DNA from: Margaritispora aquatica
Lineage: Eukaryota > Ascomycota > Leotiomycetes > Helotiales > Discinellaceae
NCBI GenBank assembly: GCA_007644065.1
Contig: VJWN01000003.1
Coordinates: 124,001 to 188,000, forward strand
Direction: 5' to 3'
Length of the DNA stretch: 64,000 bases
Numbering within the stretch: position 1 is the first letter of the stretch; the number at the start of each line of letters is the position of its first letter. Below the pieces are notes generated by a model. It was given only the letters and a program-made list of their open reading frames with translations, was not told where the DNA came from and did no database searches. Below, in pieces: positions 1-64,000 of the stretch. The position numbers and the translations under genes are program-made.

Positions 1-59
1 TTCTAAATGGATTAATAACGCTTATTATATAGACGTTAAAATTCAATTAAATACTATAG

Positions 60-3000
60 TAGCGAATAACACTACTATTAGTAATAATAGCCTTGATTTA
101 ATTTATAAAAGGCTAAATCACTTAAATAAAGACTACTTAATTAAGAGTCTACGATTAAGCTCTAATAGCTTAAATAATACTAGTACTACGAATACTATTA
201 AAAGCGAAGAATTAAACAATTGCGACGCTTGCCAATTTGGGAAATTTCACGAAATAGTGAGTTATAAACCACTATTAAGCCCTACCGAAAAACTAGTATA
301 TTTCGACTCTGATATAGCCGGTCCATTTAAGACTATAGGTATAAAAGGAGAACGTTATTTTATTACGTTTACGGACCGTAATACTAGGATCGTTTGGGTA
401 TATAATATTAAATTAAAATCAGACGCCTACGATATAATTATCGAGTTCTATAACTTGATTAAAAATCAATTTAATACTTCTATAAAAGCTTTTCACTTCG
501 ATAACGCTAAGGAGTTTAAGTCTATTAAATTAATTACCTTTTTTAAGAATAAAGGAATTATAGCGGATTTTACTAGCCCCGACACACCCGCCCAAACGGT
601 ATAGCCGAACGATTAAATAAATATATTATCGAACGATTAATATCTATAATAAAAGAGAAAAATATACCTATTTTCCTTTAGCCTATAATTATTAAGGCTA
701 TAATCATATAAAAAATCGTACCTATAATAGTAGTATAAATACTACTCCGTATTTTAAACTTACGGATAATAAACCTACTATTGATTATTTTAGAGTTTTA
801 GGCTCTTTAGCCTATATTCGTAACTCTAATTACTATAAATATAAAAATAATCTAAATAAATTAGCTATAAAGCTAGTAAAGGGATTTTTATAGATACGAA
901 TCTTCGAATAATTTCTTAATATATATACCTAGTACTAAAAAGGTATTAAGTACTAGGGATATAGTAATTAAAGAAGAGTTAATATATAACGATAAAGATA
1001 ATATATCGAACAAAATTACGATAATATTATAGAAATAAACCCTATTTTCGATAATAATACTATTAAAAATAATACTATAATATCCCTATTAACGATAATA
1101 ATCGTATAACCAAATCGACGAAAACGATATATATTCGGAGGATATTCTTACTACTAGTAAAATACTATTAAAAATACTATAACAAAATACTACTACTGAA
1201 GAAACCGTCCTAATAGTAGACGTAGTAGTACTAGTAGTAGTAGTAATAAAATAGTAGTACGATAACGACGATAATACTACTATAAATCTAAATATATCTA
1301 CTAGAAGTTTAAGAGGAAAAACGTTATAAACTATAAAGAGCTAGAGATAATAATAAAAAGCTAATTACTTATTAGCTAGCAAGCGTATATAGAATCTCTA
1401 ATCGAGGGGAATCTGATTTTTTCGATACTATTAGTTATAATACTACTAGTATTAATACTAGGTCTTTTTTAGACAAACTATATAATCGATAATATAAATA
1501 TAATTTAAATAAAATCGATTTAAAAATCGAAAAACCTCTTAATACTATTAAAGATCCTAAAAACGATAAAGAGGCCTATAATTATATATATACAAGATAA
1601 TTGATTAAAAGCAATTAAGGAATTAGAATCCTTATTAGAAAGTAATACTTTCGATATTATAAATAAATCTATTTAAAATCCACTCTTACTATTATAATAA
1701 ACTTATTAAACTGATAGGTTTATAAAGCAAAAATATATTAGAAAATAAACTATCGAATTTAAAGCTAGATTCGTCGCTAAAGGCTTCGAATAACGATACG
1801 GTATAAACTATATAGAGTCTTTCGCTAACGTAGTAAAACAAATAGCTTAGAAACTAGTATTCACTATTAGCGTATTAAATAAATATTATATATATAAAAT
1901 AGATATGATTTCCGCCTTTACTAAGGGATATAGAACGTTATATATCTAGAACCTCCTACTAGCTTAATTAATTATTAGTTAGTTTAGGATTAATTAAAAG
2001 TAATAATACCGAAATATTACTTAAGCTTAATAAAGCACTATACGGGCTAAAACAATCAGCTAGAATTTGATATAATACCTTATCTAGTATACTAGTTAAT
2101 AAGCTAGGCTTTACGGCTTTAAAACTAGAGCCTTTATTTTTATAAACAAAAAGCTAGAAATAATTATTTGTCTATACGTAGACGACTAGCTATTATAGGT
2201 CCTAATAAGGATACTATAAAATCGTTTATTAACGATATAAAACAATACTTTAAAATTAAGGAATTAGGTCCTATTAAGGATTATCTTAGTATCGAAATCG
2301 ATTATAATATCGATAATAGTACTATAGTTTTAAGCCAAAGTAAATATATAGAAAAATTATAGAGAAATTTAATCTAAAAAACTCTTTACCTATATATACC
2401 CCTCTAGACTCTAAGACTAAACTAGAATCTAATACGGAAAAAGCTTCGAAAGACGATATAAAATTATATTAAAGCTTAATCGGTAACCTACTATATTTAA
2501 CCCTAGGCACTAGACCCGATATAGCATATAGTACTATTAAGCTTTCCCGTTACTGCTCAAATCCCTCTAAAGAGTATATAAATCAAGCTATAAAGATTAT
2601 ACGATATTTAAAAACTACTATTAATATCGGTATTACCTATAGTAATAAAAATCAAAATAGTAATTATATTACTAGCTATTACGATACTGATTACGCCGGG
2701 GATATAGGGACCTATAAATCTACTACGGGTTATATATTCTATATAGCTAAGGCCCTATAGCCTAGAAGTCTAAATTACAGACTATAATAGTACAGTCTAC
2801 TACAAAAGCGGAATTAATCGCTATAAACGCCGCTAGTAAAGAAGCTATATTTATTAAAAACTTATTAAAAGAACTAGGGTTTTATAAACAAAAATATTAC
2901 CCTTATATACCGATAATAACGGTGCCTTATTACTTTCGAAAAATCCTATATTCCACGAAAGAACTAAGCATATAAACGTTAAATACTATTATATTAGGGA

Positions 3001-3140
3001 ATTAATAGAAAAAGGCTTAATAGACCTACTCTATATTAATACCCTAGAATAAAAAGCTAACGGCTTTACTAAAGCCCTCGATAAAAATAAATTTAATATA
3101 TTCCTAGAACAAATAAGTTTTAAGCTTAATAAAGCTTAGT
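60..3140 (+). pseudogene. copia pol polyprotein remnant (pre-integrase, integrase, RT, RNase H)
   Basis: Four parts can be read in shifting frames. Around 90-250 there is a pre-integrase region with a late CDACQFGKFH motif. At 257-604 the integrase core keeps FDSDIAGP and, further on, FHFDNAKEF, two of the acidic catalytic neighbourhoods. RT runs from about 1550 to 2400. Its YVDD catalytic box is at about 2177-2188 and is followed by a stop, then by readable GPN...IKELGPIKDYL residues (2168-2362). RNase H follows at about 2470-3130, with a DTDYAGD-like catalytic stretch near 2680-2710. Many in-frame stops and frameshifts mean no protein is made. A GTG or TTG 'start' at these frames has no meaning in this organism. 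Confidence 0.85.
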
Positions 3141-3225
3141 ATATAAAATATATAAAATAAATACACGAAATAGCTATAAAGCTATAAAATTTTAGAATTT
3201 AATATAAGTTCTTATTTAGGGGGCG

Positions 3226-3653
3226 TATTGGTTTTAAATAAACTATATATTAAATAATTATATTTAGCTTTAAAGCTTATATACTATAGTCTTTTATTTC
3301 CTATTATAGTTAGTATAAAACTACTATATTATTACTAGTTACTCGGGTTATCGGAAGTATTAGCTCTACTATTAGTTAGATACGTATACACCGCTATAAG
3401 CCACTTATACACCGCTATATACACCGCTATATAGACCGCTAGTTAGTATACACCGCTAGTTTAGTTACTGCCTTAGGCATCTATTATAGTTCTATATTAC
3501 TAGAGAGAATAGCTCTCTAGTTTACTAAGTTTAATTCAAGTTTATTTACCTTTATATCTACCTTACCCTAGAGTTCTACTTCACATCTAGCTTACCCTAG
3601 ACTTTTGTTTCTGATCAGGTCATTCCCCGACCTACGGTTTTTCCCTGCTTACA
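3226..3653 (+). repeat. probable 3' LTR of the copia element
   Basis: A purine-rich tract (TTAGGGGGCG, about 3216-3225) ends directly before TATTGG. This looks like a mutated TGTTGG, the usual start of copia LTRs. The right end is set at the CTTACA near 3648-3653 because LTRs end in CA. No 5' LTR is present for comparison, so both length and end are tentative. The last 120 bases are less AT-rich than the coding remnant. Confidence 0.5.
3386..3460 (+). repeat. short tandem array inside the copia LTR
   Basis: A unit close to ATACACCGCTAT recurs about five times with variable spacing. It sits inside the presumed LTR and may reflect U3 repeats. The CACCGC core is notably unmutated in a RIP-rich setting. 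Confidence 0.6.
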
Positions 3654-3829
3654 AGTCCTAAGATTATAAATATATATCGAGGTTATATAAAGACTATTTA
3701 ATTTAATATTATATCTATTAGAAATTATCGAATTATCCTAGGAATACTATAGATAAAGTAATATAACCTAGAAATTAATTAGACTAAAAAAACAATTACA
3801 TTCTCTAAGTGTTGTTATACTAAAACTAA
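3654..3829. other. AT-rich spacer between copia LTR and truncated gypsy element
   Basis: AT-rich sequence with no recognised coding fragment or LTR. It does not match the gypsy LTRs at 7482 or 9374, so the first gypsy element has lost its 5' LTR, gag and protease. Confidence 0.5.
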
Positions 3830-3899
3830 GGAAAAGTAACTCTTTTTAAAGTAAAGTATTAAGTAAGTATATATTACTATTAACCGACTCGGATTAACT

Positions 3900-6800
3900 A
3901 AAAGTAATCTAGTACTAATTCTAGTACTACTAGAAACGTATCAACAATTTATAAGATTGTTTAAAGAAGAGCTAGGGAAGGAAGCCCTCCCTAAGTACAG
4001 TAAATAGGATTACGAGATACTATTAAAAGATAGTAAAGAACTATTATTCCTATTACTTTTCTAGATATCTATAGTTTACTTTAAAGAATTAAAGAAATAC
4101 TTTAATAAGAACTTAGTAAAAGGATTTATTTAAAAATCCTCTTTATTAGTATATATACTAATTCTATTTATAGTAAAGAAAAATAATAAAATAAAGATAT
4201 ACATTAACTATAAGAAACTTAACGCTATTACTATTAAAGACAGATATACGCTTCTACTCGCCGACGAACTAAGGGATAAGTTATAAGGAACAAAGCTCTT
4301 TACTAAGTTAGACTTATATAAAGCTTATAACCTTATCCGGATTAAGGAAGGCGAGGAGTAGAAAATAGCTTTTAGTTATTATTATAATTATTATAAGTAT
4401 TTAGTTATATTATTTAAACTAACTAATATATTAATATTTTATTAAAAAATAATAAATAAAGTACTATAATCTTTTCTTAACTAGTTCTATATCTATTACC
4501 TTGACGATATTCTAATTTATTTAAAAAATATTAAAAAATATAAAAAATATATTTAAGAAATACTATAAGTACTATAAGATATTAATCTTTTATATAAACT
4601 AATAAAATATAAATTTTATATAACTAAAACAGACTTCTTAAGTTACGTACTTATACTTAGAAGACTAAGGATAAACCTTAAAAAGGTTACTTCTATCCTT
4701 AAATAATAAGAACTTAAAAACGTTAAGGATATATAGTTATTCTTAGGCCTAGCTAACTACTACTAATAATTTATTAAAGGGTATTTAGTAATTATAACAC
4801 CCTTAACGGAATTAACTAAAAAGTTATTAGACTTTAAATAAACAAAAACAACTTAGTTAATATTTAATAAACTAAAACAAGCCTTTACTATAGAACTAGT
4901 TCTAATTACATTCGACCTAGAGAAAGTAATTAGTGTAGAGACGGATTCCTCGGACTATACTATCGGAGTAGTCCTAAGTTAACCTAGTCTTACTAGAAAG
5001 AATTAGCTAGTCGCCTACTTTTTAAGAAAGCTATTATTAGCAAAACTTAACTATAAGATCTATAATAAAGAACTCTTAGTAATAGTAGAAGTAATACGAA
5101 CCTAGAGAGTCTACCTAGAGAGATCGAAATATTAAGTATAAGTATATACGGATTATAAGAACCTGGTCTATTTTACTATAACTAAAGAATTAAATAGAAG
5201 ATAAGTTAGGTAGTCGGAAACCTTAACTATTTATAATTTCAAAATATCCTATATTAAAGGAAGTAAAAATACTAAAGTAGATACTTTAAGCTAAAAACTA
5301 AAATATCTCGAAAATAAGATATACCCCTTATAAGCGATCTTATACTAAGATAGTAATAGGCTAGTATTCAATAACAGTATAGAACTCGTAGCTATATCTA
5401 GAGTTACCTAGGACTCCTAGACAAAGCGGATTCATGTAGCTTACAGTAAAGACATAGTACTAGTGGACGTAGCTATAGCTAAAGAAAAAGAACTAAACCT
5501 TAACAATAAAATATAAATATATAAATAAAAAGTTTATATCTCTACATTTATTAGGACGGCGTTTATATAAGAATAATACGGATTACTTATATATAGATAC
5601 TAAAGTATTTATAAAATAATAAAATATATAATATAAACGTATTACTTTCTAAGTATAAAAAAAATAGTAACTAAAGTAGTTATTAAATATAATACTTATA
5701 TAAAAAATAAAGTTACGAGATATACTTTATATAGTTAGCTTAAGTTACTAGATATATTTTTATAACTATAGAAATCGATTATATAGGATTTTGTAGTTAA
5801 ACTACTACTATTAAAAGAGCTAGTTATAGAAGTATAATATAATAATATTCTAATAATTATAAATAGGCTTACTAAATGTATATATATATATTACTATATA
5901 AAGAATTAAGCTTAGTAAAAGAACTAGCTTATACGTTTAAACGGATAATAATTACTAACTATAATATACTAAATAAAATTATCTTAGATAAAAATAAGCT
6001 CTTTATATTAAAATTCTAAATAATACTTATTATTAAGCTTAGAATAAAATATAAAATATTTACTATATTTTACCTTAAAACTAATAAATAGACCGAAAGA
6101 CTAAATTAAATAATAGAAAGATACCTTTGTTACTATATAAACTATTAATAGGATAACTAGGTAAAACTATTACTAATAGCCTAGTTCATATATAATAGCG
6201 TAACAATAGAGATAACGAAAGTATTACTGTTCTATACTAACTATAAGTTCGAGCCTAAAGTATATAAAACACTATTACCTAGCGTACTAGCGTAGGATAC
6301 TATAATTTAAGTTAAAGAACTTAAAATACTATACTAAGAGTTTATAACAAACATCGAGTTCTTAGTATAACGTTTAATGTTATATTATAATAAAAAACGT
6401 AGTATAGAATTTACTTTTAAAAAAAAAGATAAAGTTTACTTACTTTAAAAAAACATCGAAACTAAACGACCTAACTATAAACTAGATTATAAAAAACTTA
6501 GACTATTTAAAATTTAAAAGTTAAAAAAGCTATAAATTATAAGCTTAAACTACTAGTAATAATAAAGAAAGTATACCTAGTATTCTATATCTTATTCCTT
6601 AAACCGATACTAAAAGGTATACTACGAGCCCCTTATATAGAAGCCTAGCTAATTAACTTAACCGAAGAGTACGATATAAAAGAAATTTTAGACTATAAGT
6701 ATATTAGAAAAAAAGTTAAATATCTAATTAAATAGTTAGACTACCTATACTTAAAGAATTTATAAGAATCAAAGATAAATATTAATAACTCTACTAAGGC
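3900..6800 (+). pseudogene. gypsy pol remnant (RT, RNase H, integrase, chromodomain)
   Basis: RT motifs are clear. A K-K-Y-F...VKGFI stretch lies near 4090-4130, a KIYINYKKLNAITIKD-like motif near 4190-4235, and KLDLYKAYN with IRIKEGEE near 4305-4360. A YLDDIL catalytic box is near 4496-4514. RNase H (ETDSSDYTIG) is near 4940-4970. Integrase covers about 5640-6400, the KNIETKRP GPY/F neighbourhood is near 6450-6480, and a chromodomain is near 6670-6790. Frames are broken by many RIP-type stops. This is the downstream part of a chromovirus pol. Confidence 0.85.
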
Positions 6801-6899
6801 TTAAACCTTACTAATAAAGTTTTACTATTAAAACCTAGAACTACTTAGATTAGGTTAAAAAGGTTAAAGGTAGCTAAGGTAGTCTCTAGTTTAGGGTTA

Positions 6900-7290
6900 A
6901 GGACGCTAAAGTCCTTAAAAATAAAAACGGTCGTAGGATTTAGCTAGAGCTTACGCTTACGACGCTCCTCCTCCTCTTTTACCTCTAGCGTATCTAACTC
7001 CTTAAGAAAACAAAGCCTACGATAAGATATCTCTTTAAGATAAGAAAGTAAGAATTTCCGTTACTTATAAAGCTACGCGACTCGTACTATAACCTTTTAA
7101 GCCTAGGCCGATACCTGTTCCTTTTACTCCTCTAGACTAACTACCTACTACTTAATTATCTTAAGAATAAAACTCCTTAAGATATTCTTTTCTTAATTAT
7201 TTAATATATTATTATAAGAACGTTTACGACGAACGTACTTAGTATAACGAGAACCTAGACAAGGATTTATAAAACATCGACGGTTCGAAC
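6900..7290 (-). pseudogene. antisense reading frame of gypsy copy 1 (degraded)
   Basis: Read on the minus strand between pol and the 3' LTR, this gives a G-S-R-Y-T-K-Y-V-R stretch (7225-7290 region) and, downstream, an LDTLE-type coiled-coil segment followed by many Glu and Arg. Both match the better preserved antisense frame of copy 2 at 8724-9215. Tyr stands where Cys is expected, as G-to-A change on this strand would produce. The function is unknown. It looks like a Cys-rich, coiled-coil protein carried by the element. Confidence 0.4.
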
Positions 7291-7481
7291 TAATATAAGA
7301 CGAATAAGGCTATATAATTTTAAGATTAAAATCTTTTATTCTTTATATAAAGTAAAAGTACTCTTTTTTCTTTTTTTAAGATTTAAGATTTATTATTTAA
7401 GAAGTATAATAAAACTATTATATATAAGATTTATTATAGTAAGGTTAGTATCGGGACGATACTAGACTAGAAAGGGGATAG

Positions 7482-7821
7482 TATTACGAAGTTACTTAAC
7501 CCTAAGGCTTAATAACTAAGGTTATATAGAGAAGTTAGAGATTACCGAGTAATTACGTAATAGAGTCTATACTAGAAAGGCCGGACTCTAGGAGACTAAG
7601 GACTTTAACGAGTATTAGGACTCTAGGGACTCTAGAAAGATCCTAGAAATCTAAGAGAACGAAGGTTCTATATAATAAAATAAGTTTCTTTAAATAAAAG
7701 TTTTATACTTAACTTTAAATAATAATTTAAACTTATTAATAATATACCTAGAATTACTATTAGTAATTTACTATATCTAAGATCCTTACCCTTCACCCTA
7801 ACCAGCGACAAGGTCGTTACA
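7482..7821 (+). repeat. gypsy LTR 1 (shared by both copies)
   Basis: Starts TATTACGAA (mutated TGTTACGAA) after a purine tract and ends AAGGTCGTTACA. It aligns over its length with 9374-9731, and its right part aligns with 9780-10000. It is about 340 bp, and it forms the 3' LTR of copy 1 and the 5' LTR of copy 2. Confidence 0.85.
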
Positions 7822-8700
7822 CGTTAACTATAACGTACTAAATAAGATTATCTTAAACCGAGACAAGCTCTTTATATCGAAATTCTAGTTAATACTTATC
7901 GCCGAGCTTAGAATAAAACATAAGATGTTTACCGTATTTTACCTAAAGATAGACGGACAGACCGAAAGACTAAATTAGACTATAGAAGAATACCTCTACT
8001 ATTACGTGAACTATTAATAGAACAATTAGGTAGAACTACTACTAATAACCTAGTTTATATATAATAGTATAGTAATAGAAACAACGAAAGTATCCTTATT
8101 CTATACTAATTATAAGTATAACCCTAAGGTATATAAGACACTACTACTAAGCAAACTTACGTAAGATACTATAATTTAAGTTAAAGAACTTAAATCGCTA
8201 TACTAGAAGCTTATAACGGATATCGAGTTCTTAGCTTAATATTTAACGTTATATTATAATAAAAAACGTAGTATAGAACCTACGCTTAAGAGAGGAGATA
8301 GAGTTTATCTACTTCGAAAAAACATCGAAACTAAACGACCTAGCTATAAACTAGATTATAAAAAACTTAGACTATTTAAAATCTTAGAAGTTAAGAGAGC
8401 CGTAAATTATAAGCTTAAACTACTATTAACGATAAAGAAAGTATATCTAGTATTCTATATCTTACTCCTCGAACTAGTACTAGAGGGCGTACCGCGAGCC
8501 CTTTATATAGAAGCCTAACCGATTAACCTAACCGAAGAGTACGACGTAGAAGAGATTCTAGACTATAAGTATATTAGAAGAAAGGTTAAATATCTAATTA
8601 AATAGCTAGACTACCTATACTTAGAAAATTTATAGGAACTAAAGACAAACATTAATAGCTCTACTAAGGCTTAAGCCTTATTAACAGAGTTCTACTAGAA
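7822..8700 (+). pseudogene. gypsy integrase C-terminus and chromodomain remnant (copy 2)
   Basis: Collinear with 5950-6840 of copy 1. The KNIETKRPSYKLDYKKL segment lies near 8320-8370. The chromodomain (EEYDVEEILDYKYIRRKV, then a stop at the conserved Trp, then LDY) lies near 8537-8625. The Trp-to-stop change (TGG to TAG) is a direct sign of RIP. The chromodomain shows that the element belongs to the chromovirus branch of Ty3/gypsy. Confidence 0.85.
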
Positions 8701-8723
8701 AAACCTAGATCTTCTAAAGAAGA

Positions 8724-9215
8724 CTAAAAAGGGTTAGAAAGATCGAAGTCGCTAGAAAGTGCTTCGATTATAGCTAGATCTATTACGTTAAAGGATCCCG
8801 GCTCGGAAGAATCAACGGTAAGAGGAACGTCCTCTACTATAGGCGGATTCTCTATAGTAAGACGCTCAGCTTCCTCCGCGGTATCTAGTTTATCTAGAGA
8901 CTTTAGTCCTCGACGTAATATTTCGGCTACACGACTTCTAAACATCTCCCTCTACTTATCTAACCTTAGGAGTTTCGACTATATCTCCTAAAGACGAGTA
9001 AACAACGCCTATTACTCCTTCTACGTAGCCTCCTACTTAGAAGTCAACTTCTTCTCTTCCTTTTCTAAGTTCTTCTACTCTATAGGCGAAGGACCGTATA
9101 CATTACACTTAACTAAACCTCCTACCCGTACGTAGCGAGCGTAGCGAGTCGAACCCTTAGCCACTAAGTAGGAAAGACTCCGCTTTTTACAACGAGAACA
9201 AGGCACTATAACTTA
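8724..9215 (-). pseudogene. antisense reading frame of gypsy copy 2: Cys-rich plus coiled-coil protein
   Basis: On the minus strand a PCSRCKKR motif (about 9185-9208) is followed by a G-S-T-R stretch with Tyr where Cys would be expected. A long open segment then runs from 8945 to 8724 with a RRGLKSLDKLDTAEEAE coiled coil and an acidic tail. The same order is visible in copy 1. The upstream part is interrupted by a stop, so it is a remnant. I recognise the general layout (CxxC, GSxRCxxCVR, coiled coil) from proteins associated with fungal gypsy elements, but I cannot give a function. Confidence 0.45.
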
Positions 9216-9373
9216 ATTTAAGGCTTCAATTCGCTTAAACAAATAAATCCGGTTTTTAGTAGTACGAGCCTTAAGTATAAGGGGTATATTTAGAAAAGAT
9301 AGTTTAATTTTCTATACGAACATTTCATAACTATAGTTAGCGTCGAGGCGACACTAGTCCGGAAGGGGGATAG

Positions 9374-9731
9374 TGTTACGAATCACCTAACCTATAGCCC
9401 TAAGGCTCGGTAGCCTAAGGCTACACAGAGAAGCTATAGGAAGGATCACTAGGATTATAGTCTTAGTAGTAATAATCCGAATAATCTAAAAAGGTTACGT
9501 AACCTAGATTATAAGGATCACTACGATCACGGTCGAGATCTAGATAATCGACGAGATCTAGGAGAACGAAGGTTCTATATAAGTAAATAGGTTTCCTTAG
9601 ATAGGAGCTTCGTGCTTAACTTTAAATAGTAATTTATACTTATTAGTAATATACTTAGGATTAATACGTTTTAATCTACCGTACTCTAAATCCTTACCTT
9701 ATACCCTAAAACCAGCGATAGGGTCGTTACA
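9374..9731 (+). repeat. gypsy LTR 2 (3' LTR of copy 2)
   Basis: Begins TGTTACGAATCACC after the purine tract and ends GGGTCGTTACA. TG...CA ends are intact. It is the best preserved of the three LTR copies here, about 358 bp. Confidence 0.85.
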
Positions 9732-9779
9732 CTACTCCCTTAGTAGCACAACAGTTTTGTAGCCTTTACAATAGCTAGA

Positions 9780-10000
9780 ATTATAAAGATTATAAGGATT
9801 ATAGTATAATCTAAAAGATCTAAAAAATCTAGAAAAATAAAGGTTCTATATAAGTAAATAGGTTTTCTTAAATAAAAGCTTTATATTTAACTTTAAATAG
9901 TAATTTATACTTATTAATAATATATCTAAAATTAATACGATTAATTTACTATACTTTAAATCCTTATCTTTTACCTAAAACCAACGATAAGGTCGTTATA
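9780..10000 (+). repeat. gypsy LTR 3, solo or truncated remnant
   Basis: Matches the right two thirds of LTR 2 (from the GGTTCTATATAAGTAAATAG block onward) and ends GGTCGTTATA, a mutated GTTACA. The left part is lost in AT-rich sequence after 9731. Confidence 0.75.
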
Positions 10001-10486
10001 TATAGCGAACTATATTATTTATAATAGATATTTAGCCTCTATAATACTTACTAATATTATTTTAAACAAAATTATATAATTATCACGCCACTTTTATTAA
10101 AAAAAACATCCGATTATCTTAGATCTAAAAAAACAAGAATATTTTCAAGATCAACGGACTTCCAGGATTGAGATCTCCACGAAGCCAGGGTAGATCCCAA
10201 AGATCTGCTAGATCGATCACTTGGAGTCTGTCGATCTGATTGTGTGGAGTATAGGATACATTGGGAAGGCCGCACCGAGATTTTCTAGCGGCTTCTTGTT
10301 CCCGCTCAAACACAAGAAAAGATGATATTCTTTCTACCTTCGTGAAGGATAAGGATTCTCTGAGCAAACTTGAACCTTCACACCTAGCCATAAACGTCTC
10401 CTGAATTATTCATCCCCTCACATAATCTACTTCCTTTAAGCTTGAACCTTCGATCATATACTTGTCAGATCTATCAACCCGTCAGT
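10001..10486. other. island border and upstream region of the PhzF-like gene
   Basis: AT-rich up to about 10,120, then normal base composition. A minus-strand open frame at 10125-10391 is unlike any family I know and is not called. The last 100 bases must carry the promoter and 5' leader of the next gene. Confidence 0.5.
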
Positions 10487-11574
10487 ATGGCAGCTACCCA
10501 ACTATCAGAGAAACAACCCCGCAATCAGATTCACCCACCATCTCACACCCCAAATTTCACCACGCTCGATGTATTCACAACTACGCCGTATGCAGGCAAT
10601 CCTTTAGCAATCATCCTGTTGCCATCTTCAAGCGATCTCTCGAAGAGTCAGAAGCAGCTCATCGCCAGAGAGTTCAACCTCTCTGAGTCGATATTCCTTC
10701 ACCAGCCCACTGACAAGTCAGAGGATTGGGAATGGGAGGTTGAGATTTTCACCACCGAGGAAGAGCTGCCATTTGCAGGCCATGTAAGTGCTCAATTCCA
10801 TTCTTATACAGGTTTACCTATATCGCAAGGCATCGATTGAGCCAGACACTGACTATGATGCCATAGCCAATAATAGGTGCTGCATTCTATGTTCTCGCAC
10901 ATCTATCCGGCTCCGATGCACGAGGACTGAGGACAGGCACTCTCATTACACGTGCTGGTCCAATTGCAATATCACAAGCTCAATCCGGGAGAGTTCAGGC
11001 CGAGATTCCTCACAATATTCATCTACACAGTCGTACCATATCAAATGTGCCTCGTTTATTCCATGGCCTCTCTTCGGATCCCGAGATCCACCAGGCTGAG
11101 ATTCATGCACCGCTAGTGTCAATTGTAAAGGGAATGACATTTTTACTCGTGGAACTACCAAGTCTGGAGCATCTTGGGAGAATGAAACTTGGTGGAGGAG
11201 GAATTGACTTTGGCGGTGTTCTCGATGTTGAAGATGGATGGGGAGAGAGCTTTGTTGCGAAATACTACTATGTTATCATGCCCCAAGGTATAGATACAAA
11301 TGTTGTGAAGATACGCACCCGTATGATGGAGCAGCAACTTGAAGATCCAGCCACAGGATCTGCTGCCTGCACTCTTTCTTCATACCTAGCTTTAAAATTC
11401 AGACGAAGTCTGAAATTTGAGATCACGCAAGGAGTTGAAATGGGTCGCCAAAGTGATATTGGTGTTGAGATTGAAGTATATAGTGGCGAAGATGGTGCAG
11501 GAAGTACAAGCGTCAAGACTGTGACCTTGAGTGGCAGCGCTGTTGTGATCATGGAAGGTAGCTTGAGAATTTAA
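10487..11574 (+). CDS. PhzF-family (phenazine biosynthesis-like) isomerase/epimerase-fold protein
   Basis: Two exons, 10487-10783 and 10867-11574. The intron has donor GTAAGT and acceptor CATAG. The start is the first in-frame ATG, and the open frame upstream of it has none. Family marks are the N-terminal TLDVFTTTPYAGNPLA, the FNLSESIFL segment with the catalytic Glu of the PhzF fold, GHP at the splice junction followed by IIGAAFYVL, and near the C-terminus LEDPATGSAACTLSSYL. The two halves match the pseudo-twofold DapF-like fold. The PhzF enzyme isomerises a phenazine precursor, but most fungal members have no known substrate, so the reaction is open. It is probably cytosolic. It is the first intact gene next to the transposon island and is convergent with the TRP-like gene, with 146 bp between stops. 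Confidence 0.88.
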
Positions 11575-11720
11575 ACTGTCTGGAAAGGTAGAATTATACA
11601 TATACAAATAATTGAAGACACATATATCCTCACCTGTCATATGGATGAAAAAGTACAATCATTCCCCAAGACTATAACACGAAACCTTTAAATTACATTA
11701 GGGTAGACTGAATTGTGATA

Positions 11721-14700
11721 TCACTCCTCGTTGGTTGCGCCCTGTTGAGCCATGATCAACGCCGTGAGTTCGGCAATTTTATTGCTCAACTCTCGAACCT
11801 CGTCTTCCAATGGTGTATTTTTGACATACACAACCCGTTCGTCCGATCCTTGAGTGTTCGCAATTGGTTGCTTCGGAAGAGGACTGTTCTCTCCCTGTGG
11901 AGGAATATCGGTAAAATGCCCAGAGCTTGTTTTGCCACTATCCCGATTAGAGAGAAACGGACGCTGCTTCCTAGGTGGAGTGATGAGCAAGTCATCATTG
12001 TTCACAGTAAGGCTTGAGAAACCAGGCCCCCTGGAAGAGAAGGTAGATGCACCATTACTATGAACCTTCTCGTCGAGCTGCTCATAAGCCCATATTATGC
12101 CAACAATTCTAATGTATGTTTAGCCGGATATCTAGAATACAGGGCCAATGTCGACGAAAAAACATTGAATGTTTCGACGGTTATCTGCCACTGCGAGGGT
12201 ATGAAAACTGAGAGTATTCTTACGGCATGTGTGTAGCTTTAAGCAGGATGATGCGAGCGTTTCGCAATTTGTCGGCAGAGATAAACAGCCTGAGGGGTCT
12301 AATAAGAACCAATGGAATCAGGTTGAATGGCGGATAGAAGTGTGTAAGCCGATTACTTGTTGATGCTTCTAGAACGTATACAGAATACACGAAAAGATAT
12401 TCCTCTCTACCAACAGCATTAGGATTGTAATTCGTCTACAGAAATAGCTGGTCTGACCTTGCATGTGCAATCACTCGGGAGAAGGTGTCGCTAAGGATAC
12501 TGATCAACGATGTGATCAACAGAATATTCGTCATGGTGACGAAAATCAGCTAGGCAATGTCAGAAAACCATTTTTATCTCGAACATCCTCGACACTTACC
12601 ATCAAAGGAGGACCCAGTATAGGATTAATCTTAAATTGTTAGTATAACAGCTATCGTAATCGATGAGTACGTACCTTTTCTCCAATATCCTTGTGTGTTT
12701 TTAGCTTCGTTACATAGAATAGAGTGTGGTGCTTACAAATCCAAGATAACTCGATCCAAAGAAGACTTTAATGAGGATCCAACTCATGTATGATAGACTA
12801 TATTCATCGCGAGCAAGTAGAGTGAATGTTGTAAGAAATCCAATGTAGAGTATTACAACCACCACCATGAACTTTACAAAGTCCTTGGCCTGACGAAATG
12901 TAAGCAGTGGAAAAGTACGATGGCTTCGATGAACATACCATTTCTTTTAAGCAAGGAATCTACTTCAATTAGCTCGAACCAAACAGTTAACGGATTATTT
13001 ACATACTAAAGTACCAAAGTAGGGGTGTAGACTTAGGAGGGAACATATTCTGCGAAAATTAGCATTCTAAATCCGAACTGGGAACAATAACTCACCTAGG
13101 AACCATAAACAATGCCTCTAGAGATAGAATGTCAAAAGCTGTATCAGTGATCGGATCACTGCCCTTGTATAAGCCAACAGCTCCTGCATCTTATTAGCAC
13201 TGAAAATCATATCCGTTACTGTACTGATTGGGCTGCTTCTTAATTGAAATTCCGGTTGCCTGCAAGAGTATATCTCGCCGAATGTGCCAAAATTGATATG
13301 ACCAGTCAGAAGATAGTCCAATAAACATTGAGTGCAAGGCTCGAGGCATTTTCGTCCAGTTTAATCGCAACTATTTCTGCATATATTCTTTCTTTGCTTG
13401 TTGGATGCGACAAAGACAAACTGTTGAATGTAAAACTTACTGGTGATAAAAAAGGCAGCACCAATCAAGATGATAATGACATCACAGCCATTCCAAATAT
13501 CTACAGCATAGAATATCGATCCTGCGTCAATGAACTCTCCCAATTCATCATAAGCAAATGCAGCGAACCAAAAATAGAGTCCAATCTCCAACGGAGTTAT
13601 GTGCATGCTGGGTCTGTTAGTTTGGGAATCCCCATGGAATTCAAGTACTTACGGATTTCTTTCGACCAAAACAGCGTAGTACAGGACAAGAAAGGTCGCG
13701 AAAAATAGTACCTCGAATGCCTTTATGTACCTGGGAACTCTCAATCTGGTGAAGTAGTCTGCCCTGTTCTTATTGTAGAACTGGGCCTTCTTGGTGGTAT
13801 CTACGTTCAATTTGTCCCAGAATGTGATGTCGCCCTTCCATATACCTGTTATGATTTTCTGGACAATCCGCTGGCTAAGAAATTTCTTGCACTCTGCCAC
13901 GGCTGCAATCTCTAGACCATTCAATCCAGTGAACGAGGAGGTGGGGTCTTCTTCCTCATCTGAGCCATCACTTGTCATGGAACCTCCACCAATGTGCGAT
14001 ACGGAGCGTAGCAAGTCCATTCGTTTGCTGCCTGGCCGCAAGGTTGGCATTGGAGCATCGTTTGCCCGAAACTGTGGAAGAAGTGCTGTTCGTTCAGAAG
14101 ACTCGACGTGGCTGTTGCCATTCTGTGGAACCTCAGGGGTAGGGTCGTTTTCAGGAAGCTCATACTATACATTACTTGTGTTAGTTCAACTTTCCAATGC
14201 TCGGAGTGTCTGGGGAAGGCTTGATGAAGGATAGGTAGGCACTAACTAAACAATAATCCACGGCATCACGTTCCGATATGCGAGTCAGAAATCTCCAAGC
14301 AACTATCTCACAAGCAAAAGCTCTGGTCTCATTGATGCCACGGTCGTCAACTTCGAGTGTAGAGAAATGCCATTTCAAGGTCAACAAAGCATTGATGAGA
14401 GCCGGATTTGTGACATTGCGGACAAGATGCTCAGTCAATTTTCGAATATGGTTTCCCGCAGAAGTTGTCCTGGAGAGTAGATAATCAGACACGGATTTAT
14501 GAAGGATCTAGGTGGCCTTGATGACTTGGAAATATGGTGAACTGCAGAGGGCTTCGAAGAGCTATGGAGTGACTTGAATCAAAATGGATTGAATGGGACA
14601 AAATATACCGTAATTGCTCGAAAGTATGGGGCATGTTAACCTCATCAACCATAAAACTATAGAGTGAGAATGATCAGCCACAATACAACCTTGAGGTTCC

Positions 14701-14839
14701 ATGGCCGTCCATGTATTCTCTCTTTCTTTCTCTCTCGAGCTGGTGGTAGTGTAACTAACTTGGACAGAGCTTTTACCACCTTGACGAACGCATCTTCTGG
14801 GCCAATTGATGGCAGGTTGGCAGAGCCTAAGGACTTCAT
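11721..14839 (-). CDS. Yvc1/TRP-type vacuolar cation channel paralogue (14 exons)
   Basis: Model in gene order: 14839-14760, 14656-14609, 14469-14247, 14164-13653, 13607-13441, 13183-13096, 13049-13007, 12959-12939, 12889-12737, 12689-12675, 12629-12600, 12549-12458, 12406-12224, 12108-11721. All joins keep frame and give 680 residues. Exons of 15, 21 and 30 nt are included. The soluble N-terminus contains RAFACEIVAWRFL, matching RAVACEVIAKQL in the gene at 58891-61019. TM segments include FEVLFFATFLVLYYAVLV, GLYFWFAAFAYDELGEF, CDVIIILIGAAFFIT, FMVVVVILYIGFLTTF and ILGPPLMLIFVTM. The C-terminus is charged with a coiled coil (LEDEVRELSNKIAELTALI). Yvc1 releases Ca2+ from the vacuole on osmotic stress. 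That role is inferred here. It is the more diverged of the two paralogues. Confidence 0.85.
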
Positions 14840-15370
14840 ATTGAGTAAAACAAAACTGGCATAAAACTACAGCAATTTTATGAATTCAATTGAGGTTGAT
14901 TTGCAATTGTCGTTGTTTATACGAAGGAGAGACATCCCAGACAGCGAGAAAACCTGAGGTCTATGGGTTGCCCGCCGGCTTTAGCCCCCGGTCTAATTCG
15001 TCAAGCAACAGCAGTAGCGGGAACGTCCTGAAGGTACTGGGGTCTTTGAGCTTCCCTGCCACTAAAACGCGGGGGAAAGGTGGCGTGGCATTGTGGCTGT
15101 TCAACTGAGCTTACCTGACCTACAGAGGCCTCTATCAGGCAGCCTTGAACGTCAAACGACCCCGCTACGAATAAGTATTTCATGAGGTGGAAGCCGCATG
15201 GAAATGGAAACTTTCCCCGTATTTCTAAAGTAACAAACCCAACGTCGAAATTATCGAGAGCTAATCCATACTATATTCAATTCTCTCTGCCCTTTCCTTC
15301 TCTACACTGATAGTGAGACCAAACACACCACTTGAACTATTTATCTGTGGACCATCAACTGTCAGTTACC
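14840..15370. promoter_or_regulatory. divergent intergenic region between TRP-like gene and PI31-like gene
   Basis: About 530 bp serving two divergent genes. A GC-richer patch lies near 14960-15080. I see no known regulatory motif and no supported gene. Short open frames here show no family similarity. Confidence 0.4.
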
Positions 15371-16590
15371 ATGACGAGCACTCCACTCAGCACAGAGAGT
15401 ATCCTCAGGCGCATGGCAGAGGCTCTCCCTACACACGCAAGAGATGATACCAGCTCGGATTTAAGCAGCTCATATGAAGCTATTGCCCTCTTCTCCCACG
15501 CCTGTATGGTTGATGTAGGTTTTAGATTACTTGGTTTTGGTGAAGGCCAGAAGAGTGGTAAGTGTTTGCGCAAGAGTTCTAGTTTCTTAGCTCACAACTT
15601 CAAAGAAGCAGAGTGCGCCAGTATTGCTCCTCGATTGTCATCAAAATGGAACTCCTCATATGGATCGCATTCCTTTCTATACGCGCATTCGCAGTCGTCA
15701 ATGGAGTACGTTGTGAAGGTTGACAGATTGGGAGGCAAGGCAGAAATCAGAGGAATCGGGCTCGGCGACGAACGAATCAGCAGATTTGAAGTCACTGCGA
15801 AGGACTATATCTCTTCGGCAGCTCTACCTCTGAGGATTACAATGACTGCGTCGAGCGAGGAGGACAGGAGTAATTTAGAAGCAAAGCTCAAAGATGTCTT
15901 CATTTCGCCATCGAGAATTCAAGGTATGTGATGCCACACCACAATTTGGGGACATGAACTAATGGCGAGTTAGACCTAGCATCAGAATTCAAGCTTACCA
16001 TAATTCAAAAACTAATTCCGGGTCTACATAAGGAGGGATACCAAGAATCACCAGACGCGGGTCGTTCGGCAGCCCAAGACGCAAGAGACGAGCGCGAAGA
16101 AGGTCATGCAAGACGCAACCCACCTAGGAATCCTCTAGCAGACCCTCGTCTTCCGGAACCAGCTCGCCCATATCCATTCAACGACCCACTAGCAGATGGC
16201 CCGCGTCGCCCCGTCCCCCATGGTGAATTCCCACCTCCCGGATTCGATGACGAGTATGATATGAACCGGCCTTTGAGAGGTATGGCCCGGCCCTTCCCTG
16301 GCGTTGGCTCTCCATTTGGTGGTCTTGGCCACGACGACTTGAACCCACCAGGACTAGGCCCGTATGATCCACTTAGAGGATCTTTCGTGGGCGGTGGTCT
16401 TCCACGAATTGGTGGTCAGGGTGGTATGCATCCTACCTTCGATGATCCATTGTTTGGTGGCCAGGGACAAGGCCGAGGGCGTGGAGGAAACGCACCACCT
16501 GGAGCACGATATGACCCAACCGGGCCGTTCGATGGTCCTCCAAGAGGTGGCGGTGGATTTGGTGGATTTGGAGGGAATGATTTCATCTAG
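15371..16590 (+). CDS. PI31-like proteasome regulator (PSMF1 family)
   Basis: Exons 15371-15557, 15606-15923 and 15974-16590 give 373 residues. The first intron (15558-15605, GTAAGT...AAG) is 48 nt, in frame and free of stops. If retained, it would add 16 residues that interrupt the conserved FGEGQKS...APRLSSKWN stretch, so I treat it as an intron. The second has donor GTATGT and acceptor TTAG. The N-terminal FP-type domain shows the SKWN...F-YAHSQSSMEY-VKVDRLG pattern. The C-terminal half is Pro/Gly-rich with DDLNPPGLGPYDPLRG, the conserved PI31 tail, ending in GGFGGFGGNDF. PI31 binds the 20S proteasome and Fbxo7-type partners in animals. The fungal role is less studied. Start: first ATG in the frame. 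Confidence 0.88.
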
Positions 16591-17945
16591 GCATTAGCCA
16601 TAGGGATATGTAAGAGTAAAGATCCGCAAAGTGTATTATCATGAAATGGTTACGTACCTATGAATAATCTTCAATGGATTATAGCTGCGCATTTACAATC
16701 TAATTGAAAGTAATTTACTCTTACAAACAACTCTCTATCTTCTAGTCCGTCCGTACCGCTCCACCCTTTATCTTGACACACTCCCCTAATTGTTCAACCA
16801 CCTTCGTCTCTTATTCCAGTAAATTGAACTCAAGAAAATAGCTATAGCGAGGCCCCACTCGCTTATGACATATCACCTACCTAATCAACATCAATAGAAA
16901 ATTTAAATAATAGAAAACTGTTAATCGGCAGACACTAGATCGTTTTAAATGAATCTGAGAAACCCAAGTGATCAAGTATGAAAATCCCACACTTTTTAAG
17001 ATTCAATATTATCTGCCGACGTGTCGTCCTCTATCATGTTATAGGTAGCCTATCATTAGGATCGTCAGAATCCTCTTCTTGCCCCCATCCCATAACTCAC
17101 ATCAATCCTCTCCCTACACACACGCACACACTCTCTCTCACTCTCACGCGAAGCAGCGAGTCCGACACCGAAGATCACACGCCGATCTTCCGCAACGCCT
17201 GTATATAGCGCTACTTAGACACAAACCTCCCATGTGATTGACGTAATCCGCTCGCTTGTACTCGCCATCCTCGTTCCTACCTCTTATACAACAACACTTA
17301 ACGCTAAGATTCGCTCTATCCAAAGGTAGGTGGTGATGATCGAGTAACCAGGTAGCCGACACACATACATAAAAGACCGAGACCGAGACTTACAGGGAAG
17401 TTTAAATAGATCTAAACAAAGACTGCTATTGTCAACTGAAACCTACCCATGTGACGTAGGGGATTGCAGCCATCCGGCTGGCTAGGAAAGGGGTAGGTAA
17501 ATGCTAAGCGAGTCCAGCTCTCAATAACGTAGGCAATCTCTTTCAACATTGCTTAGCACTTTTTTCACTTTCAATGCATCTGCGTACTCTGCAGTCCCAT
17601 TCCTTGATCAAGAAGAGCGAAGGGTTACAAACCAAACAATAAGCAGTTAAATCCAACGAGGTGTATTACAGAGGTGTGAAGACCCTATCTACAGATCTAT
17701 CGTCTCGCTCGCTGAAAACAACAAAACCTCGAGTATGTGTGCTCCGCCATGCTCCCAGGTATCGAATTCTAGCCAGGTATTCTCGCTTTGCAATGTATGA
17801 ACGTCTCGCAAACAATCAAATTACACCTAGCGCTCGCCCGCCCGGCCCAATGCCCCCATTCCTTTCACCATGACCATTCTATGCACACCTTCTTCCTCGG
17901 CCATTCATCTCGCTTGATGATCCAAAATGATCGGGTATTGGGTAT
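16591..17945. other. convergent intergenic region
   Basis: Lies between two gene 3' ends, with a CA/CT-rich low-complexity patch near 17115-17150. No coding frame with family similarity, tRNA or repeat copy was seen. The short open frames on both strands look random. Confidence 0.5.
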
Positions 17946-19721
17946 CTACAATCCAACCTTCGCCTTCACTTTCCCCAGCACACCGGTCTGTACCTTCTCT
18001 GAATCTTTCGCCACGTTCCCATTGGTGTGCTCGCCATTTGCATCTGCCTCGGCCGCTCCGTCAAGCTTCGCGCTAGGATCCAAAATGTTTGCTGTTGTAG
18101 TGCTGTGAGGGCCATTTGCCTGCGCCTCTGATAGGTCCTTAGCTTTCTCGTTGAGAGAGATAGCCTCAATTCCCTGCGCTGCAGTGACAGAAGAGACCGG
18201 CTCTGGACGTGTAGCTGGAACAACGTCCCCGTCCTGGACCACGACCGGAACTTCTTTTGACGCTGGCTTTTCTGAAACAATAGTGCCCTCCTCGTCTGAG
18301 AGTACATCGGTGGTGGCACGCAGCAGTTCTGGTCGTATCTGCGAAGCACTCGAATAACCATTGGCACCTTGCACATCTTCATCGTCCCTCAAAGCTTTTG
18401 TGACTGTGCACACAGTCTCCAGCCTCTCTTTACCACCCTCAGAGCCTACAGCCTTAGCCTCCATCTCCTTTCCGTCTGATTTGCCAACCCAATACATAGG
18501 ACCACGTAGAAAATCCTTGTTATCCCCTTCCCATTTCACCACATCAGCAAGATGTGGATCGAGCTGCGGCTGATCTCCGAATTCGAAATCCAATTCACCA
18601 CCATATTTTTTCGGTATGTTTTTGGGATCGATGAAAGATTCAAGGGTTTGTTTAAGGTCGTGGTTTGAGAGAATAAAGATCTTCGAGGTAGTGATTGGGT
18701 CGAACCATTTCTTGATCCAGCCCCAGACTGTAGGGAAAAATGCGGGTGCTCCAATAATCTACTAACTGTTAGAAAAGGTTAAATCGACGCGGAAATTCGC
18801 TACTTACGAAAATTCTATCTAAGGTTTCAGGATCTATGGATGCATTAGCTGGATATTATTACAACGCTCTCAATTGAAGCAGTGACAGAAGGCCAGGTGC
18901 AAGATAAACAATGGGGGACGTACAATGTGCTGTGGCAAGTGTACTCGCATCTTGCATATGTCCCCTCAGATTCCAGAACTGTTTTAAACCTACACCTGAA
19001 ATGTCCACAATATTGTTACTTTGAGTAATTGGCGTTCGAGGATGATCTCGATCCACGAGTGCAGAGCACAAGGGCATCACAAAGCGCACCAGATTTTCAT
19101 ACAGCGCAAATAGACGGAGCATCTTTGGAGGAATTGTGCCATCGGTCTTGGCTTTACTGCTAGTTTCTTTCGCAGATTTCTCATATGCAGCCATAGTCTT
19201 CGCATTCAGGTGCTTCACTTCGTATACATATACAGGAATGCCGCGACGGTCTCTTCGGCCGGTCCACTGAGGATACTGGACTGGATTTAGTATACGCTTT
19301 GTCGCATTTCATGGGATATTTCAGCTTACAAGCCTCCGAGTTTCTTCATACTGCTCTAGATCTATCGTCTCGTAGAGTGCATCGATCTCGTTGGTCTTGC
19401 GCCATTCTTCGGTATCCTCGAATTGCTTCAGAGCATCCCCCGCGACAAAACGGCGGGCCCGGAGAAAGCGCCTAAAATTATAGTTAGAGACTCCCCGCCA
19501 CTCCACAGAAAGCTTGATAAGTCTCACAATAGCGTTGCATCGTCATGACTGGGTGGTTGCTCTCCAGTTGCCGGCGTATAGACGCCCTTATCTTCGCAGA
19601 GTTTCTTGAAGTTGGTGAATGCCGCCTCTTCTTCTGGCGAGAGATGGCCTAGATGTCCTTGCGGGAAGCCATACTCGACGACGGCAGACTGAACTCTATG
19701 CGCGGGACCAGCAGTGGACAT
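17946..19721 (-). CDS. Sec14-like CRAL-TRIO phosphatidylinositol transfer protein
   Basis: Exons in gene order are 19721-19528, 19471-19330, 19275-18924, 18833-18808 and 18758-17946. They give 508 residues in frame. The N-terminal CRAL-TRIO-N helices include DDATLLRFLRARRF (about 60-73). The lipid-binding core includes YPQWTGRRDRRGIPVYVYEV, NNIVDISGVGLKQFWNLR, HYPETLDRIFIIGAPAFF and TVWGWIKKWFDP, and ends at KNIPKKYGGELDF. The C-terminal half is a long disordered acidic and Ser/Thr-rich tail not found in yeast Sec14 (304 aa). It matches the longer filamentous-fungal forms. The role is exchange of PI and another lipid at Golgi or endosomal membranes, by family knowledge. The fourth exon is only 26 nt. 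Confidence 0.9.
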
Positions 19722-20961
19722 GATTGCAGGTAGATTCAGAGAGAAGAGTAGTTGGGGGAGTTTCTTGGAGGAAGGATGTAGGGAATCAAGTGGAAAAGAG
19801 ACTGCAAGGAGCGGTATAAATTTTCAAGAAGAGTAGAAAAGTCCCAAGGGGGTTTTGATTTTCTGTTGATATGGATTACCTTATGGAGGCTCGAAGCTGA
19901 CTGTCCTTGCTCCCCTTCCTGGGTCCCACGTCATGCACAAGATTGGCACGGACGGATTTCTTAGTAACTTTTCGTCCAACTCGGTGTACGGCGACTATCA
20001 ATCTTCCGAACGATTGGTAGTTGAAGCTAGAAGAATGAGTCTTGGAGCTTGCTTATAGCCCCCAAAAAGTGCCTTAATTTGATATCGAGTCCGCATACTC
20101 CCTCCCGTAAGGCTGATTGATCCAAAGACGAGGCCGAGCATGTATAGTGACAACCAGATTCACCGTGAGAGAGCATTTTGAGCGGTGTATTGCTCTTACT
20201 GCCTGCCCAGCATATTTTCCTCCTCGCGATTCGGGGGTTGATAAGCAGCAGTGGCCAAAGAAAACGTCCAGTCCTGTCCAGTCCATCATCCGGATGCGTC
20301 GGCATTTAGTCTTTATATTGTGCAACCTTTACCGCCCATTCGGCCTCGGACTGCCACTACGTCGCTGTCAAATATATCCACGAACATGGCCATGGGACAA
20401 GCGGCTGGCTAGAAAGGCCAAGAGACCAAAGTTTAGAAGCTTGGTAATTCTGGAGGCGACGGCGGAAGATAGAACGATATCATTTGGCTGTCGGATCCTG
20501 TGCTGTAATCATACAGTATGGTTCCCGACCCAAGCTCATAGTAAAGAGAGGGAGTGCCGAGTAGCGACTGAACCTGAGTTCGGGAGTTCTCTTGGAGTCA
20601 TGTCCTGTGTCCCGGTCTGGTTCGCATAGGATTGGTGGTGAGGGGGGGCCAAGTATGATATTGTAAGATCTTACTAAGAGTATGGTATTTTCAAAATACG
20701 AAATCTGGAATGACAAAAGTGAAAAGCCAGAGAGGACAGACCAAACACTTTATATATATTTTATATTTGATGTAAGCTTTACTCGTATAAGTCTCACCGC
20801 GGACGCGTTCGTTTCTTTCCATTCCATGCAAGGGGACCGACCAGCTGAAGTGTGCTGCGCCCAACCAACCCCACATCATCAATTCTACCTCTTCCCATTA
20901 CTCCGTTCAACGCACGACACTTCAATTAGCGATTGTTCAATTCTCCCAAGCCGCCGTGTCT
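19722..20961. promoter_or_regulatory. divergent intergenic region between the Sec14-like and CinA-like genes
   Basis: About 1.24 kb between divergent starts. It has normal base composition and no recognised motif. Open frames of up to 170 codons (20117-20629, +) show no family similarity, so I do not call a gene. Confidence 0.4.
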
Positions 20962-22126
20962 ATGTTCTCACGTTTATCGCAAGTTGCAAGGCATTTTTCA
21001 CGTCCTTTACCAAACTACGCCCATAACTCAGCTGCTGCGTTGTCCAGCTCGGCCAATCGAATCATGACATCATCTACTGCCAATGACAGGAACACCAGGA
21101 CGATTCACAGCGCAGCATGTCTGATTATTGGCGATGAGGTTCTAGGAGGAAAGGTACGGTTGTGCTAGGCACTGGAACCTATCTTCTTGATGCTGGGAAA
21201 CATGGTGCTGACTTTTGGGAATAGACTGTTGATGTAAGGCGCAATCGAAGATATATGGCATGTCGTTCACAACTGATGAGAGTGTAGACCAACTCGGCAT
21301 ACATGGCAAAGTTCTGCTTCGGGCTGGGAATGCAAATGAAGAGGATCGAGGTCATTGCAGACGACGAGGACGAAATTATCGAAGCTGTCCGCCGAATGAG
21401 CTCCAACTACGATTTTGTTGTAACAAGTGGAGGAATTGGTCCCACGCACGACGACATCACCTATCAATCCATTGCGAAAGCTTTTTCACTTCCTCTCAAG
21501 CTGCACCAGGAATCATACGATCGCATGAAGAAACTGTCCAAGCCACACCCCAACCAACCAAACTTTTCATGGGATGTCGATTCACCTGCGCGTAAAGCAA
21601 AGCTTCGCATGATTGAATTGCCGACAGATGATTCTCGAGACTTGAAGCAGCAGGTCATTTTCCCAAGCGAAGAACTGTGGGTTCCTGTTGCATGTGTTAA
21701 CGGCAATGTGCACATTTTGCCAGGAGTACCGAGACTCTTCACACAGCTGCTGGATGGGCTGAAGCCTCTATTACTCCCTAGATTGATTGACCCGGAGGGA
21801 AAAGGGATCCACCGGATCATAATCTCGACTCCTCAGCCAGAGAGCGAGGTAGCTCCATATTTGACAGAGTTGGCTGGACGAGTTGAGTCAAAGGGTGTCA
21901 AGGTTGGCAGCTATCCAAGATGGGGCAAGAAACACAACACTGTTACTCTGGTTGGCAGGTACGTTGCCTCTTTTGCCTACGAGGGAGATAAGACATTAGG
22001 ACGCTGATAGTACACAGAGACCGAGAGTATTTGGAAAGCCTTGTCGCAGAAGTTGAGAAGAATATAGATGGACGACGTGTCAAGGTGGAGGGAGAAGATG
22101 ATACTAACGTCGAGGCCAAGGAGTAA
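20962..22126 (+). CDS. CinA/MoCF-type molybdopterin-binding domain protein
   Basis: Exons 20962-21153, 21225-21233, 21288-21958 and 22018-22126 give 326 residues. The second exon is only 9 nt (ACTGTTGAT, residues Thr-Val-Asp). It is needed to build the conserved GDEVLGGKTVDTNSAYMAKF stretch and is flanked by AATAG and GTAAGG. The core motif is VVTSGGIGPTHDDITYQSIA, typical of the MoCF_biosynth fold, with HILPGVPRLF further on. The first ATG opens an Arg/Ser-rich leader like a mitochondrial presequence (MFSRLSQVARHFSRP). A second ATG at 21064 would drop it, so dual targeting is possible. CinA-like proteins include nucleotide pyrophosphatases and deamidases. The fungal stand-alone form is of unknown substrate. 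The tail ends acidic. Confidence 0.87.
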
Positions 22127-24751
22127 TCCCACCTTCAATCCTTGACCCGTACCCCACTGACATCGTGCACAGCTCCTAGAATGTCTTTGGCTATAAGCAA
22201 AATGGGTATCAAGAAAAGTCAGACACATAAATAATAGTTGCATGTCGGTATAGCTTGCATGCCTGTACGTTTTGAGATAGCATGGTGCACTCAGCGGTCA
22301 ATTGCAATAATGATCCATAAACATGCGATCGGTCCAAGTCCAACTTGAAATTCTCCCTTTGCCTTCGATTCGGCGGATCTAGGTTAGCAACTATTACACT
22401 TGCATACACACATGCCGAACATGGACATGGCTTGTCACCATATCTTCTGGCAATTGCCGGTGGTTGCACTGGCCGGAGATTATTTCCTTCTAGAATGTGA
22501 CGACACGAATAATGAGATTTTGCATTGGTAGAGTAGGTAGTGTGCAGTACAGTACTATCCATCCCATAAGAGACGTTGTTTCGACCACGGTGTGGCAGGT
22601 GTGCATCAACACTTCTTTATCCATAGAGTATCAGTGGTGGATTAGCTAAAACGAACGATAAATGTTCAAGGATCAACTCGCAATCAGAAATAAAGAAGTT
22701 GAAACCTCATTGACAAAGACGTTTCCGGGATTGTGGAGGTTCAGAGAAGAGATAAGGTGCAGTGAGGAAGAAAGTATGTGAGGCATGCGTGGGATTCTTG
22801 CGATCGCGAACGTGTTCCAGAAATGGAAGCTTTTTGGACGACGCCCATGGAAGCAGATTCTGCGCCTGGATATTTGCTTTTGAAGTCGTTGATAACCACC
22901 TTGGATTGTTGACGGAGTACCGATATGAATTCATCCAAATAGTGGCGTGTGAGCAGGGCCTTGAGCTCATTGGATTCGTGGAGAACAGGATCGCCATAGT
23001 GCGTAGATTAATGTCTCAAATCATTTCTTTATGAAAGATTTGGAAGGGGGTGGACCATGAAGCAGTCCACTTCAGGAAGCTGGCAAGAAACAGCACCGAT
23101 GGTACTGATTGCGAAATGGAAAATACTAGAGTCTCTGAGACAGACTGCCTTATGGGTCCATCCCATTCGGTTGAGGCCGTTCACGCCACAGCCAAAAACT
23201 AGACTTCCGAGGCGCGAAATCTAAGCAACAGTTCAAAAGCCTTTTTTAACGCCTCTCGGATGTGAGACGTTGAAGCAGAGGAGCAGCAGGAACACCGCCA
23301 GAACCAGAGTGGAACATGCATAGAATGCACAACCTCGTCGTCTATTCGTCCTGTGTCCCTTGCGATCCCCTTGCACATCAATATCACGGGCGAGAGCTGG
23401 CACATTTTTGCAATCAACATTGGCACCTGTGACTGTGAGTGGCTATGTGTTTAAAAACCATGTCGAATAGCCGGTTGATTGGAGCGTCAACCTTTTTCGC
23501 GGGCACCAACCATAAGCCTTCCAGGCCCCATTTAACGCCCCAGACCCAGCCCAGACATGGCCCGACAGGCTTCCTAGCCCAGTGCAGTGCAGTGCAGCGA
23601 TAGAGTGACTGCAGAGGATAAAGTGCAGATGTTGGAGCTGCTGGCTGGATGAATGCCATTGGGACATTCCATCTGGGAAGCACAGAGCAGTTGGCAAGTG
23701 TGGTTAATTGGTATCACGGCGACGATGGGGTTCGTCCGCTCCTCCTTCTGGATGTCTCGATGTCTTGATGTCTTGATGTCTCGTGTGAATGCAAGGACCT
23801 GCACTGCAGTTGAGGTTGAATCTGTCCGCCAGGTAGCTCAAGTGGGTAAGTTGTGCCCGAACCTGAATGTTCTTTAGTACGAAGTACCTAGGTAGTAGTG
23901 GACTATTCGAATGCCCTGGTATGTGTGGTATGGCGGTTCCGCGGTTTGAGCTCATCGTTCGCGCCAAATAATAAATAATAAATAATACCACACTGCACTG
24001 CACAGCACAATAGCACAATGTTAGCCCATTATTTGTACTGGAGGAGGTAAAGGTAGCTTAGCTTTGGTAGAAAGCGCACGAACCCCTTCCAGTATCTGAC
24101 TCTCTCTCCCCTTTTATCCTGGCCTAAGGAGTCTGTTCGCCCTCAATCTGCGAATCAAGTGTCAACGGCAAACAAACAAACGCAAACCCAAGGAAACTCT
24201 CTGACTGTTCCAACGTTGGAATCCGGATTTGAACTCTTCGTCCTCTTCACCTTTCACAGAAACCCCACATATACTGTATCATCCTCTTGAAAGAAAACAT
24301 CACCAGAAAACGAACGAAAACCAAAAGCTGCGATAAACTAACTTGATCGACGGCACTTCATTTCATTCGATATCTTTTGTCAATTAAACGAAGTTGCGAA
24401 GTTGCGGATTGTGTCTGGCCTCCCTAGAAAACTACCTTAACCTAGTCTCCAGTCTCCCTGGACCTGGTCGATAAGTTACCGAGCCTTTTGTTCTTGCGTC
24501 TACGACCACGACCACGACCACGACCCTACTTTTTTCCCATCTGCCCTGAACCCGAACCACCATTTGTCGCTCTCTCTCAATCACGAACCTCTATCGCCAT
24601 CACAGTTGCAGATATTCGATCCTCTCGATATCTACTTGCTGCCGAAGGTTTCAACGTTTCACATTGACGACCCCATTCCTTCCTTGGAGCGAAAGGATCA
24701 GTCCATGAACAGTTGAAGTGACCCAACTACAATCACAATTCAAACGTTGAG
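22127..24751. other. long intergenic region upstream of Ras
   Basis: 2.6 kb without a supported gene. Low-complexity patches are a CAGTGCAG repeat near 23580, a GATGTCTTGATGTCT repeat at 23751-23783, AATAAT runs near 23965 and a CCACGA repeat near 24503-24525. A minus-strand open frame near 22740-23000 reads like protein but has no ATG at its start and no family match. The last several hundred bases are pyrimidine-rich and probably form the promoter and a long 5' leader of Ras. Confidence 0.45.
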
Positions 24752-25632
24752 ATGGCTTCCAAAGTAAGCACTACCTCCCGAGCTACTCAGCTATGCAAAT
24801 CCAATCGCCACCATGGCTTTTGCGCTGCACCTCCCTTGCCATTGCACTGCTAATCATCCGATCGTCTTGATAGTTTTTAAGAGAGTATAAGCTGGTGGTA
24901 GTGGGAGGCGGAGGAGTTGGAAAGTCGTGTTTGACAATCCAGTTGATACAGAGCCACTTCGTTGATGAATATGATCCTACGATTGAAGGTATTTTGACCT
25001 TCGCAGCTCTGCTGCTGTTCAATTGCGCAGCTGCTAATGTCTGATAGATTCATACCGCAAGCAATGCGTGATCGACGATGAAGTTGCGCTCTTGGATGTG
25101 CTCGATACTGCTGGACAAGAGGAATACTCGGCCATGAGAGAACAATACATGCGAACAGGTGAAGGATTCTTGTTGGTATACAGCATCACAAGCAGGCAAA
25201 GCTTCGATGAGATCTTGGTTTTCCAGCAGCAGATCTTGAGAGTGAAGGATAAGGACTACTTCCCAATCATTGTAGTCGGCAACAAGTGCGATTTGGAAGG
25301 CGAGAGACAGGTATCAAAGCAAGGTATGTTGGCCATGACCAAGTGTAAATGAATAGATGAGGTGCTAACCGCGCTGGCTGCGAATAGAGGGTGAATCATT
25401 AGCAAGATCCTTCGGCTGCAAATTCATCGAGACATCAGCGAAATCTCGAATCAATGTCGATTCCGCTTTCTTCGATATCGTTCGCGAAATCAGACGATAT
25501 AACAAGGAGATGGCAGGGTACACAGCAGGAGGTGGAAGCGGATCAGGAAGCGGGGGTCCTACGGGCAAGATGGAAGTGGGCGACAGTGAGAAGCGGGGAG
25601 GAGGCTGCTGCGGCGGCTGCATAATCATGTAA
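24752..25632 (+). CDS. ras1: Ras small GTPase
   Basis: Exons 24752-24763, 24874-24988, 25048-25323 and 25388-25632 give 215 residues. The 12-nt first coding exon gives MASK, and the second continues [18 protein letters not shown] with the P-loop. The other G motifs are complete: effector YDPTIEDSY, switch [19 protein letters not shown] and ETSAK. The tail is Gly/Ser-rich and ends in CCGGCIIM, a CaaX box (CIIM) for farnesylation preceded by palmitoylation cysteines. It should act at the plasma membrane upstream of adenylate cyclase or MAP kinase signalling, by family knowledge. Fungal Ras genes have short first exons like this. The gene name follows the RAS1 type of filamentous fungi and is an inference from sequence only. 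Confidence 0.95.
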
Positions 25633-26760
25633 TAGGCGAACGAGGTCGAGATCTATTGTGCGTACAAGATGACGGGATTTCGAAGTCTGCTTACGAAGGC
25701 TTGGAAGATCGTTAGGGTACGAAGTGGTTGGAGCAAAAAGGAAGACATAGGAAGCATGGAGCGAACTGGACTGGACACGAATAATTGCTTTATACCTCTC
25801 ATCCTCTCGGCACACATAGGAAGTGGAGACAGGGAGGAACCCAATGTCTTCTTGCATAGACTCTGCAGGAGTTGATCTGCTCTGAGCAAAAGCCAGGAGG
25901 CCCGCATCAAAAACGATATACACCACCTTTTTCTCGCTTTCATTGTCCGTTCTTTGATTTGTCAACTGGGGGCGAAATTGGATCTGGGTTCATGCCTTGC
26001 CAGAACGGCTCCTGTTTGTTGCGAAACAAGATGTTATGGAGATATGCTCAAGCTACATGGTTTCTTTGCGGATATTGATTTTTATTGTAATGGACCACAG
26101 ATACCATTCTTGGTCTTGGTTGAAATTAGCGCGAAAAGGACTGGGAGGAGGTTCCCCGTCTGTTTTCTTGTGTTTTCTTGTTCTGGGGGAACTGTGTTTT
26201 TTGAGAGGAGTGCAGAGAATTAGAAATCTGTGTGGATGAAGCATAACAATCTGCGATTTCATGTGTAGGTCAAAATCGGAGCTGCCCCTGTCTGTTTGCA
26301 GCTTATAAGCTTGCTATGTTGCATTGTCAAGTGGGTTTTCTTAGGTCGCTACAGTATTAGATTTGGAATGGAGTCTGCACTTTTGTTGTTGATGAGATGC
26401 TTGAGATTTGGGCCATGCAGTCCACGTTCGACAAACTACATTGTTTCCAGACATGTGCAAAACTGAAAGGTATTCAAAGGGAGATTCACTTCGTCTTTTT
26501 AACCATCTATTTTCTTGCATTTACTTGCCGAGTGGCCTCCTTTAGATTTCACGCTTCTTGCGTTGTTGATGCTCATAAATCATGATTAAACTGCTGTGTC
26601 GCCTACTCTTTGGTTGACTCAAAAGTTTTATCGGGCGGATCTTCTCTCAGTATTTATTTACTTGAGCTACTTATGTTATTCACTCATTCATCTTGCATCT
26701 GTACCTAATTACTTTTTCTTTCAAAATGATTTGATGACGAGAATTGTTGGCCCATCATCC
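25633..26760. other. intergenic region, Ras 3' side
   Basis: About 1.1 kb between the Ras stop and the stop of the convergent zinc-cluster gene. T-rich stretches fit 3' UTRs. Several 60-90 codon open frames on both strands show no similarity. No RNA gene was seen. Confidence 0.5.
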
Positions 26761-29700
26761 CTAATAGTTGTCGGCTACAACCCAGTCTCTACAGTTAACG
26801 CAACCCCAAGTCCGAGAGTTAGGATTTTCATCGTTCTTATAACATCCTATGCAGAAATTGCGGCCTTGGGCAATTCTGAGAACAAACTCCCGGGCCGTGG
26901 TACTGCTGGCCTCAAGCAGGGCTAATCCACTTGCGCGGTGTTGATGGCACACCCAAGATTTTCTAATTTGTCCTTCACACAAACAATTTCCTCTATGGAA
27001 TTGGTATTCGCTACGAATGGTTCTTGCACATGGCATGCAAACATAGCCCTTGTTTCCTTCAACGATTTGAGTTTGGCGATCTCTGTGGTGCTCATTTTGT
27101 TTTCGGTGGCAATTAACGCCTGTTTATCAAAGGCTCAAGTCAGTTTCTTGTTCCATCTGCTTCCACAATGCGAACTAAAAGATTGCTTACAAGTGCGTGC
27201 TCTATCATACTGGTGGCCCGAGACTACGTCGCATGGAGCAGCGTAGTACGTCTGACATTGTGGTGGCTGCTGATAGTTGGGCTGAGAGGGGAAGAAATGA
27301 TTGCGCCTGGAGATGGCTTAGCATAACCTGCACGTTATATCTTTACAAAGTACTTACCACTCATTACACCCATCCGCGATACCGAACTTGTTAGATGGAT
27401 CTTCTCCGAGTTTGTAAAATGTGCGCTCTTCTTTGAACCCTGGGATTAATGCACGTTCTGGAATTTGGCCAACCTGGTTGTTACCGTTGTTGTCAAGGTA
27501 GGCAAAAGTAACAGCGGTTCCCAATGTTTGTGGTGTCACGAGCGTCTGTTGATATACGGTATTGGGAAGTTGACTTTCTTGACGGAATGGAAGGATGTCT
27601 AAGCCTTGCGATGGTGCATCCCGAAAATTAAAAGGTTGTGTCTCACGGCCGCCTGACTGATCGAGCATAGGCACGTCAGAATCCGGTGGATTACGATCAG
27701 GTTGCTGCTGGAGTTGTAGACCCAACATTGTATTAGTCAATCTTTGTCCAAGAGAAGCATACTGTGTGTTTGCCAGTGCTGGATCAATCGCACCATTCCA
27801 TCTTCCGGTGTTCCAGCTCGGCTGGGCATTTTGCATTTCTTGCTGAGCACGGTATGCTGGCCCTTCTGGCGCACCACCAAATGTAGTCGTGGCACTTGTT
27901 CCTGCATGGATTGGATGTTGGATCTCAAGTCTTGACTCCAAACCTGTGCCAATTTGTGTCGGCGGAGAATAGTGAAATCCACGGGCCATGATCTCCCGGT
28001 AGGTTATACCGCCCTGTATAGGTGGGTTATGATGACCCATGTGCTCGTGAGGTTCATGTCCTTGTGGGATAGGTGCGTGAGGCAGAAGACCCGTATGCGA
28101 CTCGGCTCTTCCACCGGCTGTTATTGACGATTGCCCTATGTTTCTATATATCAGTTAGTTTTCCGAAGCGAGTCTCGGGTATGTTTTCAGCAGCGTGGAC
28201 TTACCGACTCATTCTTTCCCTCTCTTGTGCGTCTGCTCTGGATTCCTCTATTGCGGCATCAAGATCATTGTCTCGCTCTCTATGACCCCCTTCACCATGG
28301 TCATCATCTCGGACTCTGTGGTTGCTGCAGGTACTTCGTCGGTTGGATAGAATACAATGCATACATGGGATCCCGCCATCACATTGTACCCTATCACTTT
28401 GACAAGTAGTACAGGCGTTTTGGTTTTCTTCCTGAGGACTGACCGATCTTCTTCTACCCTTACCTTTCGCCTGCTTCTTCTGAGCAGGATTCTTTCCGCC
28501 TGTTCCGGGGCCGTCGGAGCTAGTCTCATCATCTTGTTGTCGTTTTGCTGGGTTTTTTGGTGCTCGTCGTTGTCCTCTGTAAGTACCAGTACCATCAACA
28601 CATACTTTATTATCACTTTGACAATTGACGCACGGGAATCCCGTGGTTTGTAGCCCGCAAGCCTTGACTTTACGGTGTTAGTAAGATGTTCTGACCAGGA
28701 AACTGGATATCATAAATCTTAAGAAGTCTATTGAGCCATATATCGATAGACTCATACATGTATATTTCCTCGATATCTTGCACTCGAAACAAAAAGGAAA
28801 CTTGCACTACGGGGGTGAAGAGAATAAACAGAATTCTTACGATTTTCTTGCTGGCAACGTTGACAACGCGTAGTATTTGGCTGAAATTGATAGTGTGGTG
28901 GGTCCGAAGGGAGGCCAACTCTTGGTGTCGTTCTCAAGGCTCGAGGCTGCGGAGTTGTCAAGGTTGGGTCGACGCCACTCCTCGGGATTTGCGGATTATG
29001 CGGTGGTAGATCGATAGGATCGCCATCGTTCTCATCCTCATCCTCGGTAGCGTCTGGATCGTTGCCCGTCGATTGTTGACTCATCACAGTCTTTTGTGCG
29101 AGAAGCTCGCCTGTTCTTACAGGCCCCACAGATGCTGAGTTTCCTGGCGTTGAACTTGGACCTGATGGCACAGCAAACGTGCCCATACGAGGAGCAGGCC
29201 GGGGCACATCGTTCAAATAGGTCAGACCAGGAGTAGGACCTTCTAGAGCACATGTTGCCATGCGTTCAGGGCCCAAGTCACGGCATCTCTTACACTGTTA
29301 CATGTCAGCATGAATTCTCGTTGAGATGATGGAAATGGGGAATCACTGGAAATATGTTGTCATCGGTTGCACTGCACTTCTTTCGTACTCTACCACAATT
29401 TCCACAGCGACTTTTTCCACGACCAATTCCGGCTGCAGTCGGAGGTCTTCCTGGACGTTTTCCTGGAGGACCCCCAGACCCTCCTGGATCCTTCCCAGGC
29501 TGCCCTGAACCACTCCCTGACTGTCCTTGAGTATTTTTCAATTGGATTAGATTACTCCCAGGTTGTCCTGAATTACTACTAAACTGCCCTGATTTACTCC
29601 TAGGCTGTTCTTGGGAATTCCCAGACCGAGTGCGAGTGTTTGCATTCTTATCTATCGCTGCCAATGCATCGTAGCGCCCTTGTTCCTTTGACTTCAACAA

Positions 29701-30276
29701 CTGACGTTGCCATGATGATTGAGGCTCAATTGTAGCCAAGTCTTCGTGGTCATACTATCATCATGGTTAGTAAAGCTGTAAGGAGTGCAAGCTGAGCTGA
29801 CAATCAAGACATACTAGTTCATCACCACTATTATAATCATCGGCAACCGGTAATGGCCTATGCCCACGCGTGTTGTGTGTATGATCATGCTGCCTCGCCC
29901 GCTCCAAAGCCCTATTGCGGTTGGTTCTATTCTTCTCGCGCCGCTTGTCCCTGGCTTTTTGCCATGCCAAGGTGTATTCCGGGTCAAATTCATCACATTC
30001 GGGATCTATTTTGAGCTTGTGATCCAATTCGTCGTTTTGAATAAGCTCTTCACGATTTCGCTCCCGCTGGCGGAAGGCGTTCTCGGGCTCTCCCCGCACA
30101 CGTGTTATCACAGGATATGGAATAGGCGTTTTACGCTCTATTCCCATCCAGTCTCTAGCATGCGTGACCCTCGCCATGAAATCTACCCGGGTTTCGCCCG
30201 GCTTCTGGTCGCCGTCATCGTACCAATCCGGGAAGGAGTCAGCAGCGCTCGTCTTGGACCTCGTTCCTTTGTACAT
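26761..30276 (-). CDS. large multi-zinc-cluster protein A (three Zn2Cys6-like clusters, AT-hook-like motif)
   Basis: Exons in gene order are 30276-29815, 29754-29347, 29294-28841, 28667-28205, 28143-27358, 27306-27191 and 27119-26761. All are in frame, giving 1015 residues. Residues 1-154 are charged (DSFPDWYDDGDQ; FDPEYTLAWQKARDKRREK). A Ser/Gly/Gln repeat region and GKRPGRPP, an AT-hook-like core, come next. Cluster 1 (about 272-305) is CGNCGRVRKKC...CKRC...C. Cluster 2 (about 433-463) is CQRC...ACGL...PCVNC...C. Cluster 3 (about 526-554) is CTTCQSDRVQC...PCMHC...C. Each cluster but the third is split by an intron. The C-terminal domain (about 880-1015) has paired Cys: RTCVNC, YVCMPC, NCLC, FCIGCYKNDE, WGCVNC. 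It is paralogous to the next gene. It is probably nuclear and DNA-binding, an inference. I know no named family. Confidence 0.72.
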
Positions 30277-30737
30277 TTGATTTGGTTATCCTGTATTAGG
30301 CGGTGGCTTTTTGTGTTGAACTTGTTTTGGTCGCGATATCTCAAGGACTTCGTAAGACGAGGTCTACTAAGCAAGTCGCAAGTCGCAGGTTGCGAAAATG
30401 TATGAGCCAGTCAAGTGGTAGTTATGTGTTTGTTGATTCCATTCAGCATCCTCGCTACGCCTGAGAACCTTTGTACATGACTTTGAGCTACTCGAAATCT
30501 CACCAAAGAGTTTGACTGTTTGCGGTCTCGCTTTAAACAAAGCGACAAAGGGGCTTAAGCGAGAATTTTACGTTCAATGTCTATTGCGATATCTCCCTTA
30601 TCATTCTCACAATCTACGTATCTCAGATTGGAAAACATACACTGGCCAATCATGTTTGAATCTATTCTTTATATGATTGACACTATGCCAGAAGTATACA
30701 GCAGCCACTTCTCCTAAATTACACCATCTCATACCAA
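30277..30737. other. spacer between the tandem zinc-cluster genes
   Basis: 460 bp, the promoter of gene A and the 3' end of gene B. No motif recognised. Confidence 0.45.
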
Positions 30738-33700
30738 TCAGAAAGTCATGAAAGGATAACCGTGGGTATCCGGATCTGTAGAAATATACTGATTCCCCTG
30801 GCGAACGCCATATTTTGTCTTAGTTCTGAATAATCCTCCTGTCATATCTTGATGTACCCATTCTCGGCAAGCCAAACAAGCCCATGCGTTAGTGCTCCTA
30901 TCCTCATCATTGGAGAAGCAGCCGGGACAAAATGCACGGCCATTACCTAGTCTCTTTACATAGTCAAATATGACGAAAAGATGGTTATTGAGCGTCTCTA
31001 TTGCAGCTGTTCTATCAGCATGGCAAAGCCATGATGTCTTCAACTGATCGTGGCACAGGCACCACCCTAACACAGCAACGTCCATGTTTGATGCCTTTGC
31101 CGCACATGGCTTACAGAGATGAACTTTTGTTTTATCAAGAAGAATCGTCTCATAGTCACTCACGTAATTGTTTTGATGGGTGTGGCAGTCCGAGCATGTA
31201 CACCAACGGGGATCATGGCCCAACTTGTCGCATGGCTTTGCTGGCCCGATCGAGCAACTGTTGAGAGATGGTGGGTCTTGAAATGGTCGAGTAACCTCGT
31301 GACATTGGCCGGCTACGTCTTCTTCAAATCCTTCGGCTTGACCGCTGGTTGAATCAATATTGTAGAATCGAATTTTGGAGATCAGCGGGAAGATGCCATC
31401 GGGATTGGGCCCTAGAGCTGTAACACCATCTCCTTGTCCATCCCAGCGAAGCGTCACCCTGCGAGTGAGTGGTTGATTGCCAGGAGCAACGAAACTAGGA
31501 TAGGGGTAAAAGCTCGCCGCAGCCTGATTTGAGACAGCATTTTTGGTTTGGGGTGCCTGCTCGCTCAACCCTTGTATTGCGTCCATACCTGTGGGAGGCG
31601 AGCGACGAGGTCTCCCTCGCACTCTCTTCTTTGGGGCCGGTGCTTCCTCGCCATACTCTTGTGTTACGTCCATACCTGTAGGAGACGAACGACGAGATCT
31701 CCCCCGACCCCTCTTCTTTGGGGTTGGTTTTGGCGGCGGCGGCATACTACTATTCCAGGAACTGAGAGCGTTCATCATCTCTTGGTTGGCACGGTTCGGC
31801 TCAGGCTGTCCTCCAAACCCGGTGTAAGAAGTGGTGCTCGCCCCGATCTGTGTCAACCCGCCGGGACCCATACCTCCATTCATGGATTGCTCGCCAGTTC
31901 TTGGATGGGAAAGCATCGCTAATCCTGAGACTTCTTGTGTCGAAGCAGCTCTGAATGCACTTGTCACCCTGCTTGTAATGCTAGCGGCAAATGCTTCATC
32001 TCGAAAAGTTGCTTCAGTGCACGCCACCGACGCCGTCGATACTCGCGGGGGACTTGCACCATCCAAATCAACGTTGCTCAAGTCATCAGTCTGTTGTGTG
32101 GTTGTAAGGTAGGATTCGTGATCTTGGCAAGTCACAGTTCTATTCATTCGTATACACGGCCCACACGGCCTGTTTCCATCTTCGGAACACTTGCTTTTTA
32201 GCTGACCTTTCCAGCAGTTGCCGCATACCTTATGGAGTCCTGTTGGCCTGTCGCTGTTTGGACTATTGCTGGTCGAGCCGACCGACTCAAGCCCCATGGT
32301 TGCATCTTGACCTTGGGAATTCAGGCTCATGCCTCGACCACTTGGCAGAGGTTGTCGTCCTCGTTGCCGTGCTAGTGCTTCTCTTTGTATACGATTCATT
32401 ACTCCTCCGGCGGGTATCCATTGTCGCTGTGCTGGATCATCGCTTTGAGCGGAGTGGCAGTACTTTGTCCGACGTTCGCACGCTGTACAAGGATAACGAC
32501 GTTGACGTTTTAAGTCACAGCGGGCCCGGCTTCCTCTGAGATCTTTGCAAGGCCCACAGATATTGGGAACCGGGAACGTGCGAGGATAGTTGCGTTCTGC
32601 TTCGCGTTGTGCTATCAACTTGGCTTCATGTCGTTTCTCTTCTTCTACTGCTACGAAGTGTAATACTCCGTCGAAATACTTACGGTAACTGGAGGAGAGA
32701 TCTAGGATTAGCTTCCGTTGCTTTGTCTGATCTATGAAGCCTTGGCCTTTGCAGCTGAGGGAGCAGTGAGGTTTCGCTCGAATTGTGCAAATTAGAGATT
32801 GAAATTGAAATTGAAAATTATTTGATATAGATCACTTACCGTTCACAGTATAGGTCATCGACTGGTGAGTAATCGTTGTCATTGACAATCCGCGGCGAAG
32901 GCACTGGCGGCAGTCTCCCAATATATGTATCATATGCTCGTCTAAACTCTAGAGCTTCACGGCGTCTTTCGGCATTACGGGCTTTTCGTGCTTTTTCTGT
33001 TGCCCGCCATTCTTCAGTGTACTCTGGATCATATTTGGCGGACTTTTCATCAATTTTCCTCAAGTGAATTAAACGATTGCGATGTCTATCATCTGTCCTT
33101 AATTTCTTTCTCCTTCTGAAATCCTCCTTCCCTTCCTCGTCGAGTTGATTAGGGAGGGGATCAATATCGGGCTTCAATTCAATACCCATGGCCACCTGAG
33201 CTCGGTAAATCCGCTGCCTAGCTGTTCGAGGATTTTCGAGAGGTTCTGAAGGTCCATCATCATACCATGGAAAGTTGTCGGTTGGTGATGGAGCGAGGTA
33301 GAGACCCCAGTAAACGGTTCCGATATTTGCATCGTCAATCTCTGTATTGTAATCTTTCTGACTTGCATTAGCACATACCTTTACAGTCCTAGAAAAGCTA
33401 CATGTCATCATGTTGTACTGAATTTATAGAACAATAATACGCAGAGCAATTCTTACAAATGCTTATTTCCCAAATAGATTCTAAAAAGAGTGCGAGGAAG
33501 GTACCTACAGGAGGTCTTGGTAACGGAGGCGCACCTGGATCTGCTGTATTCTGGGCTAAGTCCGGGTATACCATCTGTGTTACTGGCTCACTGGGGAATT
33601 CTCCAGGTGGACCTTGCTGTGCATTGAGACTGACAGGCTGCGTAAACTCTATTGGTTGGTCTTGAGAAGTGTTGGTGTTCCCTTCGAAGACATCCACAAA

Positions 33701-33784
33701 TCCGTCGATGGTTTCGTAGTCATCATTAGGACCCAGTTGAAGCGTCCCGATAGCTCTCCAATGCAGACTATAAAGGGTCAGCAT
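30738..33784 (-). CDS. large multi-zinc-cluster protein B, tandem paralogue of A
   Basis: The last exon (32754-30738, 672 codons) and the one before it (ending at 32840, donor GTAAGT) join to give DLYCERCKGQGFIDQ. Upstream, 33330-32840 encodes NFPWYDDG...YDPEYTEEWRATEKARKARN, paralogous to the A N-terminus. The 5' part is unresolved. An open frame from the ATG at 33784 (disordered, Pro-rich, to about 33500) probably belongs, but no clean GT-AG join was found. Cys clusters are CGPCKDLRGSRARC...YPCTACERRTKYC (32562-32455) and CGNCWKGQLKSKC...PCGPC...C (32232-32130). Two tandem copies of KKRxRGRxRRSxPTGMD, AT-hook-like, lie at 31745-31575. The C-terminal domain (31250-30860) has CTCSDC, HLCKPC, WCLC, FCPGCFSNDE and WACLACREWV. 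The function is unknown. A nuclear DNA-binding role is inferred. Confidence 0.65.
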
Positions 33785-33811
33785 ATATATATATATATAT
33801 ATATATATATT
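33784..33811. repeat. (AT)n microsatellite
   Basis: About 13 AT units directly before the putative ATG of gene B (minus strand). Length changes here could alter the leader or start context of gene B. Confidence 0.9.
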
Positions 33812-33945
33812 GATGTTTAGTTGTTGTAAGGTTTATATGTTAGTAAGCTGTACTGTCAAACGAGTTCGTACTTCTACTTTGTGCGTTATTTCCACAAAAA
33901 TATTAAATACCCGAGCTCGTAATAGGATAAGGACAGTGAAGAAAA

Positions 33946-34479
33946 TTATTCATCATACTCGCCCCCTTCCTCCCTATATATCCTGACATGCTCATTCATA
34001 ATAAGAGCTCTCTGAGCACGGGCATCTGAATGGAGAAAAACTCAAGTCAGCTTCTAGGCTTGGCGTTGAATCTAGTCCCAAACTGCCCAGGACATTGACA
34101 CAGGCGACGAGATTCTCCCCAGATAAAGAAGGATAAACACGCACAAGGCTCTTCATAGCTCATGGGAGTAAGGCAATGATGAAATGTCAGGTTGTGACGT
34201 ACCTAGGGTATAAAATGTAACTGGATCTACTGTGATAATATTATTGATAGCCATCAAGTCTGGCATATCAAATCCAAAAGTCAAATCTGTAAATTCTGCA
34301 TCCTGACCATCGAGTTCCTCAGCAGCCTCATCCAATTGGGCTTTTGAGGTAACTTGTTTGTTTTCTATCAACAGATCAGCAGACTGTTGCGCGTCACAAA
34401 CTCCACAGGAGCTGATGTGCCCATAAAACTCACCCCGAGCCTCAATTGTTGCGGCAAACCAGTCAGGATCGAAATCCAT
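33946..34479 (-). CDS. small orphan protein, 118 aa
   Basis: Two exons, 34479-34203 and 34025-33946. The intron has donor GTACGT and acceptor TTCAG after a pyrimidine-rich run. The protein starts MDFDPDWFAATIEARGEFYG, carries a single CGVC pair near residue 25, is acidic in the middle and ends ARAQRALIMNEHVRIYREE followed by an acidic tail. No family is recognised. The in-frame join and codon quality support a real gene. It lies 162 bp upstream of the putative ATG of zinc-cluster gene B on the same strand, so it could be a lost 5' part of that locus or a separate short gene. Confidence 0.55.
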
Positions 34480-35326
34480 ATTGGCTCACTTCGAACAGAA
34501 TCAAAGGAAAAAATATCCTCGACCCCCAAATGGATTTCGATAGTAGCAGAAGCAGTAGTATGTTCTCGCAAGTCTCATGGCTGCAATCGCGTAGATACAA
34601 GGTAGATTACGCTTTGTTCCGACAAATGATTGTTTGCATGTTCAATAGATTACACAAGGGTGAATCTCGATGCCTTTCACAAAAGCTTTCTGAATCCGGT
34701 AGCGTGCAAGCTCTTTGCCAAATATATAGCTCTTCCATCGGGTTTGTGAAAATTACCAACAATCGTGATCTGATCGAGCTGACTTCTTTCAGCCATCTTG
34801 AAACTAAATATGCTGTATGGATTGCCTACAATGACTTATAGTTATCAAATATTCTTGCTGCTCGAAATTAAAGTACACAATTGTGATGTGCAATTCTTGA
34901 CACCTTTCGAGGGATGCGGTGGGAGGTTAAAGGCAGGGTTGAGCTAAGCGAGGAAACCGAATGCAAACGTTACAGACAAAGCTACCAGGAATTCAACAAC
35001 GCAATTAAGATTCCTTGATCTTATAAACCGAGAACAGTGACAGGCGCCAAGTAAGGAACAGAGGACAACGGAAAAGTTGGTTAGTGAAGTGGTTTCACTG
35101 AAATAGAAGTGTTGCATGAATGTAGTTTATTTTGGACTGTGGTGAAACTCATCTTTCATATCACGCGTCTCTCCTTCTCATCATCTTTCTGTGATGTTTA
35201 CTGGCCTCCTATTCAATGTTTATAAACGAGGCCGTCTGCCCGGCATCCAGCCTAGTCTGGTATGCCTTTATCGTCTATAAGATCTTGTGATTACAACAGC
35301 ACGAGTCCGTGAGAACTCAATGTGCG
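34480..35326. other. intergenic region
   Basis: Between the small orphan gene and the end of the PL26 gene. A plus-strand open frame (34446-34841) overlaps the orphan gene start and has no similarity. No repeats or RNA genes seen. Confidence 0.45.
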
Positions 35327-37933
35327 TTACAGATAGTCTTTGATATTTGCCAAGTTGAATATCGCACTAACGCCATACCGAGCGGCCTCATTCGTTGTCA
35401 CCCATGGTGCTTCCTCGCCATTAGAAAAGTATTCTGGCGGTGACGCTTTGATGATACTCCAATCATGATCCTCAGTGTATCCATCTGTGTTAAAGAACTG
35501 ATCCCATGCAGCTTTTCCTAATTTCTCGCTCTTCTCTTCTACAGCTGCAATAGCTGTCAGAGTCGAATGGCTCTGTCTCCAGGTTGCATGCGGTGGAAAT
35601 TCAAAGCCATACTCTTTATTTTGAGCTTCATGTCCACCGTTGTATGCTCTGCAATAAGGTAACCACACCTTTTGCTTAAAGGCCTCGACAGTCACACCAT
35701 AGTCATCTCTGGCATAATCCAGCAATTCAGTGAAGGTCTCCGGAAAACCAAAGAGCATGGATAAATGCGAGATAGCATGTTCCGGAGTCGGAGCGGGACA
35801 AGGACGAATTTCGCCTGTTTTAGGATTCAGCAAGATAGCATTGCTGGCTAAACCCCACGGGAGACCAGTAATACTCTCCAGCATCTTCACGAGCATGTCT
35901 CTTGCATGTGTCCAATTATTTGTTCTTCTTTCCCAAGCTGTCAACCACGCAGCTGCCAAAGGTCCACAATCAAGACCGATATTTGTCATAGCAAAATCTT
36001 CTGGAATAGAACCATGTGCTTGTACCTTTCGATGTGAGTCCAGAGTTAATAAAGCATCTTGACAGCTAGAAAGCTCATTTATCAAGTCACCGGTACGCTC
36101 GTCTCCTGTGAGATAGAAGTAGATGCGTTTAAAAAGAGTGTGAGATATGCGAAGTTGTTTCGAACTGTCACTCCAGTGTTGTACACCATGTCGTGTTCCG
36201 AAGCCTTTGAATTGACCCGCATGATAGACATCGACTTCCGATGTATGTCTTGTCATTGCCTGTGCCATTTTAAATGCATCTGCTCTACCGGTATGGAGAA
36301 AGTAAAGCCATAGCCAGAGATCGGTTGACAATTCAGAATTATCCCAAGCGTAGCCTCCCACATCGTATCGCCAGGCGTGTCGATACGGATCGTATGTGTG
36401 TTGGACATCGCCATGGTCCCAAAATCCATACCATCTCTGTTGCTCAACTTGTCCGTGGTAGAAATTGAAAAGAGTGTCCAAGTTCTCTTCGACTGTTGTT
36501 TCCTTTTCTGAGGGTTTCTGTCCCGAGATATGGTAATTGGGAGCCCATGATCCGTGGAAAACACCTGTCGAGTGCATGTATTTTGCATCGGCCACTAACC
36601 GAGGAGGGTCCCTAACTAGTGAGGAGAAAGAGTGTAATTCTTGATTAGAAGGCGTAGCTAGAAACGGTTTGAGGAAAAGCTGATTCGTTCTCCCAATTCC
36701 ATTTGCTGTCCCAAAACCCGGCTCGTGGTCCTCGTAGGTCACATCCAAGCCTTGCAACTGTTTTTCATATGTATCCATCCCCAATCCATCGTGGTAGGGC
36801 GAAGTATCCAGGGGTTCGGCTAGAGGAGAATAAAGCCACATGGTAATAGATCCTTCATCTCTCGTTAGGTCTGCTAGTTCAAGCTCCGTAGGATAGCGTT
36901 CCCAAAAATCGGCCATTCCAATAGCGAGACCACCAGTATTTGCGGAGCCAATATACGCTGTACCATCTGCTCTGCCTCCTCCAGTGACCTTAACCCAAGA
37001 GCAGCCATCTTTTGTTCTTTTCTTGACACTGAAACCATCTGATGACAGCTGAGAAAGAGAGTAAGCATCCCATGTGGGAACATATGTCAAACCACGATTT
37101 AGATCAGTCTTCTCCCACTCGCTCTCTGAAAGAGTGACAGGTCTACCTTTTGTTTGATCGATCCTATTTTGGACAGTTGGGCCAAATCTCAAGCCTGAAA
37201 GTCCTTGAACTTCCTCCACCAAGATACCACCGTTCGAGCCACCTAGACGAACATGCCTGTTGTAAAGTTCGGTTCCTCTCAACGGCACCTTGAATCGAAG
37301 TCCAAGGGATGTCAAAGACTCTTCGGACTCTAAATCGTGAACAAAAGAATGGATAATACTTATGGTAGATGTCTCATGGTACATGTAGATTCTTACGTCA
37401 AAAGGAAGGTGTTCCTTATCTTCCAAGACAGTGAATCCAGAGACTTTGATAAGAATCCTGGAGATGGTTGCATTTTCAATTTCAACTTTCTTGACGATGG
37501 TCGAGTAGGTCTGCTTGTTGATAGATGCTACAATTGTTGCACTGGAGCAAACACATTCTCCCTTCCAAGAAACACTTTCGAATAAAGTCGAGCTCCCAGG
37601 AGAGGACAATTCAAGCTCAAGCCCTCCTCTCGTTTGTATCTTTCCACCAAATTCCGAGAGTTTTTCATCTATCCTTTCTGATCCTTTCACTGTATACGTC
37701 TCGTGGTATCTAATGTTGGCGCTTACTGCATGTGCTGTCCATTTCAGAGACCCATCCGGCCAATATGCGATTTCTCGGCAGTCCAAATCATACGAGTGAG
37801 CCCCACCTTCAATCTTGAAGGTCTGTCCAGGTTGATACTGGCCTTTCGGCCATGGCATTCCAAAGGAGACTCCATGCGAAAGTGATTCATTTCCTCTCTC
37901 AGGATCCAGCCATCTCAGATTTCCAGCTGGCAT
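35327..37933 (-). CDS. PL26-type rhamnogalacturonan exo-lyase (PcRGLX/YetA-like)
   Basis: Single exon, 868 residues, ATG at 37933. It starts MPAGNLRWLDPERG, and I see no signal peptide, so it should be intracellular. The N-terminal beta-rich part contains SHGVSFGMPWPKGQ and a DGSLKWTAHAV segment. A middle beta-sandwich and a C-terminal helical toroid follow, the last with WYGFWDHGDVQHTYD, WRYDVGGYAWDN and FGTRHGVQHWSD, motifs I associate with the PcRGLX/YetA-like family. Penicillium PcRGLX is an exo-lyase that releases unsaturated galacturonosyl-rhamnose from rhamnogalacturonan I, with similar length (about 900). Its divergent neighbour is a sugar transporter, which fits uptake of oligosaccharides followed by cytosolic cleavage. 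Regulation by pectin-derived sugars is likely but not seen in the sequence. No intron is unusual for so long a gene here. Confidence 0.85.
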   Translation of the reverse strand: MPAGNLRWLDPERGNESLSHGVSFGMPWPKGQYQPGQTFKIEGGAHSYDLDCREIAYWPDGSLKWTAHAVSANIRYHETYTVKGSERIDEKLSEFGGKIQTRGGLELELSSPGSSTLFESVSWKGECVCSSATIVASINKQTYSTIVKKVEIENATISRILIKVSGFTVLEDKEHLPFDVRIYMYHETSTISIIHSFVHDLESEESLTSLGLRFKVPLRGTELYNRHVRLGGSNGGILVEEVQGLSGLRFGPTVQNRIDQTKGRPVTLSESEWEKTDLNRGLTYVPTWDAYSLSQLSSDGFSVKKRTKDGCSWVKVTGGGRADGTAYIGSANTGGLAIGMADFWERYPTELELADLTRDEGSITMWLYSPLAEPLDTSPYHDGLGMDTYEKQLQGLDVTYEDHEPGFGTANGIGRTNQLFLKPFLATPSNQELHSFSSLVRDPPRLVADAKYMHSTGVFHGSWAPNYHISGQKPSEKETTVEENLDTLFNFYHGQVEQQRWYGFWDHGDVQHTYDPYRHAWRYDVGGYAWDNSELSTDLWLWLYFLHTGRADAFKMAQAMTRHTSEVDVYHAGQFKGFGTRHGVQHWSDSSKQLRISHTLFKRIYFYLTGDERTGDLINELSSCQDALLTLDSHRKVQAHGSIPEDFAMTNIGLDCGPLAAAWLTAWERRTNNWTHARDMLVKMLESITGLPWGLASNAILLNPKTGEIRPCPAPTPEHAISHLSMLFGFPETFTELLDYARDDYGVTVEAFKQKVWLPYCRAYNGGHEAQNKEYGFEFPPHATWRQSHSTLTAIAAVEEKSEKLGKAAWDQFFNTDGYTEDHDWSIIKASPPEYFSNGEEAPWVTTNEAARYGVSAIFNLANIKDYL

Positions 37934-38859
37934 TGTGTGTCAGATTCGCTCCTGGCGTGATGAGAACGAGCGCCTATGCTCCGAACTCTCCGATGTATGT
38001 GAATTCGGTGTACCAAGAGAACGAGAGCTACGTCTACTCGTCTTGTCCGGAAACGTCGGTAAGAGAGCCTCTAAACAGGGTGAGAGATTACGAAGATTAC
38101 TTCCACGTGACAGTACCGAAACTTGCTATCGCGAGATGTATATCCGAAACTTCGGTGCTTATTCCATCAAGAACCACGACCCGTGCTGCATGACCAAAGT
38201 TTAATAGGGGAGACAGAATTGACTGGAACATGTCAGCCCACTAAACCCAAGACTCTCCAGACCCACTACTCGTATCACTATTCCCCGCAATCAAGGAAGT
38301 GGCCATCCGAGCAGAACTGAGGGGAAAGGGGTCAAAAAACCAACAGCAGATGTCTACTACCAATTATAGTAGGGGCTAAAGGCGTCGCATGGCAAAGTGG
38401 CTGCAGACCAATACATACCGGCTGCACCTTGCCGCCGCCTGATGACTGTATTCCTGCCATAGACCCCCAGGATGACAAAAGATGAGAGACACATTGGCAG
38501 TGGGGCTGCCGAGCTTATATACAGGGAAACTCCAAGACAAACGCCCAGCAAACCCGGTGTAACATTCACCCAAAAGTGCGGAGCCCCGCATCCTCACCCC
38601 CAATGAACCCCCGATGAGCCCCGGATTGCAAGCCCAAGAAGGATAGAGTGAGAGGGAAATAATGGGCCCAGAGGAGATTCCTTCTCTTCCATTAGTGGGA
38701 ATTCTTGGCTGGTTGTGTGGTTCCAATCTGCTGGAAAGTATATAGATACGGATCATGATCCGACTTTCTAGGAACTCAGGACATCCCCAATCACTCCTCT
38801 TCTTCTACAGCCTAATTTCAACCATCTTTTCTTGAATAGAGCCTCATCAAGTTGTCAAC
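37934..38859. promoter_or_regulatory. shared divergent promoter of lyase and transporter
   Basis: 926 bp between two divergent ATGs, long enough to hold both promoters. A GC-rich stretch lies near 38380-38660. No motif can be assigned by eye with confidence. Short open frames here do not look coding. Confidence 0.5.
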
Positions 38860-40539
38860 ATGGTCAGCCTTAAAGGTGATCAGAAGGATGAAGGTGTGTA
38901 TGAAGCGAAGCGAGAGGAGCAGCAAATTGAAGATGTGGACATGATGAAGGGCGCCCAGAAGGCAACTGACAATGAGCATTCCATGACATTGATGGCTGCT
39001 CTAAAGAAGTACCCCTCAGCTTGTGGATGGTCTCTTTTGTTTTCGTCCGCACTCATTATGGAAGGCTTCGACAAAGCATTCTTGACGGCTTTCTTTGCTT
39101 TCGATGAATTTCAGAAGCGATATGGAGAGTATCAGCCAAAGACAGGTGCATATGAGATTCCAGCTTCTATTCAGGCTGGAATCACTAACGGTGTGAACGC
39201 CGGACAGTAAGTAATCCTGATCTTCATGATGTGAAGGATCTCGCTAATACCACATAGGATCATTGGTCTTCTCATCAATGGCTGGCTGGCTGATCGATTC
39301 GGCTACAGGAGAGTCATGTTGGCATGCCTCTTTCTGATGGTGTGCTTCATATTCATCCAATTCTTCGCCCACTCAATCTACATGTATATGGGTGCTGGTG
39401 TGCTCTTAGGTGTCCCATGGGGTGTGTTCCAAACCCTCACCACAACCTACGCTTCAGAAGTCACACCTAATGTCTTGCGACCATACCTTACCTCCCTGGT
39501 GTCCATGTGTTGGTCTATCGGTTACCTTACCGGTACGGGTGTGCTTCGCGGATTCTTAGGCATGAAAGGACAATGGGCATACCGCATTCCCTTTGCTCTC
39601 CAATGGGTTCTCCCAGTCCCACTCGCCATCGGCGTCTTTCTGGCCCCTGAATCGCCTTGGTGGTTGTACCGCAAAGGGCGCGTCGATGATGCTGAGAAAT
39701 CACTCCGCCGTCTCCAGACCAATGTCCCAGAAGAAGAGCTCACTGACATCATGGCCATGATGGCTCACACGATCTCGATCGAAGAAGAGATGGGAACAGC
39801 TAGCACATCATATCTTGAACTTTTCAAAGGCGTCAACCTCCGCCGAACTGAGATCACCGTCTTCACCTACGTCGTACAAGAGCTCTGCGTGCCGCTCGTC
39901 TCTTACATCGTGTATTTCCTCAAGCAAGCCGGAATTCCAACCGCAATGTCCTTTAACTTTGGTATCATCCAGTACTCGCTCGCCATCATTGGAGTCGTGT
40001 GTGCCTGGTTCTTGACACCGCATTTCGGACGTCGTACACTCATCTTGTGCGGCACATTCTTCATGATGTCCACGAGCATCATCATCGGTTTCCTAGGATT
40101 GAAGGACACGACGAAACACCTCTCGTTCGCCTATGCCGTTGGTTCTATTCTGCTGATCGAGTATTTCGTCTTCTTCATGACTTGTGGACCTATCATTTAC
40201 ACAGTCGTCACGGAAGTCCCATCCAATTCTCTGCGCACCAAGTCTGTGGCTCTCGCACGAGCAGCATACAACGTCAACGTGCTCATCTACGGACAACTCG
40301 TGCCACGCATGATCCAGATCGCATCGTGGAACTGGGGAGCTAAGTCTGGCTTCTTCTATGGTGGAATGATGGGCTTTGGATTGGTGTGGGCGTACTTCAG
40401 ACTGCCTGAGACGAAGGGAAGGACGTTTGCGGAGATTGACATCCTGTTCAAGAACAACGTCAGCGCAAGGGATTTCTCGAAGACCAAGGTTGATTTGAGC
40501 ACACAGACTGTGTCGAGGATGGATGAGCATCCTGTGTAA
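38860..40539 (+). CDS. MFS sugar porter (SP family, alpha-glucoside/oligosaccharide permease type)
   Basis: Two exons, 38860-39206 and 39258-40539, give 542 residues. The intron is 51 nt. The N-terminus is a charged cytosolic stretch of about 60 residues, then about 12 membrane segments. SP signatures are ADRFGYRR after TM2, PESPWWLYRKGR before the central loop, HFGRRTLI after TM8 and LPETKGRTFAEID after TM12. The resemblance is to fungal maltose/alpha-glucoside-type permeases, but substrate cannot be read from sequence. The divergent PL26-type lyase suggests import of rhamnogalacturonan or other pectin fragments. It is in the plasma membrane, probably a proton symporter. Confidence 0.9.
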
Positions 40540-41080
40540 ATGGAATTGGGATGTAACAATAGTATCTAGGAAGGTGGACATGCTGTAAGAGATTACCAGA
40601 GAAGTAGCTAGCTACCTATGAAGAAATGACAAGTAATGTTCTTACAATATTTGGGAGAGTTTATCCCGTTTTGCTCTCTCGCTCCAGCTAAACAGAGAAC
40701 GGACCGCTGGCGCCTAGTTCATTCGGAGCATATCTATCTAGTATTAAAGTAACCTCTAATACATTGCTGTCATAAAAACAATCTACAAATTAAGATACTG
40801 ACATGTAAGAATTGGTGGGCTGCTTGGACATAATAATCAGAGAGGGACCACAGCAAAACGAAGAAATTATGTGCAGATCAAAATTAGGGACAAGATTGGG
40901 AGACACACTGGCGGGGAAATATTAAGAAAATCAAAATGCTTTTCTTCTTTCTAAGATCTATGGATACCTTCGTAGCATCCGTTTCACATCTCTGCTCTAA
41001 GAGAAAGACAGTTCAAAGAAAAAGAAACATACGACACACTTCCATCCTATGAGTGCAAGATAATCTGGGCACCATTGGTC
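40540..41080. other. convergent intergenic region
   Basis: 541 bp between the stops of the transporter and of the mysA-like gene. AT-rich 3' UTR-like sequence; nothing else recognised. Confidence 0.5.
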
Positions 41081-42726
41081 TCAGCAGCAGTCATTACCAC
41101 CGTAAGCTCCATTCGCTTTGACACCATTGCCATTAGTATAGTTGCCAGTTGTACCGTTGCTCAGCGCACCGACCGACTTGCCGTTGAGACAGCCATTCAT
41201 CTTGCTGGCCTCTGAAGCAACACCATTAGCTCCATTGCTGACGTGACCATTGCTGCCATTCAGCCCACCAGCCTTTCTTGCTGCAGCCTCCATGATCTGT
41301 TCCTCCTCCATCTTGGCATTCTCTGTATACCCAGTATCAGATGAATCGACGTAAGCATCGAGTCCCTCCCCATTACGTGGATACTCTTTCATAATCTCCT
41401 TGTGGCGCTTTAGTGCAGCATTCATTTCCTCCGCACTGACATCGTTCAAGAACGTACATGTGCCAATGGGATTAGGCACAGCAGCACGGAGAAGACCATC
41501 ACGAGTCTTGAGAATGGCAGCCGTTGCATCAGCAAGAATCTTCTCGTTGAACTGATGATGATCCATAGAGAGACCAGCACGAGAAAACAAGTTCAGGAGA
41601 CGGCGGTGCTCTTGATCAGTGATGAGCTTGCGCTCGTTGGCGAGAGTGGCTGAGTAAGCCATATCAATTGAGATGGCGTGGCCGTGACGCAGAGGGGTTT
41701 CGGGAACCAGCTCGTGCAGTGGCGACCAGCTAGAAATAGTTAGCATGTGTATTTTGTCACACATGAGAAATGACTTACGTGTGACCATATGCAATAACAC
41801 GATCCAAACCAATCTCGTGAAGATTGGGGGTTTCCAGCTTCAACATCTCGTGTATGCCTTCACGGTTGATCTTGTCTGCAGCATCAATCAACTCCTGAGA
41901 CGAGCCATTGGCGCGCCCGAAGCTCTTCTCGATCAGTTCTTCGCAGTACTTGTCAAGGAGATTGAATGTATCCAGGTGGGAGCAAGTTGAAATCTTGATC
42001 AACTCTGCAAAGCCATTTCGAATCTGAGCGGTTGGCAGAGTGCGCAAAAATGTGAAATCTAGGAAAGTATGGATTGGGGCATGGTATGCACCAAGACGAT
42101 TTTTGTAGTTTCCATAATTCACTGCGACCTTGATCGATACAGAGGCGTCAATAAGACCGATGACAGTAGTTGGAACTCGAATGAAATTGGTGTTGCGTCG
42201 GTATGCAGCACATGCAAAACTGGGAAAGCCATTGGTTAGCATACATATCATCGACAAAAACAAACATTTAACCTACCCAGCAACATCAGTTACTAACCCG
42301 CCACCAACAACAAGCACAGGTTCCTACAGAGGAATTAGTGATAGTTATGAAAATACGGCTTGCAAAGGCCAGAGTACAAACTTTGCGATAGATTCCGAAC
42401 TCGTTCATGGAATCAACGATGCTTAACAGCGTTGGCATGGTCTTCGCTTTCTCGCCTATCTTCGTCTTGTGGATCTTGAGCTCGAGGTTGTAATGCTGAA
42501 AATACTTCTCCATTTGCTTGCCATAGACATTATAGATGTTCATGTCAGTTACAGCCAAGCACCTCTTCCATCGCTTGTAGCAATCTGCAAGGTTAGGATT
42601 CTCAACGTTGAAAACGCCATCGATGAATGTGAAATCATATTCAATCTTCTCATAACCCTCCACGTGGAAGCCAACGTGGCCCGAGGAGGTCTTCGTTTCC
42701 GAAACACTTGCTTTGAGATCTGACAT
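41081..42726 (-). CDS. sedoheptulose-7-phosphate cyclase, desmethyl-4-deoxygadusol synthase-like (mysA-like)
   Basis: Exons 42726-42382, 42323-42277, 42219-41779 and 41729-41081 give 493 residues in frame. It belongs to the dehydroquinate-synthase-like fold but lacks AroM context. Motifs are [20 protein letters not shown] (NAD-binding Gly-rich and metal region), [46 protein letters not shown] and [13 protein letters not shown] (metal-binding His). Fungal members of this clade make desmethyl-4-deoxygadusol from sedoheptulose 7-phosphate, the first mycosporine step. The nearby O-methyltransferase and ATP-grasp gene support this over 2-epi-5-epi-valiolone synthase. The last 60 residues are an Asn/Gly-rich tail ending in NDCC, not part of the catalytic fold. 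The third exon starts at GFACAAY after a GTAGGT donor. Confidence 0.88.
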
Positions 42727-44094
42727 GTTGGTAAAAGCTTGTAGGATGATTGTTATGCGTGAGTAAGGAAAGAAAGTCTGTAGCTAACCTCGATACTTCA
42801 GGATCTCCTGGGTTTTAAGCACAATATCAATCGACTTCTCGGAAAGCCTGCTTTACACCACAACCATAATGTTACGCCATCATCAGTGATGTGATTTCAC
42901 TAGTGTCTTGCAAGAAGAGGAGATTTCTCCTGCATCATTCGGTAAGTGCAATTCGAGTAGAATCGACGACGCTACACACAGGAACGGCAAAGCCCCACGT
43001 TCTGAACCTAAAGGTGAAAGTTGATCTAGAGCAGCAAGAAGAAGAGAATGAGAAAATGCACTTGGCCGATAGAAAATTGACGAATGTCGCACCGGCAGAT
43101 GCATAAGTCTCCCACCTGCACTCAGGGACCACTGAGTTGCCTGGATTCAAGCCACAGTGCCCTGGCATACAACAAGCTAAACAACACCACATTTCCAAAC
43201 AGCTAGGCATATGCGCATGGGAAACAGAAAACTCGATGCTTGCAGCTCAAGTTGGGCAGCATGAAATGCACTAAAATGCAACAGGGGTTCATGTTGATTT
43301 GAAAAGAGGATTGGATACTATGAACTGATCGACCGCCTTATGAGGGGCGTTTGTAGGTCTAAGAGAGACTAAGTGAAAGATCTCGGGTAATAGATTCATA
43401 TCTTGCAACATAGCGTTAGTGTTAATGTCAACAAGGTTCTTTGTCCCTTTGTATCGGGTGAAATGCAGCAGTTGAAACGCATGAGGACGATAAGTGTCAG
43501 AAGAATGACTTGAAGAAACATTGCACAACATAGGCCCTAAAGTATACAGAGGTTGTTGACACGCTTGTGTCATGGTTGATAGATAATGGTGAAGTTGGTT
43601 ATGCAGTACGACGTGAGGTCTAAAGAGAGAAGAGAGATACCCGAGATATGTCGACGTTGAGCTTTGCAGGACGAGAAGTGATGCGGGCGGCTGCCCCACA
43701 TCCAGAAGCGGCTTAGCCCGACACTTTCCATGTAGCTACTCACTTAGAGTGAGAGCGAGTTGCCACAACCAAGTTCCACAACATTCAACTCTATGACCGC
43801 AATATCGTTGCATCCTGCCGAGTCTCGATTTGCAAGTCAGGCAAGACATATTGTCTGGATCCCGAACACGAGAATCAGGATGGCGCCATATCCTGGGCTG
43901 TGCATTGTTGTGCCCAGCGATGTGCCAGCGATCAAGTTGCACGACTGAGGTGGAATATCCTTCATCGGCATTCTGGAGACGCTCAAATGGACCTGTGAAT
44001 GTCTTGTTGACGAACCAGTTCCCAATTGGTATGCCCAAGATTGAAAGACAAAGCAGAAAGCAACAAGTTGCACTGGAGCTGGACATAATCTCCA
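42727..44094. promoter_or_regulatory. divergent region between mysA-like and mysB-like genes
   Basis: 1.37 kb between divergent starts, so co-regulation of the first two pathway genes from here is possible. Minus-strand open frames at 43289-43699 and 43736-44236 have no family similarity, and the second overlaps the real mysB-like exons. No clear light-response motif can be assigned by eye. Confidence 0.4.
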
Positions 44095-44991
44095 ATGCCT
44101 TCCTTCGATCAACAAAAGGCGTACGCTGTGCAAGAAGAGACATTTGTGAGACTTTAGCAGCCTCATATGAAGATAGGCTAACAATGAAAATAGTTTGATG
44201 ATGGCCGCGAGGAGGAACTCGTCGAGTTCGTGACAACGCATCCGGACAAAGCCAACATACAAGGCTCTCCCATGAATGTTCTCAAAGCAATTGACGAGTT
44301 TGGTCGGACGAAGAAGTACTTGATGAATGTTGGGGATGACAAGGGCAAGATCGTGACAGATCTAATTCGCGAACGCAAACCACAGATAATGGTTGAACTG
44401 GGAGGATATTGTGGATACTCAACCATTCTCTTTGGTTCTACCGTTCGTGAAGTTGGTGGAGAGAAGTACTACTCTTGTGAGAGAAGTCCAAAATTTGCCA
44501 AGGTTATAGAGACTCTTGTAGAGTTTGCAGGGCTAAATGATACGGTGGAGGTTATCGTTGGACCAAGCGATGAGGGAATCAAGAAGCTTTGCGCTCGAGG
44601 AGTGAGGACGATCGATATGATGTTCTTGGACCATTACAAACCAGCATATACGACAGATTTGAAGCTGTGTGAACATCTCGGTTTGATCAAGGAGGGAACG
44701 GTTTTGGCGGCGGATAATGTCATTAGCCCTGGCAATCCACCATACCTTGAGTATGTGCGGAGTTCGGTTGCTGAGAAGCAATTGAAGTTGATGCAAGAGA
44801 GGGACGCGGACACGGCAAGCTTTGCAAATCGGACTTCTGCGCAGTATGGTCAGGTGGAAGTACTGAGCACCGAGATCAAAGGGAATCCTCATTTAGTATA
44901 TAAGAGCAAACTTGTAAATAGCTTTGAGCCCACCGGTGAACCAGATGGTGTTGAGATTACGAAGTGTTTGGGGGAGACAGATGGTACCTAG
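44095..44991 (+). CDS. class I O-methyltransferase, catechol-OMT type (mysB-like)
   Basis: Two exons, 44095-44145 and 44194-44991, give 282 residues. The 51-nt first exon (MPSFDQQKAYAVQEETF) was found by extending the family N-terminus upstream. The intron (donor GTGAGA, branch GCTAAC, acceptor AATAG) restores FFDDGREEELVEFV. SAM-binding motif I is MVELGGYCGYSTILFG. A Mg-binding region is FLDHYKPAY, and AADNV lies further on. COMT-like enzymes methylate vicinal hydroxyls. In mycosporine synthesis this step turns desmethyl-4-deoxygadusol into 4-deoxygadusol. The role is inferred from the divergent cyclase and the ATP-grasp gene downstream. No signal peptide. Confidence 0.87.
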
Positions 44992-45674
44992 ACGCATTTA
45001 GTTGGAGTAACGAATGATTTTTAAAACGATGAGAATAAAGAATGATCCCTTCACTCATGTTTCTTTGCTGCAAGCCTTTATTTCAATTCGCTTAATACAG
45101 CTTGATTTTTCTACAGTGACTGATTTCGTGTATGCAATCTCGCCGTGAATTATCACTATCCCGCCCAGATTTTCGAAGCTGCAAGATGATAGAGCTCGCC
45201 GATCCGGTACCGAAGTGAAGATTGCGCATTCCTAGGTTCGGCCTACCAAAACGCTGCCACTATATAGCAAATATCTTACAATTACCCCAATTACCACTTA
45301 GTTTTGTTTGTTTATGTGGATCAAGTCTACATCATCTTGTATTTTCATTATTTCATTCCAAAGCGAGAATTATAATGCGTGCTAGAGCTAGGTTCTGTTT
45401 CTTCGAATTGCTTTACCATTTGAATTCTCCTATTGAAATAATTTCTTGTCGCGAATGCAAGAGAATAAATACTAATAGGGACTATAGATACCAAGCTACA
45501 AGAACCTTTCACAATTTCCTTTAAATACAATATACAACTCTATCGTTAATTCACTCCTCATTCGATGCAAACCGATGAAGCCACGTGATTATCATGTATG
45601 AGCTTTATATAATCTAATAAATTTCCGGCTTGCAACTCGTCAGCCGGTTTATTCCCGGCGACAGGCGCAACAAC
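44992..45674. other. intergenic region upstream of tRNA
   Basis: AT-rich, no coding frame with similarity. It ends in a GC-richer patch (45626-45674) that directly flanks the tRNA gene. Confidence 0.5.
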
Positions 45675-45822
45675 GCCCGCTTGGCTGTAAGATAATACCT
45701 CATTATGTTACATCAACCCCAAGTACTAATAAATTCTACAGTAGTGGTACAGCGTCTCACTCGTATAGCTTAACAGCTTGTTGATCATGAGAAGACCGAC
45801 GGTTCGATTCCGTCAGTGGGCA
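45675..45822 (+). tRNA. tRNA-Thr(CGU) with two interruptions: 55-nt insert in the D arm and 21-nt canonical intron
   Basis: Acceptor GCCCGCT (45675-45681) pairs with AGTGGGC (45815-45821), with one G-U pair; discriminator A45822. TG, then D stem GCT (45684-45686) is broken by an insert at 45687-45741 and resumes as TAGTGGTAC plus AGC (45742-45753). Anticodon stem TCTCA/TGAGA (45755-45759, 45788-45792) encloses loop CTCGTA-A, anticodon CGT at 45762-45764. A 21-nt intron (45766-45786) sits after position 37, the canonical site. The variable loop is AGACC; the T arm GACGG-TTCGATT-CCGTC is perfect. The joined tRNA is 72 nt. The B box GGTTCGATTCC (45801-45811) is perfect. The A box TGGCT|TAGTGG is split by the insert. 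The insert starts GTAAGA, has TACTAAT at 45724-45730 and ends CTACAG, like a spliceosomal intron. Whether it is expressed is unknown. Confidence 0.78.
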
Positions 45823-45841
45823 GCTCAGAGTAAGGAGTAAC

Positions 45842-45846
45842 TTTTT
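45842..45846 (+). terminator. RNA polymerase III terminator
   Basis: TTTTT on the non-template strand, 20 nt after the tRNA 3' end, a usual distance for Pol III termination. Confidence 0.65.
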
Positions 45847-47265
45847 GCCAGTTGTGGTATTGTCTCATTAGTCCTTGGTCACATGATAGTCACATGATAG
45901 CCACGCGACCGTCACGTGAACGCAGATATGTGCTCACTGAAGCTCTAATGTAGCATTACTACGACCCGAATGTCCTACTTCAACACGCGGTCGTCGAGCC
46001 TTTATGCCATCTACCTAGGACATGGGAATCGAGGTGCTGTAATCCGGTTCGGGATCCTCTCGGTTACTTTCATAAGTTATCTATGAAAATCTCATAGTTT
46101 GTTGTCGGTCTTTATTGTTTTGGACGTGATAATTGCACTTTTTCTTCTTCGTTCAATATTGTTGAACGCCTTTCTCTTAATATAAATCGGTAGAACAATA
46201 TGTATTAGAGTTGTATCTTATTGGGTTAGGGTTTATTATACGGTAAGCTAGGTTTCGAACACCCAGGTACTTATTTACAATAGTCCCGACCTGCTGTATA
46301 TACATACATACCTAGGTCGCTACTCAAAACCTTGACCTCAGGCGGTAACTTACCTGCCGTTCGGTATAAGATCCCGATTAAAACCAATCTTACAGTACAG
46401 CGACTGGGCAGATATATCCCGCTTATCTGTCTTCTACAGCGATATAGAATGCGCGAAGATTCTGTGCATATCCGTCTTGCATATAGCATATAATACTCAT
46501 CTGGAAGTCGTCTGAACATCCCGTCCGCCAGTTGACGTTGCACACGATTGCCGTGGCCCCTGGCGACTTGCATTCATGTGGTAGGACAATATCAAAATCA
46601 ACGTCAATATTCAACATTAAGTGCATGCAAATGCATGTATTGGTGTATATGCTATCCTCTCTATGTTTTCTCCCCCTACTTTCCTATCTATTCTCTCTCT
46701 TGGTACACGTTGGCTTTCCCGACCTAATTGATGTACGATCTTGTGTTAGTTCATTCAGGAACGGCACTTGCATTTCCACTTCCACTTCCATTGCATCGCA
46801 TATCGCATATCGCATCTTCCTGCACCGCATCACACTGCATTGCATGTGAAAGTGAAAGTGGAAGTCCGAATACCGCTATACCGATCCAGTCAATTGACAA
46901 TCCACTAGTCCTAGTCCCTTTTACCCTTCAGGCTTCATCCCATCTATGACGTGGAGTACGCTGGAGAGAAAGACGATTCAGAAGTTCTTCGGAGGATGCT
47001 ACTTTCTGACTCTAGCTCATTCTTACCATTACCATTGCTGCTGCATTTGTTCTATTCTCGTCAATGCTTCACTTTCTTCTATACTCTCCCTATTAATTTC
47101 ATACTCAAGGCGCGTTAACATCTCAACTTTGGGAGTTCTTTATGCTTCAATTGCGTTACTTTTCCAATTTATCCCTACCATAGAAAACAATGGATATTTA
47201 AACACAAATCTATAAGGACAGTCCATCCTTAACACGGGAGGAGCTTCAACCACACCCGCGCCACC
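45847..47265. other. intergenic region between tRNA and mysC-like gene
   Basis: 1.4 kb with no supported gene. A CACATGATAG direct repeat lies near 45880-45900, and a CATATCGCAT-type repeat near 46795-46815. The last 100 bases, with CCACC before the ATG at 47266, are the leader of the mysC-like gene. Confidence 0.45.
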
Positions 47266-48885
47266 ATGCCTCTCAACAGCTCCTCACCAACGCGCCTCCA
47301 TCTCCTCCAAAATCTCTCCCTCATCGCCATCGCCATCAACCTGCTCCCACTCCTCACCTTCATAACCCTTACCTCCATTCTCCTCTCGCCCTTCACCAAC
47401 ATATCCAAGCACATCGCACATACACGGAAATGGCGGACCCTCTCCTCCGCAACTTTCAGACCACGCACTATCCTCGTCACGGGCGTAGGAATGTCCAAAG
47501 GTCTCTTTCTCGCCCGCACCTTCCACGCTTCGGGCCATAATGTCATCGGCGCCGACTTCGAGCCCCACTATATTCCTGTGTGCGGCCACTTCTCACGTGC
47601 CATCTCAAAGTTCTTCCGTGTCACGAAGCCAATTCCAGAGGAGAGCTCGCATGAGAAGGGCGAGGAGAAGGGTTCAGCGCAGTATGTGCAGGATCTCATC
47701 GACATCATCAAGCGCGAGAAAGTCGAGCTCTGGGTCTCATGCTCGGGAGTCGCGTCAGCACTCGATGACGGAGAGGCAGCCGAGGCAATTGAACGGGAAA
47801 CCAACTGTCGGGTCGTGCAATTTGGATACAGTCTCACGGAGACGCTTCATACAAAACACTCGTTCATCGCTCATACACGCAAAATCGGCCTGAATGTTCC
47901 ATCCACGCATCTCGTGACTTCAGAGACCGAAGCACATGTCGTGCTCTACCCGAGCAAAGATGCCAAACCTCGCTGCTCGCCGGGAACGCAATACATCATG
48001 AAGAGCGTCGGGCTTGATGACTCCATTCGCGCAGACATGACGCTCCTCCCACGACCGACACTCAAGGAAACGGGTGCGCACTTGAGACGCATGAATCCAA
48101 CTCCGTTCCGGCCATTCGTGCTGCAGCAGTATATCTCCGGATCAGAATACTGCACGCACTCCCTCATCATCAACGGCGTCGTGAAAGCGTTCGTGGCGTG
48201 CCCTTCAGCTGAACTGCTGATGCATTATACTCCTCTCCCTGCGTCCTCGGCGCTCTCGCAGGCTATGCTCTTATACACGAGGCTGTATGCTGAAAGAACA
48301 GAACCAAAAATGACAGGCCACTTCTCCATCGATTTCCTTGTCGAGGCCGGAGTGGCCGAGACAGCAGAGGGTACAGTCGGTGTGAGTGAGGATGAAGTCA
48401 AAGAGCTGATGGGCAAACTCTACCCCATTGAGTGCAATCCTCGTGCACACACAGCAATCGTCGCATTCCGCGACGTGATGGAAGACCTCTCAGCCGCTTA
48501 CCTTTCCGTCCTACCGGCACATGAGCCGAAAGGCATCTCCAACGGCCACCGTGCCGAAGCGCTCGTTGTGCCCAAACCAGGAATCCCAGGCACGTACTGG
48601 ATTGGTCATGATTTCGTCACCAAGGTTCTACTGCCTGTGCTGTGGCTGCTGAGAGGCAGAGATAGCGGTGGGATGGAGGTGGGTATGATGGAGGTCCTGC
48701 AACAATGGGTGGAGTTCCTGGAACATGTCCTTTGGTGGAGGGATGGCACGTGGGAGATTTGGGACCCATGGCCGTTGTGGGTGCTCTATGCGGTTTATTG
48801 GCCTGGTATGTTTGCCGTGGCGCTTTGGGAGCGAAGGTGGTGGAGTCGCTGCAATGTCAGTACGACGAAAATGTTTGGGTGTTAG
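47266..48885 (+). CDS. ATP-grasp ligase, mysC-like, with membrane segments
   Basis: Single exon, 539 residues; the ATG has the favourable context CCACCATGC. The N-terminus (about 13-42) is a long hydrophobic stretch (LSLIAIAINLLPLLTFI...). It is followed by RTILVTGVGMSKGLFLARTF, a pre-ATP-grasp Rossmann-like region. The ATP-grasp core follows, with YIMKSVGLDDSIRADM, RPFVLQQYISGSEYCTHSL and, near 360-400, FSIDFLVE and YPIECNPRAHTAI (metal-binding Glu and Asn). Two more hydrophobic segments lie near the C-terminus (VLLPVLWLLRG; LWVLYAVYWPGMFAVALW). In cyanobacteria MysC joins glycine to 4-deoxygadusol. The fungal product is usually a glutamine or glutaminol form, so the amino acid is open. It probably sits on the ER or another membrane. 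The stop overlaps a TTAGGG-like repeat. Confidence 0.85.
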   Translation: MPLNSSSPTRLHLLQNLSLIAIAINLLPLLTFITLTSILLSPFTNISKHIAHTRKWRTLSSATFRPRTILVTGVGMSKGLFLARTFHASGHNVIGADFEPHYIPVCGHFSRAISKFFRVTKPIPEESSHEKGEEKGSAQYVQDLIDIIKREKVELWVSCSGVASALDDGEAAEAIERETNCRVVQFGYSLTETLHTKHSFIAHTRKIGLNVPSTHLVTSETEAHVVLYPSKDAKPRCSPGTQYIMKSVGLDDSIRADMTLLPRPTLKETGAHLRRMNPTPFRPFVLQQYISGSEYCTHSLIINGVVKAFVACPSAELLMHYTPLPASSALSQAMLLYTRLYAERTEPKMTGHFSIDFLVEAGVAETAEGTVGVSEDEVKELMGKLYPIECNPRAHTAIVAFRDVMEDLSAAYLSVLPAHEPKGISNGHRAEALVVPKPGIPGTYWIGHDFVTKVLLPVLWLLRGRDSGGMEVGMMEVLQQWVEFLEHVLWWRDGTWEIWDPWPLWVLYAVYWPGMFAVALWERRWWSRCNVSTTKMFGC

Positions 48886-48908
48886 GGTGTTAGGGTGTTA
48901 GGGTTGGG
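48877..48908 (+). repeat. short telomere-like repeat (TTAGGGTG/TTAGGG)
   Basis: Three TTAGGG units separated by TG, overlapping the last codon and stop of the mysC-like gene. Too short to be a real telomere. It could mark an old break or be chance. Confidence 0.7.
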
Positions 48909-49494
48909 GATCTGAGTCTGCGGTGTTGGGGAAGAGACGAGGGAGATGGGGTGAGGGAAGTGAATATGTCAGTGGCGATGGTGGCGATGGATATGGTTGA
49001 CGACGATGATGAGTGCTCAGAGAGAAAAGTGCTAGGATATCGACACAAGCCACAGAAACAGCTAGTTGATGAAGGTCAGTCGACATTTGGATTGGCGAGC
49101 GGGACAAAACAGTACGGCGTCTCATCTCAATGAGAGAACCGGATCAAAGCGAAGACGACGATGACGAAGACAAAAGACAGAGATGAAGACAAATAAGAAG
49201 ATGACGATGATGATGGCGGTGAAGCTGACAAAGAAGATGACGACAATGGGAGAAGATGGAGATAACGAGAGATAGAAAAGCGCTGTATGATTAATTACCC
49301 GACCTGCTTTACATAGCGTAGCGTAGCGTTGCATCAATGAATGAATGAACGAGAGCAAGGCAGTAAGCAAGCAAACAAGCGAGTAAGCAAAGGACCATAT
49401 TCCAAAGGGAGAGAGGGAGCTATTGCAAGAGAAGACGAGAGGCACAGACACAGTATAATATATGGATCGTCAACGAAGTGAACACAAATCTAAA

Positions 49495-49519
49495 CCTATC
49501 CTATCCTATCCTATCCTAT
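49495..49519. repeat. (CCTAT)5 pentanucleotide repeat
   Basis: Five perfect CCTAT units, then CCAATCC. Confidence 0.9.
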
Positions 49520-49621
49520 CCAATCCTCGAAACATGGCAAGAAATTGAAAATGAAAACCAAAATAATAATGAAAGCTCCTGAGTGTAATCTCACTTATCT
49601 GTTTCTTTCCAAATTCCACAT

Positions 49622-49622
<1 letters not shown>

Positions 49623-49670
<48 letters not shown>
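49623..49670. repeat. (CT)24 microsatellite
   Basis: Uninterrupted CT repeat of 48 bases. It probably varies in length between strains. Confidence 0.95.
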
Positions 49671-49673
<3 letters not shown>

Positions 49674-49899
49674 CAAGGTGCCTTAGTGCTACCTACCCCC
49701 CAACCTACCTACCTATTTATAATTCCCAGGTAGCTAGGGAGTGCAGGTGGGAGATTTATCTCGGTCTACTTCGCATAGACTGTGCCCTGTGCCCTGTACT
49801 GTGTAGTGTGATCTAAAACTCAAAAGATAATTCGAACTTAAGGTAGGTAGGTAGGTATTGTCGAGTTTGCTTCGAGCTTGACCAAGACCTGAGTCTGGA

Positions 49900-49923
49900 T
49901 CTGAACCTGAACCTGAACCTGAA
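49900..49923. repeat. (CTGAAC) hexamer repeat
   Basis: About four tandem CTGAAC units. Confidence 0.8.
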
Positions 49924-50405
49924 CTGACTTGGATCCGAAGAGAAAGACCTTGATTCATAAGATTACATTGCACGCGCTCGGTGATGAGTGGGAAGCTATG
50001 TGTAGCATTGAGGGTAGGGGGGTTTTTGAGAGATATATACAGGTTGTATTGTAGCAATTAGACGTGTGAAGATGAGTTGTGCGTTCATGTAGTAAGTGAC
50101 TCATCGTGGTGTAGGTAAAGGTAAAGGTAGGTAGATATATTTTGCGCAAAGTTCGCCGCCTGGTGCTAGCTACATGGCTTAAGTAAAACACATACACTGA
50201 CATCCCTAACATTGGGACGGGGCCCATTCCCATTCATTCATTCATTTTTTCCCATTAACTTGTCCATATCACATTCGCAAATTATTTGCGCTTCGCGCCC
50301 ATCCTATCCCATCCCATTCCATTTCCAAAACCAAGGCAGACCTAACTCCTAACCTAGAATGGCAAAGCAGCAAGGAACAAGAAAGACACCTGAAATCCCA
50401 AAATC

Positions 50406-53251
50406 TCAGGTATAGATACTTTCCGTCCAGGAATTGACCTGCAATCCCGTCTCCGCCATCTCGGCATCCCTCAGGAAATCAAGCGGCATCCATACCAAGT
50501 GGCCCTTGATTTGATCGAGCTTATGACGGATCTCCTCCGGCGGGATCATCTTGTCGTAGATATGACCAGATTTCGTGCCCTTTGGTGGGAGGAACTTGTC
50601 GTAGTCGTCAAAGTTTTTGACTGTTTGGTGTTAGCTTGGGTTGAGTGCACGGTGGAGGGGGGGAAGTGCTTACCAAAGTCATCAGGATCAGCGTGGAATA
50701 GTTGGCGGAAGATTTCGGTGTTTCGTGATGCTCGTGTGGTCCACATCTCCCATAGCTCATCACTGAGGGGGTCTGCTACAAAGTCGTAGGTGGGACCTTC
50801 ATGTGGATCAAGAGGTACATCGGGAGGTTGTGCATTTGGATCTTTGCTTGCATCAAGTTCTTGAGGTTCAAGGAGACCGAGATGCTCTCTCCAAAGATAT
50901 CGTCTTAGAGTTGCAGCATGATAACCTGCTTCGTATGGTTCGCCACCCATCTTGGTATTAATGGTTTTGGTGTCTGTCATAACTATCGACAGCTCACTGT
51001 CGTGTACACCCAGCTGTGACCGATCATTCAAGTTTGAGCTTCCGCAAATAACTGTCTTGTCATCAACAATGAGCACTTTGCCGTGAATATAAAGCTCCTC
51101 TTGGATCCAGTTATCGGCTTCGTTCTCTAAAGAGCCTTCCCATTTCTCATCCACAAGGTTTGGTTGGTCGAGCATAGCGTTCTTGGCTACACTATCAGTA
51201 CTTTCTGGTTCCTTATTTGTACCTGCTGCTTCTGCTGCAGCCTCGAATCGACGTTTGGCGTCTGTCCTCTCCTCCTTGGACTCGTCGCCCGAGTCATCTT
51301 TCAAATGTAACGCACCTTTCTGGCCCATATGCTTGTCTGCTCCATCATCCTGATCGCGAGAACCATGAATGCCACTGTCCATGATTTCCTCGGCTTCTGC
51401 TCGTTGCACATCTTGGTATTTGACACCGGATTCCTCCTCTTGCTTCTGCATTGCTGGAGTGACATTCAAGCGATCGTATGACCGAAGATTGAAAAAGAAA
51501 ACGTACTTCGTTGGATCGACACCTTGAGCTTTGATCTGGCCGAATATAGAGTGCTCGCCTCTCAGAATCGACTTATACTGGTAATCCATGATGGCTCTTG
51601 TCCCCATCGCAGCAGGCTCTCTCAGATCTCCAGCAAATCCTGGGATTGATGGAATTACTGCAATGACCTTGAATTTTCGACCTTCTCGATCTGCCTTGAC
51701 AACTGCGTCCACAATTGCACGCCCAATAGTATTCTTGATTGGCGCCTGCTCCTTTCCAGTTGCTGTAATGAAGAACTGATTCTCGATGTATACGTAATGC
51801 TGAGCATTTCTGATTAGCTCGCTATAGGCATTCTGGATACTGTGCTCCGTGAGAATGCCGCTAGACCAATCGTCGCTGCTGCGAACAATTTGTGCGTGTA
51901 CTGTTCCTTGTTGACCCAGAGCCTTCCCACTCAAAGGTGTCTGTGGATGGTGAATGTAGTCGCCGACTGGATGCTTTGGTCGTTGAACTCCAATTAAATC
52001 CTCGTCTTCGCCGTCACGACCTTCGAGTGTGAGCCAATCCATCCTACCATCCCGCTTGTACTTGTCACGCTTCACAAAGTTCCATCTCAGAACAAAATGC
52101 TCAGCGATATCGTACACACAGTCGCCAATTACTCCCATGGCAACATCGTGCCAAGGCATACGTCCATATTCAGCTTTCGATAGCTCATTGGTCTTCCAAT
52201 CATCTACGCTTTGAAAGTCCATAACACGATTGTTGTTGAAGTCCTGTCCAGGCCAAACCTCAGTCGCAATTCCTGCAGGATGAACATCTGCGAGTGGGTG
52301 CTGATGAGTATCCCATCTTCCAAAGCACAAATCTAGTCCTCCAATGAAGGCTATATTGTAATCTATTACGATGAATTTCTCGTGATGCGCCCAGTAGAAA
52401 GTCATGTCTGCTGCATTTTCCAACACATTGTGATCAGGGTGTCGCATGATCACAATGTTGCCATGTCCTGGTGTACCCTTTGGGCAAAGGGCTTGTAAAG
52501 CATGTTTCGTATGGGCTGAGTTGCAAGTAAGTGCGGCCTAATAAATAATTAATATCATAGTTTTGCCTTATGTCTTTCACACAGCTTACCTCAACCTCAC
52601 GATAGACAATCACATAGATTTTAACACCTGCTTCCGCTTTCCTCTTCAGAATCTGATCCAAGCGCCATTCCTGGTTATAGTAGGCGGGTCTGCGTAGAAA
52701 CAATTCTGGAGAAATCCACCAATCTGCAAGATATATGGTTTCTGTGGCGCGTTCCAGAGCAACCGAGACTGCCTAGAGACATTCATGAGTAGGCGCACAA
52801 CATCTACAACCATATCACTTACCCAGAAATAATCTCTGCCATCCACATACCACTTTATATTATTGCCAGGCCGTTCGGGTGCGAAGGATTCGAATCTGTG
52901 AGACTGGGCGATCTTGGTTCTCTTGTCATCGGTCTCCTTTTCGTGTTCTTCGTCATGTCTGTGGTTTGGGTTGAGCTGGAAGTTTGTAAGTATATGTTCT
53001 GGGACGGATTGGATGGTGGGGTAATGTAAGGTACCAAATTCGCAAATTTCCCGATTTCGTGTCTACGAGTATTAGTACATTCAACACAAGTCAAGAACTG
53101 AAGCTATTCACTTTTTGTGGATCAAGCCAACTTTCACATCATAGAGCTTGGAGTCTCGAAACTTTTCGCGCAGTCCATGGAAAGGGTTCTTGATCTTGTC
53201 CTTCAGCGACTCGGAATTGGCACCGCCATCCGCGGGAGCTGCATTCGACAT
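50406..53251 (-). CDS. phospholipase D (two HKD motifs)
   Basis: Exons 53251-53112, 53062-53035, 52975-52823, 52772-52590, 52537-50674 and 50620-50406 give 860 residues. The first catalytic motif is HHEKFIVID with GGLDLCFGRWD after it; the second is IHGKVLIVDD with GSSNLNDRS. The DWWISPELFLRR segment precedes the first. The C-terminus is GHLVWMPLDFLRDAEMAETG, typical of eukaryotic PLD. No PX or PH domain is evident, so it is a short form, unlike yeast Spo14 (about 1,680 aa). PLD cleaves phosphatidylcholine to phosphatidic acid on membranes and has roles in growth and secretion. A disordered acidic insert lies between the two HKD halves. The open frame continues past 50674 into an intron; the real end is the last exon shown. 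Confidence 0.92.
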
Positions 53252-54176
53252 AGTGATGATATTCGCAGAGCTTGAAATGAAATGCAATGCTGTCGAATGA
53301 AGATTTGTAGAGCACAAAGACGAGTAAGAAATAGTAGGTAAGAGACTGTACTTGTACCGATTCTTTTGCGCCTCTCCCAAGGGTCCACCAAGGAATGAAG
53401 GCTGGGGCTTGTAATTGGAATAGAATTATAGTTACCTGTATGGTACAAGTAATTAAATGGTGGGGTTGGAAGCTCACGAGTCGCAAGTCGCAAGGCGCAA
53501 GATGCGAGATCCAAGATTTCCGGTTCCAAATTGTCAAAGCCAACCCCTCGTGCGGAATGACGTCGTGGTGCAGATCCGATTCATTGAATTTAAGCTTAGA
53601 TAATTGAGATCAATCATGTGCAATGCCATGCTACAGTAAGTACCTTATATATGCCATGTCACGAGTGCGATAAAGTACGAGTACGGAATGAGATTGTTTT
53701 TCCAACTACGAGTCATGAGAAATCGTTGGCTTGAGGTACATGAATGAGTGTATGAGATGGACTCAAGTGAGGACTGACAGGTTCAAAATGTACCTTACCT
53801 TATGTATACCTAATCAATCACATGATCAGAATATAGCCTGTGAGCTGGTTGCAGGCAACCTACCTATTTAGGCATAGAAATTCATCCTAGTACTGGCCAA
53901 TCTATGTTCTTTTTTCAAACTATTGGTAGTTGATAAGTTTGACAAGTAGAATATAGAAATGGAAGAAGATTCAACTCTCACCCCCTTTCAGACTTTACTT
54001 CCAGTTATTACATAAGTATCTGAACTCGCTTAAGCTTCGGATTTATTAATGGCCCGATGCTTGGCTGCTGTGGAAGCCGCCAGACTCAGAAACCCTGACG
54101 AAGCCACGATTCGATTCTCCTAGACATCTTCAACTTGACCGTACTGTGCTACGCGCAGTTAGAGATACAACGCGCA
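53252..54176. promoter_or_regulatory. divergent region between phospholipase D and P5A ATPase genes
   Basis: 925 bp. A CGCAAG direct repeat occurs near 53480-53505. Nothing else recognised. It should hold both promoters. Confidence 0.4.
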
Positions 54177-57100
54177 ATGGCGCCACTCGTAGATAATCCG
54201 TTCATTCAGTCTGCGACTCTTCACAATCCTTGTATGTATCTTTGCTAGTTAGCATTCTTGAGGAATTATCTGACCTTGTCCATACAGTGCCACTCTACCT
54301 ACACACTTATGTGTGGCCATTCGTAATAATATGGCCTATTTTCATGCGATACTTCTATACACCGGAACTCTATGACAAACATATCGGTGGCTCGGAATGG
54401 ACATTTGTCTGGTGTGGAACAATCATCACAGCGCAAAGTTTGGTCTGGCTATGCACTCACTGGAACGTTAACTTGAAATCCTTCTTCACTTCCGTGTCCG
54501 CGAAGACTGTTCAAGATGCCAAGCTCATCAAGGTGATTCCTGTCGCAAATGCTGGGTCTGCGGACATATGTAGCATTGATACAGACAACGTAAGTATTTA
54601 CGGGCTCGAAAGTGGGACACTCTGCTCACAAAACGTAGGCTGGAGGCAAACAGAATATCTCATTCCTCTTCCAAAAACGCCGATTTCTTTACGACGCTGC
54701 TGCAAACTCCTTTACACCCCTCGCATATCCACTTGACGCTGAGCCCAAGCCTTTCCTCGGGGAGTTCCAATCCTCGAGAGGTATTACCAAAGCTTCCGAA
54801 GTATCCAGGATCCAACAACATTATGGCGACAATACCTTCGATATCCCCGTCCCTTCCTTTACTGAGCTTTTCAAGGAACACGCAGTTGCCCCATTCTTCG
54901 TCTTTCAGATCTTCTGTGTCGGATTGTGGATGTTGGATGAATACTGGTACTATTCGCTATTTACCCTCTTTATGCTTGTCGTGTTCGAAAGCACTGTTGT
55001 GTGGCAGCGTCAGAGAACTTTGAACGAATTCCGTGGAATGAGTATCAAACCTTATGATATCTGGGTCTACCGAATGAATAAATGGGAGGAAACTCAAAGC
55101 GACAAACTACTGCCTGGTGATTTGGTCTCGGTTGGACGTACCAAGGAAGATAGCGGAATCGCATGCGACATGATTTTGGTGGAAGGTAGCGCAATCGTCA
55201 ACGAAGCTATGCTTTCTGGTGAGAGTACTCCATTGTTGAAGGACTCCATTCAGCTTCGGCCTTCAGATGCTCGCCTCGAACCAGAAGGAATGGACAAGAC
55301 TGCATTCTTATACGGTGGAACCAAAGTCCTTCAGATCACCCATGGAAATAGCGACGAGGAAAGACCCAAGCTTGCATCTGGTGTTCCATCTCCTCCAGAC
55401 AACGGTGCAATGGCTATTGTTGTCAAGACCGGCTTTGAAACTTCGCAGGGAAGCTTAGTTCGAACCATGATTTACTCTACTGAGCGTGTTTCCGCTGGTA
55501 ACGCTGAAGCTCTACTGTTCATTCTTTTCCTGTTGGTCTTCGCAATTGCTGCTTCTTGGTATGTCTGGGATGAAGGTGTCAAGAAGGACAGAAAACGTTC
55601 GAAGCTCCTCCTGGACTGTGTCTTGATCGTAACTAGCGTTGTGCCCCCAGAGTTGCCTATGGAACTCAGCTTAGCTGTCAACACCAGTCTCGCTGCGTTG
55701 AGCAAATATGCCATTTATTGCACAGAACCATTCCGGATTCCCTTTGCTGGAAGAGTCGATGTTGCTTGCTTCGATAAGACTGGTACCTTGACTGGCGAGG
55801 ATCTTGTCGTAGAGGGTATTGCTGGACTCGGGTTGGACCACAGTGGCACTGATACACCTCGCGAGAAGGATGGAGCTCATAGTCATATTACTCCTGTGCT
55901 TCAAACTGGACTCGAGACGACCCTTGTGTTGGCTTCAGCTCATGCACTTGTTAAACTTGATGAAGGCGACATTGTCGGTGATCCAATGGAGAAGGCTACA
56001 TTGACTGCGCTCGGATGGACCCTCGGCAAGAATGATACTCTTACCAGCAAAGCAGCAACAAACAGTGTTCAGATTAAGCGTCGTTTCCAATTTTCGTCAG
56101 CTCTCAAACGTCAAAGTTCCGTTGCCACCATTACTGTTCACGATCCTCAAACTGGAAAAAAGATGAGAAGCACCTTTGTCAGTGTCAAGGGAGCTCCCGA
56201 AACTATCATGAAGATGTTGGTGAAGGTGCCCGCGGATTACGAAGAGACTTACAAGTATTTTACTCGTAGAGGATCTCGGGTCTTGTCTCTCGCCTACAAG
56301 CATTTGTCTACAGGTTCTGAAATTGGATCAGGAAAGATTAATGAACTTAAACGAGAAAAGGTCGAAGCTGATCTCATTTTTGCTGGATTTCTGGTTTTGC
56401 ATTGCCCGCTCAAGGACGATGCAAAGAAATCGGTCCAAATGCTTAACGAGAGTAGTCACCGAGTTGTTATGATTACTGGAGACAACCCTCTTACCGCTGT
56501 TCATGTTGCTCACGAAGTTGAAATTGTTGACAGAGATGTCTTGATCCTTGATGCTCCTGAGCATGATGATTCTGGAGATTCCCTTGTCTGGAGAAGCGTT
56601 GATGACCAGATTTGCATTCCCGTGGATCCAACAAAGCCCATTGATCCTAAGATTATTGCGAACAACGATCTCTGCGTTACAGGTTATGCTTTGGCGAAAT
56701 TCAAAGGTCAAATTGCGCTGCCAACCATCTACCGATACGCCTGGGTTTACGCTCGTGTGTCACCGAAGCAGAAGGAGGAAATTCTCATGGGTCTCAAGGA
56801 TCTTGGTTATCACACGCTTATGGCTGGTGATGGTACCAATGACGTTGGCGCTCTCAAGCAGGCTCACATCGGTGTCGCTTTATTGAATGGATCTCAAGAA
56901 GATTTGAACAAAATTGGCGAGCACTTCCGAAACACCAAGATGAAGGAGTTATACGAAAAGCAATGTCAGATGATGACTCGTTTCAACCAGCCAAACCCTC
57001 CTGTCCCAGTTCTCATCGCCCATTTATATCCTCCTGGACCTACGAATCCTCACTTCGAAGCTGCGATGAAGCGGGAAGCAGAGAAGAAGGGAAACGCAGC

Positions 57101-58295
57101 AGCTCTCAACGAGGTTGCACTTTCAGACAAGACAAACGCAATCGAAACTATCACGTCTCCTGGTGCCCAAGCCCTGATTGATGGCAAGAAGCAGACAGCA
57201 GCGCAAAACAAAGCTACCAGCTTGGCCGAAAAGTTCACTCAAAGTATGATGGAGACGGAACTTGACGACGATGAACCTCCCACGATTAAACTTGGCGATG
57301 CATCTGTGGCTGCACCTTTCACTAGCAAGCTCAGCAATGTCATTGCTATCCCTAACATCATTCGTCAAGGACGATGCACTCTTGTTGCTACCATCCAGAT
57401 GTACAAGATTCTTGCTCTCAACTGTTTGATCAGTGCCTACAGTCTCAGTGTTCTGTATCTTGAGGGTATCAAATTCGGAGATGGACAGGTTACTATCAGT
57501 GGCATGTTGATGAGTGTCTGCTTTTTGTCCATCTCTCGAGCGAAATCGGTTGAGGGCCTCTCTAAAGAACGCCCCCAGCCGAATATCTTCAACTTCTACA
57601 TCATTGGCTCGATCCTTGGCCAATTTGCCATTCACATTGTCACTTTGATCTACATTGCTAGGTTCTGCGACAAGATTGCTCCGTAAGTGACCCTACCCAT
57701 GGGTTCTGATCAACAAAGCTAATCAATTATTGTAGACGTGATTCCAACATTGATCTCGAAGGAGAGTTCCAACCTTCACTGCTGAACAGTGCCGTATACT
57801 TGCTCCAATTGATCCAGCAGATCTCGACATTTGCCATTAATTACCAAGGTCGGCCTTTCCGAGAGGCTCTTTCAGGTAAGCACATTCCACGACATTGCTG
57901 ATGATTATGCTAACTTGCGCCCAGAAAATCGAGGAATGTACTGGGGAATCATTGGTGTTTCCGCTATCGCTTTCTCCTGCTCTACGGAGTTCGTTCCAGA
58001 AATCAACGAGAAGATGCGTCTGGTTCCATTCACTTCGGAATTTAAGACTGTCATGACGACCGTGATGGTTGTCGATTATGTTGGCTGCTGGATAGTGGAG
58101 AAGGTTCTGAAAGCTCTCTTCAGCGATTATAGACCTAAAGATATTGCCATTAGAAGGCCAGATCAACTGGCTCGCGAGCAAAAGAGATACGACGATGAGA
58201 AGGCCGAGGCGATGCGGTTAGAGGATGAGAAGGCGTCAGAAGTGATTAGGGAACTCGAGAGACAGCTAGCTGAGAAACAAGCTGCGAGAGCTTAA
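54177..58295 (+). CDS. spf1: P5A-type ATPase, ER transmembrane-helix dislocase (Spf1)
   Basis: Exons 54177-54231, 54288-54589, 54639-57682, 57736-57875 and 57925-58295 give 1303 residues. P-type ATPase marks are LSGEST (A domain), the P5A-specific VVPPELPMELSLAVN in TM4, CFDKTGTLTGEDL (phosphorylated Asp), VKGAPETI (N domain), and MAGDGTNDVGALKQAHIG. The C-terminus is a long charged coiled coil (RYDDEKAEAMRLEDE). It is about 90 longer than yeast Spf1 (1215), as is usual in filamentous fungi. Spf1 removes mis-inserted tail-anchored or signal-anchored helices from the ER membrane. The first exon is 55 nt. The conserved N-terminal LPLYLHTYVWPF segment fits the family after the first intron. Confidence 0.95.
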
Positions 58296-58890
58296 TGAGT
58301 AGATAATAGACTGTACTATAGAACGCATTACTCTTTTCTAATAGTATCAGTGTCTGCTTGAGATCTATTGGCTGTGTTTGGTGACTACTATAAGAAGTCT
58401 AAGTCATCGATGTCTCGAACCTGAATTGTTTGGTATGTTTTGCAGCGTCTCACATACCTACATACTTGGTTAACATACGATGACTTACGATGACTTACGA
58501 TGACTGGAGTATTTATTACTTGATGAAAATGTATCAAGACTTGAAAACTCTTGATACGACGACAAATACGCGTGGTACGTACTTAACTTAATCTTGCCAT
58601 CTCCCTTGCGATCGGATTCAGGTTGTCCTCGGACTCGGACGTCATGGGACAGCAGCTGTGCTTCTCGCCAAGACTCAAATCAAGGTCAAGCAAGCAAAGT
58701 GGAGAGGGGCTTCACTGGGCCTTCAATGGACCTTCACTGGACCTTCACTGGGGCTGTCCCGCCCTGAAAGACAAAAACAAAACCCCATCGCTCTCTGTGG
58801 AAGATCTTACTGAGCTTTGCAACGAGGACAGTATTCACAGCAGTTCTAAGGTGTCAAAGTATAGAACAAGCTCAGGTCTAAATCCGCAAA
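58296..58890. other. intergenic region with two short tandem repeats
   Basis: Contains an ACGATGACTT repeat (58476-58505) and a CTTCACTGGACC-type repeat (58710-58754). Upstream of the Yvc1 start. No other feature. Confidence 0.5.
58710..58754. repeat. about 12-bp tandem repeat (CTTCACTGGACC)
   Basis: Four near-identical units; the first two are CTTCACTGGGC and CTTCAATGGAC. It is about 140 bp upstream of the Yvc1-type ATG, so it may lie in the 5' UTR or promoter. Confidence 0.85.
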
Positions 58891-61019
58891 ATGGTGCGAT
58901 GGAAAGCTCTCTTTGGCATGAAAGGCCGGTACGTTTTAAGCTCCGGCCCCCAAGATCTAGAGAGATCCACATTCAAGTATTCGCCGACGCAATCGCTGAC
59001 AGCTCGATTAACAGCCAAGACCAGCACCATTGGCGTGATGAAGCTCGAAGATGTAGGACATTCTCCTCAATTGACCTCGTACTGTATTGAATACTGATTC
59101 TGCGTGCAGTGCTGCCAACCTACGAGGAGGAAGCCCTCGCATCTGCCATCCCAGCTGCCGAAGTCACCAAAGTCGCGTTGCGCCTGCGTTACTTGATCGA
59201 AGAATGCGTGCCGTGCGAGCTCGAGGAGAGTTTGCTCACCCAAGCGCATAGTCGAGTCATCACTCGCAAGGTTATACAAGCTGCGCGGGAGGCTGGTGGG
59301 AGTGAGTATGGAGCTTGCGTGGTTTACTGTTTGCTTGTCAACAAGCGATGGTTCAAGAAGCAGGCCATGCTTGAGCTGTGGGATGCAGACCTCCATGATG
59401 TTCGAGCGGTCGCTTGTGAAGTAATCGCGAAACAGCTGTATGTTATTCGTCTACTGATTTGCAGAACTAAGCTCACTTATCAATCTGCAGGATCGAGACT
59501 GAAGAAGACCAAGAATACCTGCTGCAGAATATCCTACTCAAGCGCTATTCCGTCATTGTGGATGGCGAGCAGACTGCGCCAGCAAATGTGATCGAACGAT
59601 CTGTCGATTTGCACGCTCTGCGAATTACAGGCTCGTCCGGATACCAGAAATGCGTAAACTATCTGTGGAGAGGATGGCTCATACAAGACGAGAACGACCC
59701 AAGCACTTTTGTGGACTACAAGAAGAAAGATGTCGTCAATTACTGGACTCATGTCGACCCTGATCGGATGAGGGCTCCAGTGTACCAAAATGCTACTCAG
59801 ATCATTTTCTCAATCATCTACCTGGCGTTGTATACCGGAGCTATCAACACAGTCAATGCAACTGGAGACTTGGATGTTATTGAAGTCATGCTCTATGTGT
59901 TTACAGCTGGATTCTTGTTTGATGAGCTTTCGAAGCTCTGGAAAGTTGGACGTTTTTACATTGGATTCTGGAACGTTTTCAATGTTCTCTTGTACGCAAT
60001 GCTCACTACCAGTTTGATCATAAGAATTATTGCTCTGGGACATCCTCTAAAACAAGAGGGGGATACGGATGGAGCACGCGAACACTACAATGAATTGAGC
60101 TACAACTTCCTTGGTGAGCATCTTTCCTTATTTGCCGAGTCCCTGACTAACTCTCGTAGCTTTCTCGGCTCCCATGTTCTGGATACGACTACTTCTATAT
60201 CTTGATTCCGTACGATTCTTCGGGGCAATGCTGGTAGTACTCAAGGTCATGATGAAAGAATCACTCATCTTCTTCGCTCTCCTGGTCGTCATCCTTATTG
60301 GATTCTTGCAAGCATTCGTTGGAATGGATGCAGCTGATGCCAACAAGGACGATACAATTTTTATCATCCAGGCAATGGCAAATGCAGTCATGCAATCGCC
60401 TGACTTTGATGGTTTTGACAGATTTGCTCCACCATTTGGCATCATTCTCTACTACATTTTCACATTCCTCATCATGGTTGTTTTGCTCAATATTCTTATT
60501 GCGCTCTACAATTCTGCTTACGAGGATATTACCGAAAATGCAATCGATGAGTATATGGCACTTTTTGCGCAAAAGACAATGCAATTTGTTCGGGCCCCTG
60601 ATGAGAATGTCTTCATTGCTCCGTTAAATTTAGTCGAGATCTTCGGCTTAATCATACCTTTCGAGTGGTGGATGCCGCGACAGCAGTATGCCAAGTTGAA
60701 CGACTATGTTATGGCAGTCCTCTACAGCCCATTGCTTCTTGTAGCAGCATGGTTCGAGACGAGGAGTGCATACAGAGTTCGTAACAACAGGATAACAGGA
60801 GAGGAAGATGACGACACAACTGAAGAGTGGGAGCAGTTGTCTGGTGAGATCGATTTTGAAGGCGAGGGTTGGGACAAGAAAGTCCTCAACGCAAAGGCCA
60901 ATATCGAGGAGGACCAAGCAACCACGGAAGTGAAAGAGCTGAGGGCTGAAGTGAAGGAGTTGAAGGATATGCTAAAAGCGTTTCTGGATTCGAATGGGAC
61001 GTTTGATAAGGATAAGTAG
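58891..61019 (+). CDS. yvc1: Yvc1-type TRP cation channel (vacuolar)
   Basis: The GT-AG model is 58891-59052, 59127-59437, 59491-60113 and 60160-61019, 651 residues. The first join is uncertain. The frame reading LPTYEEEALA immediately before EEALASAIPA suggests a join at 59110 that would not be GT-AG. The soluble N-terminus contains RAVACEVIAKQL and GSSGYQKCVNYLWRGW. Membrane segments include IIFSIIYLALYTGAI, VMLYVFTAGFLFDELSKLWK, IGFWNVFNVLLYAML, MFWIRLLLYLDSVRFFGAM, SLIFFALLVVILIGFLQAF, a pore-loop stretch AMANAVMQSPDFDGF, and ILYYIFTFLIMVVLLNILIAL. A charged C-terminal coiled coil (EVKELRAEVKELKDMLK) closes it. Yvc1 is a Ca2+-release channel of the vacuole opened by osmotic shock. Four exons, against 14 in its paralogue at 11721. 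Confidence 0.92.
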
Positions 61020-61936
61020 TGTAGGATATTTTAGGTATGGCTGCCTTGCAAAATGAAGCTCGATGATTTTATTTCTAGAACTGATTTCGTTCGGTCTATA
61101 CCTATTTTTTTGCGTCAAAGTTATTCCTATACTTTACTCTGCCTGTGGCATCCAAAGTTTATGAAAGCAAATTACACAAATATCCAAGTGGTGTTGTCTG
61201 TCGAGGTTAAAATCCCTCTGATGTATCTTGATTACAAATGAAGCATAACCTGCAAGATGTCGGCAACATGACCAAAATACAAGAGCATCCCGGGCCTACG
61301 GATCATCTTTCCAAAGCCACAATGGGGATTGTCTAAACCCTTTGTGTTTCTTCGCCCTATCGCACAGCTGTCATAGATGGCGGTTTGTCTTTCTTTCAGG
61401 CACATTCTTCTTCACCGTCTATATTTGGCCCCCTCGCACTCAATCACTCTCTCACCCAGCTTCTGGGGAGGGACGCCACCAACAGGGGAAATCTTCACTA
61501 GCATAGTCTTGTGGAATCCTTGGCTGCTTTTTCTTACGCTTACTTAACACGCACATGGCTGTCGTCGCGCATAACCTTATCAAGTGATACCGCTCTTTCT
61601 CCTTTGCTATATTTATTTACAAACGAAGTGTGGGGAAGTAAGAAAGTACTTTATTTTTTTGCCTGCGTGTGAAGCGGTGGTGTATTCTAAGCCTTGCTGG
61701 GCCGGTGAGTTGAGATGTGGATATATCCTGGACGTGAGTGAAAAGAGGATGGATGGAGAAGAAATATAAAGTAACATAGCGACGAACATCATTTATTTCT
61801 TCGCTGTTTTGTTTTTGCCTGCGGCATCTCGAACACTTGTTCAAGAACTCATACCAATCAGTACAAGTCAATCCAATTCAACCCACACCACACTAAGGTA
61901 CATCAACCCATCGTAGTAGCTAAGGTAGCTTACACA
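61020..61936. other. intergenic region
   Basis: 917 bp between Yvc1 and the zinc-finger gene, AT-rich 3' part of Yvc1 followed by the upstream region of the next gene. No gene or RNA feature supported. Confidence 0.5.
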
Positions 61937-63499
61937 ATGGCAACATCCACACCCTCCTCCCTTCCCCCACACAAACCAACAACCCTCCAAACCCTCGCAC
62001 TTCTCCGCTTCCGCGCAGCCACCGCAGGCGAAAAGGCAATCCAGTCCTTCCAGTCATACACCTACGACCCGAACGACGCGCTGGAGCCCTTCCGCTTCGA
62101 GGCCCTCTGCCGCATCACTTCAATCGCGGAGGTCAGCTGTACGTTGCCCGAGACTCCGCTGGTGTCCCCGCCCCCCAGCACTCCCTCACCTCTCGATTTG
62201 ACTTCGCCTAGCGCCGGCACTCCCTCGCGCGATGTTCCGCATGGCATTTTCCGCATCACGCTCGACCTGCTTGACGAGTGGATTGCCACCTCGTCCGAGA
62301 TCACGCAGGAGGTGCACGCGCTGGACCCGAGCACGCTGTCGAGCACGGGGGTGCGCATGGTGCAGTTCCTGGCAGACATCTTGGCGCCGCATGAGAGCGT
62401 GTGGGACGTCTTGCCGAGTGCAGAGAAGGGGAAGAGGAGACGGAGGCTGGGGGAAGTGGGGTGGGAAGAGCGGAGTCAGAAACAGATTATTCTGGATTTC
62501 TTTGAGGATTGCAGCGCACTTTTGGAGCCGGTGAGGTGTGAGTTGAGGGGCATGTTGTTGCGTGAAGCGGAAGAGGGTGGAGAAGCAGGAGAGAGGGAGG
62601 CGAGGATGATGGCGGAGATCTACGGGCCGCTAAATACGTTCATCTTCGCGCCAGCCATTCACTTTTTCCACTGGCTACTGTATTACTGGCGTCGACACGC
62701 GACGACGGTCCCGGCGCTGCCGTTTGAGGAGACGGTCATTGAGGCGTATCAGCCTGCGTATTTGCGCACGGCACCGGTGGCAGAGCAGTGTGCTGTTGGA
62801 AGTACGGCGTTGGGTACGGGGATGAGGGTTGGGTTTGTGGAAGAGAGGGATCCGCGAGTCGAGCTGTTCTGGAAAGCGTCTCGATATCCCGTTCGAGGTG
62901 TCTGGGGGTGTCAGACGGTGTATGGGATCTTGAGAGACTTACTGGAGCAGAATGTGAGGATTGCGAGGCAGCGGTTGTTTGATGGGGGAGTGGTGATGAG
63001 CTCCAGGTTGGAGATGGGATTGGTGAAAATGGGAGAGGAGTGTGCAGTGCCTTCACTGGGAACTAAATCAAGGTATTTGGTGTCTAAACATCACCCCTCT
63101 TCGGCTTTGAAGCCAGTTTCAATACCATCACGACCACTACTACCAGCATTCAAACACCAACACCACCATCAAACCGTCCCCAAAAAGCCACACCAACTCC
63201 CTCACCTTCAACCCACCCGAGTTCTCCTCCCAACAAAGCTCGCCAAAACACTGCTAACTAATAACCACAACAACGAAACAAATATATACATATTCACCTG
63301 CCCCTCATGCACCCCACCAAAGCACTTCACGATGCGCAAGGATTTGAGAAGACATATCGAGAGCATCCACTTCGAGACGACGGGCTTCTGGTGCGAGGTC
63401 AAGGGGTGCAGTCGGAATATGTATGGCGAAGGAGAGCGGAGGCCGTTTAATAGATGGGACAACTTGGTCAGGCATGGGAGGAGGGTGCATGGTCGGTGA
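61937..63499 (+). CDS. C2H2 zinc-finger protein
   Basis: Single exon, 520 residues, ATG in CACAATGG context. The N-terminal two thirds form a helical region without a known domain (ITLDLLDEWIATSS; ILDFFEDCSALLEP; HFFHWLLYYWRRHA). A His/Pro/Lys-rich linker follows (about 395-430). Two C2H2 fingers end the protein: FTCPSCTPPKHFTMRKDLRR-HIESIH and FWCEVKGCS...FNRWDNLVRHGRRVH. This layout is common among ascomycete C2H2 proteins, probably nuclear DNA-binding, but its targets are unknown. Codons are GC-rich. The gene carries no intron, which is unlike most neighbours. Confidence 0.82.
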   Translation: MATSTPSSLPPHKPTTLQTLALLRFRAATAGEKAIQSFQSYTYDPNDALEPFRFEALCRITSIAEVSCTLPETPLVSPPPSTPSPLDLTSPSAGTPSRDVPHGIFRITLDLLDEWIATSSEITQEVHALDPSTLSSTGVRMVQFLADILAPHESVWDVLPSAEKGKRRRRLGEVGWEERSQKQIILDFFEDCSALLEPVRCELRGMLLREAEEGGEAGEREARMMAEIYGPLNTFIFAPAIHFFHWLLYYWRRHATTVPALPFEETVIEAYQPAYLRTAPVAEQCAVGSTALGTGMRVGFVEERDPRVELFWKASRYPVRGVWGCQTVYGILRDLLEQNVRIARQRLFDGGVVMSSRLEMGLVKMGEECAVPSLGTKSRYLVSKHHPSSALKPVSIPSRPLLPAFKHQHHHQTVPKKPHQLPHLQPTRVLLPTKLAKTLLTNNHNNETNIYIFTCPSCTPPKHFTMRKDLRRHIESIHFETTGFWCEVKGCSRNMYGEGERRPFNRWDNLVRHGRRVHGR

Positions 63500-64000
63500 G
63501 AGGAGGGAGGTGAGTTGAGAGGTTAGATAGGCTGGGTTTCGGTGTACGAGTGTTAGATTGGGTTAGGGGATAGAGAATATGGGGTATAGAGGGGCGTTGG
63601 AGTAAACATTTACCTGGAATTATCTTACTAGATAGATGGGACAAGAACCGAGAAGGTTAGATGACTAGAATGTTGTTCATATCAATTATTTTACTTAACT
63701 CAAGCACACGCTCGTCGTCCCTCCATACCCTCTATCTCATCTCCATCTCTATCTCCATCTCACCCTCATTTCACTTTCGATTTCACCCTCACGTTCACTC
63801 TCATTCTCACACCACTTCCACACCAAACACCGCAACGCAACATAGCGCATTTGGGCCCCAATTTATACACCATCAACCCCGCAAAAGGATGACGCAATGC
63901 CCCGACGTGGTAAACGTAGCTGAGTGCTACGTTATATCCCAGGTTGGTTGTGGTTCCGTTCGTAGTCGCGGACCACGCCCAAGTTAGAGCCACGGCATGT
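63500..64000. other. 3' flank of the zinc-finger gene, CT/CA-rich
   Basis: A pyrimidine-rich stretch with CTCCATCT and CTCATT repeats near 63735-63815. No supported gene before the window end. Confidence 0.5.

What the first reader, a model, noticed from the sequence alone, without database searches (positions are those of the whole stretch)
45675..45822. tRNA-Thr(CGU) gene split twice: a spliceosomal-looking 55-nt insert in the D arm plus a canonical intron
With 45687-45741 and 45766-45786 removed, a 72-nt tRNA folds with all stems paired, conserved D-loop and T-loop residues and a perfect B box. The 21-nt piece is at the normal 37/38 site. The 55-nt piece is not. It starts GTAAGA, carries TACTAAT 12 nt before the end, and ends CTACAG, the signals of an mRNA intron rather than a bulge-helix-bulge tRNA intron. 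It splits the A box, so it should hinder Pol III unless the gene is transcribed otherwise. I know of no described spliceosomal intron in a nuclear tRNA of fungi. Either it is a newly gained intron in a live tRNA gene, or an insertion that killed it.
Basis: partly seen in the sequence, partly recalled or inferred. Interest (0 to 1): 0.88.

Follow-up and report, generated by a model that had tools for sequence, protein, structure and literature searches.

The report
mRNA-type introns inside tRNA genes
In this fungus a threonine tRNA gene, and apparently three other tRNA genes, carry an extra intron that looks like those of messenger RNA, so the cell probably needs both of its splicing machines to make these tRNAs.

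Summary
Removing 45687-45741 and 45766-45786 gives a 72-nt tRNA-Thr(CGU); with the 55-nt piece left in, ARAGORN and Rfam at its cut-off miss the gene. The piece has fungal spliceosomal-intron signals: GTAAGA, TACTAAT with its branch A 12 nt from the end, CAG. It lacks a bulge-helix-bulge at its ends. It is not alone: the same genome (42 Mb; helotialean by one protein search) holds Asp(GTC), Arg(TCT) and Arg(CCT) genes split by different 49-67-nt GT-AG inserts with CTAAY near the end; excision gives good cloverleaves. The Asp gene equals five uninterrupted paralogs outside the insert and the variable canonical intron. All four have a B box, a canonical intron and a T-run terminator. Two targeted searches found no second Thr(CGU) gene. 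Best reading: live Pol III genes spliced first by the spliceosome, then by the tRNA endonuclease. No RNA data were available, so splicing is inferred. Arg(CCT) is the weakest case. None of ten paper searches listed a nuclear tRNA gene with a spliceosomal intron.

The parts
45675..45686 (+). tRNA-Thr(CGU) exon 1 (acceptor 5' strand, positions 1-12)
45687..45741 (+). 55-nt mRNA-type (GT-AG) intron in the D arm
   Evidence: GTAAGA at the 5' end, CTACAG at the 3' end
45724..45730 (+). branch-site motif TACTAAT, branch A at 45729, 12 nt from the intron end
45742..45765 (+). tRNA exon 2 (rest of D arm to anticodon loop position 37, anticodon CGT)
45766..45786 (+). 21-nt canonical tRNA intron at 37/38
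   Evidence: ARAGORN draws the boundary one base later
45787..45822 (+). tRNA exon 3 (position 38, anticodon stem 3' strand, variable loop, T arm, acceptor 3' strand, A73)
45801..45811 (+). B box GGTTCGATTCC
45842..45846 (+). T5 run, likely Pol III terminator, 19 nt after the gene
   Evidence: T5 runs of other tRNA genes lie at a median of 26 nt

Best explanation
This is a live nuclear tRNA-Thr(CGU) gene with two kinds of intron. RNA polymerase III transcribes it as one precursor. U1 and U2 recognise the GTAAGA and TACTAAT signals and the spliceosome removes the 55-nt D-arm intron in the nucleus. Only then can the RNA fold as a tRNA, have its ends trimmed, and have the 21-nt intron at 37/38 removed by the tRNA splicing endonuclease and ligase. 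The same design exists in at least two, probably three, other tRNA genes of this genome. Shown here: anatomy, restored cloverleaf, intron signals, recurrence, absence of the simplest bulge-helix-bulge at the cut sites, T-run terminators. Inferred: transcription by Pol III, excision by the spliceosome, order of events.
For: Restored tRNA-Thr(CGU). Asp(GTC), L082: 67-nt insert; outside it and the canonical intron, 37 + 35 nt are identical in all six Asp genes fetched, five of them uninterrupted. Arg(TCT), L083: 52-nt GTAAGT..TACTAAT..CAG insert in the D loop. Arg(CCT), L056: 49-nt GTTAGA..TACTAAC..TAG insert in the anticodon stem; excision turns an implausible Ser(AGA) without a long variable arm into Arg(CCT) with five Watson-Crick anticodon-stem pairs and a 14-nt canonical intron. 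Score gains: Thr 20.5 to 39.1, Asp 22.5 to 37.6, Arg(TCT) 23.9 to 38.4, Arg(CCT) only 35.7 to 38.4. In 47 kept tRNA-like genes (25 with an eligible GT-AG cut), the cut raised the score in 5: these four and L040, where a longer plain intron does as well. Five phospholipase D introns are 49-59 nt, three with GTAAG, two with CTAAY (that alignment forced GT and AG). No simple bulge-helix-bulge: 2, 1, 2, 2 of 4 central pairs. T5 runs at +19, +67, +18, +11; 37 of 42 other genes have T5 within 120 nt, median 26. The three U3 snoRNA genes found also appear to carry GT-AG introns (by eye).
Against: No RNA evidence of any kind. In Thr the insert splits the A box and the junction restores only 6 of 8 consensus bases. 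In the folded inserts of Thr and Asp the donor GTAAG is paired in a hairpin, which could hide it from U1 (z -2.2 and -1.3). Arg(CCT) has a weak donor (GTTAGA), a small score gain, and seven other cuts tie with it, one beats it. Asp and Arg(TCT) were found by searching for CTAAY, so their branch motif is not independent evidence; their GT-AG ends are. The decoy control is thin: only 22 of 47 genes had a decoy cut, and none existed in Thr, Asp or Arg(CCT). The tRNA census is incomplete, class II tRNAs were hardly testable, and no sister species could be compared. Both U6 genes found lack introns.
Confidence: 0.82

Rival explanations
1. Dead genes: an intron-like sequence inserted into tRNA genes and inactivated them; ACG and AGG codons are read by wobble (UGU, UCU) or by undetected copies.
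For: No expression data; the Asp gene and the Arg(TCT) gene have uninterrupted relatives for the same codons. [quoted passage not shown]
Against: Two targeted searches found no intact Thr(CGU) copy; none for Arg(CCU) appeared in the incomplete census, but no targeted search was made for it. Arms, canonical introns, B boxes and terminators are intact in all four. An insertion that kills would not need GT...CTAAY...AG at its ends.
Confidence: 0.13
2. Ectopic introns removed by the tRNA splicing endonuclease, as in Cyanidioschyzon merolae or nucleomorphs.
For: D-arm introns of that class exist in some algae (PMC9602550 and PMC4090602, passages).
Against: No bulge-helix-bulge: central helix 2, 1, 2 and 2 of 4 pairs (a test of the simplest geometry only). 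Four of four have GT-AG ends and a branch motif.
Confidence: 0.03
3. Minimal or degenerate group I introns, like the 63-75-nt ones in Phialophora rRNA.
For: Size is similar (PMC3160393, passages); those occur in fungal structural RNA genes.
Against: A group I 5' site follows a U paired as G-U (recalled; PMC3160393 passage gives the G-U pair); here the exons end T, G, T and C. Those small introns end in U (same passages); these end in AG. No RNA family match in the window at gathering threshold.
Confidence: 0.01
4. Assembly or sequencing artefact.
For: One assembly only.
Against: Four different inserts on three contigs (C1, C2, C23), all with intron signals at tRNA-consistent boundaries.
Confidence: 0.01

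Closest known systems
Spliceosomal introns in fungal U3 snoRNA and U6 snRNA genes
   Same: Short GT-AG introns with a fungal branch site inside small structured RNAs; U6 is a Pol III transcript (abstract start of PMC10484740). PMC5832005 gives GTRWGT, RCTRAY, YAG and a branch-acceptor distance of 6-36 nt (section 3.2).
   Different: Those RNAs are not tRNAs. PMC5832005 (2017) states that U3 and U6 are so far the only small structured RNAs known to be often interrupted by an intron (passage).
Spliceosomal introns in nuclear rDNA of ascomycetes and lichen fungi
   Same: Ectopic mRNA-type introns of similar size (57 bp in Cladonia grayi) removed from Pol I transcripts, also in yeast (PMC8527467, passages).
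   Different: Pol I rRNA, not Pol III tRNA; no second, tRNA-type intron.
Ectopic tRNA introns of Cyanidioschyzon merolae and nucleomorphs
   Same: tRNA genes with D-arm plus anticodon introns; in C. merolae the D-arm intron is supposed to go before the anticodon intron (PMC9602550 passages; PMC4090602 passages).
   Different: C. merolae introns have bulge-helix-bulge structures; those of the Guillardia nucleomorph are 3-24 nt. No GT-AG or branch motif is described in the passages I saw.
Introner-like elements of fungi
   Same: A route by which fungal genomes gain spliceosomal introns (PMC4457414, search listing; PMC9860276, listing, and a term search that found no mention of tRNA or Leotiomycetes).
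   Different: Introners are repeated; the Thr insert (inside the 301-nt query) and the Asp insert match nothing else in this genome. The four inserts are not clearly alike (z -0.4 to 2.2, the highest for Thr and Arg(TCT)).

Membership tests
U2-type spliceosomal intron | GT...AG ends | tested here: met
   4 of 4 inserts; boundaries fit the tRNA closely in Thr, Asp and Arg(TCT); in Arg(CCT) other cuts score as well
U2-type spliceosomal intron | fungal 5' splice site GTRWGT (U3 survey, PMC5832005) | tested here: inconclusive
   GTAAGA, GTAAGC, GTAAGT, GTTAGA: one full match, two that differ at the last base, one that differs at two bases
U2-type spliceosomal intron | branch site RCTRAY, 6-36 nt before the acceptor | tested here: met
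   ACTAAT, GCTAAT, ACTAAT, ACTAAC; branch A 12, 12, 11 and 10 nt from the end. Asp and Arg(TCT) were found by a CTAAY search, so for them this is built in
U2-type spliceosomal intron | length like local mRNA introns | tested here: met
   55, 67, 52, 49 nt; five PLD introns 49-59 nt; the Asp insert is longer than these five
U2-type spliceosomal intron | excised by the spliceosome as a lariat | not testable with these tools
   no RNA data
functional nuclear tRNA gene | cloverleaf with conserved residues after excision | tested here: met
   scores 37.6-39.1, within the range of uninterrupted genes of the genome
functional nuclear tRNA gene | A box, B box and T-run terminator | tested here: inconclusive
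   B box and T5 present in 4 of 4; A box across the junction 6/8 (Thr), 8/8 (Asp), 7/8 (Arg TCT); not split in Arg(CCT), whose insert is in the anticodon stem
bulge-helix-bulge tRNA intron | 4-bp central helix between intron nt 2-5 and exon nt 2-5 | tested here: not met
   2, 1, 2, 2 of 4 pairs
introner-like element | many similar copies in the genome | tested here: not met
   Thr and Asp inserts match only themselves; the two Arg inserts, under the 60-base minimum, were not searched

The most novel reading that the evidence does not exclude
This fungal lineage has gained spliceosomal introns repeatedly and independently in Pol III tRNA genes, and some of its tRNAs (Thr-CGU and Arg-CCU, apparently from single genes) now depend on two splicing machineries acting in a fixed order, with the intron's own 5' splice site helping to rebuild the A box.
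Probability: 0.55. Interest if true: 0.92.

Novelty: new variant of a known kind. Interest (0 to 1): 0.87.

Why it matters
tRNA introns and mRNA introns are treated as separate worlds with separate machines. A tRNA gene that needs both would show that the spliceosome can process Pol III tRNA precursors, would expose a class of tRNA genes that standard finders miss, and would give a clean system for how new spliceosomal introns arise: the Asp family offers one interrupted and five uninterrupted copies in one genome.

Tried and rejected
Rejected readings: bulge-helix-bulge introns, small group I introns (size fits, ends do not), introners, chance. L052, L076, L078 and L084 gave no convincing GT-AG cut. 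By eye of the matched strings, the CTGAY branch search gave no new case (15 matches).

Control in full. Of 65 T-arm candidates I kept 47 by a rule that looked at the plain or the GT-AG score, not the decoy score. Among all 65, GT-AG cuts raised 6 (the four, L040, and L093 from 12.5 to 19.9) and decoys raised 5 (L083 23.9 to 26.8, L040 19.1 to 26.2, L052 14.3 to 35.9, and L030 and L054, which had no plain parse, to 15.9 and 11.8). The L052 gain is the same 70-nt cap: with a plain 83-nt intron it reaches 35.9. Mitochondrial loci and duplicate loci were left out before the scan.

The genome gave no file and has no relatives in the tools, so no sister species was compared. Rfam tRNA in the genome: 61 matches, 21 on contig C38, 40 elsewhere; only 62 of 1,722 candidates were scored, so the census is incomplete, and the window gene is not listed. 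An earlier count gave 23 and 38; 21 and 40 are right. My confidence fell from 0.84 to 0.82 on checking, because Arg(CCT) rests on isotype logic more than on score.

Full report
Check of the observation. The sequence at 45675-45822 is as described. ARAGORN finds tRNA-Thr(cgt) when the 55-nt piece is removed, with a 21-nt intron at 37/38, and nothing when it is left in. ARAGORN on the whole window and Rfam at gathering threshold find nothing; Rfam at a lax threshold gives a weak tRNA match anchored on the T arm (16.8 bits). A tRNA model built from 22 intron-bearing tRNAs of this genome hits the gene at 31.8 bits, starting inside the insert.

Precision of the boundary. I scored all excisions of 30-100 nt with a cloverleaf parser of my own. 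In Thr the exact GT-AG cut ranks 2 of 5,706, the first being the same cut shifted by one base. In Arg(TCT) it ties for first with 20 others of 5,964. In Asp three of 5,934 score better and 36, itself included, share its score. In these three the tRNA fixes the insert to a few bases, and GT and AG fall at that place. In Arg(CCT) one of 5,913 scores better and seven others tie, all read as anticodon AGA. There the GT-AG cut is preferred because it gives Arg(CCT), whereas AGA would be a serine tRNA without its long variable arm.

Recurrence. Rfam's lowest-scoring listed hit, C23:1168604-1168738, is read by ARAGORN as Ser(AGA) with a 60-nt intron. Removing GTTAGA...ATACTAACAGTTAATAG (49 nt) gives Arg(CCT) with a fully paired anticodon stem and a 14-nt canonical intron. 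A search for CTAAY upstream of a B box (16 matches each) pointed to two more: Asp(GTC) at C2 with a 67-nt GTAAGC...TGCTAAT...TAG insert, and Arg(TCT) at C1 with a 52-nt GTAAGT...TACTAAT...CAG insert. In all six Asp genes fetched, five of them uninterrupted, the 37-nt 5' part and the 35-nt 3' part are identical; only the insert and the 9-10-nt canonical intron differ. An earlier automated comparison of the last 45 nt reported four of five as different because it included that intron.

Control. Over 47 kept tRNA-like genes, 25 offered a GT-AG cut with a CTRAY motif; it raised the score in five: the four above and L040. L040 is explained without it. Reversed-motif decoys were available in 22 of 47 and raised two, to 27 at most. 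No decoy existed in Thr, Asp or Arg(CCT), so the control is thin; the counts for all 65 candidates are in Tried and rejected. Leu and Ser genes with long variable arms are largely outside this test.

Are they live? All four have T5 runs downstream (Thr +19, Asp +67, Arg(TCT) +18, Arg(CCT) +11); among 42 other genes 37 have one within 120 nt, median 26. The interrupted Asp gene keeps the trailer motif GAGTTCATA of its paralogs. No second Thr(CGU) was found by a 72-nt DNA search or by a pattern for its anticodon loop and B box (12 matches, of which by eye only the window gene reads as Thr-CGU). No targeted search was made for Arg(CCU). Thr(AGT) occurs twice and, by my reading of L042 and L044, Thr(TGT) twice. 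ACG (42) and AGG (20) codons occur among 3,537 codons of five window ORFs, so the tRNAs have work, though wobble could read them.

Mechanism. Inserts resemble the introns found by spliced alignment in the phospholipase D gene about 5 kb away: 49, 59, 50, 52 and 53 nt, with GTAAG donors in three of five and TACTAAT or CTAAC in two (GT and AG ends were required by the alignment). They do not form the simplest bulge-helix-bulge. The tRNA endonuclease is reported to touch the D arm and to place its cuts at a distance from the tRNA body (PMC4090602 passages), so the D-arm insert should leave first; in C. merolae the D-arm intron is supposed to leave first (PMC9602550 passages). The spliceosome can act on non-Pol II RNA: rDNA spliceosomal introns are removed from Pol I transcripts in a lichen fungus and in yeast (PMC8527467 passages). 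In this genome the three U3 genes found appear to carry a GT-AG intron near the 5' end, by my reading of the sequence (Rfam itself matched them end to end); the two U6 genes found do not. Against easy splicing, the GTAAG donor is paired in a predicted hairpin in the folded inserts of Thr and Asp.

Promoter. The exon-intron junction keeps 8 of 8 A-box consensus bases in Asp, 7 of 8 in Arg(TCT), 6 of 8 in Thr. In Arg(CCT) the insert is in the anticodon stem. That the splice donor helps keep the A box is an idea, not a result.

Organism. One protein of the window, phospholipase D, is closest to helotialean fungi (Halenospora varia 88%, Oculimacula yallundae 86%).

Literature. Ten searches were made. 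In the titles and abstract starts listed, and in passages of ten papers, plus section 3.2 of one of them, I saw no nuclear tRNA gene with a spliceosomal intron; the term search of one of the ten returned no passage. PMC5832005 calls U3 and U6 the only small structured RNAs known to be often interrupted by an intron, as of 2017. A U6 intron survey (PMC4829304) is not held. Absence from this library is not proof of novelty.

Noticed in passing
L056 / G000:C23:1168604-1168738:-: Arg(CCT) gene with a 49-nt mRNA-type intron in the anticodon stem, read by ARAGORN as Ser(AGA).
   Followed up: yes
L040 (G000:C48:685604-685748) and L052 (G000:C12:788952-789105): tRNA-like genes alike in their 5' halves, with 72-83-nt introns at the anticodon loop and odd anticodons (TCA, TGC).
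   Followed up: partly
L076 (C34:1642837) and L078 (C46:1506633): tRNA-like genes with a good T arm but no anticodon loop with T33 that I could see; the anticodon is unclear.
   Followed up: partly
L097, L098, L099 (U3 snoRNA): The three U3 genes found appear to carry a GT-AG intron near the 5' end (ATGTCGATTAATAC^GT...AG^TTCAAAG, by eye).
   Followed up: partly
window 45687-45711 and L082 insert: In both folded inserts the GTAAG donor is the 5' arm of a small hairpin.
   Followed up: no
G000:C38 (42,582 bases): Contig with mitochondrial-type tRNAs whose tRNA cluster is repeated near both ends (about 5.3-7.4 kb and 39.0-41.1 kb), as if a circle was assembled with overlap.
   Followed up: no
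window 41081-48885: A DHQ-synthase-like gene, an O-methyltransferase gene and a third ORF around the tRNA gene recall a mycosporine cluster; Pfam supports the first two only, the cluster name is recalled.
   Followed up: partly
G000, nuclear tRNA genes: 39 of 47 parsed tRNA-like genes have a canonical intron in the best plain parse; it often differs between copies of one isoacceptor.
   Followed up: no
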